A DNA stretch of 59,791 nt from Candidatus Desulfaltia sp. (GTDB lineage Bacteria; Desulfobacterota; Desulfobacteria; Desulfobacterales; ETH-SRB1), in assembly GCA_030656555.1 (NCBI GenBank), contig JAUSPN010000021.1:1-59791 (forward strand), written 5' to 3'. How positions within the stretch are numbered: position 1 is the stretch's first letter; each line of letters begins with the position of its first letter. Under the pieces are notes generated by a model, which was not told where the DNA came from, made no database searches, and was given only the letters and a program-made list of their open reading frames with translations. The position numbers and the translations under genes were made by a program. Positions 1 through 59,791 of this stretch are shown here, piece by piece.

Positions 1-817
<817 letters not shown>

Positions 818-882
818 AATTTCTTTAAGTTGCTTTTGCAACAAATTTACAAGAGACCTAACTCACAAGCTGTCACTATTTA

Positions 883-895
883 GTTTTCAAAGATC
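883..895 (-). promoter_or_regulatory. boxA-like antitermination site in the rRNA leader
   Basis: On the minus strand the sequence GATCTTTGAAAAC sits about 70 nt upstream of the 16S 5' end. It resembles the boxA-type leader sequence seen before rRNA genes, where NusB/S10-dependent antitermination complexes assemble. Assignment is by resemblance and position only. Confidence 0.5.
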
Positions 896-955
896 AAAAT
901 TAAAATTCTCTGCAGCAGGCTTTAAAAAATGCGCTCGCTGTTTTCAAAAAGATGT

Positions 956-984
956 TTTTTAATATATCTTTTGCATGGTGTCAA
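956..984 (-). promoter_or_regulatory. candidate rRNA operon promoter
   Basis: On the minus strand a perfect TTGACA (979-984) is followed 16-17 nt later by an A/T-rich hexamer (TTAAAA or TAAAAA, 956-962). It lies about 140 nt upstream of the 16S start, ahead of the boxA-like element. The -10 match is poor, so the call rests mainly on the -35 box and location. The stretch 985-1186 upstream is A/T-rich with no supported gene. Confidence 0.4.
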
Positions 985-1186
985 GAAGTTTTTTATCAAT
1001 TTTTATTATTTTTTATCAATATATAAAAACAATTTATCTGAACTGCAAAAACAAACGCTAATCTCGTAGCGTACTGCATAAAATTTTGATTATATCGATT
1101 ATTTATATTTTCTACATAAAACTTATAATTGTCAAGCAACATTTTTAAGAAGTCATCATATTTTATAGTAATGTAGAAAAACGAAT

Positions 1187-1255
1187 TTACCACAAAGGAC
1201 ATAGAAACAACTATTTAAAATTACAGGATTTTGTCTGCGCCATCTGTGGTGAAAA
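1187..1255. repeat. degenerate palindromic iteron repeat (C-type arms)
   Basis: Left half ACCACAAAGGACATAGA and right half GCCATCTGTGGTGAAAAA form a weak inverted repeat of the ACCACAGAG/CTCTGTGGT type found repeatedly in this window (for example 39577-39780). It fills the gap between the rRNA leader and tyrS; a 68-codon open frame across 996-1202 looks spurious. Confidence 0.45.
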
Positions 1256-1281
1256 ACCAACTTTTTACGAGTTTGTCATAT

Positions 1282-2568
1282 TTAACATCTAATCTTTATT
1301 TTGTGAAAACGTTTTTTCCCAGCTCTTAACAATATCTCCTTATTATTAAGGTCATTTTCGTTTATCATATATTCAGTTGAATCAATTCGATTGTTATTTA
1401 TATATGCCCCCCCTTGTTTGATCAGCCTCGTTGCCGCACTTCCTGATGGGGTAAGCCCTACAAAATGAAATAATTTAAATGCAGGAATACCTGCCTGGAT
1501 CTGTTTTAAATCAAAAAATGAATTCGGCACTGAAATATCATCAAAATCAGCTTTATCTCGTGGAATAGTGCTTGTAGGCATTATCCTCTCCGATACAATA
1601 CGAGCGCCAAACATACTTGCTGCTGCATGATAAGCTTTTACTGCCTCCTGTCGACCGTGAACAAGTTGAGTGGCTTCGAAAGCAAGTACCGTTTTAGCAC
1701 TGTTTAAATCATCGTCCTCCAGCTTTTCAACATCTCTAATTTCATCCATAGGCAAAAAAGTATAAAGAGCCAAAAAACGGATAACATCATTATCGTCTGT
1801 ATTGATCCAGTACTGATAATATTCATATGGACTTGTTCTTTCAGAATCAAGCCAAACAGCTCCCGCGACTGTTTTCCCCATCTTTACGCCGCTACTTGTA
1901 GTAATCAATGGGAAGGTTATACCAAAAACGGTCTCTCTGCGCATCTTTCGAATAAGCTCAATACCACTAATTATATTCCCCCATTGGTCGCTTCCTCCCA
2001 TCTGAAGCCTGCAACCATATGTATCAAAAAGATTTAGGAAATCATATGCCTGTAAAAGCATGTAATTGAATTCAATAAAATTCAACCCCTCTTCTCCTTC
2101 AAGGCGCATCTTATAGCTTTCAGCCTTTATCATTCGATTAACGCTGAAATGCCTTCCGATGTCTCTGAGAAAAGGTATATATTTTAATTCGGTCAACCAG
2201 TCGGCATTGTTTAATATAAGGGCTTTCCCTTTGCTGAAATCTATAAAGCGAGACAGTTGCTTTTCTATCCCACGCGCATTATGTTCCACCATTTCAGGCG
2301 TAAGCAGCTTTCGCGTCTCAGTCTTGCCGCTCGGGTCACCAACAAGCCCTGTCCCGCCTCCAACAAGAGCTATAGGCCGGTGCCCGTGTTTCTGAATATG
2401 GGCAAGCGACATTATAGGCACAAGACTTCCAATATGCAGGCTTTGTGCTGTTGGATCAAAACCGATATAACAAGTAATATTTCCCTGATCAAAATATTCA
2501 ACCAACTCATCATTATGAGTAGTTTTTTCAATAAAACCACGCTCTCGGAGCGTCTCTATTACATTCAT
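1282..2568 (-). CDS. tyrS: tyrosyl-tRNA synthetase
   Basis: Class I aminoacyl-tRNA synthetase that charges tRNA-Tyr in the cytoplasm. The 428-residue product has the tyrosine-binding start YIGFDPTAQSLHIGSL with the HIGH-equivalent HIGS at residues 45-48, the GGSDQWGN motif near 191-198, and the KMSKS-equivalent KMGKT at 229-233. The last ~70 residues look like the S4 RNA-binding domain. Length is normal for the family. The ATG at 2566-2568 is preceded by GAGGA at good spacing. It follows rny by 47 bp and is probably co-transcribed with it; the 16S gene lies downstream. Confidence 0.97.
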   Translation of the reverse strand: MNVIETLRERGFIEKTTHNDELVEYFDQGNITCYIGFDPTAQSLHIGSLVPIMSLAHIQKHGHRPIALVGGGTGLVGDPSGKTETRKLLTPEMVEHNARGIEKQLSRFIDFSKGKALILNNADWLTELKYIPFLRDIGRHFSVNRMIKAESYKMRLEGEEGLNFIEFNYMLLQAYDFLNLFDTYGCRLQMGGSDQWGNIISGIELIRKMRRETVFGITFPLITTSSGVKMGKTVAGAVWLDSERTSPYEYYQYWINTDDNDVIRFLALYTFLPMDEIRDVEKLEDDDLNSAKTVLAFEATQLVHGRQEAVKAYHAAASMFGARIVSERIMPTSTIPRDKADFDDISVPNSFFDLKQIQAGIPAFKLFHFVGLTPSGSAATRLIKQGGAYINNNRIDSTEYMINENDLNNKEILLRAGKKRFHKIKIRC

Positions 2569-2615
2569 GATTCAATTCCTCGTTTGTATCAAGTCAGCAC
2601 ACGCCTTTGGTAGAG

Positions 2616-4178
2616 TTATTTGTTTGCATATTCCACTGCTCTGGTTTCTCTAATAACTGTAACCCTGATCTGACCTGGGAATGTTAATGACTCTTCAATC
2701 TTTTTTGCAATATCTTTACTTAAAAAAACAGCCTCGTCATCTGAAATTATTTCACTTTCAACTATTACTCTAAGTTCCCTTCCGGCCTGAATAGCATAAG
2801 TGTTGGAAACTCCTTTAAATGAATTAGCTATTTTTTCAAGATCTTCCAGCCGTTTAATATAATTTTCAAGTAATTCTTTTCGCGCTCCAGGCCTTGCCCC
2901 GGAAAGCCCGTCAGCAGCCTGTACCAATAAATCATAGACTGAACTAGGTGGTATATCTTCATGATGAGCAGCTATAGCATTTACAATTTTCGTGGATTCA
3001 CCAAATTTTTTAGCAAGCTTAGAACCGATCAAAGCGTGTGGGCCTTCGACCTCGTGATCCACGGCTTTCCCAATATCATGCAACAATCCCATACGTCTTG
3101 CCAGTTTTTGATTAAGTCCTAATTCAGAGGCCATAATACCACATAAAAACCCAACCTCAACTGAATGCTGCAGAACATTCTGCGAATAACTTGTTCGAAA
3201 TTTTAATCTACCGACAAGCATAATTAGCTCATTATGAATACCATTAAGTCCTAAATCAAAGGCAGCTTGTTCTCCTGCCTCCTTTATTGCCAAATCAATT
3301 TCCTGCTCAACCTTTTTTACAACATCTTCTATCCGCGCCGGATGTATTCGCCCGTCTGATATCAACTTCAAAAGTGAAAGCCGAGCCACCTCCCGCCTGA
3401 CAGGATTAAAACCCGACAGTATAACCGCCTCAGGAGTATCATCTATAATAAGATCGATACCTGTAGCAGCCTCAATAGCGCGTATATTACGCCCTTCTCT
3501 GCCGATTATACGCCCCTTCATTTCATCGCTGGGAAGTTGCACAACAGACACAGTTCGCTCGGCAATAAAATCTCCGGCATATCTCTGGATGGCGGTAGCT
3601 ATAATTTTCTTGGCGTTTTTATCTGCCTGTTCTTTTGTTTCATTCTCTATTCTTTTAATTAGTATGGCGGCCTCATGTCGCGCCTCGTTTTCCATCGCCC
3701 TGATCAATAACTCCTTGGCCTGCCCTGCCGCTAAACCAGAAATCTTTTCAAGCTGTTTTTTTTGTTCTTCTATTAGTTTATTATATTCTACTTCACTTTG
3801 CTCAACATGCTCAACCTTTACTGCCAACTGCTTTTCTTTTCCGAAAATTTCTCTGTCTCTCCGCTCAAGTTGCTCAATTTTTCTATCAACACTCTCCTCT
3901 TTTTGTATCAACCTTCTTTCTTTTTTCTTTAATTCAGATTGAGTCTCTTTTGTTTCAGCATAAAATTCACTTTTCATGTTAAAAAGTCTATCTTTTGCTT
4001 CGAGCTCAGCCTCTTTTATAAGTGTTTGCGATCTCTTTTTAGCATCCTCTACCAGATGTGATGCCTCCAACTCAGCAGACTTAAGCTTCTGAGAAATAAT
4101 CCTTCCCTTAACCCAACAGGCAATGACACAACCTAAGATAAAACCGATTATGCCAAATAATATATTATATGCATTCAT
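2616..4178 (-). CDS. rny: ribonuclease Y
   Basis: Membrane-anchored endoribonuclease that starts mRNA decay. The N-terminal transmembrane helix (about residues 4-23) is followed by a long charged coiled coil (about 30-200), a KH RNA-binding domain with [10 protein letters not shown] near 222-231, and an HD hydrolase domain whose metal-binding His-Asp lies in [12 protein letters not shown] near 366-377. I chose ATG at 4178 (protein starting MNAYNILFG, 520 residues) because GGAG precedes it and 520 matches the family; the frame stays open 11 codons further upstream. It lies downstream of the zapB-zapA-6S RNA region, an arrangement I recall from related bacteria. Confidence 0.95.
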
Positions 4179-4265
4179 TACTAATCTCCATAGATATATA
4201 TAAAAAACCACATGTTTTGCACTAAAGCAAAACTATTAAAATGGTGTTTGAAAACTACTGTTAAT

Positions 4266-4457
4266 TTTGATAAAATCGTAAAAAGTCAAAAACACACGCT
4301 TTGTCGTTCTCGCAAAGGCTGGGCACGTAGCGACACGAAGTGAAGCATCAGCGCTAACCGTCAGAGCTATCCGTCAGTGCTATCCAGTAATTACGCATAT
4401 TTATACAAGATGGTTTTACCTTGGTCTTCGAAAGTTGATACTTTTTACAAAACCATC
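4266..4457. repeat. G-type repeat with F core
   Basis: Ends are inverted: GATAAAATCGTAAAAAGTC (4269-4287) against the complement of GATACTTTTTACAAAACCATC (4437-4457). Inside, at about 4333-4388, is the F core (complement of GCGCTGATGCTTCACTTCG plus TGGATAG). The same terminus and core recur at 55211-55491. No gene is supported here. Confidence 0.7.
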
Positions 4458-4477
4458 AACTTTCGAAAACCAAAAAT

Positions 4478-4678
4478 AGAGACTTTTTAAAAATGTTCAG
4501 TTTTGTTTAAGTTCAAGAAAGGCGATCCGCCTAAGGAGAATTAACCGGAGGAAAATATTGAGTATTTCGAGGCTTAAAATTTGAACCTGACGCTGACACA
4601 CAATGACACGCAGTGAAGCATCAGCGCTAACCATCAGCACTCAATTGGGCAAAAGGGTGTGTTTCGCAAAGATCTCAA
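4478..4678. repeat. D-type repeat, copy 1
   Basis: Begins GAGACTTTTTAAAAATG, contains AGTTCAAGAAAGGCG and ATTGAGTATTTCGAGG, carries the F core near 4596-4640 and ends TTTCGCAAAGATCTCA. Copy 2 lies in the opposite orientation at 5348-5541, so the two copies bracket zapA and 6S RNA as a ~670-bp inverted-repeat segment. Copies 3 and 4 are at 24131 and 55074. Confidence 0.8.
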
Positions 4679-4782
4679 ATAATCTGTTATGAGGTGGTTT
4701 TGGGATGATATATTCGAAAGGCTGAATTGGATTGAAAATATACTCTTTATTTAAAATTAACATCCTATTTGTAATTTAATAA

Positions 4783-4970
4783 GGAAGGCCCCTGCCAAAT
4801 AGCCGTTTTAGAAGGTCTTTGAGCCAAGGCTCAAAGTGGGCGCCTTATAGTTTCTTTAGGCTTTTCTGTACAAGCAGAACCTGCTCACCAAAACCAGTGA
4901 AAGCTCCCTTAAATATAAATATTGGGTCAAAGAACATCTTCCAATAACAAACACAGCAGGGGCCGTACCT
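4783..4970 (-). ncRNA. ssrS: 6S RNA
   Basis: A ~188-nt RNA that mimics an open promoter and binds sigma70-RNA polymerase. On the minus strand the 5' part GTACGGCCCCTGCTG (near 4955-4969) pairs with the 3' part GGCAGGGGCCTTCC (4784-4797), giving the closing stem. The 3' half keeps the order seen in E. coli 6S: TTGGTGAGCAGG, GAAAAGCCTAAAG and the perfect hairpin TTTGAGCCTTGGCTCAAA. It lies directly downstream of zapA, the classic location. Exact ends are estimated from the terminal helix. Confidence 0.88.
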
Positions 4971-5019
4971 TTAAAGCGATCCACTCATTCATTTGGTTGT
5001 AACCTGACAGCCGCTAATA

Positions 5020-5337
5020 TTATTGCATATTAGCACTTAATGTACGTATTAAATTTTCTGAACGTTCAGAAAGCTCTTGTAATAAATCCGAATAATTCCT
5101 TTTTAGCTCAAAATTTTCATTAGCAATGTTTAGAGCGGCTGAAATCAATACCGCCAGCCTCGTAATATCAGATGCTTTGCCTGATTGCTGGGTTTCAACT
5201 CTGGCTACCTCTTTTACCAGTAATGCAGCGACCTCTTTTGCCTCTGTCATTTCTGATTCAGATTTAAATGTATAAGGCTGCCCAAATAGCTCTATTGTAA
5301 CTAGTTGTTCCAATGAATAAGTATTCTTCCTTTCCAA
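5020..5337 (-). CDS. zapA: cell division protein ZapA
   Basis: Small cytoplasmic protein that bundles FtsZ at the division site. The ~105-residue product has the family beta-strand start VTIELFGQPYTFKSE followed by an amphipathic and coiled-coil C-terminal helix (about 55-100) typical of ZapA. Its start is uncertain: TTG at 5337 gives the full length but sits at the edge of a D-type repeat; TTG at 5313 would follow an AAGGAAG and give a protein starting at EQLVTIEL. It is followed by 6S RNA and preceded by zapB, separated from it by the repeat at 5348-5541. Confidence 0.9.
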   Translation of the reverse strand: MERKNTYSLEQLVTIELFGQPYTFKSESEMTEAKEVAALLVKEVARVETQQSGKASDITRLAVLISAALNIANENFELKRNYSDLLQELSERSENLIRTLSANMQ

Positions 5338-5347
5338 TAACCATATC

Positions 5348-5541
5348 TTGAGACCTTTGCGCTCCCCTTTTTTTGCCCAATTGAGCGCTGATGCTTCACT
5401 GCGTGTCAGCCGTCAGGCTCAAATTTTAAGCCTCGAAATACTCAATGTTTTCCTCCGGTTAATCCGCCTGAGACTGATCGTCTTCCTTAAACTTGAATCC
5501 GCCAAAATACTCTGGCAGAAGCATTTTTCAAAGGTCTCATC
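5348..5541. repeat. D-type repeat, copy 2 (inverted relative to copy 1)
   Basis: Starts TGAGACCTTTGCG and ends TTTTTCAAAGGTCTCAT, the complement of the termini of copy 1, with the F core (GCGCTGATGCTTCACTGCG) at 5387-5405. It separates zapB from zapA and may contribute the TTG start region of zapA. The 77-codon open frame across it is not a gene. Confidence 0.8.
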
Positions 5542-5557
5542 TTGTTGGCTGCTGGCG

Positions 5558-5797
5558 TTAAGATTCTATGATAGTATTTAATTTGACCAACAAACCATCA
5601 ACCTTTGACCGCACCAAATCCCTTTCTTCTGAATAACTCTCTTCCGCCTCAACCTTGCTTTGAAGCTCCTGTTCCAATCTTTCAATAGTTTTTCTAAGTT
5701 CTGCATTAGCCGCTTCATGTGACTTGCAAATATCAACTAATCTTACAACTTTTTTTTCAATTTCTTCAAACTGTCGCAAAATTAACTCGTTATCCAA
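5558..5797 (-). CDS. zapB: ZapB-like coiled-coil cell division protein
   Basis: A 79-residue, highly charged protein predicted to be one continuous coiled coil (heptads through IEKKVVRLVDICKSHEAAN and onward), with no membrane segment. Small coiled-coil proteins of the ZapB/DUF904/TIGR02449 type commonly sit immediately upstream of zapA, as here, and work with it at the FtsZ ring. Sequence alone cannot separate ZapB from other short coiled coils, so the name rests on context. Confidence 0.75.
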   Translation of the reverse strand: MDNELILRQFEEIEKKVVRLVDICKSHEAANAELRKTIERLEQELQSKVEAEESYSEERDLVRSKVDGLLVKLNTIIES

Positions 5798-5842
5798 TCT
5801 TACACCTCATTATTGATATTTAATCTTTTTTATAAGCTAAAG

Positions 5843-6607
5843 TCAAGATGTTTTACCTAACCTTTTATGCATGACAGTTTCAACCGTTATTAGATCCTGA
5901 CAGGTATTAACACCTATAACCTCTTCATAATCTCTACTCGCCAATATTCCAACAACCTTTTTTTCTCTATATCCTATTTCGACTATATCTGTAAAATAAA
6001 GTTCAGCTTGAGCATTATCCGATTTTATCTTTACCAAAGAATTTAATAAAAATTCCTTTTTTACGCAATAGATGCCCGCATTTATAGTTTTTATCTTTTT
6101 TTGTTCATCTGTTGCATCCGCTTCTTCAACTATTTTAGAAACGTGCAGGTCTTCGTCCAATATAACCCTGCCGTAACCTGTAGGGTTATCGATCTCAACC
6201 GCTAAAAGAGATATGTCGCGTTTTGCCTTAATATGATCATCTATAAGCCGTACAACGGTATCTGAACTAAGCAGCGGCACATCACCACACAATATAACCA
6301 CCTCTTCTATATGTTCAGGGATATAAGGCAGCGCGCACAAAACCGCATGACCAGTTCCAAGCTGGTCTTTCTGTATAGCATAAATCAACTCGTTGTTCTC
6401 AGATACTATTTCACGCATCTTATCAGCCTGGTTGCCTACAACCAGTATCACATTGTTCCCGGCAACCCTTTTTGCTGTTTCAACAACATATATCACCATG
6501 GGTTTGCCAAGAACTTTATGCAGAACCTTGGCTTTGCCGGACTTCATACGTGTGCCCAGTCCTGCCGCTAGAATAATAACAACAACATTTCTCTCAACAT
6601 TTTGCAT
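5843..6607 (-). CDS. UDP-N-acetylglucosamine pyrophosphorylase, single-domain GlmU
   Basis: Makes UDP-GlcNAc from GlcNAc-1-phosphate and UTP for peptidoglycan and LPS. The 254-residue protein has the nucleotidyltransferase signature LAAGLGTRMKSGKAKVLHKV near residues 14-33 and GKPM, the QLGTGHAV motif, the metal-binding CGDVPLL and GYGRV. It ends where the left-handed beta-helix acetyltransferase domain of standard ~450-residue GlmU would begin, so the acetyltransferase must be a separate gene elsewhere. No sign of a frameshift downstream. It lies 122 bp after atpC, beyond a terminator. Confidence 0.88.
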   Translation of the reverse strand: MQNVERNVVVIILAAGLGTRMKSGKAKVLHKVLGKPMVIYVVETAKRVAGNNVILVVGNQADKMREIVSENNELIYAIQKDQLGTGHAVLCALPYIPEHIEEVVILCGDVPLLSSDTVVRLIDDHIKAKRDISLLAVEIDNPTGYGRVILDEDLHVSKIVEEADATDEQKKIKTINAGIYCVKKEFLLNSLVKIKSDNAQAELYFTDIVEIGYREKKVVGILASRDYEEVIGVNTCQDLITVETVMHKRLGKTS

Positions 6608-6630
6608 TTATCACCAACCTTAATTAATAA

Positions 6631-6666
6631 AAAAGGGCAAACCATATTATGGTCCGCCCTTTTTGC
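6631..6666 (-). terminator. rho-independent terminator after the atp operon
   Basis: On the minus strand AAAAAGGGCGGACCATA pairs with TATGGTTTGCCCTTTTTT, a strong A/T-flanked stem followed by a U-run. It lies between atpC and the single-domain glmU and is nearly symmetrical, so could work in both directions. Confidence 0.8.
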
Positions 6667-6728
6667 AGTATTTATAAAATAATTTACCTGTTATTTCAGG
6701 GCAAAAACAGATCTCATATCAATACACC

Positions 6729-7139
6729 CTACCTTCTTGTTTCAGCAAGCCTAATACGATACAAAGCCCTTTGCAAAGCAGCTCTGGCTCTTTCATAATT
6801 AATATCCGGTTTCTTTGAGGCCAAACGCTCCTGGGCGCGTTTTAGGGCTTTTTTAACACGTTCTATATCTATATCGCGTCTCCTTTCGGCAGACTCGGCT
6901 AATATGGTAACCTTATCAGGAAGCGCCTCTGCAAATCCACCGCTGATAAAAACGAATTTTTCAACCCCTTTAGCATCTTTATAACGAAGCGTACCCGGTT
7001 TAAGGGTTGTCAGAAAAGGGGTGTGGCCTATCAAGACACCAAATTCTCCAAGGGTACCGGGCGCTACGACTATCTGAGCATCTTCACTAACAACAGATGC
7101 TTCCGGTGTAACTACTTCTAATCGAATATTTCCAGCCAT
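6729..7139 (-). CDS. atpC: ATP synthase F1 subunit epsilon
   Basis: Central-stalk subunit that couples rotation and inhibits ATPase activity. The 136-residue product starts with the beta-sandwich domain (IRLEVVTPEASVVSEDAQIV, GTLGEFGVLIGHTPFLTTL) and ends in the two-helix domain (about residues 88-134) rich in Arg and Ala. Last gene of the atp operon, 22 bp after atpD, followed by a terminator. Confidence 0.97.
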   Translation of the reverse strand: MAGNIRLEVVTPEASVVSEDAQIVVAPGTLGEFGVLIGHTPFLTTLKPGTLRYKDAKGVEKFVFISGGFAEALPDKVTILAESAERRRDIDIERVKKALKRAQERLASKKPDINYERARAALQRALYRIRLAETRR

Positions 7140-7161
7140 AATTTACCCTCTTTATTATAAT

Positions 7162-8577
<1,416 letters not shown>

Positions 8578-8653
8578 CTATAGACCTCCAAATTTGTTAT
8601 TTGTTCCCCGTTGTTCGATTGACGGTTAACAAATAACGATTAACTGTTTTTAG

Positions 8654-9547
8654 TTACCCTTTAAGCGCCTCAGCACCACCAACGATATCCATCAAATCGG
8701 CTGTAATGCCTGCCTGCCTGGCCTTGTTATACGACAAAGTGAGGCTTTGAACGATATCGTTACAGGCTTTTGTTGCATTGTCCATTGCGGTCATGCGTGC
8801 AGCATGTTCGCTTGTTGATGTCTCCAAAAGGGCGCTGTACAACTGAACACAAATATTCTTTGGGAGCATATCTCCCAATAGTTCGTCTGTTGAAGGCTCG
8901 CAGATATGCTCCGCCAGATACGGCGTTTGGTCATCTTCAGCCTTTTTTTCAACCGATTCAATAGGCTGTATCGGCAAAATCTGCTGTATTACCGGGGTCT
9001 GTCGCCCCATACTAACAAATTCTGAATATATGACATAAACCTCATCATATTCTTCATCTAAAAATCCATCAACAATCCCCTGCCCGGCAACAGTTGCGAT
9101 GTTAAATCCAAATTTTGCTCCCACGATCCCAAAATGTTCACCTAAAATCAGGAAACCGTTTTTACGGCACCAGTTACGTCCCTTTTTGCCGAAATTGGTA
9201 AATACGACTTCTATGCTTTGCTCAGATTTTTCCTTTGCAAATTTTTCAGCCTTTGAAATAAGATGTGAATTAAAGCCACCGCATAACCCCCTGTCGGAAG
9301 TACACAAAATAACATGTATCTTCTTAACTTCCTCTCGAGGTATCAACAACGGGCTCGCTTCCTCACCGGCCTTTTCTGCAAGGCTTCCCAGAACATCAGC
9401 AAATTTTAAGGCATATGGCCTAAACGCATCCATCTTCTGTTGGGCGCCACGTAGTTTAGAAGTAGCCACCATATTCATGGCCTTTGTTATCTGTTTTGTC
9501 TTTTTTACCGCAGTTATTTTTGTTTTAACTTCTTTTAATGTCGCCAT
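8654..9547 (-). CDS. atpG: ATP synthase F1 subunit gamma
   Basis: Rotor shaft of F1. The 297-residue product has the conserved N-terminal helix ATLKEVKTKITAVKKTKQIT and the C-terminal helix ending NKARQAGITADLMDIVGGAEAL, with DRGLCGGFN near residues 85-93. The C-terminal ITxExxEIVxGAxAL family motif is present in the form ITADLMDIVGGAEAL. Between atpA and atpD in the canonical order. Confidence 0.97.
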   Translation of the reverse strand: MATLKEVKTKITAVKKTKQITKAMNMVATSKLRGAQQKMDAFRPYALKFADVLGSLAEKAGEEASPLLIPREEVKKIHVILCTSDRGLCGGFNSHLISKAEKFAKEKSEQSIEVVFTNFGKKGRNWCRKNGFLILGEHFGIVGAKFGFNIATVAGQGIVDGFLDEEYDEVYVIYSEFVSMGRQTPVIQQILPIQPIESVEKKAEDDQTPYLAEHICEPSTDELLGDMLPKNICVQLYSALLETSTSEHAARMTAMDNATKACNDIVQSLTLSYNKARQAGITADLMDIVGGAEALKG

Positions 9548-9624
9548 AAAGTTAAAGCCCTTATATTATTACAGGTTACAGTTATGCTTTAGAGTTATAA
9601 TCTTTCGGACAGATTATGTGCCGC

Positions 9625-11142
9625 TTATTTTATTGTATCCTTAAACTCGTCGTCATATGCAGTCAAGGCTTCCGACATTGTCTTACCCAGATCATCCGAA
9701 ATCGCTTTTTTATCTTCAAGCTCTTTAAATATCTGTGGATACTTGGCTTCGATAAACGCATAAAGACCTGCCTCATATTTTGCCAGAACATTAACAGGAT
9801 ATTTATCTAAAAACCCTTTTGTTCCAGCATAAAGTATGGACACCTGCTTTTTCATCGGCAAAGGCTTATATTGCGGTTGTTTTAAGATTTCAACCAGCCT
9901 TGCGCCTCGGGTCAGCTGGGCCTGAGTTGCTTTATCCAAATCACTGCCAAATGCGGCAAATGCCTCAAGCTCCCGATACTGAGCCAGATCGAGTCGAAGA
10001 GTACCGGCTACCTGTTTCATTGCCTTGACCTGTGCCGCTCCACCAACACGCGAAACAGAAAGACCAACATTGATAGACGGCCTTACACCAGCAAAAAACA
10101 GAGACGGCTCAAGATATATCTGTCCATCGGTAATGGAAATAACATTTGTTGGAATATAAGCAGACACGTCACCTGCCTGGGTTTCAATGATCGGCAGCGC
10201 TGTCAAAGAACCTGCGCCAAGCTCATCACTGACTTTAGCCGAACGTTCAAGGAGGCGCGAGTGATTGTAGAAAATATCGCCGGGATATGCTTCACGTCCA
10301 GGGGGACGTCTCAAAAGCAGAGAAACCTGACGATAGGCAGCTGCCTGCTTGGAAAGGTCATCATATATAATAAGCGCATGCTGACCTTTATCGCGAAAAT
10401 ATTCGCCCATCGCACATCCAGCATAAGGCGCTACGTACTGCAGTGTCGCAGGTTCGCTTGCACAAGCGGAAACAATGGTTGTATATTCCATGGCTCCATG
10501 CTTCTCAAGAGTGGCATAAACCTGAGCTACCGTTGACTTCTTCTGGCCACAGGCAACATAAATACAATATACATCTGTTTCCTTTTGCGCCAGGATTGCA
10601 TCAATCGCAACAGCTGTCTTGCCGATCTGCCGATCACCGATAATAAGTTCCCGCTGGCCACGGCCAACAGGCGTCATGGCATCAATGGCTTTCAAACCGG
10701 TGTAACATGGTTCATGCACACCTTTTCTGGCAATAACGCCGGGTGCAACCATCTCAACCCTTCTGAACTCTTTTGCATCAATAGGGCCTTTGCCATCAAT
10801 GGGTTCACCTACAGCATCAACAACACGTCCCAGAACCGCTTCACCCACAGGAACCTGGGCAATACGTCCGGTACGCTTGACCATATCACCTTCTTTAATG
10901 TGGATATCTTCGCCCATAATGGCAATACCAACATTATCTTCCTCAAGGTTCAATACAAGCCCTAAAATATTGCCGGAAAATTCAACAAGCTCTAAAGCCA
11001 TTACCTTTTCAAGGCCATATACCCTGGCAATACCATCACCTACCGACAATACAACTCCTGTCTCGCTTAACTCAACCTTCTTGTCGTAATCTGCAATCTG
11101 ATCTCTAATTATTTGACTTATTTCTTCAGCTTTTAGTTCCAT
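9625..11142 (-). CDS. atpA: ATP synthase F1 subunit alpha
   Basis: Regulatory nucleotide-binding subunit of F1. The 505-residue protein carries Walker A GDRQIGKT at residues 169-176, the [17 protein letters not shown] segment, and the family signature [17 protein letters not shown]. Length is standard. Its ATG overlaps the atpH stop by one base (position 11142), indicating translational coupling. Confidence 0.98.
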
Positions 11143-11693
11143 TAGACACTCTCACCCCTTTTTAAAGATTCTCTCATGTTGAGTAATTGTGTTTTAACAC
11201 TGCCATCTAAAACAAGATCTCCGATCCTCGTAACAATCCCACCTATCAGTTCAGGATCCTGTTTGACCTCAAGAATGACTTCCTTACCCGCCCTTTTTGA
11301 TAAAGCATTGCTGATTTTTTCAACGGTTTCCGATGTAAGCTCAGTAGCCGAAACCAGACTAGCGCGAGCAACACCCTTGAACTCATCAGCAAGCTTGTGA
11401 TAAAAATCGCTTATACTCTGCAGAAATCCAATCCTTCCTTTATCAAAAAGCAACAGAAGATAACTTCTCATGATTTTAGAAGGACTCAACTTATCAATGA
11501 TTGCCTGCAATACCTTTTTCCGGCTTGAAATATCATAAAGAGGATTACAAATCGCCAGCTCAAGCTCTGCCTCTCTTGAAACCAACCCTGCAATATTATC
11601 CAGTTCCTCTCTATAGGTTTCAGCCTGCCCATTTTCTTTGCCAATAAGCAGAAGCGCTTTGGCATAACGCCGTGCTACAGCCAAACTTTTCAT
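11142..11693 (-). CDS. atpH: ATP synthase F1 subunit delta
   Basis: Joins the peripheral stalk to the top of F1. The 183-residue product has the family pattern [12 protein letters not shown] at the start and the C-terminal segment [23 protein letters not shown]. It overlaps both neighbours by a single base, so atpF-atpH-atpA are tightly coupled. Confidence 0.96.
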
Positions 11694-12301
11694 TAGGCCA
11701 CCACCTTCTCTAAATATTCATCTATAAGTTTATCCTGATCTTCGCCGGTAATTCTGCTTTTTATAATCTCTTCAGCCTTTATCAGGGCTTTCTCAAATAT
11801 CTCTTCCTGGAGTTTTGACTTGGCCAGTTTTAATTCATTTTCAATATTTCTACCGGCTTGGTACTCAAGTTTCTTCGCTTCTAATTCAGCCTGCTCAAGT
11901 ATTCTTGCCTTGGCCTCTTTTCCCTGTTTAACGTATTCTGCGATTATGTTTTCAGCCTCCTTGTCTAACAGGGAAAGCTTTTCATTATATTCGGCCAGCT
12001 TTTTATCAGCCTCTTTTTTCTTGGCTTCCAGATCATCTAGCTGCTCCTTTATTCCTTTAATGCGAGCATTTAGCGCCTGAGCCACAGGCTTCCGTAAAAG
12101 GAAAAACAGGGCTACCATTAAAACAGTAAAATTCATGACCTTATAAGTATCAGTAGCCACCCAACCTTTTGCCTTGTGCCCACCTCCGGATGAACTCCAA
12201 GCTACTCCGGAAAACATTAAAACCGCAACGACAATCATAATAACTGTAATTAAATTACGCTTCCGGCTAACACCAGGCTCTTTTTTATTAAACAGTTTCA
12301 T
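11693..12301 (-). CDS. atpF: ATP synthase F0 subunit b
   Basis: Peripheral-stalk subunit in the inner membrane. The 202-residue protein is longer than a typical b: it has a first hydrophobic stretch (about 17-36, LITVIMIVVAVLMFSGVAW) that may act as a signal or extra membrane segment, then a second hydrophobic segment (about 57-70), followed by a long charged coiled coil to the C-terminus. One-base overlaps with both neighbours. A second b-type gene (12301) precedes it. Confidence 0.93.
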   Translation of the reverse strand: MKLFNKKEPGVSRKRNLITVIMIVVAVLMFSGVAWSSSGGGHKAKGWVATDTYKVMNFTVLMVALFFLLRKPVAQALNARIKGIKEQLDDLEAKKKEADKKLAEYNEKLSLLDKEAENIIAEYVKQGKEAKARILEQAELEAKKLEYQAGRNIENELKLAKSKLQEEIFEKALIKAEEIIKSRITGEDQDKLIDEYLEKVVA

Positions 12302-12726
12302 TAAAAAGCCCTCCCAAGAATTTTTTGACCAATAGCGTTTGTAAATGAATCGATTTCTTGCAGCAACGACTCTCTGGCGACTTCAACATCCTTGGCAATT
12401 TTTATGCGAATCTCCGCCAAGTCTGCCTGAGCCTTTTTATTTATTTTTTCAATTATCTCTCTTTCTTCATCAGCAGCTTCCTGCAACAAAACCCCTTTTT
12501 CATTAAATCCCTTAGCCTTTGCCTCCTTAATGCCCAAGCCAAATGCATTATCTTTCTCTTTTATATCATTTCCGGCCGTATCGATTTTCTGCTCAAGACC
12601 GACAATTTTTTCCTTTCTTTGGATCAAAACCTTCCGAATCGGTTTATATAAAACGACATTTAAAATCCATATTAAAAAGATGAAATTGACGATCTGTATA
12701 ATAAGTGATCCATCAATGCTAACCAT
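12301..12726 (-). CDS. atpF: ATP synthase F0 subunit b' (b-type)
   Basis: A 141-residue b-family protein with one N-terminal membrane helix (about residues 8-27) and then a charged helical stalk. Together with the following b gene it probably forms a b/b' heterodimer, as known in cyanobacteria and several Desulfobacterota. First gene of the operon; F0 subunits a and c are absent here and must be encoded elsewhere. ATG follows GGAGG (complement of cctcc at 12734-12738). Confidence 0.92.
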   Translation of the reverse strand: MVSIDGSLIIQIVNFIFLIWILNVVLYKPIRKVLIQRKEKIVGLEQKIDTAGNDIKEKDNAFGLGIKEAKAKGFNEKGVLLQEAADEEREIIEKINKKAQADLAEIRIKIAKDVEVARESLLQEIDSFTNAIGQKILGRAF

Positions 12727-12807
12727 AAGAAATCCTCCGTCACATTATATTAGAGATATAATTAGAGCTATTTTTTTAATAAAAAATTGTTTTTATGACT
12801 CCGGCGT

Positions 12808-12837
12808 CCTATAGCACCCGCTACAGCATATTGTCAA
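12808..12837 (-). promoter_or_regulatory. candidate atp operon promoter
   Basis: On the minus strand TTGACA (12832-12837) is followed 18 nt later by TATAGG (12808-12813), about 80 nt upstream of the b' start codon. It lies in the 207-bp gap between rodA and the atp genes. Confidence 0.5.
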
Positions 12838-12933
12838 AGGTTTTTTTAGGTTTTGTTTGTCTTTAAATAAAGCTTCCTGCCGTAAGCGGACGGGGTATTA
12901 AAAATCATAATAAAAAGGCAGTATAATTTGAAA

Positions 12934-14037
12934 TTATTCTATCAAAAACCGCCTCATGCTTATATTCATTAAGATACCAATGCAGATCATTAAAGTTATT
13001 ATTGATGAACCACCATAGCTGATAAACGGCAGAGGGACTCCTACAACCGGCATTAATCCTATAACCATACCGATATTTATAACAATCTGCCAAAACATAA
13101 ATATAGTAATTCCGCCGGCAAGTATGGTGCCAAAAGTATCTCTGCATCCATAGGCAATAGTCAAGCCTCGAACAACAATCAGTAGAAAAAAAAGAAGCAC
13201 AACTAAAGAGCCTACAAAACCCCACTCCTCAGCCAGCACTGAAAATATAAAATCGGTATGCTGTTCAGGTAAAAAATCAAGTATGTTTTGAGTTCCCTGC
13301 AAAAACCCCTTTCCAAAAATCATGCCGGAACCCACGGCAATTTTGGATTGAATAATATGATAACCAGCGCCAAGCGGGTCGAGGTCAGGGTTCAAAAATG
13401 TTAATATTCGTTGTTTTTGGTATTCTTTAAGCAAAAACCATATAGCTGGAATCAATATAGAACAAAAAGCTGTTATATATATATATGACCGCTTTTCAAT
13501 TTTTACAAAAACAGTCATTGAGCCGGCAATCAATATAAGCAGAATAGCTGTCCCTAAATCAGGCTGATTAACTATCAAAAAAAAAGGTATTAATGTAAAT
13601 ATTAACGGCGTTACTAATTCGCGCAATCTTAAGCCGGAGGTGTGTAAATGTTTTGAATAATAACGGGCCAGAATAATTATTACAGCTATTTTGACTATCT
13701 CGGACGGTTGAACTGAAACAGGCCCCAATATTAGCCAGCGCCTTGCGCCTCCTGCATAAGTCCCGAAAAACAATACCGCAATCAAAAGTATTATGCATAT
13801 CAGATAGATCGCGTAAGCCCATTTTCCCAGAAGCTTGTAATTAAACAAAAAGGATAGTACCATTACAATTAAACCGGCAGAATACCAGATCAACTGTTTT
13901 ATACACAGTATTTTTTGTGGACCAGGATCTTCTGCCATTACAGCGCTGTAGAGAATCGCAAGCCCCAGGAACCCAATAAAAAAGGTCAAACCCAACAGGC
14001 CCCAATCAAAAAATTTTATAAGCCGCCGATCAAACAT
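12934..14037 (-). CDS. rodA: rod-shape SEDS glycosyltransferase RodA
   Basis: Peptidoglycan polymerase of the elongasome that works with PBP2. The 367-residue protein has about ten hydrophobic helices. Family signatures visible are VQPSEIVKIAVIIILARYYS (near 117-136, including the essential loop before it), GAGYHIIQSKIAVGSG, GFLPEQHTDFIF-like FLPEQHTDFIFSVLAEEWGFVG and the C-terminal GVPLPFISYGGSS. AGGAT precedes the ATG. Directly downstream of mrdA in the mre cluster. Confidence 0.95.
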   Translation of the reverse strand: MFDRRLIKFFDWGLLGLTFFIGFLGLAILYSAVMAEDPGPQKILCIKQLIWYSAGLIVMVLSFLFNYKLLGKWAYAIYLICIILLIAVLFFGTYAGGARRWLILGPVSVQPSEIVKIAVIIILARYYSKHLHTSGLRLRELVTPLIFTLIPFFLIVNQPDLGTAILLILIAGSMTVFVKIEKRSYIYITAFCSILIPAIWFLLKEYQKQRILTFLNPDLDPLGAGYHIIQSKIAVGSGMIFGKGFLQGTQNILDFLPEQHTDFIFSVLAEEWGFVGSLVVLLFFLLIVVRGLTIAYGCRDTFGTILAGGITIFMFWQIVINIGMVIGLMPVVGVPLPFISYGGSSIITLMICIGILMNISMRRFLIE

Positions 14038-14050
14038 ATATCATCCTTTT

Positions 14051-14121
14051 GTCGAGTAGTCGAGTTGTCGATTTGTCAACCACTTGACCATTTTCCTACT
14101 CGACCACTCGACTACTCGACA
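14051..14121. repeat. 8-bp iteron inverted repeat overlapping the PBP2 stop
   Basis: Left arm GTCGAGTAGTCGAGTTGTCG and right arm CTACTCGACCACTCGACTAC are built of ~8-bp GTCGAGTA-like units in opposite orientation, separated by ~20 bp. The right arm encodes the last residues of PBP2 (SRVVE) and its stop codon. Confidence 0.8.
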
Positions 14122-15937
14122 AATATGTCTTTATAAGTTCTCTTGCTATCGGAGCCGCTGTGCTTGAGCCGTGCCTTCCATGTTCGACAATCACAGAAAC
14201 AGCAATTTTTGGATCCTCAGACGGAGCAAAGGCTACAAACCAGGCATGTGGTTTTAAATGAGATGCCACAACCTGTTCATCAGATGTTTCATCCTGCTTC
14301 CTGCCGACAACCTGAGCCGTGCCTGTCTTTCCACTGATATCAATACCGTCAATACTCGCGATCGTTGCGGTTCCTTTTCCAGTATTTACAGCCTGCCACA
14401 GGCCTTTTTTAACAATTTCCAGGGTTTGTCTGCTCGCAGGCAACTTACCTGTGATTTCTCTTTTGGTATGGAAACCATCATCACTTATAATTTCACCTTC
14501 AGCTGTTTCGATTGTTTTCAAAATTAATGGCTTATACCTTATACCGCCATTAGCCACCGCTGAGGTCAGCACTAATATCTGCAAGGGAGATACAAGATTA
14601 TACCCCTGCCCTATTGCAACCGAAAGGGTCTCTCCCTGCTGCCATGCAACGCCGGTGCGGCGCTTTTTCCAGGCAGCAGTCGGAACCAATCCAGATGCTT
14701 CATGATCAAGATTTATTCTTGTAGCAGATCCGAGTCCACAGGCCTTTGCATACCATGCGAGCCGGTCAATGCCCACCTTTTGGCCAACCTGATAAAAAAA
14801 AACATCACATGATTCGGCTAATGCCCTTACAACATCAACCCTGCCATGCCCTTTCTCTGCCCAACATCGAAAATCACGATCGCCAAATTTGTAATGACCC
14901 TGGCAGTAAAATGTAGTATCCTTATTTATAATTCCTTCTTCAAGACCGGCAATGGCTGTTACGATTTTATAAATCGATGCCGGCGGGTACTCTCCCTGAA
15001 TCGCCTTGTTTCCCATGGGCCTGAGCCGGTTGGAAATCAGCGCATTCCATTGTTTATGTGACATACCATTAACGAAACTATTCTGGTCAAAGGAAGGGCT
15101 GCTCGCCAGGGCAAGAATTTCTCCAGTGGTTGGATCCATGGCTGCTACAGCGCCTGCCACACCTTCCAAAAGTTTTTCAGCCTTTTGTTGTAGATTAAGA
15201 TCAATAGTAAGATAAATATTACGACCCGGACGAGCATCAACCGTTTTCAGTATCCTAACGATCTGTCCTGTAGCGTTTACCTCGACCTGCCGGCCGCCGG
15301 GTTCCCCTCTCAAATAACTCTCACAAGCTTTTTCAACGCCGAACTTCCCAATAAAATCTCCGATAGCGCATCCCGGATATTTGCCGCTTTTAAGCTCATC
15401 TGAATTCATTTTGCTTAAATATCCTATAAGATGTGCTGCAGTGCGCTCAATGTAGTGCCTTTTAGGCACTACATTCACTTCAACGCCGGGAAGTTCGTAT
15501 TTATGTGCATTAATAACAGCCAGCGCATCCCGTCCGATATCACGTTTCAACAAGAACGGCTTATAGATAGAGATGCCCTTGGATTTATTAATCTTGGGCA
15601 TAAGATCGTCCAGATTAGTCTTTATATACTTAGACAACTTTTCAATTGTATTATTTATAGGTTTGGCATCCTTTAAAATTATACTCAAATCAAAGGATGG
15701 ACGATTGTCCACCAGTAATATTCCGTTGCGGTCATATATTAGTCCTCTTGGAGGATCTATACTCTGAAGCCGTATACAATTATTTTCAGAAAGTCGCCTT
15801 AACTCCTCCCCTTCAATTACCTGCAGATAAAACAATCGACAAATAAGCACAACAAAGACGGCTATAACACAGTACATAGCCACGATTAACCTTTGCTTGA
15901 ACCAATCGCTGTCAGCTGTCTTTAAATACTTGCCCAC
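14096..15937 (-). CDS. mrdA: penicillin-binding protein 2 (elongation transpeptidase)
   Basis: Peptidoglycan DD-transpeptidase of the elongasome. The 613-residue product has an N-terminal membrane anchor (about 16-36), the PBP dimerisation domain (PPRGLIYDRNGILLVDN near 62-78, HLIGYLSK near 169-176) and the transpeptidase domain with the active-site S-x-x-K as SIYK at 321-324 and KTGT in SGKTGTAQV near 540. Start is GTG at 15935-15937 with a weak AGGG upstream. Its C-terminal codons and stop come from an intergenic iteron repeat (14096-14121), so the tail has been replaced. Confidence 0.95.
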   Translation of the reverse strand: MGKYLKTADSDWFKQRLIVAMYCVIAVFVVLICRLFYLQVIEGEELRRLSENNCIRLQSIDPPRGLIYDRNGILLVDNRPSFDLSIILKDAKPINNTIEKLSKYIKTNLDDLMPKINKSKGISIYKPFLLKRDIGRDALAVINAHKYELPGVEVNVVPKRHYIERTAAHLIGYLSKMNSDELKSGKYPGCAIGDFIGKFGVEKACESYLRGEPGGRQVEVNATGQIVRILKTVDARPGRNIYLTIDLNLQQKAEKLLEGVAGAVAAMDPTTGEILALASSPSFDQNSFVNGMSHKQWNALISNRLRPMGNKAIQGEYPPASIYKIVTAIAGLEEGIINKDTTFYCQGHYKFGDRDFRCWAEKGHGRVDVVRALAESCDVFFYQVGQKVGIDRLAWYAKACGLGSATRINLDHEASGLVPTAAWKKRRTGVAWQQGETLSVAIGQGYNLVSPLQILVLTSAVANGGIRYKPLILKTIETAEGEIISDDGFHTKREITGKLPASRQTLEIVKKGLWQAVNTGKGTATIASIDGIDISGKTGTAQVVGRKQDETSDEQVVASHLKPHAWFVAFAPSEDPKIAVSVIVEHGRHGSSTAAPIARELIKTYLSSSRVVE

Positions 15938-15952
15938 AATTGCGCCCTGTTA

Positions 15953-16495
15953 TTATCTATTAATTTGTGGTGATTGTTTGTGTGAAAAAACGGCGACCAG
16001 CTTATTAAATAATTTATTCCGTCTTTTATAAGTAAAATTATAAAATTTAATAATAAGTGGCCCGGTACATATTGCCCATACAACCTGTATTGCAACAGTA
16101 TTCATGATAGAGGAAGAAAATTGCCTACCCGGCTCCAGCATGGCAAGGGTTCCCAATAATATTACAGCCTCTATTAATACGGCAGCTGTAACAACAAAAG
16201 ACAAAAGGATATAATTGCTCACACTAAAAAATTTTATGAACTGTCTCGCACCGATAAATAGCCAGAAATATGTTGTTAAATATACCCCGAAAGGGCCTCC
16301 GGAAAGACTATCCATTGCTAATCCTATAATAAGCGCAACAGGTATGCCTTCACGAACACTGAAAAAAAGACCCATATAAACAATATAAAGAGCTGACAGA
16401 TCATAAAATGTGTTGAATAAGGAAAAACAGGATAAAACTGTTGTCTGAAAGATTATGAGGCATAGACAGGCAAAAATGTGAAAGCAATAGATCAT
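15953..16495 (-). CDS. mreD: rod shape-determining protein MreD
   Basis: Small inner-membrane protein of the elongasome. The 180-residue product is almost entirely hydrophobic with five or six predicted helices and the family-like GLAMDSLSGGPFGVYLTTYF segment. Its ATG overlaps the mreC stop codon (ATGA at 16492-16495), so the two are translationally coupled. Recognition is by topology, the short motif and position between mreC and PBP2. Confidence 0.9.
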   Translation of the reverse strand: MIYCFHIFACLCLIIFQTTVLSCFSLFNTFYDLSALYIVYMGLFFSVREGIPVALIIGLAMDSLSGGPFGVYLTTYFWLFIGARQFIKFFSVSNYILLSFVVTAAVLIEAVILLGTLAMLEPGRQFSSSIMNTVAIQVVWAICTGPLIIKFYNFTYKRRNKLFNKLVAVFSHKQSPQINR

Positions 16496-17325
16496 TTGTC
16501 ACTCATATCTGATATTAACTTGGCATTCAATACAACTAAAACCTCTTCCAGTTTTTCAAAATCAACATAAGGTGTAACTATTACTTCCTGAAAGATACCA
16601 AAATTACGCTTAATAACTTCCGAGACCTGACCAATACGCAGCCCTTTTGGAAAAACAGTATCCAGCCCGGATGAAACAATAGTATCTCCGATCCTGATAT
16701 CATGTTTGCGCAAGGCATATATGAAAACGCATTGACCAGTCGAGCCGCCTTTTACAATCCCGCGTGCTCTAGTCCTTTGCACCAAAGCATCAATCGCGCT
16801 AATCTGATCAATAATAAGAAGCACCTTGGAAGAATGGAGTGAAGCATCAATAACCTGGCCTGCTATTCCTTCGGGCACTAATACCGGCAATCCTCTTTCT
16901 ACACCATCTGATTTACCCTTGTCTATGATTATGGTTTTAAACCATGGAGAGGGATCCTTGCCGATTACTTCGGCAACAAGCGTCTGGTCGACCATGTTTT
17001 TTTGGAAATTCAATAACTTTCGAAGCCGGAGATTGAAAATCTCTGTCTCATTAAAACGGTTGTTTTTTTCAATAGCACGACTTAAAGCTTTCTTAAGCTT
17101 ATCATTTTCCTGTTTTGCTGCAACAAGACAAAAATAGTGGTTCCAAACATTTCTCATAAAAGAAATCGAACGGGTAGTAGTTTTTTGAAAAGGGGTTATG
17201 AGGGAAATGGCGATTTGCCCTGGTCCATGTGTATGATAGCGGCGGCCTGTAATAGAAAGGGCTATTAAGTTAACAGCGATCAGAACAATTATACCAACGA
17301 TCATTACAATCTTTTTTGAGAACAT
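16492..17325 (-). CDS. mreC: rod shape-determining protein MreC
   Basis: Periplasmic scaffold linking MreB to the PBP2/RodA enzymes. The 277-residue product has one N-terminal membrane helix (about 5-24), a coiled coil (about 60-100) and the two beta-barrel domains (VIGKDPSPWFKTIIIDKGKS, GLPVLVPEGIAGQV, SSGLDTVFPKGLRIGQVSEV). Spacing of 4 bp from mreB stop region; part of the mreBCD-mrdA-rodA operon. Confidence 0.95.
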   Translation of the reverse strand: MFSKKIVMIVGIIVLIAVNLIALSITGRRYHTHGPGQIAISLITPFQKTTTRSISFMRNVWNHYFCLVAAKQENDKLKKALSRAIEKNNRFNETEIFNLRLRKLLNFQKNMVDQTLVAEVIGKDPSPWFKTIIIDKGKSDGVERGLPVLVPEGIAGQVIDASLHSSKVLLIIDQISAIDALVQRTRARGIVKGGSTGQCVFIYALRKHDIRIGDTIVSSGLDTVFPKGLRIGQVSEVIKRNFGIFQEVIVTPYVDFEKLEEVLVVLNAKLISDMSDK

Positions 17326-17329
17326 GAAA

Positions 17330-18376
<1,047 letters not shown>

Positions 18377-18423
18377 TCATTTCCGCACACATAAAATATG
18401 TATGCAAACATTTATTGTAATCG

Positions 18424-18643
18424 TTCACAGGTTCACGGTTCAGAGGTTCAGGGTTATTTTTCTTGAAGCGCCGGGCTAACTGTTATGCACCAATATTTTC
18501 AAATCGAAGATTGTTAGTCAGCTTTTAGGAATTAACCTTTAGATTAAAAAATCAAATAGTTAATCTGCCAACATACTCTGGCGGACTAATAGCTCTATCC
18601 TGAACCTTTGAACTTTGAACCTCTGAACCCGTGAACGGTTACC
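18424..18643. repeat. A-type (GGTTCAC) inverted iteron repeat
   Basis: GGTTCACGGTTCAGAGGTTCAG-like units at 18424-18455 face the complementary run GAACCTTTGAACTTTGAACC...GTGAACGGTTACC at 18604-18643, with ~145 bp between. The gap between mreB and the serine hydrolase (18371-18740) holds this repeat and A/T-rich sequence; no gene seen. Confidence 0.75.
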
Positions 18644-18740
18644 ATTTTATTTATATGCTGATTTTTATTAATTTATCAAATAGATACTGCCATTACAAGC
18701 AAAATATCATTGGAATATAAAACATGATGTATTTATGAAG

Positions 18741-19835
18741 TCATGATTTTAAAAGGCAATCCATAACAGCATTGTGAATTTTCGGCCTGAAAATTTTTAT
18801 TTTATTATTTTCACGCGATGGGTGTACACGATTGGTCAAAAGTATAACAATAATATTTCGTTCAAGGTCGATCCAGAAGGAGGTTCCTGTAAAACCAAGA
18901 TGTCCTATGCTCTTTTTTGAAAAATAGTCTCCGGAACTTGAGTTGGCCAATGATGGAGTTTCAAATCCAAGTGCCTTGTCTGTTCCTTCCTGCCCCTTAA
19001 AAAAAGTGTGAAGAATATCTTTTTCAAACAGATTAATCGGCTGGTTGCCGTAAAAATCCGACAACATAGACGACATAAGGATATACAGGCTGCCGGCAGA
19101 TCCAAATAAGCCAGCATGCCCCGCAATACCTTCCATCATATAGGCGTTTTCATCATGTACCACTCCCTCTAAAAGGATGTTTCGCCATGGACATATTTCA
19201 GTAGCTGCAAATCCTTCTATAATCGGCCTTGGATCAATGCCCGCAAAAAACAGTCCATTGTCTGAATCTATACCGAGCGGTCTGTATATCTCATCACCCA
19301 CATAATGATCAAGACGTCTTCCGGTCACAGTCTCAACCACAAATCCAAGAATCATAAACCCAAGATCGCTGTATAACACCTTTTTCCCTGCAGGATGCAA
19401 CATGGATTCTTTTACAAGAAGGTTTTTTAATGCCTTCCTTCTCGCATCAGGCAAGACATTGCTTAGCTTATAATAATATTCACGATAAGCAGGAAGACCG
19501 GAATTATGGCATAAAAGAGATTTTATCTTTATCTGCCCCTTGTCTGTTTTCTTAAAACAGGGCAAGATTGTTTCAAGTGTTTGCTCAAGACCAAGTTTCC
19601 GTTGTTGGACCAGCCTCATAACAGCCGGTGTTGTTGCAAGCGGTTTTGTAAGGGATGCCAGGTCAAAAATTGTATCTGTGGTCATCTTGCGTCTTGAGAA
19701 TATATTGGCATATCCATAAGCTTCAAAAAAAAGTATGGAATTTTTTCTTGCAACCAAAAGCACTGCTCCGGGAAAAACCTCATCAGATATTGCATGCCTC
19801 ATAAGGCTGTCAACTTGTTTGAGGTTATCACTCAT
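18741..19835 (-). CDS. serine hydrolase, beta-lactamase/class C-like (PF00144)
   Basis: Probable penicillin-recognising serine hydrolase (DD-peptidase, esterase or transpeptidase-like). The active-site S-x-x-K is SLTK in FDLASLTKPLATTPA, the second motif is YSD in KVLYSDLGFMILG, and the third is HAG in GIAGHAGLFGSAG. No convincing signal peptide, so probably cytoplasmic. I chose ATG at 19835 (start MSDNLKQVDSLM, 364 residues); the frame is open to a GTG at 19859 that lies inside a repeat-like sequence. LD-carboxypeptidase lies just upstream, which hints at a shared role in muropeptide turnover. Confidence 0.85.
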   Translation of the reverse strand: MSDNLKQVDSLMRHAISDEVFPGAVLLVARKNSILFFEAYGYANIFSRRKMTTDTIFDLASLTKPLATTPAVMRLVQQRKLGLEQTLETILPCFKKTDKGQIKIKSLLCHNSGLPAYREYYYKLSNVLPDARRKALKNLLVKESMLHPAGKKVLYSDLGFMILGFVVETVTGRRLDHYVGDEIYRPLGIDSDNGLFFAGIDPRPIIEGFAATEICPWRNILLEGVVHDENAYMMEGIAGHAGLFGSAGSLYILMSSMLSDFYGNQPINLFEKDILHTFFKGQEGTDKALGFETPSLANSSSGDYFSKKSIGHLGFTGTSFWIDLERNIIVILLTNRVHPSRENNKIKIFRPKIHNAVMDCLLKS

Positions 19836-19871
19836 TTTGTAACATTCCATTTTTACCACAGCACAAAGAGA

Positions 19872-20813
19872 TCACAAAGAAGTATTAAAGGTTTTTTTTG
19901 AAGTTCCCGGTTCATGAAACGACAACGACTGCCCGCCTGTATCAAGAGTCGCATTAAGACCGATCGGAATTGTAACATTATTTTTTCCATGCCCAACTTC
20001 AAAGCCGGCAAGAATAGGAATGTTATGCTCTTTAAAAATGTTATCTACAACCCCGATAATCTCACTAACCTGACCGCAATCTTTAAAAGAACCGAGAACA
20101 AGTCCTGCCAGATCATCGAAACACCCTGCAAGCTTCATATGGCTCAGCATTCTGTCAATTCGGTAACAGGCTTCGCCCTTATCTTCCAGAAACAAAATAT
20201 GCCCTTTAAACACAGGTTCAAAAGGGGTCCCGATAAGATGGCACAAAGTGGTAAGATTGCCTCCCGTAACCGGTCCTGAAGCTAAGCCGTGCCTGACTGT
20301 TTTCCCTGTTTTTGGCATTATTGCAAGCCCGGCATCTGATGAAACAGCGTCAAGCAGTGCTTTCCTTGTTTTCCTGGAAGCATCTCCCAAGCTTGTTACC
20401 ATAGGTCCGTGAAAAACGACAAAACCGCACTTCGTGTATAAGACCGACAGAATTGCGGATATATCGCTGAATCCAATAAAAATTTTCGGATTTTTCTTAA
20501 TTGATTCAAAATCTAATAATGAAAGTATCCTTATGGAGCCGAACCCACCCCTTGCACAAATAATCGCATTTATTTTCCCGTCGGCAAAAAAAGTGTTTAT
20601 AAGGTTGGCCCTATGAATATCCGGCCCGGCAAGATACCCCTTTTTCATATGGATATCAACAGGAATGACTATGTGAAATCCCATACCCTTTAGAACCGCA
20701 ACACCCCGGTCAAACTCTTTCCTGTCAAATGGGCCTGCCGGAGCAACAACTCCTATAGTATCGCCAGGCATTAGTCTGTCCGGTACTAATTGCATATTTT
20801 TCCCGACTCTCAT
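19872..20813 (-). CDS. ldcA: LD-carboxypeptidase (peptidase family S66)
   Basis: Cytoplasmic enzyme that removes terminal D-alanine from tetrapeptides during murein recycling. The 313-residue protein has the family start MPGDTIGVVAPAGPFD, the nucleophile-containing IGFSDISAIL (Ser of GFSD), FHGPM, and GGNLTTLCHLIGTPFEP, and the late LFLEDKGEACYRIDRML segment. Length fits LdcA. It lies upstream of the serine hydrolase and is probably co-transcribed with it. An internal ATG (MQLVPDR) is an alternative start. Confidence 0.93.
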   Translation of the reverse strand: MRVGKNMQLVPDRLMPGDTIGVVAPAGPFDRKEFDRGVAVLKGMGFHIVIPVDIHMKKGYLAGPDIHRANLINTFFADGKINAIICARGGFGSIRILSLLDFESIKKNPKIFIGFSDISAILSVLYTKCGFVVFHGPMVTSLGDASRKTRKALLDAVSSDAGLAIMPKTGKTVRHGLASGPVTGGNLTTLCHLIGTPFEPVFKGHILFLEDKGEACYRIDRMLSHMKLAGCFDDLAGLVLGSFKDCGQVSEIIGVVDNIFKEHNIPILAGFEVGHGKNNVTIPIGLNATLDTGGQSLSFHEPGTSKKTFNTSL

Positions 20814-20819
20814 TAAAAA

Positions 20820-20880
20820 ACCCTTAATCCTCTAATCCTTAATCCTCTAATCCCTGAATTCCTTAATCCCTTAATACCAG
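20820..20880. repeat. TTAATCC-type tandem heptamer tract
   Basis: Imperfect tandem units (CTTAATCCTCTAATCC and variants) fill the region upstream of ldcA. Similar tracts occur at 37919-37945, 43211-43225 and 43927-43965. It sits just before the tRNA-Pro promoter. Confidence 0.7.
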
Positions 20881-20901
20881 AATTTTACTATAATAGACAT
20901 G

Positions 20902-20930
20902 TTGACATGTAAGACTTAAAGAATTATAAA
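20902..20930 (+). promoter_or_regulatory. tRNA-Pro promoter
   Basis: Perfect TTGACA (20902-20907), a 17-nt spacer and TATAAA (20925-20930), ending 10 bp before the mature tRNA start. A strong sigma70-type promoter. Confidence 0.85.
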
Positions 20931-20940
20931 TAATATTTGT

Positions 20941-21017
<77 letters not shown>

Positions 21018-21033
21018 GAATATACCTTGAACA

Positions 21034-21064
21034 AAGGGGGATATCTTGCAAAGGTATCCCCCTT
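21034..21064. terminator. bidirectional terminator
   Basis: AAGGGGGATA pairs with TATCCCCCTT around an 11-nt loop. It follows tRNA-Pro on the plus strand and overlaps the stop codon of the minus-strand gene at 21063, so it can end both transcripts. Confidence 0.75.
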
Positions 21065-21851
21065 ATAAATTCTTCAGAAAAACCGCCTCTTTTAAATATG
21101 TAAAAACAAGACGCCCCTCTTTTGATGGTTTCTCCTTTCCTATTGCTATCTGGTGCATCAGCTCAATTTCTCCCTTGTTAAAACTGCTGAGCTGCCTGTC
21201 AATAAGCTTCAGCAAATTATAGGTTAAGCTGTACATTACAACAGGGCCGAAAAGATCTTCATTGTTTTTACCTTTGCTTAACGCGCCAATAATATGGTGA
21301 TCACCTGTTTTCATTGCCTTTGGCGGAGGGCTGTATCCGAGCAGCTCGGCAAACAGAGTAAGGGCTTCTATCACGCCGTCAGCATCCCCTGTTTCCAGCG
21401 CTGCTGCGCCATGCTTTTCAATCTCCTCAATATCGGATTCATTATAGGAAAGATCCAGCATATCAACACATTCTTTCTGGATAGTTTTAAGCGACCCCTC
21501 CCTTTTACTGAGAACCACATCTTTATCATTTAATATCTTGATAATATTTCGTATGTTAAGCATTTCCTTGACAATTGGACTTTTACGCAACACCACATCT
21601 TCGACCGTAGTTTTATAAATGGCAAGCCCATTATCCAAAACCAGAATCCTTTTCAGATCGCCATTTTCCTGCAAAACATAGAGATCAAGATCACGCTCCT
21701 GTATTAATTGATAAGAACCCATTTTAAGAAGACTGCGCATTGTTTGCTTGTCAAGCTTGCGGCCGCTTTCAGGAGTACCGATAGAATTAAGCACAATTTT
21801 TGTCATTTTATCGATCTTTATCTTTTTTAAAAGATTTTCTTTAAAAGACAT
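21063..21851 (-). CDS. conserved protein of unknown function
   Basis: I do not recognise this 262-residue protein. It is soluble (no membrane segment or signal peptide), acidic and Lys-rich, starts MSFKENLLKKIKIDKMTKIV, and looks predominantly alpha-helical in its second half, with a Gly/Ala-rich central part (EIEKHGAAALETGDADGVIE) and a patch LGYSPPPKAMKTGDHHIIGAL. ATG at 21851 is chosen because GAGGTG precedes it; the frame stays open three codons further to a GTG. It ends in a shared terminator with tRNA-Pro and appears monocistronic. Confidence 0.75.
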   Translation of the reverse strand: MSFKENLLKKIKIDKMTKIVLNSIGTPESGRKLDKQTMRSLLKMGSYQLIQERDLDLYVLQENGDLKRILVLDNGLAIYKTTVEDVVLRKSPIVKEMLNIRNIIKILNDKDVVLSKREGSLKTIQKECVDMLDLSYNESDIEEIEKHGAAALETGDADGVIEALTLFAELLGYSPPPKAMKTGDHHIIGALSKGKNNEDLFGPVVMYSLTYNLLKLIDRQLSSFNKGEIELMHQIAIGKEKPSKEGRLVFTYLKEAVFLKNL

Positions 21852-21979
21852 GATTATCACCTCATTTTTTTATGGTAAAGATTTAATACTTTTTTATAAT
21901 TTCAGGCTATCAAAGTCAATTAAAAGGTATAGACAGGGCAGATCACTCTGATTTAATATCAGAAAAATAAAAAACCTCG

Positions 21980-22008
21980 TTGCGCTTGAAAAATTAAGCA
22001 GATAATAT
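21980..22008 (+). promoter_or_regulatory. candidate promoter of the YedE/thioredoxin operon
   Basis: TTGCGC (21980-21985), 17-nt spacer, TAATAT (22003-22008), about 70 nt upstream of the first gene of the operon. Confidence 0.5.
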
Positions 22009-22079
22009 CTACATTAAAAACATGGTCTACACATTGGCAAAGCAAACATTCCCTTATATGCAAAGAGGAGGTAATTGGC

Positions 22080-22595
22080 ATGAATAACGACCGATTTGCA
22101 AAATCAGTGGGATCCAGCCCGTATTTCAAGCCGATACTTGGCGGACTCGGTGTTGGTCTGCTCGGACTTTTATTCTATTTTATTTCTCCCTTTTGGTCAT
22201 CTACCGGAAAACCCGAAGTCATTTCCGTTGGTGGATTTTTGGCTAATACTATTTCCTGGGGAGAAAAGGCGATTCTGAAGGACAACTATCTGGTATCTGG
22301 TATCCCTCCCATCCTCAGGTATCTGATATTAGGGATTGTCCTTGGTTCTTTCATTGATTCTGTGTTGTCGAAAAAACTCACATGGAAAGGGTTTAATAAA
22401 CAAAAGATAATGAAAGACGACCTTCCGTATGACATCGGTGGCGGCATCCTGATCGGCTTTGGAGTTCTGCTGGCCAATGGGTGCGTGATCAAACATTTGC
22501 TTGCAGGGGTTCCTGGGCTGGATATTGCCAGTTTCGTTGCAATAGGTGGAATTATCATTGGAATATGGTTTGGACTTAAAATAGTAGGAGGGTAG
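22080..22595 (+). CDS. YeeE/YedE family membrane protein, first half
   Basis: Inner-membrane protein of the YeeE/YedE (sulfur/selenium compound transport) family. The 171-residue product has four or five hydrophobic segments and the family pattern GGGILIGFGVLLANGC (residues 120-135), whose final Cys135 is the conserved family cysteine thought to handle thiosulfate-like substrates, followed by HLLAGVPGLDIASF. It is about half the length of a full two-lobe YeeE/YedE; the next gene supplies a second lobe. A strong GAGGAGG precedes the ATG, and 4 bp separate it from the next gene. Confidence 0.88.
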   Translation: MNNDRFAKSVGSSPYFKPILGGLGVGLLGLLFYFISPFWSSTGKPEVISVGGFLANTISWGEKAILKDNYLVSGIPPILRYLILGIVLGSFIDSVLSKKLTWKGFNKQKIMKDDLPYDIGGGILIGFGVLLANGCVIKHLLAGVPGLDIASFVAIGGIIIGIWFGLKIVGG

Positions 22596-22599
22596 GCTC

Positions 22600-23493
22600 A
22601 TGGCAGGAAACCTGTGTGTTCTGTTGATCGGAATGGCCTTAGCTGTTGTAGTAAGACGGTCCAATTACTCAATTCCGGGGGCAATCAGCGACATTTTCAT
22701 GATGGGCCGCTACCACCAGTTAGCCGGAGTGCTGGCAAGTATTTGTGCTTTTAGCCTCGTGAATATCTGGGGATATGAACCATGTCCCACCTGAGCTGAT
22801 GTCGGCTGGGGCGGTGCCCCGGGATTGCATAGCCTGGTGGGTGGAGTGCTTCAGGGGATTGGCTATGTGCTGATTGCCGGCTGACCTCTTGCTACGTTAG
22901 TCCGCCTGGGAGGCGGCGTCAAAAGATACATGGTAGCTGTCGGCGGCTTTTTGATAGGAATTATCCTGTTTGCTCAAGTGGCAAACCCTGTTCATAAAAT
23001 ATTTGATCCATTACAGGTTAAAAACCTTGTTTCCATAAAGCAGTTTTTTTCTGCAAAGATTCCTGAAGGTGTTTCCGCAAAGGTTCCTGATCTGATAATA
23101 ACAACTATAGAAGGCGAACAATTAATGCTGAAGGAACTGGCTGGCCAGAATCAGTTGGTAGTGGTCAATTTCTGGGCTTCCTGGTGCAGTCCTTGCGTAG
23201 AGGAAATGCCGCATTTTGAAAAGATTCACAGGGATTACCAAAACAAGAATGTAACCTTTCTTGGAATTGCGACAAAAGATTTGTTGCCTGCTGTCGAAAA
23301 ATTTATTGCTCAAAGAAATATAACCTACAAAATAGCCATGGATGATCAGGATAAGATAGCCACTGCCTTTGGTGGTGTGAAAGTCTTGCCAACAACGATT
23401 TTTATAGACAAACAGAACAATATTGTAAAGGTTCATAAAGGCTATTTGTCTCAAAGAGAGTTGGATAAAAATCTAAAAAATCTACTACACTAA
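22600..23493 (+). CDS. putative selenoprotein: YedE second lobe fused to TlpA/ResA-like thioredoxin, two in-frame UGA (Sec) codons
   Basis: One open frame of 297 codons if UGA at 22792-22794 (residue 65) and 22882-22884 (residue 95) are read as selenocysteine. Residues 1-130 are a YeeE/YedE lobe; residue 95 sits in GGVLQGIGYVLIAG-U-P, aligning exactly with GGGILIGFGVLLANGC of the preceding gene, so Sec replaces the conserved Cys. The part after residue 111 holds a membrane helix and then a periplasmic thioredoxin-like domain with WASWCSPC (Cys196, Cys199) and the cis-Pro VLPTT. Both UGAs are followed by SECIS-like hairpins. The ATG at 22930 lacks a well-placed Shine-Dalgarno, supporting read-through. 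AGGAGG precedes the ATG at 22600. The alternative is a pseudogene plus a separate thioredoxin gene, or plain fusion broken by two nonsense mutations. Confidence 0.75.
22795..22833 (+). promoter_or_regulatory. candidate bacterial SECIS element 1
   Basis: Immediately after the first UGA: lower stem GCT(G)ATG (22795-22801) pairs with CATAGC (22828-22833), and upper stem GGGG (22808-22811) pairs with CCCC (22817-22820) around the apical loop CGGTG. The apical GGT is 19-21 nt after UGA, matching the spacing I count in E. coli fdhF. Confidence 0.7.
22902..22916 (+). promoter_or_regulatory. candidate bacterial SECIS element 2
   Basis: CCGCCT pairs with AGGCGG around a GGG loop, starting 17 nt after the second UGA (22882-22884). 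The loop G residues lie 24-26 nt downstream, within the range accepted for bacterial SECIS elements. A distal stem GCTAC (22891-22895)/GTAGC (22933-22937) can extend it. Confidence 0.55.
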
Positions 23494-23528
23494 TTGAGCG
23501 ATGCTCAATTTAAGGGAACGCGTCAATA

Positions 23529-24050
23529 GTGGCCACAACAAGACCGATAACCAGATTTACTTTGTTTGGGGGAGTTGTAGTATTATTACTATGCTTGTCT
23601 GTATTTCCATCATCAGGACAGGCTCCCAAAGACACGAATTTGGTGCATGTTGAAGCTTATGCATCTCATGAAAGCATTAATGCTACAGGATCCTTCCAGA
23701 TAACCGTTGTTGCAAATATAAAACAGGGTTTCCACATCAACAGCCATAAACCGTTGAATGAGTTTCTGATACCGACGGTGTTGAGGCTCAATGAAACAAG
23801 AGGAATTGCTTTCGGGTCGATATATTACCCAAGGCCCAAGCAGGTATTGTTTTCCTTTTCGCCGAAACACTTGTCTGTGTACGATGGTAAAATCTCTATT
23901 TTTGCCGAGTGCAAGGTTTCCGAAAATATTTCTCCGAAAAACATCAAAGTGTCAGGCGTATTTACTTATCAGGCCTGTAATGATCAAATGTGCTTCATGC
24001 CTGAGTCTATATGTTTTGAGATCCCTTTGAAAATTGTTAAGGCAGACTAA
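23529..24050 (+). CDS. DsbD-alpha-like periplasmic thiol-disulfide protein
   Basis: A 173-residue exported protein resembling the N-terminal periplasmic domain of DsbD alone, without the membrane or C-terminal thioredoxin domains. It has a signal peptide (about residues 1-30, hydrophobic FGGVVVLLLCLSVFPSS) and the immunoglobulin-like domain ending VSGVFTYQACNDQMCFMPES, where the two cysteines of ACNDQMC are the DsbD-alpha redox pair. Start is GTG at 23529 with AAGGGA upstream; a small hairpin ATTGAGC/GCTCAAT lies between it and the preceding gene. It likely exchanges electrons with the TlpA-like domain encoded just upstream. Confidence 0.85.
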   Translation: MATTRPITRFTLFGGVVVLLLCLSVFPSSGQAPKDTNLVHVEAYASHESINATGSFQITVVANIKQGFHINSHKPLNEFLIPTVLRLNETRGIAFGSIYYPRPKQVLFSFSPKHLSVYDGKISIFAECKVSENISPKNIKVSGVFTYQACNDQMCFMPESICFEIPLKIVKAD

Positions 24051-24130
24051 CAGACCGGGCTGATTAACAAAGCAGCGGGGAATGCGCTCGTTTTTGCGGT
24101 TCAAAATATATAGTACGTCATGATTATTCT

Positions 24131-24273
24131 GAGACCTTTGAAAAATGCTCAATTTTGCCTAAGTTCAAGAAAGGCGAAAATTTTAACCGCAGGAATACAT
24201 TGAGTATTTTGAGGATTAAAATTTGAGCGTGACGCTGAAATTGGGCGAAAGGGAGGGTTTTGCAAAGGTCTCA
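24131..24273. repeat. D-type repeat, copy 3
   Basis: Starts GAGACCTTTGAAAAATGC, contains AGTTCAAGAAAGGCG and ATTGAGTATTTTGAGG, ends TTTTGCAAAGGTCTCA. It is the shortest, least interrupted copy (no F core) and so best shows the unit. A fragment of the K repeat (GCGGGGAATGCGCTCG, near 24075-24090) precedes it. The 395-bp gap before gltA has no gene. Confidence 0.85.
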
Positions 24274-24445
24274 TTCTGTCTATGGCGGCGAGCATGTTCG
24301 GTGCTTTCGAAATTAAGATACAGGCAGCAAGATAGATAAAATTACCGGTTGCTTATCATAAAGATTGTGTATATATTTTTTAAATTAAGCGTTTCGCTCA
24401 ATTGAGGTGTTGGCACTTGGATTCAGATGGATAAAGGAATAAAAT

Positions 24446-25729
24446 ATGGATGATTATGCAAAGATAATATATAAAGACAAAACATATATACTCCCTGTTA
24501 TTGAAGGTTCAGAAGGAGAAAAAGCTATAGATATTTCCAGCCTTCGCCAAGAGACCGGTTTGATTACACTTGATCCTGGATTTTCCAACACAGGCAGTTG
24601 TATCAGTTCCATTACTTATTTAGATGGTGAAAAAGGGGTTCTGCGTTATCGCGGCATACCGGTTGAGCAGCTTGCCGAACTTTCAAGCTTTACAGAAACA
24701 GCCTATCTTTTGATAAACAAAGTTTTGCCGACGAGAGAAGAGCTCAATCGCTTTTCAGTTCTGTTAAATGACCACTCCCTTGTGCATGAAGATATGCAGA
24801 CTTTTTATCAGAACTTCCCGAGGGCTTCTCATCCAATGGGCATTCTCTCATCAATGGTAAATGCATTAAGAAGCTTTTATCCGGGACTTCAGGCCACAGA
24901 AGAAGAAATTAACATAATGGTTACGCGCCTTATCTCAAAGGTCAGGACATTGGCGGCAATGTCTTATAAGATATCAAGAGGCCACAAGGTGGTTTATCCC
25001 CGCCACGATCTGTCATATTGCGCAAATTTCCTGAATATGATGTTTAATACTCCGGTCAAACCTTATAATATTGATAAGGATATTGTTAAGGCTTTGAATG
25101 TTTTCTGGATTCTCCATGCTGATCATGAACAAAACTGTTCTACATCTGCCGTAAGAGTTGTCGGAAGCGGAAGGGTTAATCTTTACGCTGCAATTTCAGC
25201 AGGAATAGCTGCGCTCTGGGGCCCCCTGCACGGCGGTGCAAATCAGGCGGTTATTGAAATGCTTTTAGAAATACAAAAAAACGGCAGCAATTTGGATAAG
25301 ACCGTTAAAAGGGCTAAAGACAAAAAAGACCCTTTTAGATTAATGGGTTTTGGCCATAGCGTATACAAAACCTATGATCCACGCGCCAAAATAATGAAAA
25401 AAATGTGTGATAACGTTCTGAAAAAGCTCAAAATAAATGATCCTTTGCTTGACATGGCAAAGGAACTTGAAGAAATTGCGCTAAATGATGATTATTTTAA
25501 AGAGCGCAATCTTTATCCGAACATCGATTTTTATAGCGGTATAATGCTGCGCGCCATGGGTATTCCTACAAACATGTTTACCGTCATGTTTGCCATCGGC
25601 AGGCTGCCTGGATGGATCGCTCAGTGGAAAGAAAGCGTTGATGATCCCAAATGGAAACTAAGCCGCCCCCGCCAAATCTATATTGGACCGACAAAAACTG
25701 AATATATTCCCATTGATAAAAGAAAGTAG
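24446..25729 (+). CDS. gltA: citrate synthase
   Basis: Condenses acetyl-CoA and oxaloacetate to citrate, the entry step of the oxidative citrate cycle. The 427-residue protein has the type II (GltA) layout with active-site His in ILHADHEQN (near 224-227), His262 in GPLHGGANQ, FGHSVYKTYDPRAK (near 302-315) with conserved Arg, and the catalytic Asp in NIDFYSG. Start ATG follows AAGGA. The HD-domain gene begins one base after its stop codon. Confidence 0.96.
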   Translation: MDDYAKIIYKDKTYILPVIEGSEGEKAIDISSLRQETGLITLDPGFSNTGSCISSITYLDGEKGVLRYRGIPVEQLAELSSFTETAYLLINKVLPTREELNRFSVLLNDHSLVHEDMQTFYQNFPRASHPMGILSSMVNALRSFYPGLQATEEEINIMVTRLISKVRTLAAMSYKISRGHKVVYPRHDLSYCANFLNMMFNTPVKPYNIDKDIVKALNVFWILHADHEQNCSTSAVRVVGSGRVNLYAAISAGIAALWGPLHGGANQAVIEMLLEIQKNGSNLDKTVKRAKDKKDPFRLMGFGHSVYKTYDPRAKIMKKMCDNVLKKLKINDPLLDMAKELEEIALNDDYFKERNLYPNIDFYSGIMLRAMGIPTNMFTVMFAIGRLPGWIAQWKESVDDPKWKLSRPRQIYIGPTKTEYIPIDKRK

Positions 25730-26380
25730 ATGGATCAGGAAGATTCTTTAATCGAATACATAAAGTCTGTCGCAAAAAATATGTTTCAGGGAGCCAGCGG
25801 CAGTCACGACTGGGACCATACGCTTAGAGTGTGCAGCTTGTGCAAGCGGATAGGAAAGGCCGAAGGAGCAGACATGGTTGTACTCCTCACAGCAGCATAT
25901 CTGCATGATATAGGCAGGTGCTTTCAGGATGCGTCATGCGGCGAAATTTGTCATGCTGAAAAAGGCGCACAGATGGCATTACCTATAGTGAAGAAACTCC
26001 CTGTTTCGGAAAAACAAAAGAAAAACATTATCCACTGTATTAAATCCCATAGATTTCGCGGTAACCAAGCCCCAAAAACTATTGAAGCAAGGGTATTATT
26101 TGATGCAGACAAACTCGATGCAATCGGTGCGGTCGGTGTGGCAAGGGCATATCTCTTTGCCGGAGAAATCGGCGCAACGCTTCATAATCCTGATGTAAGT
26201 GTTGAACAATCCACACCCTATTCAAAAGATGATACAGGTTTCAGAGAGTTTAAGGTTAAGCTTTCCGGGATAAAAGACAGAATACTGACAAAAGAAGGAA
26301 AAAAAATGGCAAAAGATCGGCATGCTTTCATGGATAACTTTTTTAAACGGTTTTTAGAAGAATATGAGGGTAAGAGGTAA
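25730..26380 (+). CDS. HD-domain metal-dependent phosphohydrolase (YedJ-like)
   Basis: A 216-residue HD-superfamily protein. The metal ligands are visible as His in SHDWDHTLRVCSLC (near 25-38), HD in LTAAYLHDIGRCF (near 57-58 of LHD) and Asp in LFDADKLDAIGAVGVARAYLF. The layout matches the small stand-alone HD hydrolases of the YedJ type, whose substrates are unknown. Starts immediately after gltA stop, suggesting coupling. Confidence 0.9.
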   Translation: MDQEDSLIEYIKSVAKNMFQGASGSHDWDHTLRVCSLCKRIGKAEGADMVVLLTAAYLHDIGRCFQDASCGEICHAEKGAQMALPIVKKLPVSEKQKKNIIHCIKSHRFRGNQAPKTIEARVLFDADKLDAIGAVGVARAYLFAGEIGATLHNPDVSVEQSTPYSKDDTGFREFKVKLSGIKDRILTKEGKKMAKDRHAFMDNFFKRFLEEYEGKR

Positions 26381-26432
26381 ATATAGAAATCGTAATTTAT
26401 TATCGAAATATGTCTATAATCCCTTTAAAATA

Positions 26433-26540
26433 ACGTAGCGGTTCACGGCTCGAAACTTGAAATTGGAAATTGGAAAGAACAGTACAAAAGCATGAAGGCC
26501 AAATTTCTAATTTCAACTTTCTGTGAACGCTTACCAAAAA
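26433..26540. repeat. A-like inverted repeat
   Basis: GCGGTTCACGGCTCGAAACT with two AAATTGGA-type units faces the complementary AAATTTCTAATTTCAACTTTC and GTGAACGCTTACC, about 30 bp apart. It fills the 201-bp gap before the first purH gene. Confidence 0.65.
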
Positions 26541-26581
26541 ATTGACTCATTTTAAGAGGAAGTTACGAGGTATGAAATATT

Positions 26582-27259
26582 ATGAGTATTAATATTGTTG
26601 GCAGAATCGATGATTTGATCAGTGTGAAGCACATACTTGTAAGTGTTTCAGACAAACAGGGGCTTGATGATTTTATTCCTGAGCTGCTTAAAATAAATTC
26701 TGAAATAAAAATATTTTCCACAGGCGGCACATATAACAAAATAAAGGAGATACTTGGCGCAGATGCCGCACCCTGCCTGAAACAGGTATCAGATTACACG
26801 GGCCAGCCGGAAACCCAGGGCGGCCTTGTAAAAACTCTTGATTTTAAGATATATCTTGGCCTCCTTACTGAAACATATAATGAGTCACATCAAAGTGACC
26901 TGGCAAGGACAGAATCTGTGTCTATTGATATGGTTGTCGTCAACCTCTACCCTTTTAAAGAAACCATATCAAAACCAGGCGTTACTGTCGAACAGGCCAG
27001 AGGCAATATAGATATCGGCGGGCCATGCATGATAAGGGCTTCTGCAAAAAATTTTATAAGGGTTGCGTCGGTTGTCGACCCTGTTGACTATGAAATGATT
27101 ATATCAAAGCTAAAAACAAATACTGGATCAACATCCCTTAAACTTCGCTTTGACCTGGCGCAAAAAGCTTTTGAACATACAGCAATATACGACCGCGCAA
27201 TTGCGGACTTTCTGAGCTCTCGAAAATTTGAAGATGTAAGTGGATGTTATGATAAGTGA
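26582..27259 (+). CDS. purH: IMP cyclohydrolase (N-terminal half of PurH as a separate gene)
   Basis: Catalyses ring closure of FAICAR to IMP, the last step of purine synthesis. The 225-residue protein covers only the MGS-like domain: ILVSVSDKQGLDDFI near the start, FSTGGTYNKI, TGQPETQGGLVKTLDFKIYLGLL, VVNLYPFKETI and NIDIGGPCMIRASAKNF are all typical. In most bacteria this is fused to the transformylase domain, here encoded by the next gene after a 143-bp gap occupied by a B-type repeat. Confidence 0.93.
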   Translation: MSINIVGRIDDLISVKHILVSVSDKQGLDDFIPELLKINSEIKIFSTGGTYNKIKEILGADAAPCLKQVSDYTGQPETQGGLVKTLDFKIYLGLLTETYNESHQSDLARTESVSIDMVVVNLYPFKETISKPGVTVEQARGNIDIGGPCMIRASAKNFIRVASVVDPVDYEMIISKLKTNTGSTSLKLRFDLAQKAFEHTAIYDRAIADFLSSRKFEDVSGCYDK

Positions 27260-27262
27260 AAA

Positions 27263-27384
27263 AAGTGACTAAAGTTTTAAGTGACTAAAGTGAACTAAAG
27301 TTAAGGTACGCGCCTTTGGCGCAGCCAATTTTATATAAAAAACAGAGCGAAGCGACTCATTAACTTTAGGCACTCGTAACTTCA
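27263..27384. repeat. B-type repeat, copy 1
   Basis: Arms of GTGACTAAAG/CTTTAGGCAC-like units enclose the conserved core GCGCCTTTGGCGCAGCC followed by AATTTTATATAAAA (27311-27340). It ends just before the Shine-Dalgarno of the second purH gene. Other copies: 35308, 37522 (inverted), 48699. Confidence 0.9.
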
Positions 27385-27402
27385 TTAATTAAGGAAACAC
27401 AA

Positions 27403-28653
27403 ATGACAAAAGATCTAAAAAAGATGTATACAACGATCATGGATGATCATTTTACTCCAAAAATGGAGATCAGTTTTATAGACCACGATAAAAGGCAGAC
27501 CCTTTTTTATGAAAAGGTTGCCTGGACTATAGACAATGTCAAAAAAGGTCTGAGATACGGTGAAAATCCGGGCCAGGAAGCTGCATTATACAGACTGGTA
27601 AACGGAAATCTGATTCTGGGAGAAATCGAAACCATACAGCCAGGAAGGTATCTGGCTTCAGATATTGAACTGTTGCAGTCCGGCAAGCATCCCGGCAAAA
27701 TCAACCTGACCGATACCGACAATGCTTTAAATATTTTGAGATATTTTACGGATAAGCCAACGGTTGTCATTGTCAAGCACAACAATCCCTGCGGCGTTGC
27801 CATATCCGATTCGCTGGAAAACGCCTATGAAAAGGCATATATAGCAGACAGGATTGCGGCCTTTGGCGGATGTATTGCGGTTAACATCCCTGTTGACAGG
27901 GCTACGGCTGAATCAATCAGCAAACAATATGCCGAAGTTGTCGTTGCTCCTGATTTTGAAGAAGGGGTTATGGATATCTTCGAAAAGAAAAAGAATCTCA
28001 GGGTAATCAGAATCGACAATATCAACAGACTTCAAGCTTTTGTCGGCAAAAGATGTGTAGAATTTAAAAGCCTGATAGACGGCGGAATTATTACGCAATG
28101 GTCTTTTGTCCCGTCTGCCCGTTCCAGAAAAGATCTTGCCCTTGCAGAATGTGAATACAAGGGGAAAACATATAAAATAAATCGGGAGCCTACAGACAGT
28201 GAATATAACGACATGCTCTTTGGCTGGCTTGTTGAGTCTGGAATTACGTCAAATTCCGTTATTTATGTAAAAGACAATGTTACCGTTGGAATAGGAACAG
28301 GTGAACAAGACAGAGTAGGTGTAGCGGAAATCGCAAGAGACAAGGCATACCGGAAGCTTTGTGATCGTTATTGCTTTGAAATGCACGGCATTGCTTATAA
28401 TAATCTAAAAGACCCTGATAAAAAAGAGGAAATAGCTAACAGAGTGCGTGATGAAAAAGGCGGACTGGTCGGCGCCGCCATGGTCAGTGATGCTTTTTTC
28501 CCGTTCAGGGATGGTGTGGATGTTGGAATCCATGAAGGGATAACCTCGGTTATCCAGTCTGGAGGATCTGTCAATGATTATCAATCTATCGAGGCATGCA
28601 ACGAAGCAGACGTTACAATGGTATATACGGGGCAAAGGAGCTTTAAGCACTAA
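27403..28653 (+). CDS. purH: AICAR formyltransferase (C-terminal half of PurH as a separate gene)
   Basis: Transfers a formyl group from 10-formyl-THF to AICAR, giving FAICAR. The 416-residue protein has LRYGENPGQEAALY, the catalytic KHNNPCGVAI, AFGGCIAVN, and the C-terminal SDAFFPFRDGVDVG and GGSVND. ATG is preceded by AAGGA. Forms a functional pair with the IMP cyclohydrolase gene upstream. Confidence 0.94.
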   Translation: MTKDLKKMYTTIMDDHFTPKMEISFIDHDKRQTLFYEKVAWTIDNVKKGLRYGENPGQEAALYRLVNGNLILGEIETIQPGRYLASDIELLQSGKHPGKINLTDTDNALNILRYFTDKPTVVIVKHNNPCGVAISDSLENAYEKAYIADRIAAFGGCIAVNIPVDRATAESISKQYAEVVVAPDFEEGVMDIFEKKKNLRVIRIDNINRLQAFVGKRCVEFKSLIDGGIITQWSFVPSARSRKDLALAECEYKGKTYKINREPTDSEYNDMLFGWLVESGITSNSVIYVKDNVTVGIGTGEQDRVGVAEIARDKAYRKLCDRYCFEMHGIAYNNLKDPDKKEEIANRVRDEKGGLVGAAMVSDAFFPFRDGVDVGIHEGITSVIQSGGSVNDYQSIEACNEADVTMVYTGQRSFKH

Positions 28654-28694
28654 AAGATCGCTTCGCTCTAATGTTAAATTTTGAATTATGATTT

Positions 28695-28845
28695 TTAATT
28701 GAAGCTCCCCGCCGCAAGCAGCTGGGAATCTTCGACCGTAAGGAAATTTGCTGTTTTTGGATTCGCTCGCTAACCCCGCCGCAAGCAGCTGGGGATGCGC
28801 TCGCTTTTGCGGTTCAAAACTGAGAATTTAGAATTTAAAATTATT
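28695..28845. repeat. K repeat, copy 1
   Basis: Contains two CCCCGCCGCAAGCAGCTGGG blocks, TTCGACCGTAAGGAA, GGATTCGCTCGCTAACC and GCGCTCGCTTTTGCGGTTC. An inverted copy with the same order of blocks is at 53337-53466 and a fragment at 24071-24110. Followed at 28858-28875 by a short B-type end (TTTAGGCACTCGTAACTT). Confidence 0.85.
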
Positions 28846-28891
28846 CAGTTTCCTCAATTTTAGGCACTCGTAACTTACAGGAAAGTAAATC

Positions 28892-30841
28892 ATGTCCAAG
28901 CTATTATGGGAACCCTCGGAACAAAGAATCAAAAATTCTAACATGTACAGGTTTATGAATTTTATTAATAACAGGTACAGCCGGAATTTTGTTGACTACA
29001 ACTCCCTTTATCAATGGTCGATTGAAAATATCCCTGATTTCTGGGAATCAATGTGGAATTTTGCAGATATTAAAGCTTCAAAACCATATAATCAGGTTGT
29101 TGACGATCCATGTAAAATGCCTGGAGCCAGGTGGTTTTCAGGCGCAAGACTTAATTTTGCCGAGAATCTTCTCCGCTACAGGGATAATAATATTGCCCTG
29201 ATATTTAAAGGAGAAAATCGTGATTCAATTAAAATTACATATTCCGAGCTTTATGAAGATGTAGCAAAAGTCGCAGAATCCTTAAAACAAGCCGGTATTC
29301 AGGCAAACGATCGTGTAGTTGGTTTTATGCCTAATATTCCTGAAACAATTATTGCAATGCTTGCTTCCACAAGTATCGGCGCGACATGGTCTTCATGCTC
29401 ACCGGATTTTGGCATCAAGGGGGTTCTGGACAGATTCGGCCAGGTAAAACCCAAAGTTCTATTTACTGCGGATGGATACTTTTTTAAGGGGAAAAAATTT
29501 GACAGCCTTAAACGCATATCAAATATTCTAAAGGAACTCCCCTCTATTGAAAAGGTCGTTGTGGTGCCTTTTATTCAAGAAAATCCCGACATAAGCGATA
29601 TTAAAAATTCAATTTATTACAATGATTTTAAATCTTCAAAATCCGGACTGGAAATCGAATTTAAGCAGCTTCCTTTTGATCACCCGCTTTATATCATGTA
29701 TTCTTCGGGCACCACAGGGCTTCCAAAATGCATGGTACAGGGCGCAGGTGGGGTTCTTATTCACCAGATAAAAGAGTTGATGCTTCATACAAACCTGAAA
29801 CGAAAAGACAGGATTTTTTATTTTACTACATGTGGCTGGATGATGTGGAACTGGCTGACCTGTTCCCTGTCCTTGGGCGCTACGATTGTTCTGTTTGACG
29901 GCAATCCTTTTTATCCTGTCCCCGGCGCTCTGTGGGAAATGGCTCAGGATGAAAAAATTACGATCTTCGGAACAAGCGCAGGATACATTGCCGCTCTGGA
30001 AAAAGCATCGATCATACCCTGTAAAGAATATGACCTTTCGCCCCTCAAAACAGTGCTATCCACAGGCTCACCGCTTTCCAAAGAAGATTTCGAATATGTC
30101 TACAATAATATCAAAAAAGACCTTCAACTGTCTTCCATCTCCGGAGGCTCTGATCTTAACGGATGTTTTGCTCTTGGGAATCCAATGACTCCGGTTTATG
30201 CGGGAGAGCTGCAGTGCAGAGGACTGGGCATGAAGGTTGAAGCTCTTGACGAAAATGGAAAACCAGTTATTAACAAGCAGGGAGAGCTGGTCTGCACAGC
30301 TCCCTTTCCCTCAATGCCTGTATATTTCTGGAACGATCCTGACAATAAAAAATACAATTCAGCATATTTTGAATCATATCCCGATGTCTGGACTCATGGA
30401 GATTTTATAGAAATCAATGATCATGGGGGAGTGGTAATGCTGGGACGATCTGACGCGACTCTGAATCCCGGAGGTGTAAGAATCGGAACAGCGGAAATAT
30501 ATCGTCAGATAGAACAGATAGAGGGAATAGAAGACAGCGTTGTTGTAGGGCAGAATTTTGAAAATGATGTACGGGTTATACTTTTTGTCAAGATGGCCGA
30601 AGGATATGAACTAAACGAAAATCTGATAAATAAAATCAAAACAACAATCCGAACCAGCGCTTCGCCCAGACACGTTCCAGCTATGATCCTGACTGTTAAA
30701 GATATACCATATACGCATAATATGAAAAAAGTCGAGCTCGCAGTAAAAAAAGTTATTCACAACCAGCCGGTGCTCAATAAAGATTCATTGAAAAATCCTG
30801 AAGCGCTTAAATATTTTGAAAACAGAAAAGAGCTCATCTAA
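28892..30841 (+). CDS. aacS: acetoacetate-CoA ligase (acetoacetyl-CoA synthetase)
   Basis: ATP-dependent activation of acetoacetate to acetoacetyl-CoA through an adenylate. The 649-residue protein has the ANL-family motifs: P-loop YSSGTTGLPKCMVQG, TCGWMMWNWL, GGSDLNG, WTHGDFIEI, and LNPGGVRIGTAEIY ahead of the C-terminal lid, with catalytic Lys in HNMKKVELAVKK. The start MSKLLWEPSEQRI and the N-terminal extension with RWFSGARLNFAENLL are typical of acetoacetyl-CoA synthetases. Its last 8 bases overlap the convergent MEMO-like gene. Confidence 0.94.
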   Translation: MSKLLWEPSEQRIKNSNMYRFMNFINNRYSRNFVDYNSLYQWSIENIPDFWESMWNFADIKASKPYNQVVDDPCKMPGARWFSGARLNFAENLLRYRDNNIALIFKGENRDSIKITYSELYEDVAKVAESLKQAGIQANDRVVGFMPNIPETIIAMLASTSIGATWSSCSPDFGIKGVLDRFGQVKPKVLFTADGYFFKGKKFDSLKRISNILKELPSIEKVVVVPFIQENPDISDIKNSIYYNDFKSSKSGLEIEFKQLPFDHPLYIMYSSGTTGLPKCMVQGAGGVLIHQIKELMLHTNLKRKDRIFYFTTCGWMMWNWLTCSLSLGATIVLFDGNPFYPVPGALWEMAQDEKITIFGTSAGYIAALEKASIIPCKEYDLSPLKTVLSTGSPLSKEDFEYVYNNIKKDLQLSSISGGSDLNGCFALGNPMTPVYAGELQCRGLGMKVEALDENGKPVINKQGELVCTAPFPSMPVYFWNDPDNKKYNSAYFESYPDVWTHGDFIEINDHGGVVMLGRSDATLNPGGVRIGTAEIYRQIEQIEGIEDSVVVGQNFENDVRVILFVKMAEGYELNENLINKIKTTIRTSASPRHVPAMILTVKDIPYTHNMKKVELAVKKVIHNQPVLNKDSLKNPEALKYFENRKELI

Positions 30842-31688
30842 AAATCAGCCCTGCATATCCGACAAAACTGTCATCAGGGTTTTTATCATAGCTCGTATTA
30901 TAAGCAACAAGCTCCGCCTGTCCTGCCCCAAGCTTTTTTGCTGCAGCTATGGCTGTTGCCGCAGCTCCGGAACAGCATGCATTTTGATGTGATATAGCCT
31001 CTCTTATAACCGCACTGGAATCCATTGTAAGCATAACATCAATCATCCTGCGATCATTTTCATTACGCACCCAATCAACTGACTCAGGGCCTGTACCCTT
31101 TGGAATAAAACCGTAATTTATGCCGTAATGTGTAAGATCTGTTGATCCTATAACTTTTGTCCTGAGGCCGAGCTTGGAAGCTATTTTTGCTGCTGCTTTA
31201 CCTATTTCAAAAGAATCGTTTGATGGGGGCACGCCAATTGGAACTATCTTTACATCCCCAAAAAAATATTTAATAAACGGAAGTTGGAGTTCTATTGTAT
31301 TGTCCCGCATAAAACTGTCAGAAGTTTCAATATTAAATGTAAATTTTCCGGCAAGCTCCTCTGCAAGATCCTTTTCAATTTGAATTTCGCCAAACGGGGT
31401 TTCCCATGCACCCTCTTTCATAATATAATTTGAAGATTCAGGATGAAGATGCATGCCAAAAATAATTATTACATCAGTATGTTTTTTATCCTTGAGGCAG
31501 TTGATAACATTGCAGGCAATACTTCCTGAAAAATACCATCCAGCATGTGGCACTATTCCGCCTATTGCGTTTTCTTTTAAAGAATCCTTAACCTTTATTT
31601 CCTCAAGAAAACGTTTGATCTCAATTTCACATTCCTCTGCGCTGTCAGGGTACCATGATCCTGCTAAAATTGCTTTTCTTGCATTCAT
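30834..31688 (-). CDS. MEMO1 family / AmmeMemoRadiSam system protein B
   Basis: A 284-residue protein of the MEMO1 family (dioxygenase-like fold). Conserved candidate metal-binding residues are seen in VPHAGWYFSGSIA, IIFGMHLHPES, VIGSTDLTHYG and the near C-terminal QNACCSGAAATAIAAAKKLG. In bacteria it often accompanies a radical SAM enzyme and an AMMECR1 protein, but neither is next to it here; the neighbours are hypB and hypA. Function not established from sequence. Confidence 0.88.
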   Translation of the reverse strand: MNARKAILAGSWYPDSAEECEIEIKRFLEEIKVKDSLKENAIGGIVPHAGWYFSGSIACNVINCLKDKKHTDVIIIFGMHLHPESSNYIMKEGAWETPFGEIQIEKDLAEELAGKFTFNIETSDSFMRDNTIELQLPFIKYFFGDVKIVPIGVPPSNDSFEIGKAAAKIASKLGLRTKVIGSTDLTHYGINYGFIPKGTGPESVDWVRNENDRRMIDVMLTMDSSAVIREAISHQNACCSGAAATAIAAAKKLGAGQAELVAYNTSYDKNPDDSFVGYAGLIFR

Positions 31689-31736
31689 TGTTATACCCTG
31701 TTTTATTCAGTAAACATTTACCACAGTTCACAAGAT

Positions 31737-32411
31737 TTAAGACTTTTTGTTTTGTTTGCTTTTTACTTTATTTTTAAGCCATTCAATCCATGGATCAAAG
31801 CCTGTATTCTTTGTTGCGGAAATCTCAAAAACAGGCATGCCGGGATTTATCTGTTGAATATTTTTAAGCGTTGAATTTTTGTCATATTCCAGATACGGCA
31901 ACAGATCGATTTTATTTAATATTGCAGCGTTACATTCACGAAACATCAGAGGATATTTTAAGGGCTTATCCTCCCCTTCTGTTACGCTAAGAACGACCAC
32001 GCGTGCGTCTTCTCCGATATCAAATTCAGCAGGGCAAACCAGATTCCCAATGTTTTCCACGATTAAGAAATCGATGTCATCCAAATCAATATTGCTTGCC
32101 GCCTTTTCAATAACATGGGCCGCAAGATGACAGTCTCCTCCGAATTCATCTGTATTAACCTGCACAACAGGAACGCCTGTCCTGGCAAGTCGATCAGCAT
32201 CATTTGAAGTACATATATCTCCCACTATAACGGCGGTTTTTATTTCCGGCATTATATAAGACAGTGTCCTTTCAAGTGTGGCTGTTTTACCAGATCCAGG
32301 AGAACTCATTACATTGAGTACAAAAATCCCTTTTTCCGCAAACAGGTTTCTATTTTGCTGAGCCATTTTTTCATTAACATCCAGAACCCTGCGAACTACT
32401 TTTATTTCCAT
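31737..32411 (-). CDS. hypB: hydrogenase nickel incorporation GTPase HypB
   Basis: GTPase that delivers nickel to NiFe-hydrogenase. The 224-residue product has the G1 P-loop in VMSSPGSGKTATLERTL, the metal-binding region CTSNDADRLARTGVPVVQVN with a conserved Cys, HLAAHVIEKA, and NKIDLLPY (G4, NKxD). It lacks an N-terminal His-rich nickel-storage tail. I chose ATG at 32411 (start MEIKVVRRVL) because AAGGA precedes it; the frame remains open 13 codons further. Partner hypA lies 292 bp upstream, separated by an A-type repeat. Confidence 0.95.
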   Translation of the reverse strand: MEIKVVRRVLDVNEKMAQQNRNLFAEKGIFVLNVMSSPGSGKTATLERTLSYIMPEIKTAVIVGDICTSNDADRLARTGVPVVQVNTDEFGGDCHLAAHVIEKAASNIDLDDIDFLIVENIGNLVCPAEFDIGEDARVVVLSVTEGEDKPLKYPLMFRECNAAILNKIDLLPYLEYDKNSTLKNIQQINPGMPVFEISATKNTGFDPWIEWLKNKVKSKQNKKS

Positions 32412-32438
32412 GTTGATATCCTTTGCCTTAAAATAATA

Positions 32439-32658
32439 GTAACCGTTCACGGTTCACGGTTCACGGTTCACGGTTTTTTTAATAAATTTTGTAATGATTG
32501 AAGCATGTTTGATATTGATCTTAATTCTTAAATTTTTTTCAGAAAATACCTTTGTCGATTGTCGATTATTTTTTTTACAATCATCAATTCTTTGAGCCTC
32601 TTGCTTTTATGTTTTGATCAACCGTTAACTGTAAACTGTTAACCGTAAACGGTTACAA
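32439..32658. repeat. A-type (GGTTCAC) inverted iteron repeat
   Basis: Four GGTTCAC units (32445-32475) face a complementary run ending CCGTAAACGGTTAC (32617-32658). It fills most of the gap between hypB and hypA. Confidence 0.8.
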
Positions 32659-32702
32659 ATAATATTATCAAATTTAATCATACCTGAAGCGGTAATATTT
32701 TC

Positions 32703-33053
32703 TTATTCTTCTGCAACTTCGATCGAAATTATATCAAGTTCCCTTCCGGAAACAATATCAATTAATCCGCTTTCGCATTTTTTGCATTTAAAAACAGGAC
32801 TGTTTATAGTCCACTTAAAATCACATTCTCTGCACCTGGCTACAACCGGAATTTCTTCAATGTTCAGCTTTGCTCCGGCAAGAGGTGTGTCTTTTGATAC
32901 AATATCAAAACAAAACCGAAGGCTCTCAGGTACAATTGCAGAAAGTTTGCCTACCTTCAAGTTGACCCTTTCAACACAAGCATTTTTTATATTATCGGGT
33001 ATTGAAGATATTGCGATCTCGACTATCTCCATTGCTATTCCCATTTCATGCAT
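32703..33053 (-). CDS. hypA: hydrogenase maturation nickel chaperone HypA
   Basis: Small nickel- and zinc-binding protein that works with HypB. The 116-residue product starts MHEMGIAMEIVEIA with the nickel-binding His2, and has the zinc site of two Cys pairs, CRECDF and CKKCESG (near residues 74-95). Normal length. The two hyp genes are together but no hydrogenase structural gene is in the window. Confidence 0.96.
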   Translation of the reverse strand: MHEMGIAMEIVEIAISSIPDNIKNACVERVNLKVGKLSAIVPESLRFCFDIVSKDTPLAGAKLNIEEIPVVARCRECDFKWTINSPVFKCKKCESGLIDIVSGRELDIISIEVAEE

Positions 33054-33121
33054 TATAAGTACCTGTATTTACAAAATTAGTCCTGGAGCAACCTTATATA
33101 TTTTTGGGGGAAATCGTAACT

Positions 33122-33213
33122 ACTCGGGTTCACGGTTCACGGTTCACAGTTATTCAATTTCGTACTGTTTTTTTCAACCGTGAACTGATAACTGTAAACC
33201 GTAAACGGTTACT
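33122..33213. repeat. A-type (GGTTCAC) inverted iteron repeat
   Basis: GGTTCACGGTTCACGGTTCA (33124-33143) faces CCGTGAACTGATAACTG and CCGTAAACGGTTAC (33178-33213). Lies between hypA and sucD. Confidence 0.8.
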
Positions 33214-33226
33214 TTTGTTTTAGCCA

Positions 33227-34102
33227 CTACTGCTTAAATATCTCTGCACAAAACTCCCCAAGGGTGCACAGATCTTCGCAGATATAAACCCCGTTTTCTT
33301 TCATCACAGCAATTTTTTCCTGTGCCGTGCCCTTGCCACCGCTCACAATTGCGCCGGCATGACCCATCCGCCGTCCAGGTGGCGCTGTTAATCCGGCAAT
33401 AAAACCAACAACCTTTTTTTTCATATTCTCAGAGATAAACCTGGCCGCTTCCTCTTCCGCGCTGCCCCCGATCTCTCCGACCATAAGAACCCCTTTTGTA
33501 TCAGGATCCCTTTCAAATGCATCCAGACAATCTATAAAGTTTGTTCCGATTATTGGATCACCACCAATGCCTATACAGGTGGTCTGTCCTATTCCCTGCA
33601 AGGTTAACTGATTTACAACCTCGTATGTCAGTGTACCGGAACGGGATATAACACCTATGGGGCCGCCTGGTTTGTGTATAAATCCAGGCATAATGCCGAC
33701 CTTGCACAGGCCTGGCGAAATGATGCCTGGACAATTTGGCCCCACGAGACGCGACCTGACATTTCCCATATAATTTTTAACTTTCATCATATCCAGAATC
33801 GGGATGCCTTCAGTAATTGTAACGATAATTTCAATTCCATTATCTGCCGCTTCCACAATTGCATCAGTTGCGTATTGCGGGGGAACGAAAATCATGCTGC
33901 AGTTTGCGCGGGTCTTATCGACAGCCTCGGCAACCGTATTAAACACAGGGATATCATCAATTTTTTCCCCTCCCTTGCCAGGGGTTGTCCCTGCGACAAC
34001 ATTTGTGCCGTATGCGACACATTGACGTGCGTGAAACTGTCCTTCTTTCCCTGTTATGCCCTGAACTAACAACCTTGTATTTTTATCAACAAATATACTC
34101 AC
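33227..34102 (-). CDS. sucD: succinate-CoA ligase subunit alpha
   Basis: Interconverts succinyl-CoA + NDP + Pi and succinate + CoA + NTP. The 291-residue protein has the CoA-binding Rossmann fold ([28 protein letters not shown]) and the phosphohistidine in [20 protein letters not shown] near residue 245. ATGA overlap with sucC (34099-34102) shows coupling. Confidence 0.97.
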
Positions 34103-35280
34103 TTTTTGAGACCCTTCCGCGCTCCTGCAAGTTCTGAAATCTTTTGCGCCGCATCCTTAAGATCTGCGGCATAAATCGGCTTAAAGCCGGATCCATAAAG
34201 AATCCTGCGGCCTTCCTCAATATTAGTTCCGTCCATGCGAATTACTACGGGTATGTTCAAATCTGTCTTGTCAACAGCACGAACAATCCCTTTTGCCAAC
34301 ACGTCGCAACGGAGTATCCCGCCAAAGATATTTATGAAAACCAGTTTCACATCCTTATCGCTGAGAATAAGCCTGAAACCTTTTTCAACCATTTCAATGG
34401 TGGTGCCGCCGCCAACATCAAGAAAGTTGGCAGGTTTTGCGCCTGCAAGCTTTATTATATCCATGGTCGCCATTGCCAGGCCCGCACCATTTACCATGTT
34501 GCCGACATTTCCATCCATCTTGATATAATGGAGATTAAATCTTGACGCTTCAACCTCAAGTGGATCTTCCTCCTCTATATCTCGATATTCAATGATGCCC
34601 CTGTGACGGAACAGTGCGTTGTCATCAATTTCTATCTTCGCATCCAGAGCTGTAATAGATTGTTTGGCTGTAACCACAAGCGGATTTATCTCAACCAAAG
34701 AGCAGTCATAATCAGTAAAGAGTCTGTACAGGTTCTGAAGTATTAAAACAAACTGCTTCCAGACAGAAGATGTAAGTTTCAGGTCAAAAGCGATTTTCCG
34801 GCAGTGAAAGGGCTGGAGACCGATGTTCGGATCAATATAAACCCTGATTATCTTTTCAGGCATTTCAACGGCCGCATCTTCAATATCGATTCCGCCTGCC
34901 TCGCTTGCCATAATAAGTATTTTTGAAGTTTTCCTGTCAGCAATAATGCTAAGATAAATCTCTTTATCTATTGCCAGCTTTTCTTCAATAAGCACCTTTC
35001 TGACAAGCTTTCCTCCAGGGCCTGTCTGTCTGGTAATAATCTTTGTTCCGATAAGGCCGTGCGTCAGACTATAAACCTCATCGGTTGATTCCGCAAGCTT
35101 GATACCGCCGCCTTTTCCCCGCCCGCCTGCATGAATCTGGGCTTTAATAACAACAGGAAACCTGCCGATTCTACGCGCTATGGATCGGGCCTCGTCAGGA
35201 TCAAAGGCAATCCCTCCATACGGTATGTCAATATTGTATTTTCTAAATAATTCTTTTGCCTGATATTCGTGTATCCGCAT
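34099..35280 (-). CDS. sucC: succinate-CoA ligase subunit beta
   Basis: Nucleotide-binding subunit of succinyl-CoA ligase. The 393-residue product begins [17 protein letters not shown], has the ATP-grasp features [16 protein letters not shown] (near 46-61) and LVEINPLVV, and the CoA-ligase domain [29 protein letters not shown] and [23 protein letters not shown] precedes the ATG. First of the sucCD pair; a B-type repeat separates it from the PycB/OadA gene upstream. Confidence 0.97.
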
Positions 35281-35307
35281 TATATATCTTCCTTAAGGCT
35301 CTTACTA

Positions 35308-35452
35308 CAGTGAGCTAAAGCAACAAAAAAAGTTGCAAGTGAGCTAAAGTTAAGGTATGCGCCTTTGGCGCCGCCAATTTTATATAAAAGATGGAGCGTA
35401 GCAACTCATTAACTTTAGGCACTTTAGCTCACTTTAGGCACTCGTAACTTCT
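35308..35452. repeat. B-type repeat, copy 2
   Basis: Arms of GTGAGCTAAAG units and CTTTAGGCACTCGTAACTT around the core GCGCCTTTGGCGCCGCC plus AATTTTATATAAAAGATGG. Between sucC and the PycB/OadA gene. Confidence 0.9.
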
Positions 35453-35459
35453 TTACTGT

Positions 35460-37502
35460 TTACTCAATAATACAAAGCACAGCACCGTTTGCAACAGAAT
35501 CACCTGTGCTGAAATTAACAGACTTAATCGTGCCGCTTGCCGGAGAAGGCAAAGCGTTTTCCATTTTCATGGCCTCAAGAATAACAATTGTTTCGCCTTT
35601 ATTTACTGTGTCTCCTGCAACTTTTTCGTATTTTATTATCATACCGGGCATTGGAGCCTTAAGAGGAATGCCTTCAGTACTTTTAACCGGATTGGAAGCT
35701 TTCTGAACCTTAGGCCCCTGCAAAGAATAGTCTGCAGATGCTTTAGGGACAGAAGCTCCAACAGGAGCTTTTGGCGTCTCATAAACTGCGGCCAAAGGCT
35801 GAGGAGCATAAACAGGATTGGCTGCCAGGGGTGTCTGCTGGATATATCTTGCAACAGGAGGTCCTCCCTGTTCTTCTACGTCAACCTCAAAATACTCGTC
35901 GTCAACAAACACGTTGAATTTACGCAGGTATTCACCCTTGGGAGGAGCTTCTTTTTCCGGCCTTTCAATCAGCTTGCCTTCAAGGGCTTTTTTAATAAGT
36001 TCCTGCTCGGCCTTAACATCTTCCATTGTTTTTGGTCTTACTTCTTGGGGGGGCTGCTCTTTACCGTATTTCCATTTTAAAAATCTTTTGCCTGTAATAG
36101 GATAAAGCGCATATATAAGAACATCGTCTATGTCTTTGGCAAGACCTTCTACATCTTTCTTTGCCTTTTCCAGTTCAGGCTCTAAGACATCGGCTGGTTT
36201 GCATGTAATTGGAGTTTCTCCTCTTGTATAACCTTTTAAACTTTTGGCCATAACTTCGGAATCAATGGAAACCGGTGTCTTTCCGTACAGGCCGTAGCAC
36301 AGGTCCTTAACCTGGCCTGTAATCATTTTGTATCTTTCTTTGTCATCGTCAAACAATACATTATTGACAGTCTGAACACCGACAATCTGGCTTGTAGGAG
36401 TAACAAGAGGAACCTGGCCAAGCTCTTTCCTGACCTTTGGGAGTTCTGCATACACCTCTTCTATCCTGTCAAGAGCATTCATCCCTTTCAACTGATTGAC
36501 AAGGTTGGACAGCATCCCTCCAGGGGTTTGATGAAGAAGAACATTGATATCAATTATGGAAAGTTTTGTATCATCCAGCAAATGCCTGTACTTGGGAATA
36601 ATATCTTTCTCAAAAATTCTATTAATAGCCGCCAGAAGCTTGATGTCAAAGCCAGTATCTCTGTTTGTTCCCATAAGTGTCATTACAAAGGGCTCAATAG
36701 CCGGGTGTGAAGTACGATATGCCATCGGAGACAGGCAGGTGTCAATAATATCAACACCAGCCTCAATAGCCTTTAGATGAGCCATGTCCGCCATACCTGA
36801 AGTAAAATGGCTGTGAAGATGAACCGGAACCGATAAAGTCGCTTTTAATGCCTTGACAATGGCATATGCGTCATAAGGGGCTATCATGCCGGCCATATCC
36901 TTTATGCAAATGCTGTCCGCGCCCATTCTTTCGAGATCTTTTGCTTTATTTACGTAATATTCAAGGTTATAGACGTCTCCGCCCATACGCGGCTCGGTTA
37001 TTGAAAAGCATATGCAGCCCTGAAAATGTTTTTCGCATTTTTTGATAACAGGAACAACCGTCTCAAGGTTACGAAAGTCATTTAAAGCATCAAATGCCCT
37101 GAAAACATCAATGCCGTTTGCAGCTGCTCTTGCAACAAACTCTTTGGCAACATCATCGGCGTAGTTTCTGTATCCCACCAGGTTCTGAGCCCTGAGCAGC
37201 ATGGACATCGGGGTCTTTTTAAAATATCTTTTTAAAGTCCTGATCCTTTCCCATGGGTCCTCATTCAAAAAACGGTGCATTGTGTCAAAAGTAGCTCCTC
37301 CCCATGTTTCCACAGCCCAGAACCCGACCTCATCCATCATCTCTGCAACAGGAATCATGTCTTCAGTGCGCCCCCTTGTGGCAAACAAGGACTGATGACC
37401 GTCACGCAAAGATAGATCCATTATTTTAATAGGGTTTTTTGCCTTAGGCCTGTCCTTACTGTAATCAATTTTTGTAATTTCCACCTTATTATGATCGCTC
37501 AT
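35460..37502 (-). CDS. pyruvate carboxylase subunit B / oxaloacetate decarboxylase alpha-type carboxyltransferase with biotin domain
   Basis: Carboxyltransferase that moves CO2 between biotin and pyruvate/oxaloacetate. The 680-residue protein has the HMGL-like TIM barrel (IMDLSLRDGHQSLFATR, RAFDALNDFRN, CIKDMAGMIAPYDAYA, HLHSHFTSGMADMAH), the conserved carboxylase domain (about 330-520), an Ala/Pro-rich linker and a C-terminal biotinyl domain with the lysine in EAMKMENALPSP. With MmdA and the mutase nearby it fits a methylmalonyl-CoA:pyruvate transcarboxylase. I chose ATG at 37502 (AGGAG upstream); the open frame runs further into a repeat. Confidence 0.9.
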   Translation of the reverse strand: MSDHNKVEITKIDYSKDRPKAKNPIKIMDLSLRDGHQSLFATRGRTEDMIPVAEMMDEVGFWAVETWGGATFDTMHRFLNEDPWERIRTLKRYFKKTPMSMLLRAQNLVGYRNYADDVAKEFVARAAANGIDVFRAFDALNDFRNLETVVPVIKKCEKHFQGCICFSITEPRMGGDVYNLEYYVNKAKDLERMGADSICIKDMAGMIAPYDAYAIVKALKATLSVPVHLHSHFTSGMADMAHLKAIEAGVDIIDTCLSPMAYRTSHPAIEPFVMTLMGTNRDTGFDIKLLAAINRIFEKDIIPKYRHLLDDTKLSIIDINVLLHQTPGGMLSNLVNQLKGMNALDRIEEVYAELPKVRKELGQVPLVTPTSQIVGVQTVNNVLFDDDKERYKMITGQVKDLCYGLYGKTPVSIDSEVMAKSLKGYTRGETPITCKPADVLEPELEKAKKDVEGLAKDIDDVLIYALYPITGKRFLKWKYGKEQPPQEVRPKTMEDVKAEQELIKKALEGKLIERPEKEAPPKGEYLRKFNVFVDDEYFEVDVEEQGGPPVARYIQQTPLAANPVYAPQPLAAVYETPKAPVGASVPKASADYSLQGPKVQKASNPVKSTEGIPLKAPMPGMIIKYEKVAGDTVNKGETIVILEAMKMENALPSPASGTIKSVNFSTGDSVANGAVLCIIE

Positions 37503-37521
37503 ATTAATAGTTCTCCTTTTT

Positions 37522-37646
37522 AAAGTGCCTAAAGTGCCTAAAGTTAATGAGTCGCTTTGCTCCATCTTTTATATAAAATTGGCTGCGCCAAAGGCGCACA
37601 CCTTAACTTTAGCTCACTTTAGGCACTTTAGCGCACTTGTAACTTT
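37522..37646. repeat. B-type repeat, copy 3 (inverted)
   Basis: Arms AGTGCCTAAAGTGCCTAAAG and CTTTAGGCACTTTAGCGC with the core GGCTGCGCCAAAGGCGC and TTTTATATAAAATT reversed relative to the other copies. Just upstream of the PycB/OadA start codon. Confidence 0.9.
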
Positions 37647-37661
37647 TTTTGTTATTTTAGC

Positions 37662-37880
37662 TCACTTTCCTTTATAAAAAGCCTTCATCTGCATTAGGCC
37701 ACGCATCTGCATCTGAGCCTGTCGCCCGCTTATACCCCACAGATTTAATGAAACCCGTCTTGATATAAAATCAGCGCTGTCGGCTACAATCGCGGGCTGC
37801 ATGCCGACAAACTCCTCTTCAGTTTTAATATAGCTCATTACCGCAGCTGTTGCGGCGACCATCTTCTTTTTATCACCCAT
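37662..37880 (-). CDS. small protein of the carboxyltransferase operon
   Basis: A 72-residue basic protein starting MGDKKKMVAATAAVMSYIKT. The segment VAATAAVMSYI resembles the C-terminal helix found in gamma/delta-type small subunits of biotin decarboxylases (OadG/MmdD), but the membrane helix of those subunits is missing, so any link is inference from position between mmdA and the PycB/OadA gene. Start ATG at 37880 is preceded by AAGGAG; the frame is open further upstream without a better start. Confidence 0.7.
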   Translation of the reverse strand: MGDKKKMVAATAAVMSYIKTEEEFVGMQPAIVADSADFISRRVSLNLWGISGRQAQMQMRGLMQMKAFYKGK

Positions 37881-37918
37881 TACCCCGACTCCTTTGGATT
37901 GACGATTATCGACAATCA

Positions 37919-37978
37919 TCAATCCTTGCCCTAATCCCTTAACCCTTAACCGTGAACCGTGAACCCCAATCCTTTAAC
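37919..37978. repeat. mixed TTAATCC / GGTTCAC iteron tract
   Basis: Units CCTAATCCCTTAACCCTTAA are followed by CCGTGAACCGTGAACC and CAATCCTTTAACC. Single-sided (no facing arm), between mmdA and the small protein gene. Confidence 0.65.
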
Positions 37979-37981
37979 CTT

Positions 37982-39535
37982 TTAAACAGGAATATTCCCA
38001 TGTTTTTTGGGAGGCCTGCTTTCCCGCTTGCTGCACATAATCTCAAAAGCATCTATTAAACGGGGCCTTGTTTCTGAAGGAACAATCACAGCATCAATAT
38101 AGCCCCTGGTTGCCGCGCAATAAGGGTTTGAAAAAAGATCCTCATATTCTTCAATTTTTTCTTTGCGCATTGCAACAGGATCTTCGGCAGACTTGATCAC
38201 TCTACGATGAATGATATTAGCCGCTCCACCGGCTCCCATTACGGCAATTTCAGCGCCCGGCCACGCAAAGGCCATGTCTGCGCCCAGATGTTTTGAAGAC
38301 ATCGCAATATAGGCTCCTCCGTAATCCTTGCGGGTAATGAGAAGCATCTTCGGAACCGTTGCCTCTGAATAACACCAGAGCAGCTTTGCTCCGTGACGGA
38401 TAATTCCTCCCCATTCCTGCTGACTTCCGGGAAGATAACCCGGCACATCGGCTATGGTCAGTATCGGGATGTTAAAGGAGTCGCAAAAACGTATAAACCG
38501 CGTAGCCTTGTCCGAAGCGTCAATATCAAGGCATCCGGCTAAGACCTTGGGCTGATTCGCGATAATGCCTATGCTTCTCTTGTTGAGCCTGGCAAAACAT
38601 ACTATTATATTTTTAGCATAATGCTCATGCGGCTCAAAAATCTCACCATTATCAACAATCGAACATATAACATCCTTCATGTCATAGGATTGACTTGGAT
38701 TGCCGGGAATAATTGTATTAAGAGCCTGATCTGTCCTGGCAGGGCTGTCTCCTGTCTCCACTAAAGGCGGATCCTCCATGTTGTTTGACGGCAGATATGA
38801 AAGGAGTTGTTTTATTTTATTTATGGCGTCTTCATCGTTTTCACCTGCAAAATGGGCAACCCCGCTTTTTTCATTGTGCGTCATGGCCCCGCCTAGCTCC
38901 TCAAATGTAATTTCTTCTCCTGTAACGGACTTTATAACCTCAGGACCGGTAATAAACATATAGCTGCTGCCCTTTACCATGAAAACAAAGTCGGTCATGG
39001 CTGGCGAATAAACCGCTCCTCCGGCTGTGGGCCCCATAATCGCCGAAATCTGTGGGATAACTCCGGAACCGGCTGAATTTCGAAAAAAGATCTCGCCATA
39101 TCCTGAAAGGGCATCAATCCCCTCCTGTATCCTTGCCCCTCCTGAATCGTTAATGCCCACAAAAGGCACCCCTGCCTTGAGAGCAAGATCCATGACCTTG
39201 CATATCTTTTTCGCGTGCATTTCACCCAAACTGCCGGCTCTGGATGTAAAATCCTGTGAAAAAGCAAACACATGCCTTCCATTAACAAGGCCATGACCTG
39301 TTATTACGCCGTCAGATGGAATTTCGACTTTTTCCATGCCGAAATTTACGCACCTGTGCGCAACAAACATGTCGATCTCACGAAATGTACCAGGATCAAA
39401 TAAATGATTTAATCTCTCCCTGGCTGTCAGCTTCCCTTTCTCATGCTGGTTCGCAACCGCCTTCTCACCGCCCATCTTCAGGATTTTTTCTTCCATCTCC
39501 CTTAGATGCTTTATTTTATCTTCAACAATCCCCAT
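37982..39535 (-). CDS. mmdA: methylmalonyl-CoA carboxyltransferase (acyl-CoA carboxylase beta / MmdA family)
   Basis: Carboxyltransferase subunit acting on propionyl-CoA/methylmalonyl-CoA. The 517-residue protein has both crotonase-fold halves: ARERLNHLFDPGTFREID, SQDFTSRAGSLGEMHAKKI, GINDSGGARIQEGIDALSGY, GPTAGGAVYSPAMTDFVFMV in the N-terminal half and IANQPKVLAGCLDIDASDKA, ADVPGYLPGSQQEWGGIIRHGAKLL (seen in pieces) and RKDYGGAYIAMSSKHLGADM in the C-terminal half. In this context it probably works with the biotin-carrying PycB/OadA gene as a transcarboxylase rather than a sodium-pump decarboxylase, since no OadB/MmdB is present. Confidence 0.93.
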   Translation of the reverse strand: MGIVEDKIKHLREMEEKILKMGGEKAVANQHEKGKLTARERLNHLFDPGTFREIDMFVAHRCVNFGMEKVEIPSDGVITGHGLVNGRHVFAFSQDFTSRAGSLGEMHAKKICKVMDLALKAGVPFVGINDSGGARIQEGIDALSGYGEIFFRNSAGSGVIPQISAIMGPTAGGAVYSPAMTDFVFMVKGSSYMFITGPEVIKSVTGEEITFEELGGAMTHNEKSGVAHFAGENDEDAINKIKQLLSYLPSNNMEDPPLVETGDSPARTDQALNTIIPGNPSQSYDMKDVICSIVDNGEIFEPHEHYAKNIIVCFARLNKRSIGIIANQPKVLAGCLDIDASDKATRFIRFCDSFNIPILTIADVPGYLPGSQQEWGGIIRHGAKLLWCYSEATVPKMLLITRKDYGGAYIAMSSKHLGADMAFAWPGAEIAVMGAGGAANIIHRRVIKSAEDPVAMRKEKIEEYEDLFSNPYCAATRGYIDAVIVPSETRPRLIDAFEIMCSKRESRPPKKHGNIPV

Positions 39536-39576
39536 TATTTATTCCCTTTCATTTACCACAATCTGAATATTTTTTA

Positions 39577-39780
39577 TATTTTACCACAGAGAGCACGGAG
39601 AACACAGTAGTAACCGTTCACGGTTGTCGGTTCACAGTTCACAGTTTTTTCAGTAAACCATGCGACGATTGAAGCGTTTTGGATATTGGTTTTAACCGTA
39701 AACCGACAACTGTAAACCGTGAACAATAACTTTTTTATATATTTTTCTCTCTGCGTTCTCTGTGTGCTCAGTGGTTTAAA
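39577..39780. repeat. C-type palindrome with nested A-type palindrome
   Basis: Outer arms ACCACAGAGAGCACGGAGA (39578-39596) and TCTCTGCGTTCTCTGTGTGC...GTGGT (39751-39775) enclose a complete A-type element: GTAACCGTTCACGGTTGTCG (39610-39629) facing CCGACAACTGTAAACCGTG (39702-39720). The outer right arm runs into the meaB stop codon. Confidence 0.85.
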
Positions 39781-40748
39781 AGACCAAGCAGCTTTTGCGC
39801 CGCATTTGTTGGAGCGATTAAGCCTTTTTCCACTTCTCTTTTCATCTTCGGCAGCATCCTTTTAACATCGGGATTATTATAAAACCGCTCTTTCAGCCCT
39901 TCATCCAGCAAAGACCACATCCAGTCAACAGCCTGTTTTTTCCGTTTTGATTCCAGTTCGCCTGTAGCAGTAAGCCTTTGCCTATGATCTAAAACAGCCT
40001 TCCATATATCTTCAACACCTGTCATTTCAAGGGCGCTGCACGTCAAAACAGGAGGCGTCCAGGTCGGAGATGCCGGGCTCAATAAATGCAGGGCGATTTC
40101 ATACTCTTTTTTCGCCTTTTTTACTCTTTCGATATTATCACCGTCTGCCTTGTTTATAACTATGGCGTCAGCCAGCTCTGAAATCCCTTTTTTGATCCCC
40201 TGAAGTTCATCTCCTGCCCCTGCCAGCATAAGAACCAGAAAAAAATCTACCATTGATGCCACGGCGGTTTCAGACTGACCCACCCCGACCGTTTCAACGA
40301 TGATTACATCAAAGCCGGCTGCTTCGCATACAAGCATTGTCTCTCTGGTTTTTCTCGCAACCCCTCCCAGGATGCCTCCTGATGGAGATGGGCGGATAAA
40401 TGCTTTTTCCTCAACAGACAGCCTTTCCATTCTGGTCTTGTCCGCCAGAATACTCCCTCCGCTCCTTGTGCTGCTCGGATCAACTGCAAGAACAGCCACC
40501 CGGCTCCCCTTCTTGACAAGGGGCATGCCAAGACTTTCAATAAAAGTGCTTTTACCCGCGCCCGGAACCCCTGTTATACCCAGCCGCACAGCCTTACCTG
40601 TATAAGGAAGCAGGCTGTCGATAATGGTCCTTGCCAAATCCTGATGGGACGCAAGAGAGCTTTCAATCAGCGTAATAGTCTTTGCAAGTACAGGCCTGTC
40701 CCGCTTCAGCACCCCCTGAATATAATATTGAGAATTATCTGCAATCAT
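39768..40748 (-). CDS. meaB: methylmalonyl-CoA mutase-associated GTPase MeaB
   Basis: G-protein chaperone that guards cobalamin loading of methylmalonyl-CoA mutase. The 326-residue protein has the G1 P-loop GVPGAGKSTFIESLG (near 59-73), VDPSSTRSGGSILADKTRM, the G3 region VIIVETVGVGQSET (near 158-171) and G4 NKADGDN. It lies directly downstream of the mutase. The last codons and stop (LNH) overlap a C-type repeat arm. Confidence 0.96.
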   Translation of the reverse strand: MIADNSQYYIQGVLKRDRPVLAKTITLIESSLASHQDLARTIIDSLLPYTGKAVRLGITGVPGAGKSTFIESLGMPLVKKGSRVAVLAVDPSSTRSGGSILADKTRMERLSVEEKAFIRPSPSGGILGGVARKTRETMLVCEAAGFDVIIVETVGVGQSETAVASMVDFFLVLMLAGAGDELQGIKKGISELADAIVINKADGDNIERVKKAKKEYEIALHLLSPASPTWTPPVLTCSALEMTGVEDIWKAVLDHRQRLTATGELESKRKKQAVDWMWSLLDEGLKERFYNNPDVKRMLPKMKREVEKGLIAPTNAAQKLLGLLNH

Positions 40749-40786
40749 TTTTTAGTATTTAAATTTAACCATTAACCCTTTTTTAT

Positions 40787-40966
40787 CACCGCAGAGCCGC
40801 AGAGAACGCTGAGAAATTTATTCTTTTAAATTGTCGTGAGAGGCGACAATTTAAAAAATCAACCTGTTTAATAACAATCTTAACAATGCGTTTCTTTTTG
40901 TTTTCCGTCCTCTCAACGGAAAACAAAAAAACTCTTAATCTTTGCGTTCTTTGCGGCTCTGCGGTA
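40787..40966. repeat. C-type palindromic element E1 with two invariant-loop hairpins
   Basis: Outer arms ACCGCAGAGCCGCAGAGAAC (from 40788) and GTTCTTTGCGGCTCTGCGGT (to 40966). Inside: a 13-bp perfect stem TTTTAAATTGTCG (40824-40836)/40844-40856 with loop TGAGAGG (40837-40843), and a 14-bp perfect stem TTTTTGTTTTCCGT (40895-40908)/40916-40929 with loop CCTCTCA (40909-40915). The right arm encodes the C-terminus of the mutase. Confidence 0.9.
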
Positions 40967-43106
40967 AAATATATTTTTTTGCATTTTTCTCCAAAACATT
41001 CAGCGTCTTATTTGCCGACTCAGTCAAAACCGTTCCAGGACCGAATATCCCTTTTACGCCTGCATTATAAAGAAAATCATAATCACCGGGCGGGATTACC
41101 CCTCCGACAAAGACAATAATATTCCCGGCGCCTTTCTTTTTCAAGGCATCTATAAGCTGCGGAACAAGAATTTTATGGCCCGCGGCAAGGCTTGAGACTC
41201 CCACAACGTGCACATCATTCTCAACAGCAATGTTTGCGGCTTCCTCCGGAGTCTGAAACATGGGGCTGATATCCACATCAAATCCAAAGTCGGCATAGGC
41301 TGTGGCAACAACTTTAATCCCTCGATCATGACCGTCCTGCCCCATTTTTGTAACAAGTATTCTCGGCCTTCTCCCTTCTTTTTCCATAAATGCCTTGGTT
41401 CTTTTCCTGATCGAAGCGATTATTTCGCTGTCTCCATATTCAGCGGAATAAACCCCTGATATGCACTGGTTTGTGGCCACATAACGCCCAAAAACCTTTT
41501 CCATGGCATACGTGATCTCTCCAACTGTTGCCCTTGCTCTAACAGCGGGAATGCATACTTCAAGGAGGTTCCCTCCGGATTCAGCACATTTCGTAACAGC
41601 CTCAAGAGCCTTTTCCACAACAGCAAAATCCCGTTTTGCCTTTATCTCTTCTAATCTTGCGACCTGCTCGTCGCGAACTGAGTCTAAAACCTCCAAAACA
41701 TCAAGAGGGTCTTCTTCCTCTATCCGGTATTTATTTACACCAACAATAACATCCTTGCCCTGGTCTATCCACGCCTGCTTTCTGGCTGCTGATTCCTCTA
41801 TTCTCATCTTCGGCATACCGGATTCTATAGCCGCGGCCATTCCTCCCAGATCCTCCACCTCCTTAATGATCTTTTTAGCCTCCTGGATTATTCCATGGGT
41901 CAAAGCTTCCACATAATATGAACCGCCAAGCGGATCAACCACATGACATATCTGGGATTCTTCCTGAACTATCAACTGGGTATTTCTGGCGATCCTGGCG
42001 GAAAAATCGGTGGGAAGACCCACGGCCTCGTCAAAAGAGTTGGTGTGAAGTGACTGGGTCCCTCCCAGAACAGCGGACATACATTCAAGGGTTGTGCGTA
42101 TGATATTATTATAAGGGTCCTGCTGAGTCAGGCTCCATCCTGAAGTCTGGCAATGGGTCCTGAGTATGAGAGATTTGGGATTTTTCGGGTTAAACCGGCC
42201 TACGATCTCCGCCCATAAAAAACGGGCAGCCCTTAACATGGCAATATCCATGAAAAAGTTCATCCCTATGCCGAAGAAAAAGGAAAGACGCGGAGCAAAA
42301 GTATCGATATCCAGTCCCGCAGCAAGGGCTGCTTTTACATATTCCAGCCCGTCGGCTAATGTAAAGGCTGTTTGAAGAACCGAATCCGCTCCCGCCTCCA
42401 TCATGTGGTAACCGCTTATGCTGACTGTATTGTATTTTGGCATATTTTTCGAGCAGTACTTGATAATATCTGAAACTATCCGCATGGAGGGTTTTGGAGG
42501 ATATATATATGTGTTTCTTGTCAGATATTCCTTTAAGATATCGTTTTGAATAGTGCCCTTTAACTTATCTGCAGATACGCCCTGCTCTTCAGCAGCAACT
42601 ATATATCCTGCCAAAACAGGCAGCACAGCGCCGTTCATGGTCATGGAAACAGACATCTCATCCAAGGGGATCTGATCGAAAAGGATTTTCATATCCTCTA
42701 CAGAATCAATTGCCACGCCGGCCTTTCCAATATCCCCCACTACCCTTGGATGATCCGAATCATAACCCCTGTGAGTGGCCAGATCAAAAGCCACTGAAAG
42801 CCCTTTCTGGCCTGCGGCAAGGTTTTTCCTGTAAAACTCATTAGACTCCTTTGCCGTAGAAAAACCGGCATACTGGCGGATAGTCCACGGCCGGCCGGCA
42901 TACATGGTGGCTCTCACTCCACGGGTATAAGGAGCAAGCCCGGGGAATGTATTCATGGATTCAAGCCCTTCCACGTCTTCGGCAGTGTAAAGTGGTTTTA
43001 CCGGTATGCCTTCAGGTGTCATCCAGTCAAGCGAGTCAACAGCTTTTCCCCTTAGCTCCTTCTCCGCAAGCTCAGTCCATTTCTCTTTGTCCGAACGTAT
43101 AGCCAT
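40935..43106 (-). CDS. scpA: methylmalonyl-CoA mutase (fused catalytic and cobalamin-binding domains)
   Basis: Adenosylcobalamin enzyme that interconverts succinyl-CoA and methylmalonyl-CoA. The 723-residue single chain has the TIM-barrel substrate domain ([80 protein letters not shown]) and a C-terminal B12 domain with the cobalt-ligand motif GQDGHDRG, followed by SSLAAGH and GGVIPPGD. Its final residues (PQSRKERKD) and stop are encoded by the arm of the C-type palindrome. Forms an operon with meaB; epimerase lies upstream. Confidence 0.97.
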
Positions 43107-43128
43107 AATCTAATCCCTTTTACGGGGT

Positions 43129-43255
43129 TCACGGTTCACGGTTCACGGTTTACGGTTTCTGGTTCTCATGACTTTTGATGCCCGCCACATATATTCCAGC
43201 ATTCCAGTATTCCAATCCCCTAATCCTTAACACCTAACACTTAACACCTAACACC
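43129..43255. repeat. GGTTCAC tandem plus TAACACC/TTAATCC heptamer tracts
   Basis: GGTTCAC-like units at 43129-43165 followed by AATCCCCTAATCCTTAACAC and TAACACT/TAACACC heptamers to 43255. The tract runs up to the epimerase stop codon. Similar TAACACC units are at 57901-57940. Confidence 0.7.
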
Positions 43256-43656
43256 TATCTCTCACACAATTCAACCAAAACCCCGTTTGTTGCTTTTGGG
43301 TGCAGAAAAGCTATTTTTGCGCCTCCTGCGCCTTTTCTCGGTTTTTCATCAACAAGTCTTACACCTTTTTCCTTTAATTCTTTTAAAGCCTCTTCTATGT
43401 TTTCAACACGCAAGGCAATGTGATGTATCCCTTCTCCCCTCTTTTCCAGATATTTCCCTATAGGCCCATCAGGGTCGGTAGTTTCAAGCAGCTCGATCTC
43501 ACTTTCTCCGATCGGAAAAAAAGTGGTAATAACCTTCTCCTCTGCCATTGCTTCAGAGTCTTCGAGCCAAAGTCCAAGGACATCGCCCCAGAATTTTTTC
43601 CCCTTGGTTATGCTCTTTACCGCTATCCCGAGATGATCAATCTTCAACACTTTCAT
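43255..43656 (-). CDS. mce: methylmalonyl-CoA epimerase
   Basis: Interconverts (R)- and (S)-methylmalonyl-CoA. The 133-residue protein is a vicinal-oxygen-chelate fold enzyme: two beta-alpha-beta repeats with metal ligands His in IDHLGIAVKS (near residue 8), IHHIALRV (near 77) and Glu in VLVELCER at the C-terminus. Completes the succinyl-CoA to propionyl-CoA pathway of the neighbouring genes. ATG is preceded by AAGGAG. Confidence 0.95.
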   Translation of the reverse strand: MKVLKIDHLGIAVKSITKGKKFWGDVLGLWLEDSEAMAEEKVITTFFPIGESEIELLETTDPDGPIGKYLEKRGEGIHHIALRVENIEEALKELKEKGVRLVDEKPRKGAGGAKIAFLHPKATNGVLVELCER

Positions 43657-43675
43657 AAAATCTCCTTTTTAATAG

Positions 43676-43968
43676 TTCAGGGTTCAAGGTTCAAGGGTTT
43701 TGAAAGATGAACATCGAACATTGAACATTGAACGTCGAATAATGATGTCGCTCCGCTCCTCAAATTATTCTAAAATCGAATGAAAAAACAAACACCCAAT
43801 ACCGAACAGTAAGCAGCTATTTCTGTGTTTCCCTGAGTTCTTTTTTTCCCATTCAACATTCGATGTTGGACGTTCGATGTTGGACGTTCGATGTTGGACG
43901 TTCGATGTTGGACGTTCATTTTTTTTCAATCCCTTAATCCCCTAATCCTTAATCCTCTAATCCCTCAA
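43676..43968. repeat. GAACATT heptamer arms and 14-bp tandem (CGATGTTGGACGTT)x4, plus TTAATCC tract
   Basis: The 308-bp gap between mce and the aminotransferase holds: GGTTCAAGG units (43678-43697), GAACATT-like heptamers (43709-43740), then a facing arm ending in four exact 14-bp repeats CGATGTTGGACGTT (43861-43916), and a TTAATCC tract (43927-43965). No gene. Confidence 0.85.
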
Positions 43969-45149
43969 TTTTTATACCTGTCCATCGCCCTCTTAAACCC
44001 GGGCATAGAATTAATTATAGTTTTATCATCCACACAAAATGCGATCCTGAAATGACCCGGGCCGCCGAAACCACTTCCCGGAACAGTAAGAATCAATTCA
44101 TCCTGAAGTGTTTTTACAAATTTTACATCATCAGGAACCGGGGTTTTGGGAAAGAGATAAAAAGCGCCGGACGGCTTGGTAAACTCATATCCGCAATCAG
44201 CAAGACCGTCACACAGCAGGTCTCTTTTCCTGGCGTATTCGGATATATCCACGCTTATACCCTGCAACGATCCGACTACACGCTGCATAAAGGCAGGCGC
44301 ATTTACAAATCCTAAAATTCTGTTGGCAAGGGCTATGCCGCCAAATAAATCATCCTTACAGGCGGCAGCCGGATTAATTGCAACAAATCCTATCCGCTCC
44401 CCGGGAATGGAAAGATCCTTGGAATACGAACTGGCTATTACAGTTTCGTTGTAGCAGGAAAATATGCTTGGCACATCAAGGCCGTCATAAACAATCTTCC
44501 TGTATGGTTCATCAGATATAAGATAGATAGTCCTGTTTAACGATCTGCTCTTTTCGTTTAAAATTGCGCCCAGCTCGTTCAGGCTTTGCCTGGAATATAC
44601 CTGCCCTGTGGGATTGTTAGGAGAATTTATCAGAACCGCTTTGGTCTTTTCATTTATCGCAAAAGAAATCGCATTAACATCCAGGGAAAAGTCAGGATTT
44701 GTAGGCACCGTCTTCAAGACCCCTCCGTGGTTGTCAGCGTAAAAATTATACTCAACAAAACAAGGTGCCGGCGTAATAACCTCATCGCCTGGATCAAGTA
44801 TGGCCTTGAGAATAACATTTAAAGCTCCTGCTGCTCCGCATGTCATGATAATCTCATTTGCAGAAATTTTTGTCTTCTGCTCCACGGAAAGATAATCGGC
44901 AACAGCCTTTCGAACATTCGGATATCCTGTATTGGGCATATAGGCATGATGTCCGGTTCCAGACGCATTAGCAGTCTTGATTAAAACCTTTCTGAAATCT
45001 TCAGGAGGCTGAAGGTTTGGATTCCCCAGGCTGAAATCAAATATCCTGTCAGCGCCGTGCTCTGCCTTAAGACGCGCGCCCTCTTCAAACATCTTCCGTA
45101 TCCAGGACGACTTTGACAGCATTATTTCAATCTTTTTCGCTATAGCCAT
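43965..45149 (-). CDS. PLP-dependent class I/II aminotransferase
   Basis: Fold-type I aminotransferase of 394 residues. Visible signatures: FDFSLGNPNLQPP near the start, CGAAGALNVILKAILDPGDEV, the substrate/cofactor motif INSPNNPTGQVYS, SDEPYRKIVYDG, and the PLP-binding lysine in SSYSKDLSIPGERIGF. The Arg that binds the substrate carboxylate is near the C-terminus in GHFRIAFC. The specific amino acid cannot be told from sequence. Apparently monocistronic; repeats lie on both sides. Confidence 0.92.
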   Translation of the reverse strand: MAIAKKIEIMLSKSSWIRKMFEEGARLKAEHGADRIFDFSLGNPNLQPPEDFRKVLIKTANASGTGHHAYMPNTGYPNVRKAVADYLSVEQKTKISANEIIMTCGAAGALNVILKAILDPGDEVITPAPCFVEYNFYADNHGGVLKTVPTNPDFSLDVNAISFAINEKTKAVLINSPNNPTGQVYSRQSLNELGAILNEKSRSLNRTIYLISDEPYRKIVYDGLDVPSIFSCYNETVIASSYSKDLSIPGERIGFVAINPAAACKDDLFGGIALANRILGFVNAPAFMQRVVGSLQGISVDISEYARKRDLLCDGLADCGYEFTKPSGAFYLFPKTPVPDDVKFVKTLQDELILTVPGSGFGGPGHFRIAFCVDDKTIINSMPGFKRAMDRYKN

Positions 45150-45189
45150 AATAAGCTCTCCTGTTATTTAAGATTTTCGCTGATAATTA

Positions 45190-45541
45190 ACCGCAGAGCC
45201 GCAGAGGACGCTGAGGTTAAAGATTTTTTTGTTTTCCGTTGAGAGGACGGAAAACAAAAAGAACCATCTGAAAACTGGATTCCTCATTTAATTCGTTCAC
45301 TATTCTTACTATGCCATCCCGCATAAGGGGCACATTGAAATTCAGGATCAAGCAGTCCCGGGTCAAGCGCTTTATGTACCTCTATTATAGCCGCCCCAAT
45401 AGTTTTACTGCTTAATTCGCTTATATCTATTATGATTCAGTCAGTCAGCATGTTTTAAAAGGTTGTTTTTTTTCTTTCTGCCCTCTCAGCAGAAAGGAAA
45501 AAGGGTACTTCTACCTCTGCGCCCTTTGCGACTCTGCGGTG
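45190..45541. repeat. C-type palindromic element E2 with two invariant-loop hairpins and a GxxExxY remnant
   Basis: Outer arms ACCGCAGAGCCGCAGAGGAC (45190) and GCGACTCTGCGGT (to 45541). First hairpin: 14-bp stem TTTTTGTTTTCCGT (45226-45239)/45247-45260, loop TGAGAGG (45240-45246). Second: stem ending CTTTCTGC (45468-45481)/45489-45502 with one G-T pair, loop CCTCTCA (45482-45488). The ~205 bp between the hairpins hold a GxxExxY gene remnant. Confidence 0.9.
45340..45437 (-). pseudogene. remnant of a GxxExxY (PDDEXK_3-like) gene
   Basis: On the minus strand the frame reads ISELSSKTIGAAIIEVHKAL then DPGLL, clearly matching ELSNKIIGAAIEVHRTLGPG of the intact gene at 51116, before degenerating. 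Only about 25 residues survive. It lies exactly between the two hairpins of element E2. Confidence 0.8.
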
Positions 45542-45558
45542 AATAATGGCAATTTTCG

Positions 45559-45777
45559 TTAAGCTTGTTCCACCGATTTTACCTCTGGAATAGATTTTTT
45601 TAATAACTGCTCAATCCCGTTTTTTAATGTCATCTGCGACATGGGGCATCCTGCGCATGCGCCCTTCAACCGCACTTTGACCACTCCGTCTTGAAAATCA
45701 ACAAACTCAACATCGCCGCCGTCAGCTTGTAACATAGGCCTGATTTTGTCTATTGTTTCCTTGATTTTTTCCTGCAC
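45559..45777 (-). CDS. NifU-like C-terminal domain Fe-S scaffold protein
   Basis: A 72-residue single-domain protein (NifU C-terminal/NFU fold) that assembles or carries Fe-S clusters. It has IRPMLQADGGDVEFVDF and the cluster-binding CAGCPMSQMTL (Cys-x-x-Cys near residues 41-44). Full-length for the stand-alone family. Start ATG at 45777 follows a run GGGGGAAA. Confidence 0.95.
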   Translation of the reverse strand: MQEKIKETIDKIRPMLQADGGDVEFVDFQDGVVKVRLKGACAGCPMSQMTLKNGIEQLLKKSIPEVKSVEQA

Positions 45778-45802
45778 AGTTTCCCCCTTTTATTAATTTT
45801 TT

Positions 45803-45885
45803 CACCGCAAAGCCGCAAAGAACGCAAAGATTAAGAGTTTTTAAAAAAAAACTTCTTTGCGTCCTCTGCGGCTCTGCGGTGAGAA
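45803..45885. repeat. C-type palindrome without hairpins
   Basis: CACCGCAAAGCCGCAAAGAAC faces (complement) TCCTCTGCGGCTCTGCGGTG, with only ~30 bp of A-rich spacer. Between NifU-C and tgt; an empty version of the E1-E3 elements. Confidence 0.85.
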
Positions 45886-45897
45886 ATCCCCGACCCC

Positions 45898-47013
45898 TTA
45901 ATCTCTGACACTTCTCATCCCATAAAAATCCTTCTTAAACACATCAAACTTATCATCAATTATGGCCTGCCGCATATTTTTCATAAGTCCGATATAATAA
46001 TGGATATTATGAATCGTGTTTAACCGGTAAGCAAGCAGTTCTTTGGACATATAAAGATGCCGCAGATAAGCTCTGGAATAATTGCTGCATGCATAACATT
46101 CGCATCCGGGCTCAACAGGCTTTGTGTCGGTTTTAAAACATGAATTGCAAATATTTATTGTACCGCTGGCAGTAAACAGTTGGCCGTTTCTGGCGTTTCT
46201 TGTGGGAATCACACAATCAAACATGTCCGCCCCAAGCGAGACAAGCTCTACAATATCTTCCGGAAAGCCGACACCCATGACATATTTCGGCTTTAAATCA
46301 GGCAGCCTGGGAAGTGTGAAATCGGCAATATCAAGCATTATGTCCTTTGGTTCGCCAACACTTAAACCGCCGACTGCATAACCGCTGAATCCAATATTCA
46401 AAAGATCATCAATCGATTCCGCTCGAAGATCCTTGAACATGCCGCCCTGCACAATTCCAAAAAGAGCATTATTTTCTTCGTTTTCCCAGCTCTGTTTACA
46501 TCTTTTTGACCATGACGTGGTAAGCTTTACGGCATCTCTGGCTGTTTCCATATCCGATGGATATGCAATGCAATTATCCAGGCACATAATAATATCAGAA
46601 CCAAGACAATTTTGTATCTCAACCGCCTTTTCAGGGGTCAGCATATGACTTGACCCGTCAATATGTGACTGGAATAAAACCCCCTCCTCACCTGGCTTGG
46701 ACAGCTTTGCAAGGGAAAACACCTGAAACCCGCCGCTGTCTGTTAAGATCGGCCCATTCCAGTTCATAAACTTATGAAGACCGGAAAAAAGATTTATCAC
46801 CTCGCATCCGGGCCTTAAGTACAAATGATAAGTATTCCCTAAAATTATCTGCGTACCTGCATCAAGCAGCTCTTCGGGCGACAGCGATTTTACACTTGCA
46901 AGTGTGCCCACAGGCATAAAAACAGGAGTCTCAATCGTGCCGTGAGATGTGTTTATAATCCCAGCTCGTGCTCGCGTTTCTTTTGATTCAGATGTTATCT
47001 TAAAATTAAACAT
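45898..47013 (-). CDS. tgt: queuine tRNA-ribosyltransferase
   Basis: Exchanges guanine for preQ1 at position 34 of Tyr, His, Asp and Asn tRNAs. The 371-residue protein has the catalytic aspartate in ILTDSGGFQVFSLAK (near 90-104), GIVQGGMFKDLR, VGGLSVGEP and the zinc site CNSC...CYAC with His in LRHLYMSKELL. QueA, the next step of queuosine synthesis, is 246 bp upstream in the same direction. Confidence 0.97.
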   Translation of the reverse strand: MFNFKITSESKETRARAGIINTSHGTIETPVFMPVGTLASVKSLSPEELLDAGTQIILGNTYHLYLRPGCEVINLFSGLHKFMNWNGPILTDSGGFQVFSLAKLSKPGEEGVLFQSHIDGSSHMLTPEKAVEIQNCLGSDIIMCLDNCIAYPSDMETARDAVKLTTSWSKRCKQSWENEENNALFGIVQGGMFKDLRAESIDDLLNIGFSGYAVGGLSVGEPKDIMLDIADFTLPRLPDLKPKYVMGVGFPEDIVELVSLGADMFDCVIPTRNARNGQLFTASGTINICNSCFKTDTKPVEPGCECYACSNYSRAYLRHLYMSKELLAYRLNTIHNIHYYIGLMKNMRQAIIDDKFDVFKKDFYGMRSVRD

Positions 47014-47032
47014 CGTTCATTTTTTATTTTTT

Positions 47033-47240
47033 CACCGCCCGCTTCGCTCAAGGCGCAAAACTCGCAAAGGAAAAATGTTATTTCTTTTCTGCTGAGAGGG
47101 CAGAAAAGAAATGATCTCCATCGCTTCGCGATAACAAAGATATATTGTATTTAGATTTAGACAGCTTGGTTTTTAAATTGTCGCCTCTCACGACAATTTA
47201 AAAAAATAAACTTCTTTGCGTCCTCTGCGGCTCTGCGGTG
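47033..47240. repeat. C-type palindromic element E3 with two invariant-loop hairpins
   Basis: Outer arms from CACCGCCCGCTTCGCTCAAG (47033) to CTGCGGCTCTGCGGTG (47240). First hairpin: 13-bp perfect stem ATTTCTTTTCTGC (47080-47092)/47100-47112, loop TGAGAGG (47093-47099). Second: 14-bp perfect stem TTTTTAAATTGTCG (47170-47183)/47191-47204, loop CCTCTCA (47184-47190). Between tgt and queA. Confidence 0.9.
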
Positions 47241-47259
47241 AATAAAAAATTTGAGTTAT

Positions 47260-48321
47260 TCACATTATCACCATCGCATCCCCGTAACTGTAAAACCTGT
47301 ACCTTTCCTTTATAGCCTCGTTGTATGCCGCCAGAATATTTTTGCGGCCTGCAAAAGCAGATACAAGCATAAGGAGGGTCGATTGTGGGAGATGAAAATT
47401 TGTGATCATAGCGTCAACAACTTTAAATCTGTAACCCGGGTATATAAACAGATCGCAATTCCCGCTTCCATAAGAAACATTTCCGTTATTATCGGATGCA
47501 AACTCCAGGCTGCGCACACAGGTCGTGCCCACAGCCACAATCCGGCCGCCTTTTGCCTTTGCACAATTTATTGTTGCCGCACCGTTTTTTGAAATACAGT
47601 ATTGCTCGGAATGAATTTTGTGATCCCTTATATCAGGCACCCTTACCGGTAAAAAGGTACCATATCCCACATGCAAAGTAATTTCAACTATGTTTACGCC
47701 GATAGATTTTATTTTTTCAAGCAGCTTTTCTGAAAAATGCAGCCCTGCCGTAGGGGCCGCGACCGCCCCTTTTTGCCTGGCATAAACTGTCTGGTAGGAT
47801 TTTCTGTCATTACACGGAAAAACTCCGTCGTTCCTTTTAATATAAGGCGGAAGCGGCATATTGCCTATCCTGTAAAGAAGGTTCTCAAAATCGCCGTCAT
47901 AAAAAAATCTCAGTGTATGAATTCCATTCTGAAAATCTATCACCTCGGCCTTTAATTCCTGATCAAAAACAAACAATGTTCCTTGCTTAGGACGTTTTGA
48001 AGCCTTTAGAAGACACTCAAAAACAAATTCTTTATTTTTTTCTTTTTTTTTATATGATCCAGCATAATTAAGAATAAGAGCTTCAACCTTTCCGCCTGTA
48101 TCCTTATGCCCCAAAAGCCGTCCTGGAATAACCTCTGTGTTGTTTACAACCAGCACGTCCGACGGCAAAAGAAGGCTGTAAAGTTCATAAAACAGATGAT
48201 GCGACACCTCTCCTGTCATGCGGCCTAAAGACAACAGCCTCGATTGATCTCTCTTGCCTGCCGGTTCTTGAGCAATAAATTCCTCAGGAAGATCGTAATT
48301 ATAATTAACAAGTGAATACAT
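47260..48321 (-). CDS. queA: S-adenosylmethionine:tRNA ribosyltransferase-isomerase
   Basis: Adds the cyclopentanediol precursor from SAM to preQ1-tRNA, giving epoxyqueuosine. The 353-residue protein starts LVNYNYDLPEEFIAQEPAGKRDQSRLL (seen in pieces), and contains VVNNTEVIPGRLLGHK, KGAVAAPTAGLHFSEKLL, VGYGTFLPVR and TNFHLPQSTLLMLVSAFAG, all strong family signatures. There is no good Shine-Dalgarno before the ATG, and an A-type repeat lies immediately upstream. Confidence 0.97.
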   Translation of the reverse strand: MYSLVNYNYDLPEEFIAQEPAGKRDQSRLLSLGRMTGEVSHHLFYELYSLLLPSDVLVVNNTEVIPGRLLGHKDTGGKVEALILNYAGSYKKKEKNKEFVFECLLKASKRPKQGTLFVFDQELKAEVIDFQNGIHTLRFFYDGDFENLLYRIGNMPLPPYIKRNDGVFPCNDRKSYQTVYARQKGAVAAPTAGLHFSEKLLEKIKSIGVNIVEITLHVGYGTFLPVRVPDIRDHKIHSEQYCISKNGAATINCAKAKGGRIVAVGTTCVRSLEFASDNNGNVSYGSGNCDLFIYPGYRFKVVDAMITNFHLPQSTLLMLVSAFAGRKNILAAYNEAIKERYRFYSYGDAMVIM

Positions 48322-48326
48322 AATAA

Positions 48327-48484
48327 TTTGGTTTACGGTTCACAGTTCACGGTTGCCGGTTCTCCTGCCTCTTAATCCACTAATTTCTAATCTTTTTTAT
48401 CACCGCCCGCTTCGCTCAAGGCGCAAAGCTCGCAAAGAAAAAATAAATTTCTTTGCGCCCTCTGCGGCTTTGCGGTGAAAAATC
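48327..48484. repeat. A-type half plus hairpin-free C-type palindrome
   Basis: GGTTTACGGTTCACAGTTCA (48331-48350) is followed by CACCGCCCGCTTCGCTCAAG (48400) facing TCTGCGGCTTTGCGGTG (to 48478), with ~15 bp between the C arms. Between queA and the DUF2065 gene. Confidence 0.8.
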
Positions 48485-48496
48485 CCTGACCCCTAT

Positions 48497-48682
48497 TTAC
48501 CCCCTTCCCAAAGATACCATAAACAGACCTGTAAGCATAAGCACAAAGCCGAACCTTCTGAGGGTGTTGTCCGGTATTTCATGAATCTTTTGCACCCAGA
48601 ACTTCATCTTTTCAGGAAATGCAAAATAGGGAAGCCCTTCAACTATCATCACCATTCCAAGCACGCACAGAAAAAATTCCAT
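48497..48682 (-). CDS. DUF2065 family membrane protein
   Basis: A 61-residue protein with two hydrophobic helices (about 3-22 and 42-58) and the conserved GMVMIVEGLPYFAFPEKM between them. This matches the DUF2065 (YjeT-like) family of unknown function. ATG at 48682 has GAGGA upstream. Confidence 0.88.
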   Translation of the reverse strand: MEFFLCVLGMVMIVEGLPYFAFPEKMKFWVQKIHEIPDNTLRRFGFVLMLTGLFMVSLGRG

Positions 48683-48698
48683 TTAATTCCTCTTTTTA

Positions 48699-48851
48699 AG
48701 TTACAAACAAAGTTACAAGTGAGCTAAAACGCCTAAAATGCGCTAAAGTTAATGAATGCGCCTTCGGCGCAGCCAATTTCATATAAAAGATGGAGCATGG
48801 CGACTCATTAACTTTAGGCACTTTAGCTCATTTTAGCTCACTTGTAACTTG
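48699..48851. repeat. B-type repeat, copy 4
   Basis: Arms AAGTTACAAGTGAGCTAAAA and CTTTAGCTCATTTTAGCTC around the core GCGCCTTCGGCGCAGCC plus AATTTCATATAAAAGATGG. The core has a T-to-C change compensated within the palindrome (GCGCCTTCGGCGC). Confidence 0.9.
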
Positions 48852-48930
48852 CTTTTTTAAACTTATGCAGTCTGTTTTGTCAAAACAAAATGGCTTGACT
48901 ATGAGCCGCAATAAGATATAAATTAATCAG

Positions 48931-48979
48931 GGTTCAGGGTTCAGGGTTCAGGGTTCAGGGTTCAGGGTTCAGGGTTCAG
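48931..48979. repeat. seven exact tandem GGTTCAG heptamers
   Basis: Seven uninterrupted copies of GGTTCAG, ideal for slippage. Located 49 bp upstream of the toxin-antitoxin pair at 49028. The gap 48683-49027 holds only this tract and the B-type repeat. Confidence 0.98.
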
Positions 48980-49027
48980 GGATTAAAAGGATTAAGCCTT
49001 TTCGATAGGCTGGGAAGGAGAATATAT

Positions 49028-49291
49028 ATGCCACAAATAACTCTCAAAGAGACAATAACCAAAAAAATAGAGATACCTATGGATGCACTTTTTGAGCTTA
49101 TTGACAACCTGACAGCCGAAGAACGTAAAAAGTTGTTATTAAGACTTAAAGTAAAACCAGTTAAATTAAGCCCTTTCAAAAAAGATAAAATTAATTCCAT
49201 TTTGACTGACTTTGCGGGAACAAACTTGTATGAGGACGAATTTCTGAAGGATTTAGAAGAAGGACTAAAAAAATCATCAGTATGTTTATAG
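49028..49291 (+). CDS. putative antitoxin of a RelE/ParE-type pair
   Basis: An 87-residue charged, helical protein starting MPQITLKETITKKIEIPMDA with the segment LIDNLTAEERKKLLLRLK, similar in style to short antitoxins. The gene order (small acidic/basic protein followed 6 bp later by a RelE-like protein) is typical. AAGGAG precedes the ATG. I cannot name the antitoxin family with certainty. Confidence 0.75.
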   Translation: MPQITLKETITKKIEIPMDALFELIDNLTAEERKKLLLRLKVKPVKLSPFKKDKINSILTDFAGTNLYEDEFLKDLEEGLKKSSVCL

Positions 49292-49297
49292 GTCAAA

Positions 49298-49552
49298 ATG
49301 CCTGTTATTGCTGTACTCAGAAACGATATTAAAAAATACATAAAGAGCCACGAGCTTTCTAAAAAGTGGGAAAAGGCCAAGAAGCTTTTTGAAAACGATC
49401 CTTCGCATCCATCTCTTAATACCGAATTACTTGAACCCAAACATCGCCTGATCTATTCTTTTAGAATAGACAGAAAATATCGTGCTCTATTCATTTGTTT
49501 GCCAGAGGATAAGATAGAAATAATCACTATTACTAAACATTACCGCAAATAA
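49298..49552 (+). CDS. RelE/ParE-superfamily toxin-like protein
   Basis: An 84-residue protein with the compact alpha/beta layout of ribosome-dependent mRNA interferases: helices KKYIKSHELSKKWEKAKKLF then strands HRLIYSFRIDRKYRALFICL and KIEIITITKHY. The C-terminal H-Y-R/K pattern resembles the active-site tail of RelE/YoeB relatives. Probably co-translated with the preceding antitoxin gene. Confidence 0.78.
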   Translation: MPVIAVLRNDIKKYIKSHELSKKWEKAKKLFENDPSHPSLNTELLEPKHRLIYSFRIDRKYRALFICLPEDKIEIITITKHYRK

Positions 49553-49644
49553 AACCATTTAAACTTTTTCTGTTTCGTGCTTTGTGATTATTTTTTTATT
49601 TTTCTCTGAGATCTCTGTGGTTAACAAAATATAAAAATATAATT

Positions 49645-51072
49645 ATGGAATTTGAACCGGTTATTGGGCTTGAAGTTCATGCCCAGCTAAAGACAAAAAC
49701 AAAAATTTTCTGCAACTGCTCAACATCCTTCGGAGCTCCTCCCAACACCCATACATGTACGGTATGTCTCGGTATGCCAGGGGCGCTTCCGGTGCTGAAT
49801 AAAAAGGTCGTTGAATACAGTCTGCGCGCAGCCCTGGCCACAAGCTGCAAAATCAACCGTGAAAGCAGGTTTGCCCGCAAAAACTATTTTTATCCTGACC
49901 TTCCAAAAGGTTACCAGATTTCCCAGTATGAACTTCCGATCGCGGAGCATGGATTTCTGGAAATAGAGGCCCATGGCCGCAAAAAAAAGATCGGTATTAC
50001 CAGGATACACATGGAAGAGGATGCAGGCAAACTGACCCACGATCCTGACAGGCCGTTTAGCATGGTCGATTTCAACAGGACAGGGGTTCCCTTAATCGAG
50101 ATAGTCAGCGATCCGGATATCAGGTCGCCCGAAGAGGCAGGCGCCTATCTCAGGCAGCTCAGGTCGATTGTGCGTTATTTGGATATATGCGACGGCAACA
50201 TGGAGGAGGGAAGTTTTCGGTGTGATGCAAATGTATCGATCAGGCCGGTTGGGTCTGAAACTTTCGGCACACGCGCGGAGCTTAAAAATTTAAACTCCTT
50301 TAAGCATGTTGAAAAGGCGCTGCATTACGAAATAATAAGGCAAAAGGAAATTCTTGTTGAAAACGGCCAGGTGGTGCAGGAAACAAGGCTGTGGGACCCT
50401 GATAAAAACACGACGACTTCAATGCGATCAAAGGAGGAGGCTCACGACTACAGATATTTTCCGGACCCCGACCTTCTGCCCCTTGTAATCGACGACAACT
50501 GGATCAATGATGTAAGAAAAAGCCTGCCCGAACTTCCCAGCGCAAAAACAAAGCGCTTTATAAAGGATTTTTCCCTTTCTTCAAACAACGCCGAAACATT
50601 AACGTCCGGCAGGGAACTTGCAGAATACTTTGAAGAATGCACAAAACAATTTCCCAATCCAAAACAGGTTTGCAACTGGATCATGGGGCCGCTCATGGCT
50701 CTTTTGAACGCTGAAGGAAAAACAATATCTGAAGCCCCTGTGTCAGCCAGCGACCTTGCCGAACTCCTCAAGCTTATTGATAATGGAATCATAAGCAACA
50801 AGATCGCAAAAACCATATTTGAAGAAATGGCGCAAACAGGCAAAGCCGCGAAACAACTGGTCAAGGAAAAACATCTTGTACAGGTTACAGACGTTTCCGC
50901 AATAGAGGAGGTTGTGTCAAATGTGCTAACCGCATGCCCCAAAGAGGTGGAAAGTTACAAAAACGGCAAAACAAAGCTTTTAGGCTTTTTCGTCGGACAG
51001 GTAATGAAGGAGACAAAAGGAAAGGCAAATCCAAAAATCGTGAATGAAATCCTGAAAGAAAAACTGAAATAA
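49645..51072 (+). CDS. gatB: aspartyl/glutamyl-tRNA amidotransferase subunit B
   Basis: Kinase/transamidase subunit of GatCAB, which converts Glu-tRNA-Gln and Asp-tRNA-Asn to the amide forms. The 475-residue protein has [20 protein letters not shown], the zinc-binding Cys pairs CNCS and [59 protein letters not shown], and the C-terminal YqeY-like tail. GatA and GatC are not adjacent. There is no obvious Shine-Dalgarno at the ATG. Confidence 0.97.
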
Positions 51073-51115
51073 AAAACTAATCACGAAAGCACGAAAGTTC
51101 GAAAACACGAAAAAG

Positions 51116-51502
51116 ATGATTGAAGTAAAAAAAGAAAAACATCAGTTTGAGGAGCTCAGCAATAAGATTATCGGCGCTGCCATTGAAGTCCATAGAACCC
51201 TTGGGCCTGGTTTTCTGGAAAGTATTTATGAAGAAGCATTAAAGATTGAATTATCTGAACTAAAGATTTATTATGACAACCAAAAAGATGTAAAAATAAA
51301 CTATCATGGCATCGAGGTTGGGCAACATCGTCTTGATATACTTGTAGAAAATATAATTATTGTGGAATTAAAAACTGTAAAAGAGTTTGCGGATATTCAT
51401 TTTGCCCAACTTCGATCCTATCTCAAGGCTACCGGCCTAAAAGTTGGCCTGTTGCTAAATTTTGGCAGGCCTACCTTAGAAATAAAACGGGTGGTTAATT
51501 GA
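51116..51502 (+). CDS. GxxExxY protein (PDDEXK_3 nuclease-like)
   Basis: A 128-residue protein with the name-giving motif G-F-L-E-S-I-Y at residues 32-38, preceded by NKIIGAAIEVHRTLGPG, and a PD-(D/E)XK-like core: Asp74 in RLDILVEN and Glu84-Leu-Lys86 in IVELKTVKEF, then QLRSYLKATG. Members of this family are multi-copy in some genomes; the biological role is not known to me. The ATG directly abuts the left inverted end and has no separate ribosome binding site. Confidence 0.9.
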   Translation: MIEVKKEKHQFEELSNKIIGAAIEVHRTLGPGFLESIYEEALKIELSELKIYYDNQKDVKINYHGIEVGQHRLDILVENIIIVELKTVKEFADIHFAQLRSYLKATGLKVGLLLNFGRPTLEIKRVVN

Positions 51503-51504
51503 TT

Positions 51505-51571
51505 TCGTTAATAGAAAAGATTATCGGCTTCTCTATTGAAGTTCACAAGGTGCTTGTAACTGTTTTTTAAT
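51505..51571 (+). pseudogene. truncated second GxxExxY copy
   Basis: Right after the intact gene, a frame reads SLIEKIIGFSIEVHKVLVT before a stop, matching NKIIGAAIEVHRTLG from the N-terminal part of the family. Only about 20 residues remain, between the intact gene and the right inverted end. Confidence 0.7.
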
Positions 51572-51640
51572 ACTTTTATAGTTTCGTGCTTTCGTACCTT
51601 CGTGTTTTCGTGATTAAAAAAAATATTAATGGAGGAATTC

Positions 51641-53317
51641 TTGAAAATTTTATTTAATAAAATCATCGGGCTTGCGCTTCTTACCCTTGCGCTGACAGCC
51701 ATAATAATGTCGCCGGATTTTGCCTTTGCAAAACAAAGCAGGATCGCAATCGTGCCATTTACGATGAATGCTGAAAAGGATCTCACCTATCTTCAGGAAG
51801 GCATCCTTTCAATGCTGTCATCCCGCCTTTCATGGGAAAACAAAGTCTCTGTTATCACCCGGCAGGAAACAGCCACGGCTGTTAAATCTATCGCTGCCCC
51901 TTTAAATGAGGCAAAGGCGCGCGAAATCGGCTCCATGCTGAAAGCTGACTATGTGCTTTTCGGCAGCATCACAATTTTTGGAAACAGCGTTAGCATGGAT
52001 GGAACAATAGTAGATATTTCCGATGCCAAGCCGCCTCTTTCCTTTTATAACCAGAGCCAGGGCATGGAAGAGGTAATCCCGCGCATTAATCTGTTTGCCG
52101 AAGAAATAAATGAAAAGGTGTTTGGCAGACAAACCGCGACCAGGCAGCTTCCGCAGCAAAGCGCTCCCGCTCAAAGGCCGTCCCAGTATATGCATCCTGA
52201 GCGCCTGCTTCCAGGAGAGTTCGTTGAATCTGAAGAGGACGTTGAAGGAGGCAAAAGCCCGTTTGTAATGAGCAGGCGCGGCGATGCCGGCCCGGGATTC
52301 TGGAAAAGCAAAGATTTCCGCATGCAGATAAAAGGCCTGGCGCTTGGTGATGTTGACGGAGACGGCAAAACAGAGACAATAATGATAGAAAACCAGAAAG
52401 TGCATATCTACAGGTCTGAAAATGATCGCTTTACCAAAATAAAGGAGATTGCAGGCGAAAAATATTATAAATATCTTGCTGTTGATGTTGCCGATATTAA
52501 TAAGGACGGCAAGGCTGAAATATTTGTCACATGCCTGGATAAAAACAGCAAATCGCTTAAATCCTTTGTCCTGGAATTCAATGGCAGCGATTTTAAGACT
52601 GTCGCGGATAATGAAAACTGGTATTTCAGGGTTATTTCACGGCCTGTGTTAGGACCCATGCTTGTTGGGCAGAAACTGGGTGTGTCCGACCTTTTTATGC
52701 CCGGCATATACGAGCTTGCCTGGACGGGCAGCAGCTATAAGCCACAGGGCAAAGTCGCCATGGGCCTGCCGGAAAATATTACTGTTTTTGGATTTACCAT
52801 GGGAGATCTTTTAAATAACAAAGGCGAAGTTGTGGCTGCATTTGACGAGAAAGAGCGGCTGCGGATATATTCAACAGGCGGCGCTCAGGAATGGAAAAGT
52901 GAAGAAAAGTTCGGCGGCAGCGAAAACTATATCGACATTAATTTTCAGGATAAGGAAGGAGATTATGAAAACCGTGTTTATCTGCCGCACAGGCTTTATA
53001 TCGTCGATCTGAACAAAGACGGCAAAACAGAGCTGATTACGGTGAAAAACAAATCGATTTCAGGTAGTTTGTTCAGAAGATTCCGCCATTACAGCGGAGC
53101 CTGGTTTGAATCCCTTTCCTGGGACGGGCTTGGTCTTTCCAAAAACTGGCATACCCGCGAGGTGTCGGGTTATATCTGCGATTATGCAATAGGAGATATT
53201 AACAATGACGGCAAGCTGGAACTCGTAGCCGCGATTGTAAGCAAGCGCGATGTGTTAGGGCAAAAGGCAAAAAGCTCGGTCATAACTTATGATCTTGCGC
53301 CGCTGATGGGGGAATAG
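51641..53317 (+). CDS. exported FG-GAP/VCBS-repeat protein with N-terminal FlgO/CsgG-like domain
   Basis: A ~558-residue protein. The TTG at 51641 is the likely start because GGAGG lies 5 bp before it; an in-frame ATG at 51629 is upstream. A signal peptide ends at AFAKQ. Residues ~30-165 (IAIVPFTMNAEKDLTYLQEG, LKADYVLFGSITIFGNSVSM) look like a FlgO/CsgG-type domain that finds outer-membrane or periplasmic targets. The rest has FG-GAP-type calcium-loop repeats: LGDVDGDGKTETIMI, VADINKDGKAEIFV, VDLNKDGKTELITV, IGDINNDGKLELVA. Probably a periplasmic or surface beta-propeller. Its last codons are duplicated at 54289. Confidence 0.82.
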   Translation: MKILFNKIIGLALLTLALTAIIMSPDFAFAKQSRIAIVPFTMNAEKDLTYLQEGILSMLSSRLSWENKVSVITRQETATAVKSIAAPLNEAKAREIGSMLKADYVLFGSITIFGNSVSMDGTIVDISDAKPPLSFYNQSQGMEEVIPRINLFAEEINEKVFGRQTATRQLPQQSAPAQRPSQYMHPERLLPGEFVESEEDVEGGKSPFVMSRRGDAGPGFWKSKDFRMQIKGLALGDVDGDGKTETIMIENQKVHIYRSENDRFTKIKEIAGEKYYKYLAVDVADINKDGKAEIFVTCLDKNSKSLKSFVLEFNGSDFKTVADNENWYFRVISRPVLGPMLVGQKLGVSDLFMPGIYELAWTGSSYKPQGKVAMGLPENITVFGFTMGDLLNNKGEVVAAFDEKERLRIYSTGGAQEWKSEEKFGGSENYIDINFQDKEGDYENRVYLPHRLYIVDLNKDGKTELITVKNKSISGSLFRRFRHYSGAWFESLSWDGLGLSKNWHTREVSGYICDYAIGDINNDGKLELVAAIVSKRDVLGQKAKSSVITYDLAPLMGE

Positions 53318-53325
53318 GGATTAGG
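53288..53325 (+). repeat. direct repeat, left copy (tail of the FG-GAP gene)
   Basis: The last codons of the gene (GATCTTGCGCCGCTGATGGG and following) reappear at 54289-54327 with few changes, flanking the K repeat and the MazF-type pair. Confidence 0.85.
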
Positions 53326-53336
53326 TGTAATATTAA

Positions 53337-53466
53337 TTTTGAACCGCAAAAGCGAGCGCATTCCCCGCTGCTTGCGGCGGGGTTAGCGAGCGAATCCAAA
53401 AATGGCAAACTTCCTTACGGTCGAAGATTCCCCGCTGCTTGCGGCGGGGAGCTTCAATTTTAAGTT
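53337..53466. repeat. K repeat, copy 2 (inverted)
   Basis: GAACCGCAAAAGCGAGCGC, CCCCGCTGCTTGCGGCGGGG, GTTAGCGAGCGAATCC and TTCCTTACGGTCGAA are the complement, in reverse order, of copy 1 at 28695-28845. The 380-bp gap 53318-53702 contains this, A/T-rich sequence and a C-type fragment near 53548. Confidence 0.85.
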
Positions 53467-53702
53467 TTGAATTAAAGGATTAAAGAGACTTTAATATCGA
53501 ATGTCGAACAAGGAATTTCGAATTATGAAGTTTTTTATAATTTAACCATCTTTGGTCTCCGTGGGCTCTAGTGGTAAAATAATGTTCTTCACTTCGATAT
53601 TCTGCGGTTAGAAAAAAGTAATGCCCCAAAATATATCCCTAATTTTATGCCCTTGACATTGGCACCACATTATGACACTTTAAATGAAAAGTGGGGGATA
53701 AT

Positions 53703-53945
53703 ATGCTAATTCCAACCAAAATTCAGATTGATAAAACAAGTTACGAATTTATCAAAGATGCCTGCAAAACTCTGCATTACAAAAGTCTGAGCGAATATAT
53801 GCGAGAGGCCATCAACACCAAAGTGGCTGAAGACCGCAAAAAGCTCAGGGACTTAAAAAGAATAGCGGCCATGGAGATGATCGGCAAAGCGTCGTATGAT
53901 AATGTTTTTGAATCAATAGAGGGAGAAGATTTTGAGAGCCGGTGA
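53703..53945 (+). CDS. antitoxin of a MazF/PemK pair
   Basis: An 80-residue protein starting MLIPTKIQIDKTSYEFIKDA, with a strand followed by helices in the pattern of a ribbon-helix-helix DNA-binding antitoxin (SLSEYMREAINTKVAEDRKKL). I chose ATG at 53703 because a GGGGGA site precedes it; a GTG at 53691 is in frame. It overlaps the toxin gene by 14 bp. Confidence 0.82.
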   Translation: MLIPTKIQIDKTSYEFIKDACKTLHYKSLSEYMREAINTKVAEDRKKLRDLKRIAAMEMIGKASYDNVFESIEGEDFESR

Positions 53946-54288
53946 AATATATTGGGTAAATCTTGATCCGGCCATTGGAGATGAAATCAAGAAGAAACGA
54001 CCGGTAATTGTCATAAACGGTGGTCATGACAAGCATCTCAAGCTTGCCATTGTTGTGCCTGTTACTGCCTGGAGCCCATACTGGGATAAAAACCCGTTTT
54101 TTGTTTCTTTGGAACCTGATTCAAGCAAAGGATTACAAAAAAGATCAGCGGTTGATTGTTTCCAGATCAGGGCTATCAGCCATGATAGATTTGTGGAAAA
54201 GATCGGAAACATCTCGGATGATGAAATTAACCTTATAAAAAAGTCAATTGCCTTAATTCTGGATATTCAACCTGAACAGTGCGAATAA
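53932..54288 (+). CDS. MazF/PemK-family mRNA interferase toxin
   Basis: A 118-residue toxin with the family start GEIYWVNLDPAIGDEIKKKRPVIVIN (seen in pieces), the VVPVTAW strand, KRSAVDCFQIRAIS and the C-terminal helix of PemK-like proteins. Start is TTG at 53932, with AGGGAG upstream, inside the antitoxin gene. Its stop lies immediately before the duplicated gene-tail repeat. Confidence 0.92.
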   Translation: MRAGEIYWVNLDPAIGDEIKKKRPVIVINGGHDKHLKLAIVVPVTAWSPYWDKNPFFVSLEPDSSKGLQKRSAVDCFQIRAISHDRFVEKIGNISDDEINLIKKSIALILDIQPEQCE

Positions 54289-54327
54289 TACGATCTGGCG
54301 CCGCTGATGGGGGATTAGGGGATTAGG
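54289..54327 (+). repeat. direct repeat, right copy
   Basis: Repeats the FG-GAP gene tail (GCGCCGCTGATGGGGGATTA and neighbours), reading YDLAPLMGD in frame compared with YDLAPLMGE in the gene. Followed by GGGGATTAGG heptamers. Marks the far boundary of the K repeat/MazF segment. Confidence 0.85.
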
Positions 54328-54379
54328 GGATTTAGGGGTGTGTCCCTCTATGAAAAGGTGATTTAGCGACAAGGAAAAT

Positions 54380-54685
54380 ATGGTAATGGAAAAAGAACTG
54401 CCCCAATTTTTATGCCCGTTTTTTTGGGATGTTGATTTTCGAATGCTTTCAATTGCTAAATCAGCCTACTTTATTATCAGCCGACTTATGGAACATGGCG
54501 ATGAAGCGGCAATAATTTTTCTTTTGAAAACCTATAGCAGAAAAGAAATGATTAATGTTCTAAGAAAGAGCAGATCCCCTTCAAGGAGATCAAGAAATTT
54601 CTGGCGAATATTTTTCGATCTTGAAGGTGAAACATGGACTCCAAAGCAATATCCGACTCCTTATGGGATTTACTCCAAAGACTGA
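54380..54685 (+). CDS. small protein of the AbiEii-partner type (DUF6922-like)
   Basis: A 101-residue protein: LPQFLCPFFWDVDFRMLSIAK, DEAAIIFLLKTYSRKEMINV and SRSPSRRSRNFWRIFF. The pattern (FWDVDF near the start, a helix, then a basic segment and NFW) is what I recall for the small partner encoded before AbiEii-like nucleotidyltransferases. AAGGA precedes the ATG. It overlaps the next gene by 52 bp. Confidence 0.7.
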   Translation: MVMEKELPQFLCPFFWDVDFRMLSIAKSAYFIISRLMEHGDEAAIIFLLKTYSRKEMINVLRKSRSPSRRSRNFWRIFFDLEGETWTPKQYPTPYGIYSKD

Positions 54686-54912
54686 ATTCCATTCCCGAGA
54701 TGAAATGTTCTTATTTGGGTGGAGGAACAGCTCTGGCAATGGAAGAAGACCACGGCATTCGGTATAGTAAGCTTCTTTTTCTTAAAGGACTGGTTGATTT
54801 TGAAGAAGCTGATCAGGAAGGTGAATTGCCAATTCTTTGGGATATCAGTTGGAAAGAAGTAAAAAAATGTTTGATAGATGAAGTTAAGCATATCGCAAGA
54901 AAGATACAGTAA
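54634..54912 (+). pseudogene. AbiEii-like nucleotidyltransferase gene with internal deletion
   Basis: The 92-residue product starts like an AbiEii/AbiGii nucleotidyltransferase (LGGGTALAM, with Gly-Gly-Thr-Ala of the NTase core) but jumps directly to the C-terminal part (SKLLFLKGLVDFEEADQEG, WDISWKEVKKCLIDEV). The catalytic Asp-rich segment that should follow GGTALA is missing, so about 100 or more residues have been deleted in frame. A ribosome binding site (AAGGTG) remains. Confidence 0.65.
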
Positions 54913-54940
54913 AAAACGACATAAACATGGCGAATAATGT

Positions 54941-55144
54941 ATGACCAACTACGAAAAACTTTTTCAAGCTCAAATGCAAGACCCGCAGTTTGTCAATGCT
55001 TATTATGAGGCACGAGTAGAACGGATTGCAGCTTCATCCGACCGGATTTCAAGGATCACACACAGGCTAAGTGAGACCTTGAAAAAAACCCCAGCATTGT
55101 CATTGCGAGGAGTGAAGCGACGAAGCAATCTTATGGATTATTAA
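54941..55144 (+). pseudogene. short gene fragment truncated by a D-type repeat
   Basis: The first ~40 codons (MTNYEKLFQAQMQDPQFVNA, YYEARVERI) resemble the start of small antitoxin/XRE-associated proteins. From 55074 the frame runs into a D-type repeat (reading KKTPALSLRGVKRRSN) that supplies the stop, so the 3' end is not original. Confidence 0.55.
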
Positions 55145-55207
55145 CATGCTGTGAGATTGCTTCGCTTCGCTCGCAATGACAAAAGGGGGTGTTTTGCAAA
55201 GCTCTCA
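55074..55207. repeat. D-type repeat, copy 4, with a different core
   Basis: Termini GTGAGACCTTGAAAAAAACC and GGGTGTTTTGCAAAGCTCTC match the ends of D copies 1-3, but the core is an unrelated palindrome: TCATTGCGAGGAGTGAAGCG (55099) facing CGCTTCGCTCGCAATGAC (55163-55181), with AAGCAATCT/AGATTGCTT inside. It interrupts the gene fragment at 54941. Confidence 0.85.
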
Positions 55208-55210
55208 ACT

Positions 55211-55491
55211 TTGATGAACTCGTAAAAAGTCGCCACTCCGGTAAAAACCGGAGTCCAGACCCGCCCGCCTCGCCTGAGCGGACGTCTTGACCTGCGGCAA
55301 CAGCCTCCTTTAGGCAAGAGCGATGGCGGGCAGGTGATCTGCAACCACTTGAAAAGACTGGATAGCGCTAACGGTTAGCGCTGATGCTTCACTTCGTGTC
55401 ACTATGTGTCCGGCTGAAGTTTATCCCTCACTCGATGCGGTGCCGGAATGACGGTGAAGGTGGTTGTTGGACTTTTTACGAATGCATCAAC
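55211..55491. repeat. G-type repeat with F core
   Basis: Ends GATGAACTCGTAAAAAGTCG (55212) and GGACTTTTTACGAATGCATC (to 55489) are inverted. Inside are ACTCCGGTAAAAACCGGAGT (a perfect palindrome), CCCGCCCGCC/GGCGGGCAGG, the F core TGGATAGCGCTAACGGTTAG to GTGTCAC (55358-55404), and GCCGGAATGACGG. The gap 55145-55517 holds only repeats. Confidence 0.8.
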
Positions 55492-55517
55492 AATGGATTT
55501 CTTTTTAAGGAATTAAC

Positions 55518-56393
55518 TTGGCACAAATATTGAGTTATCCTATAAGGCAAAGTGTAGCATTTTCAAATACACTATTCAGCTTATACAACCAGGCAAAAGA
55601 TTCCCAGGATAGTGAAATCATATTTGATTTGAAAAGAAGTAACCTCCTTACACCTTTTGGTATTATAATGCTAACGTCAACAGTTCTTGAATGCCAGAAG
55701 CAAGGGAAAAAATGCAGATATATTGAACCTGAAAATCAAAATCTTCGACGTTTTATAATGGAGTGTGGATTTAATGATTTTTTTGGGTTAAAAAGCAAGG
55801 CGCCAAAACGTGATTTAATACGAACCGGCAGAGTCCAACTTATACAACCAAAAGGAATAGATTATTATATTATTGAAAATCTCTCGGATATTATCGATTT
55901 TCACATGAATATTTCCCCTGGCGTCAAAGATTCTATCCAAATGAGTCTTCAGGAAACAATGACAAATGTGGTTGATCATAGTGGGGTTATTAGCTATCTT
56001 GTATGCGCCTATACATATCCTTCAAAGGAACAAATAAGATTGTGTATAGCGGATTTAGGTAGAGGAATTTTGCAATCATTAAGAAGTTCGCCAAGTTATA
56101 GATATTTGTCAAATGATTACATGGCTATCAAAGAGGCAACCGAAAACGGGGTATCGTGCCGCAAAGAAAGAGCAGGTTTGGGATTAAACCATATCAAGCA
56201 ATTTCTGAAAGTTAATAAAGGACAGATGTGCATAATTTCTGGCAAAGGCAAAATTTATTGGAAATTTGACCAGGGCAAAGTTTTAATGCAAAAAATGAAA
56301 GTGCCCTTTAATGGAACGATCGTTAAACTTATTATTAACACTAATAAGGATTGGCGTTATTTCCTATCTAATGAGCAAGATTATCTGTTTTAG
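55518..56393 (+). CDS. STAS-like plus GHKL ATP-binding domain protein
   Basis: A 291-residue cytoplasmic protein. Residues ~1-95 (VAFSNTLFSLYNQAKDSQDSE, IIFDLKRSNLLTPFGIIMLTS) look like a STAS-type domain. Residues ~135-285 are a GHKL ATPase: N-box LQETMTNVVDHSG with Glu and Asn, G1 IADLGRGI, and G2 GLGLNHIKQF. No histidine kinase phosphoacceptor domain. TTG at 55518 has AAGGAATTAAC before it. It is followed 16 bp later by a DUF4325 STAS-like gene; the pair resembles an anti-sigma/kinase plus antagonist switch. Confidence 0.8.
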   Translation: MAQILSYPIRQSVAFSNTLFSLYNQAKDSQDSEIIFDLKRSNLLTPFGIIMLTSTVLECQKQGKKCRYIEPENQNLRRFIMECGFNDFFGLKSKAPKRDLIRTGRVQLIQPKGIDYYIIENLSDIIDFHMNISPGVKDSIQMSLQETMTNVVDHSGVISYLVCAYTYPSKEQIRLCIADLGRGILQSLRSSPSYRYLSNDYMAIKEATENGVSCRKERAGLGLNHIKQFLKVNKGQMCIISGKGKIYWKFDQGKVLMQKMKVPFNGTIVKLIINTNKDWRYFLSNEQDYLF

Positions 56394-56409
56394 AGTTAGA
56401 GGTTAAGAT

Positions 56410-56727
56410 ATGAGAATAAATTTAAAAAATATGTGTAAGAAGCGAACCGTGACCAGAAAGGACGGCGAGCAAATTAAAAAACTAATATCAGAGTCTTGGG
56501 ACAGGGAAAAAAAAATTGTAATAGATTTTAATAATATTTCAATAGCATCGGTTTCTTTTTTTGATGAAGCTTTTGGTAAACTTGCTTTTGTGTATCCTAA
56601 AGAAAATTTACGCGAAAAGCTATCCTTTAACAACATTGAAGAGTATGATAGAGCTTTGTTAAATGACATACTGATTTCACGTTATCATCAAAAAGAGCTA
56701 AATAAAAAAGGGCTATTAAAGTCGTAG
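56410..56727 (+). CDS. STAS-like domain protein (DUF4325)
   Basis: A 105-residue protein with the STAS-like pattern KIVIDFNNISIASVSFFDEA (conserved Phe-Phe-Asp-Glu after the beta strand), then FGKLAFVYPKENLREKLSFN. This matches DUF4325, often encoded next to GHKL ATPase genes like the one upstream. AGAGG precedes the ATG. Confidence 0.85.
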   Translation: MRINLKNMCKKRTVTRKDGEQIKKLISESWDREKKIVIDFNNISIASVSFFDEAFGKLAFVYPKENLREKLSFNNIEEYDRALLNDILISRYHQKELNKKGLLKS

Positions 56728-56803
56728 GCTGGGTTGTCGAAGATCAACATATTATTTTCGATAATATTGAAATTCACTATTAAAACAGAAATTGGAAAAC
56801 AAC

Positions 56804-57151
56804 ATGAAATCAATTAAAGAATGGAAGGATAAACCAGCGGGAGCATCGGAAGTATTAAAAAAAGTCAAACGACAAATCCATTCTATTGTTCCGAATGCAG
56901 ATGTTATTCTTTATGGTTCTCAAGTTCGTGGCGAAGCCGGTAAATTTTCAGATTGGGATTTCTTGATACTTACTGATCAACTTGTCGATAGAAATCTGAC
57001 AATAAAACTCAGAGATAGCTTATATGAAATAGAATTAGAAACTGATGAAATTTTAAGCAGCATTATCCGAACAAGACAAGATTGGCATTCACCAAGATAC
57101 TCTGTTTTACCATTTAAACGAATTGTTGAAAAAGAAGGAGTTATATTGTGA
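56804..57151 (+). CDS. MNT-type nucleotidyltransferase
   Basis: A 115-residue minimal nucleotidyltransferase with the active-site motif ILYGSQVRGEAGKFSDWDFLIL (GSxxRG and SDxD visible) and the later TDEILSSII with a possible third acidic residue. Such MntA-like proteins AMPylate a partner HEPN toxin (HepT). ATG at 56804 is preferred; a TTG at 56792 is in frame. Its stop overlaps the GTG of the HEPN gene. Confidence 0.88.
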   Translation: MKSIKEWKDKPAGASEVLKKVKRQIHSIVPNADVILYGSQVRGEAGKFSDWDFLILTDQLVDRNLTIKLRDSLYEIELETDEILSSIIRTRQDWHSPRYSVLPFKRIVEKEGVIL

Positions 57152-57540
57152 GTGAAAATCATCAAGATAATCTAATTCAATATAGACTTGATCGAGCACA
57201 AGAGACATATGATGAAGCTGTTTTAATGAAACGTGAAAAACATTGGAATACATGTGCTAATAGACTTTATTATTCATGTTTTTATGCTGTATTAGCATTA
57301 TTAGAAAAACATGGATTTGCTTCAAGTAAGCATAGTGGCGTAAAATCATTTTTTAATCAGCGCTTTATTAAAACTGGTAAAATTAGCAAAGAACAAGGAA
57401 AACTTTACAACAATTTATTTGATGCCCGACAAGAAGGAGACTATATAGATTTTGTATATTTCGATGCGGATATTGTGGAACCGTGGTTCCCAAAAGTCAA
57501 AGATTTTATTGCAATAATTACCAACCTTATCAATGAATAA
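57148..57540 (+). CDS. HEPN-domain protein (HepT-like)
   Basis: A 130-residue helical protein of the HEPN superfamily: RLDRAQETYDEAVLMKREKH, ANRLYYSCFYAVLALLEKHG and DARQEGDYIDFVYF. Start GTG overlaps the MNT stop (GTGA), giving coupled translation. The classic R-x4-6-H RNase motif is not evident, so toxin activity is uncertain. Together with MNT it forms a MNT/HEPN toxin-antitoxin-like pair. Confidence 0.85.
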   Translation: MSENHQDNLIQYRLDRAQETYDEAVLMKREKHWNTCANRLYYSCFYAVLALLEKHGFASSKHSGVKSFFNQRFIKTGKISKEQGKLYNNLFDARQEGDYIDFVYFDADIVEPWFPKVKDFIAIITNLINE

Positions 57541-57595
57541 CTAAGAATATTCAATGTTGTTGACGTCAGGATTCATTTGGCGTTTTTTTATTAGC

Positions 57596-57740
57596 CCACT
57601 CGTAACTTTTTACTCGTTCACCACGGAGAACACACGTGCAGCGCAGGCGCTTGCGCCGCGTGGAGCACACAGAGCAAGTTTTTTATAATTTAACCATCTG
57701 TGGTCTCCGTGGGGTCTGTGGTAAAATTACTCGTTCCAAC
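57596..57740. repeat. C-type (ACCACGGAG) inverted repeat
   Basis: A B-type end (CACTCGTAACTT, 57599-57610) is followed by CACCACGGAGAACACACGTG (57620) facing TGGTCTCCGTGGGGTCTG and GTGGTAAAAT (57701-57728). Between is GCGCAGGCGCTTGCGCC. The 567-bp gap 57541-58107 also has TAACACC heptamers (57901-57940) and the porin promoter. Confidence 0.75.
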
Positions 57741-57944
57741 GCTGGAGCATGGGAACCAGGCAAGGTGATATAATGGCCAAAAGGATATTAAAGATAGGAA
57801 TTATTCCCCGAGAAAATTATAAAAAAAGAACCATTTAAAAAATAAACTTCTTTGCGTACTAAGCGGTTCAAAAACAATTGCGTAAAATATCAGATGGTTA
57901 ACATCTAACACTTAACACCTGACACCTAACACCTAATTTTATAC

Positions 57945-57973
57945 TTGACAATACAGAATGATACATATATTTA
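57945..57973 (+). promoter_or_regulatory. candidate porin promoter
   Basis: TTGACA (57945-57950) followed by TATTTA (57968-57973) after 17 nt, or TATATT (57966-57971) after 15 nt, giving a leader of ~130 nt before the porin gene. Confidence 0.5.
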
Positions 57974-58107
57974 AGTTAAATCTCTACCAAAAGGATTAAG
58001 GGGGTGATGCGTGTTGGTTTAGGCTGCGGGTTGACGACCCATTCAATATTTAATGAATTAAAAATTATCAGGAATTTTTTTTAATTTAACTTTAAGGAGA
58101 AAAACAG

Positions 58108-59421
58108 ATGAAAAAATTTACAATTGCAGCTCTGGCCGTATGCCTTGCATTTGCGCTGGCAGCTCCGGCTATGGCAGTTGACGCTGATTTCACCGGCGCC
58201 TACAGGGTAAGAGGATCTTATGTAGAGCACTATGACCTGTTAGACACATCACCATCACATGATTACATGGACATGCGTCTCAGGCTCCAGACAGTCTTTA
58301 AGGCTTCAGACATTCTGTCTGTTACCATGAGGCTTGATGCTCTGGACAACAAGAGATGGGGCGATGCTGACACTGCGAATACCGGAGCAGGAAACATCGA
58401 CCTTGACCGCGTCTTCATGACCATCAAAGCCCCGATCGGCAAATTCGATATCGGCCGTATGGCAGGCGGAACATTTGGAACAACCTTTGTGGACAGCGAC
58501 TCAGATTATGACCGTATCAAATACACCAAGGTCATAGACAACCTGACCTTGCTGGCTATTTATCAGAAAAATGCAGAAAAAGACTATACTACGCCTATTG
58601 CATCTGGTGATGGTACTGTTGATAGTCCTTATGTATACAGAGATGCTGCTGATCAGGATTCTGAAACATACTATCTTGCTCCAATATACAAGATGGAAAA
58701 TGTTACAGCCGGCGTGCTGTTTGGATTTACCAATAACAAAGTAACAGCTGACGCGGATGCAAAAAGTTACCTCGCAGATCCATATTTTGTAGCAAAGTTT
58801 GGTCCGCTGGCAATCCAGGGTGAACTTTTCTACAAGTGGGGCACGACAGAATATGATAGTACCGCAGCAGACAAAGATCTCAAAGCGCTTGCCTACAACC
58901 TTGAAGCATCTTACAGCTTTGGCCCGGCCAGCGTAATGCTCGGTTATGCATTTGCAAGTGGACAGGATCCAAATGACACCGACACTACAGGCTTTGGCGG
59001 TGTTGGAAATGACTGGGAAAAACTGTTTATCCTGACAACCAATGAAGTCGCTGACCTGTCTGGTCTCGGCGGAGTTGGAAACGTTTCAAATGATGGTATT
59101 AAAAAAATTAAGGTGGCTGGTTATACTGATCCAGGAGCCAAGATCATTTACGGCGGCGTAAGCTTTTCACCGCTTGACAACCTGAAACTTGGTCTCGCAG
59201 TTGGTTATGCAACGGCAGATCAACTCCCGGCCGGCGCGACACAAGACGATGCTGGAACAGAATATGACCTTACTTTGAACTGGAAGATCTACGACAACCT
59301 GACCTATACTGCAATCGCAGCATTTCTTGACGCCGGAGATCTCTACAAACAGGCAGTTGGCAATGATACACACTTCGACGACACCTATGCTCTGTTTCAT
59401 CAACTTCAACTTACATTCTAA
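58108..59421 (+). CDS. outer membrane porin
   Basis: A 437-residue protein with a clear signal peptide (MKKFTIAALAVCLAFALAAP, cleavage after AMA near residue 23), alternating hydrophobic beta-strand patterns throughout and a C-terminal LFHQLQLTF ending in Phe, the outer-membrane insertion signal. Acidic residues are frequent in predicted loops. Strong AAGGAG before the ATG, own promoter and terminator, consistent with an abundant protein. Substrate unknown. Confidence 0.9.
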   Translation: MKKFTIAALAVCLAFALAAPAMAVDADFTGAYRVRGSYVEHYDLLDTSPSHDYMDMRLRLQTVFKASDILSVTMRLDALDNKRWGDADTANTGAGNIDLDRVFMTIKAPIGKFDIGRMAGGTFGTTFVDSDSDYDRIKYTKVIDNLTLLAIYQKNAEKDYTTPIASGDGTVDSPYVYRDAADQDSETYYLAPIYKMENVTAGVLFGFTNNKVTADADAKSYLADPYFVAKFGPLAIQGELFYKWGTTEYDSTAADKDLKALAYNLEASYSFGPASVMLGYAFASGQDPNDTDTTGFGGVGNDWEKLFILTTNEVADLSGLGGVGNVSNDGIKKIKVAGYTDPGAKIIYGGVSFSPLDNLKLGLAVGYATADQLPAGATQDDAGTEYDLTLNWKIYDNLTYTAIAAFLDAGDLYKQAVGNDTHFDDTYALFHQLQLTF

Positions 59422-59458
59422 CAGGATTTGTTGATAAACAATTAGTTTAGTATTTAAA

Positions 59459-59496
59459 CAAAAAACCCCCGGCTGGAAACGGCTGGGGGTTTTTGT
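59459..59496 (+). terminator. rho-independent terminator after the porin gene
   Basis: AAAACCCCCGGC pairs with GCTGGGGGTTTT (one G-T pair) around TGGAAACG, followed by a run of T. A strong terminator. Confidence 0.92.
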
Positions 59497-59525
59497 TTGA
59501 CAATACGGGGCAAATATAATACATT
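59497..59525 (+). promoter_or_regulatory. candidate promoter for the next gene
   Basis: TTGACA (59497-59502), 17 nt, TACATT (59520-59525); 35 bp before the start codon at 59560. It begins right at the end of the porin terminator. Confidence 0.45.
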
Positions 59526-59559
59526 GCAATTCAATGGGATGCAATAATCAGGAGGTTAT

Positions 59560-59791
59560 ATGAGTACCGTTCAAACTGTTCAAAAAAGCTTGAGAATACC
59601 ACGGGAAACTTTTGATGATATTGAAAAAATTGCCAGTGAAACCGGACGTGAATTTTCAGCCATAGCCAAGGATCTCCTTGCAGAAGCCGTAAAAATGCGC
59701 CGCTGCCCCGGCATTGTTTTTGTAAATGGTGTGAGAGGAAGAAAAGCCAAAATAGCAGGAACCGGTCTTGATGTTTGGGAAATTATAGCAA
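59560..59791 (+). CDS. DUF433/ribbon-helix-helix-type protein, partial
   Basis: The first 77 codons of a gene running past the window edge. It starts MSTVQTVQKSLRIPRETFDD, a ribbon-helix-helix-like N-terminus, and continues with MRRCPGIVFVNGVRGRKAKI then AGTGLDVWEI, typical of the DUF433 (VapB-like antitoxin) family. GGAGG lies at 59551-59555. Confidence 0.75.
   Translation, partial: MSTVQTVQKSLRIPRETFDDIEKIASETGREFSAIAKDLLAEAVKMRRCPGIVFVNGVRGRKAKIAGTGLDVWEIIA

Follow-up and report, generated by a model that had tools for sequence, protein, structure and literature searches.

Two in-frame TGA codons in a gene of Candidatus Desulfaltia sp. raise the question of whether half of a YeeE/YedE membrane channel, joined to a thioredoxin, is made as a protein with two selenocysteines, and what such a protein would do. 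The window, i.e., the whole stretch of DNA that was analyzed (59,791 nucleotides), held this gene at 22600..23493 on the + strand. It was annotated as a selenoprotein gene with two Sec codons, encoding a PmpB-type N-terminal YeeE half (approximately residues 1-135) and a TlpA/ResA-type thioredoxin domain (approximately residues 158-297), on the evidence of the frame, Pfam, orthologues, dN/dS, and a structure match. Frame reading bore out the single frame described in the sequence-only reading: it opens with the ATG at 22600, spans 297 residues, and closes with a TAA whose last base is 23493, with the TGAs at codon 65 (22792..22794, + strand; putative Sec65) and codon 95 (22882..22884, + strand; putative Sec95) as the sole interruptions. 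A Shine-Dalgarno-like AGGAGGG (22586..22592, + strand), inside the end of the upstream gene, was well placed before the ATG, with a duplex energy of -10.7 kcal/mol. A mechanical scan (one to three TGAs, flanked on each side by 50 or more residues) found seven TGA-containing frames in the window, so that an open TGA frame by itself is weak evidence. The fused gene was set apart from the other frames because both of its TGAs were kept in eight of eight genomes. Homology was followed for 22600-23493 among the seven frames, and a chance open frame was ruled out by the eight orthologues.

The fused gene occurred in eight distinct genomes from three genera and two families, with both TGAs at identical codons in every one. 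Carriers numbered three of 17 genomes in the window's own family, eight of 389 in the order-wide search, and five of 22 in a second family, these five being the same as in the order search. The class and phylum genome sets were drawn from larger groups. The class search returned the identical eight carriers among 389 genomes; among the 395 genomes of the phylum search there was no Sec form beyond the window's own genome, and there were four distant relatives without TGA. A scan of GTDB genome contigs, in which carriers beyond the order may be missed, gave, among the matches listed, mostly thioredoxins and one full-length relative, L002 (Deltaproteobacteria bacterium Meg22_02_Bin_40), which was 70% identical and had TGAs at codons 65 and 95; L002 and carrier G671, presumed to be one genome, were counted once. 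A plasmid search with residues 1-130 gave no match. In all eight genomes the gene immediately 5' of the fused one was of the PmpA type. Sulf_transp scored over its cut-off in all eight carriers (35.7-43.9 bits in the seven other than the window's own), as did Redoxin/AhpC-TSA in the seven complete copies; the G630 copy was cut by a contig end at residue 125.

Median dN/dS (Nei-Gojobori, all pairs) was 0.085 for residues 2-64, 0.059 for residues 66-94, 0.161 for residues 96-150, and 0.230 for residues 151-297. Median dS was 0.7-1.2 across segments (28 pairs in the first two segments and 21 pairs in the others, from which the G630 copy was absent). Purifying selection thus acts on the fused protein ahead of the first TGA, between the two, and past the second, a pattern that does not fit a pseudogene or the end of translation at codon 65.

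The membrane half of the fused protein matched Pfam Sulf_transp (PF04143) at model positions 1-110 (42.2 bits, cut-off 27). The upstream gene (22080..22595, + strand; 171 amino acids), annotated from Sulf_transp and phmmer as a PmpA-type C-terminal YeeE/YedE half, matched model positions 177-310 (67.4 bits, cut-off 27), and phmmer aligned the Cys of its LLANGCVIKH stretch with C293 of StYeeE (6leo). The Pfam positions of the two adjacent genes indicate that both halves of one YeeE/YedE channel are present. In the available text of PMC11582611, PmpB corresponds to the C91-bearing N half and PmpA to the C293-bearing C half, and the two are proposed to form a heterodimer. Each of the eight loci likewise had adjacent halves with one position apiece (C293 type and C91 type), to which the TlpA domain and a CPTU motif were added. 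Homology showed the membrane part to be a putative PmpB-type N-terminal half beside a separate PmpA-type half. The two-Sec YedE half with a TlpA-type thioredoxin that had been put forward from the letters alone is supported, and its YedE half can now be specified as PmpB type. The 25 NCBIfam models listed for the fused protein all scored below their cut-offs; these included seleno_YedE TIGR04112 (35.3 bits, cut-off 200), TsuA NF041049 (19.4 bits, cut-off 645), and YedE-FdhT NF033796 (28.7 bits, cut-off 350).

A profile (A7) built from the eight Sec forms and 10 other family members, the 10 being a convenience set and not a full sample, matched StYeeE 6leo (E 2e-16). In this match, residues 95, 24, and Arg102 correspond to C91, C22, and R98 of StYeeE, respectively. 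A profile from the first four Sec forms found no YeeE structure, a mixed alignment (A5) was discarded because its distant membrane rows were poorly aligned, and L096, L099, and L093 were left out of the structure alignment. All 10 of the distant family members in the alignment had Cys at residue 95 (a Sec/Cys exchange), confirming that the second TGA falls at the conserved family cysteine. The expectation of Cys in homologues thus held at residue 95 and failed at residue 65, which was Tyr, Phe, or gap in the same 10 members and Cys in none (no Sec/Cys exchange), with TGA in eight of eight orthologues. The putative Sec65 belongs to an added C-P-T-U (CxxU) motif (codons 62-65; 22783..22794, + strand), identical in the eight orthologues, and has no family cysteine counterpart.

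Residue 24 was Ser in eight of eight Sec forms and Cys in seven of the 10 distant members; three Cys PmpB proteins from the window's own family also had no Cys there. C293, C91, and C22 have been proposed as a thiosulfate relay in StYeeE, with C22 and R98 facing the cytoplasm (PMC11073785, in the part available). This TsuA-type trio was incomplete in all eight Sec forms: C91 was replaced by Sec95, C293 lay in the partner, and C22 was replaced by Ser24. The distant relatives in genomes G037 and G192 were also split pairs, with Cys at residue 95 (GRGCPLTLLVRLGEG) and the CPTU stretch absent. The split Cys YeeE pair of the GC-rich G037 (L152:4162-5719) adjoined a DJ-1/PfpI-family gene, and G192 (L153) was alike by eye.

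Ser24 and Arg102 flank a helix-loop-helix at residues 38-91, and because their counterparts C22 and R98 are cytoplasmic in StYeeE, helix 38-58 would run outward and the loop at 58-75 with Cys62-Pro-Thr-Sec65, between predicted membrane helices 2 and 3, would be periplasmic. The TlpA domain, which follows the last helix, would be periplasmic as well. Helices predicted at residues 2-21, 25-35, 38-58, 76-91, 96-103, and 108-135 agreed with this topology. Two AlphaFold predictions gave the membrane half low confidence (pLDDT block means 32-57 in one, mean 54.6 in the other), and Foldseek with the low-confidence model of this half gave no match. As the membrane half was poorly modeled, we infer the placement of CPTU from the StYeeE counterparts.

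The C-terminal domain (residues 158-297; 23071..23490, + strand) is a TlpA/ResA-type thioredoxin by its WCxxC motif (WASWCSPC active site), its domain scores (86.6 bits for Redoxin and 83.8 bits for AhpC-TSA, each above the cut-off), and its fold. AlphaFold pLDDT block means were 93-98 from residue 161 on, and the best PDB match of the TlpA half was 4nmu, named ResA (E 2e-15). TlpA/ResA periplasmic thioredoxins are usually separate proteins; the domain here is like them in its WCxPC, but it is fused to a channel half.

A hairpin with a G-rich loop followed each TGA in all eight carriers, in agreement with the two G-loop hairpins noticed earlier in the window. SECIS-like hairpin 1 (GGGGC-GGU-GCCCC; 22808..22820, + strand) and hairpin 2 (CCGCCU-GGG-AGGCGG; 22902..22916, + strand) were each annotated from pairing across sequences and a consensus fold. 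With numbering from the T of TGA, hairpin 1 had its loop at nucleotides 22-24 (G22, G23, U24) and hairpin 2 at nucleotides 27-29. In the same count the E. coli fdhF SECIS also had G22, G23, and U24 (fdhF records), and G23 and U24 of that element are presumably the SelB contacts. Stem cells were paired 95% of the time over eight sequences for hairpin 1 (20-73% when slid) and 95% of the time over seven distinct sequences for hairpin 2 (43-83% when slid). The loop-adjacent pair was open in G566 and G630 for hairpin 1 and in G656 for hairpin 2, and the outermost pair of hairpin 2 was open in G566. The TGA in the SelD gene of the window's own genome was followed by a hairpin like these two, with loop GGA. 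By a single author-made rule that both fused-gene hairpins satisfy, 39 of the 2213 TGA triplets on both strands of the window (1.8%) had such a hairpin.

Carrier alignments showed no compensatory base changes in either hairpin, and the fold energy of the hairpin regions was no better than that of shuffles. Synonymous change over hairpin 2 (codon window 101-108) was the 8th lowest of 289 windows across eight sequences; windows 96-103 and 100-107 ranked 105th and 43rd of 289, and synonymous sites over hairpin 1 were unremarkable (window 66-73, rank 123 of 289). A four-sequence synonymous test with hand-chosen windows gave a Fisher p of 0.03. Suppression of synonymous sites was set aside as proof of SECIS elements, the result being mixed over the 289 window placements. 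The hairpins are consistent with SECIS elements, short of proof.

The machinery by which the double-Sec reading was to be checked was all found in the window's own genome: SelA, SelB over cut-off (contig C95), tRNA-Sec at 75.9 bits (contig C75), and SelD (contig C31), the last with one in-frame TGA of its own. SelA was present in eight of eight carriers, in G656 as two separate pieces. SelB, tRNA-Sec, and SelD were searched in the three own-family carriers; SelB and tRNA-Sec were also found in G012 and G001, and no SelD over cut-off was found in G012, a draft genome. The prediction that both UGAs are decoded as selenocysteine by SelB and tRNA-Sec is strongly supported by sequence, and the double-Sec reading is very probably correct.

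A second, divergent tRNA-Sec with anticodon TCA was found on contig C31 (L129:4036-4127), scoring 52.5 bits vs 75.9 bits for the main one (cut-off 47). A second SelB lay directly downstream of it (L129:4159-6081), with formate-dehydrogenase-like genes beside the pair and YedE and SelD nearby. G010 and G015 also had this divergent tRNA with its SelB, as did G004 and G008, in which the SelB match was partial. Multiple bacterial tRNA-Sec genes have been reported (PMC5330540, in the part available).

Other readings of the two UGAs were weighed at this point. As ordinary stops, they would leave a broken PmpB gene and a separate membrane-anchored TlpA starting at ATG 22930, the sole ATG between the second TGA and the thioredoxin domain. 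From this ATG runs a frame of 187 amino acids, with an upstream GAGG and a duplex energy of -7.2 kcal/mol, which beats the 5% quantile of sampled positions (-6.3 kcal/mol). The GAGG, however, lies about 16 nucleotides 5' of the ATG, beyond normal spacing, so the claim that the thioredoxin part has no properly placed ribosome binding site stood in the main. Ordinary stops are also hard to reconcile with the retention of both TGAs in eight of eight genomes despite a median dS of 0.7-1.2, or with a dN/dS of 0.059 between them, and this reading is very improbable. A non-Sec tRNA reading UGA as Cys or Trp, possibly by way of the divergent UCA tRNA/SelB pair on contig C31, appears hardly credible: the own genome does hold that second tRNA and second SelB, but neither a second SelB nor a second tRNA was listed over cut-off for carriers G012 and G001, and the divergent tRNA itself scores as a tRNA-Sec, above the cut-off.

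A DsbD N-terminal-domain protein of 173 amino acids (23529..24050, + strand; DsbD_N 31.2 bits, cut-off 25), possibly in the same operon, followed the double-Sec gene in the window, and its counterpart lay directly downstream in G012. In G666 the downstream place was taken by a DsbD-type protein of 599 amino acids (L149:4787-6586) with a DsbD N domain (24.6 bits, cut-off 25), a DsbD membrane domain, and a thioredoxin. Altogether, DsbD-type neighbors were found in three of the six loci with readable downstream sequence and were complete in one. Other genes were downstream in G001, G671, and G656, and the G566 and G630 sequences ended too early. DsbD_TM scored over cut-off somewhere in seven of eight carriers, all except G630; the score in the own genome was 55.5 bits. 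The end of a SelD-like gene (AIRS domains; called SelD by eye from its likeness to the own SelD) lay 2.1 kb upstream of the PmpA-type gene in G671, with a rhodanese-domain gene and an opposite-strand MOT1-type molybdate transporter between the two (L002:1-2187, L147:1-780).

Cysteine-containing relatives of the system were also present. In the own genome, a selenium cluster (L129) encoded a full-length Cys YedE alongside SelD and a Se/S-carrier protein. The same genome also had a Cys PmpA/PmpB pair (L184:5042-7419) with two genes of the AhpC-TSA/Redoxin kind just upstream, one strong (109 bits) and one under the Pfam cut-off (23.7 vs 26 bits). The Cys PmpA/PmpB set of G016 (L185:3868-6759) was like that of L184, with a cytochrome c7-type gene between, and G009 had a similar gene order with PmpA cut short. 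No thioredoxin-like gene adjoined the Cys pair of G014 (L187). Thioredoxin-fold partners are thus a recurrent but not constant companion of PmpAB, and in the fusion the two would be joined. The PmpB halves of L184 and L185 also matched DUF6691.

Elsewhere in the window the functions of purH were split between two genes. The first (26582-27259; 225 amino acids) contained MGS and AICARFT/IMPCHase positions 1-60, the second (27403-28653; 416 amino acids) contained AICARFT/IMPCHase positions 65-311, and the frames were alike in G012.

It is reasonably probable that the fused protein is the double-Sec PmpB-TlpA half of a two-chain YeeE/YedE importer of sulfur or selenium that would work as follows, with a putative substrate and electron flow. 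At the outer mouth, the PmpA Cys and the Cys62-Pro-Thr-Sec65 pair would capture periplasmic thiosulfate, persulfide, polysulfide, or a seleno-analogue. Proteins of the DsbD/CcdA type would keep the attached TlpA domain reduced, the TlpA domain would reduce the Cys62-Sec65 bond so that the chalcogen is cleaved or released, and Sec95, at the place of pore cysteine C91, would hand the chalcogen to the cytoplasmic side. Such a protein would import reductively, by means of a thioredoxin of its own, and Sec may allow faster, reversible exchange. A more specific form of this proposal is put forward only tentatively: the channel may carry out Sec redox chemistry in its permeation path, with Sec95 and Cys62-Sec65, fed by the thioredoxin, cleaving a disulfide-, persulfide-, or selenosulfide-type substrate and translocating the chalcogen (reductive group translocation). 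Selenium or sulfur transport by a Sec-containing protein, as first suggested from the sequence, may apply; the SelD-like neighbor in G671 points to selenium as the substrate and the PmpAB literature to sulfur.

The same double-Sec protein might instead be a selenium-specific importer supplying SelD, with, e.g., the seleno-analogue of a persulfide or of thiosulfate as its substrate. The available part of PMC9312934 gives YedE as a possible selenium-related transporter, a YedE-like protein of Methanococcus maripaludis is given as involved in selenium transport in that of PMC11582611, and the SelD-like gene lies 2.1 kb upstream of the PmpA-type gene in G671. A SelD neighbor was found in one of eight loci, however, the own selenium cluster already holds a full-length Cys YedE, and relatives of PmpAB have been associated with the uptake of zero-valent sulfur (PMC11582611, same part), so that selenium specificity is unlikely. 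A transmembrane redox conduit in the manner of DsbD/CcdA, in which Sec95, Sec65/Cys62, and the TlpA CxxC would pass electrons or sulfane sulfur to periplasmic targets, would account for the oxidoreductase layout of a CxxU and a thioredoxin on one chain. The window and G012 adjoin a gene for the DsbD N domain only, and the fusion could therefore replace a missing DsbD core. Against this, a complete DsbD adjoins the locus in G666, a DsbD_TM-type domain is encoded elsewhere in the own genome, and the solved family member has been proposed to relay thiosulfate (PMC11073785, in the part available), making a conduit of this kind quite improbable.

Several known systems resemble the double-Sec importer half in part. 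It is like PmpA/PmpB of PMC11582611, as far as the available text describes them, in its adjacent genes, the C293-type Cys of the PmpA half, and the C91-type position of the PmpB half; it differs in that Sec occupies the C91 position, a CPTU with another Sec has been added, and the C-terminus carries a TlpA-type domain. TsuA/YeeE of Spirochaeta thermophila (6leo, 8k1r) is of the same family, with Sec95 corresponding to C91, Arg102 to R98, and the partner Cys to C293, but the system here has two chains, Ser24 at the C22 position, a pore Sec, and an attached thioredoxin, and no TusA/YeeD-like frame was noticed beside the fused gene among the neighboring frames read by eye. A Sec-containing YeeE/YedE protein, WP_012471001.1, has one Sec in a GUxSG motif according to the available part of PMC13188914, and a single-Sec YeeE/YedE protein also appears in that of the review PMC9312934. 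Compared through its table description, WP_012471001.1 shares the Pfam family PF04143 and Sec with the fused protein, which differs in having two Sec and GUPLA/GUPLS in place of GUxSG; a TlpA fusion is not mentioned for WP_012471001.1 in the available part of that source. The rhodanese/DsbD fusion-like TsoB (NF045694) also has two Sec (PMC13188914, same part) and is alike in combining redox and membrane parts, but it belongs to different families, and the fused protein scored 16.3 bits against its cut-off of 805. A literature search restricted to texts other than subscription papers and supplements turned up neither a double-Sec nor a TlpA-fused YeeE/YedE protein. The earlier statement that the fusion is undescribed therefore held for these two features and did not extend to Sec in the family, which had already been reviewed (PMC13188914, PMC9312934).

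A standard gene call would miss the fused gene, yielding a 64-residue fragment and a lone thioredoxin. The pore cysteine C91 is reported to be indispensable in TsuA (PMC11582611, in the part available). The double-Sec protein would have Sec at this position, in a family with solved structures, together with a CxxU Sec and a thioredoxin on one chain. It would thus be a test case for whether YeeE-type transport is a passive hydrogen-bond relay, the mechanism proposed for TsuA, or includes genuine redox chemistry of sulfur.
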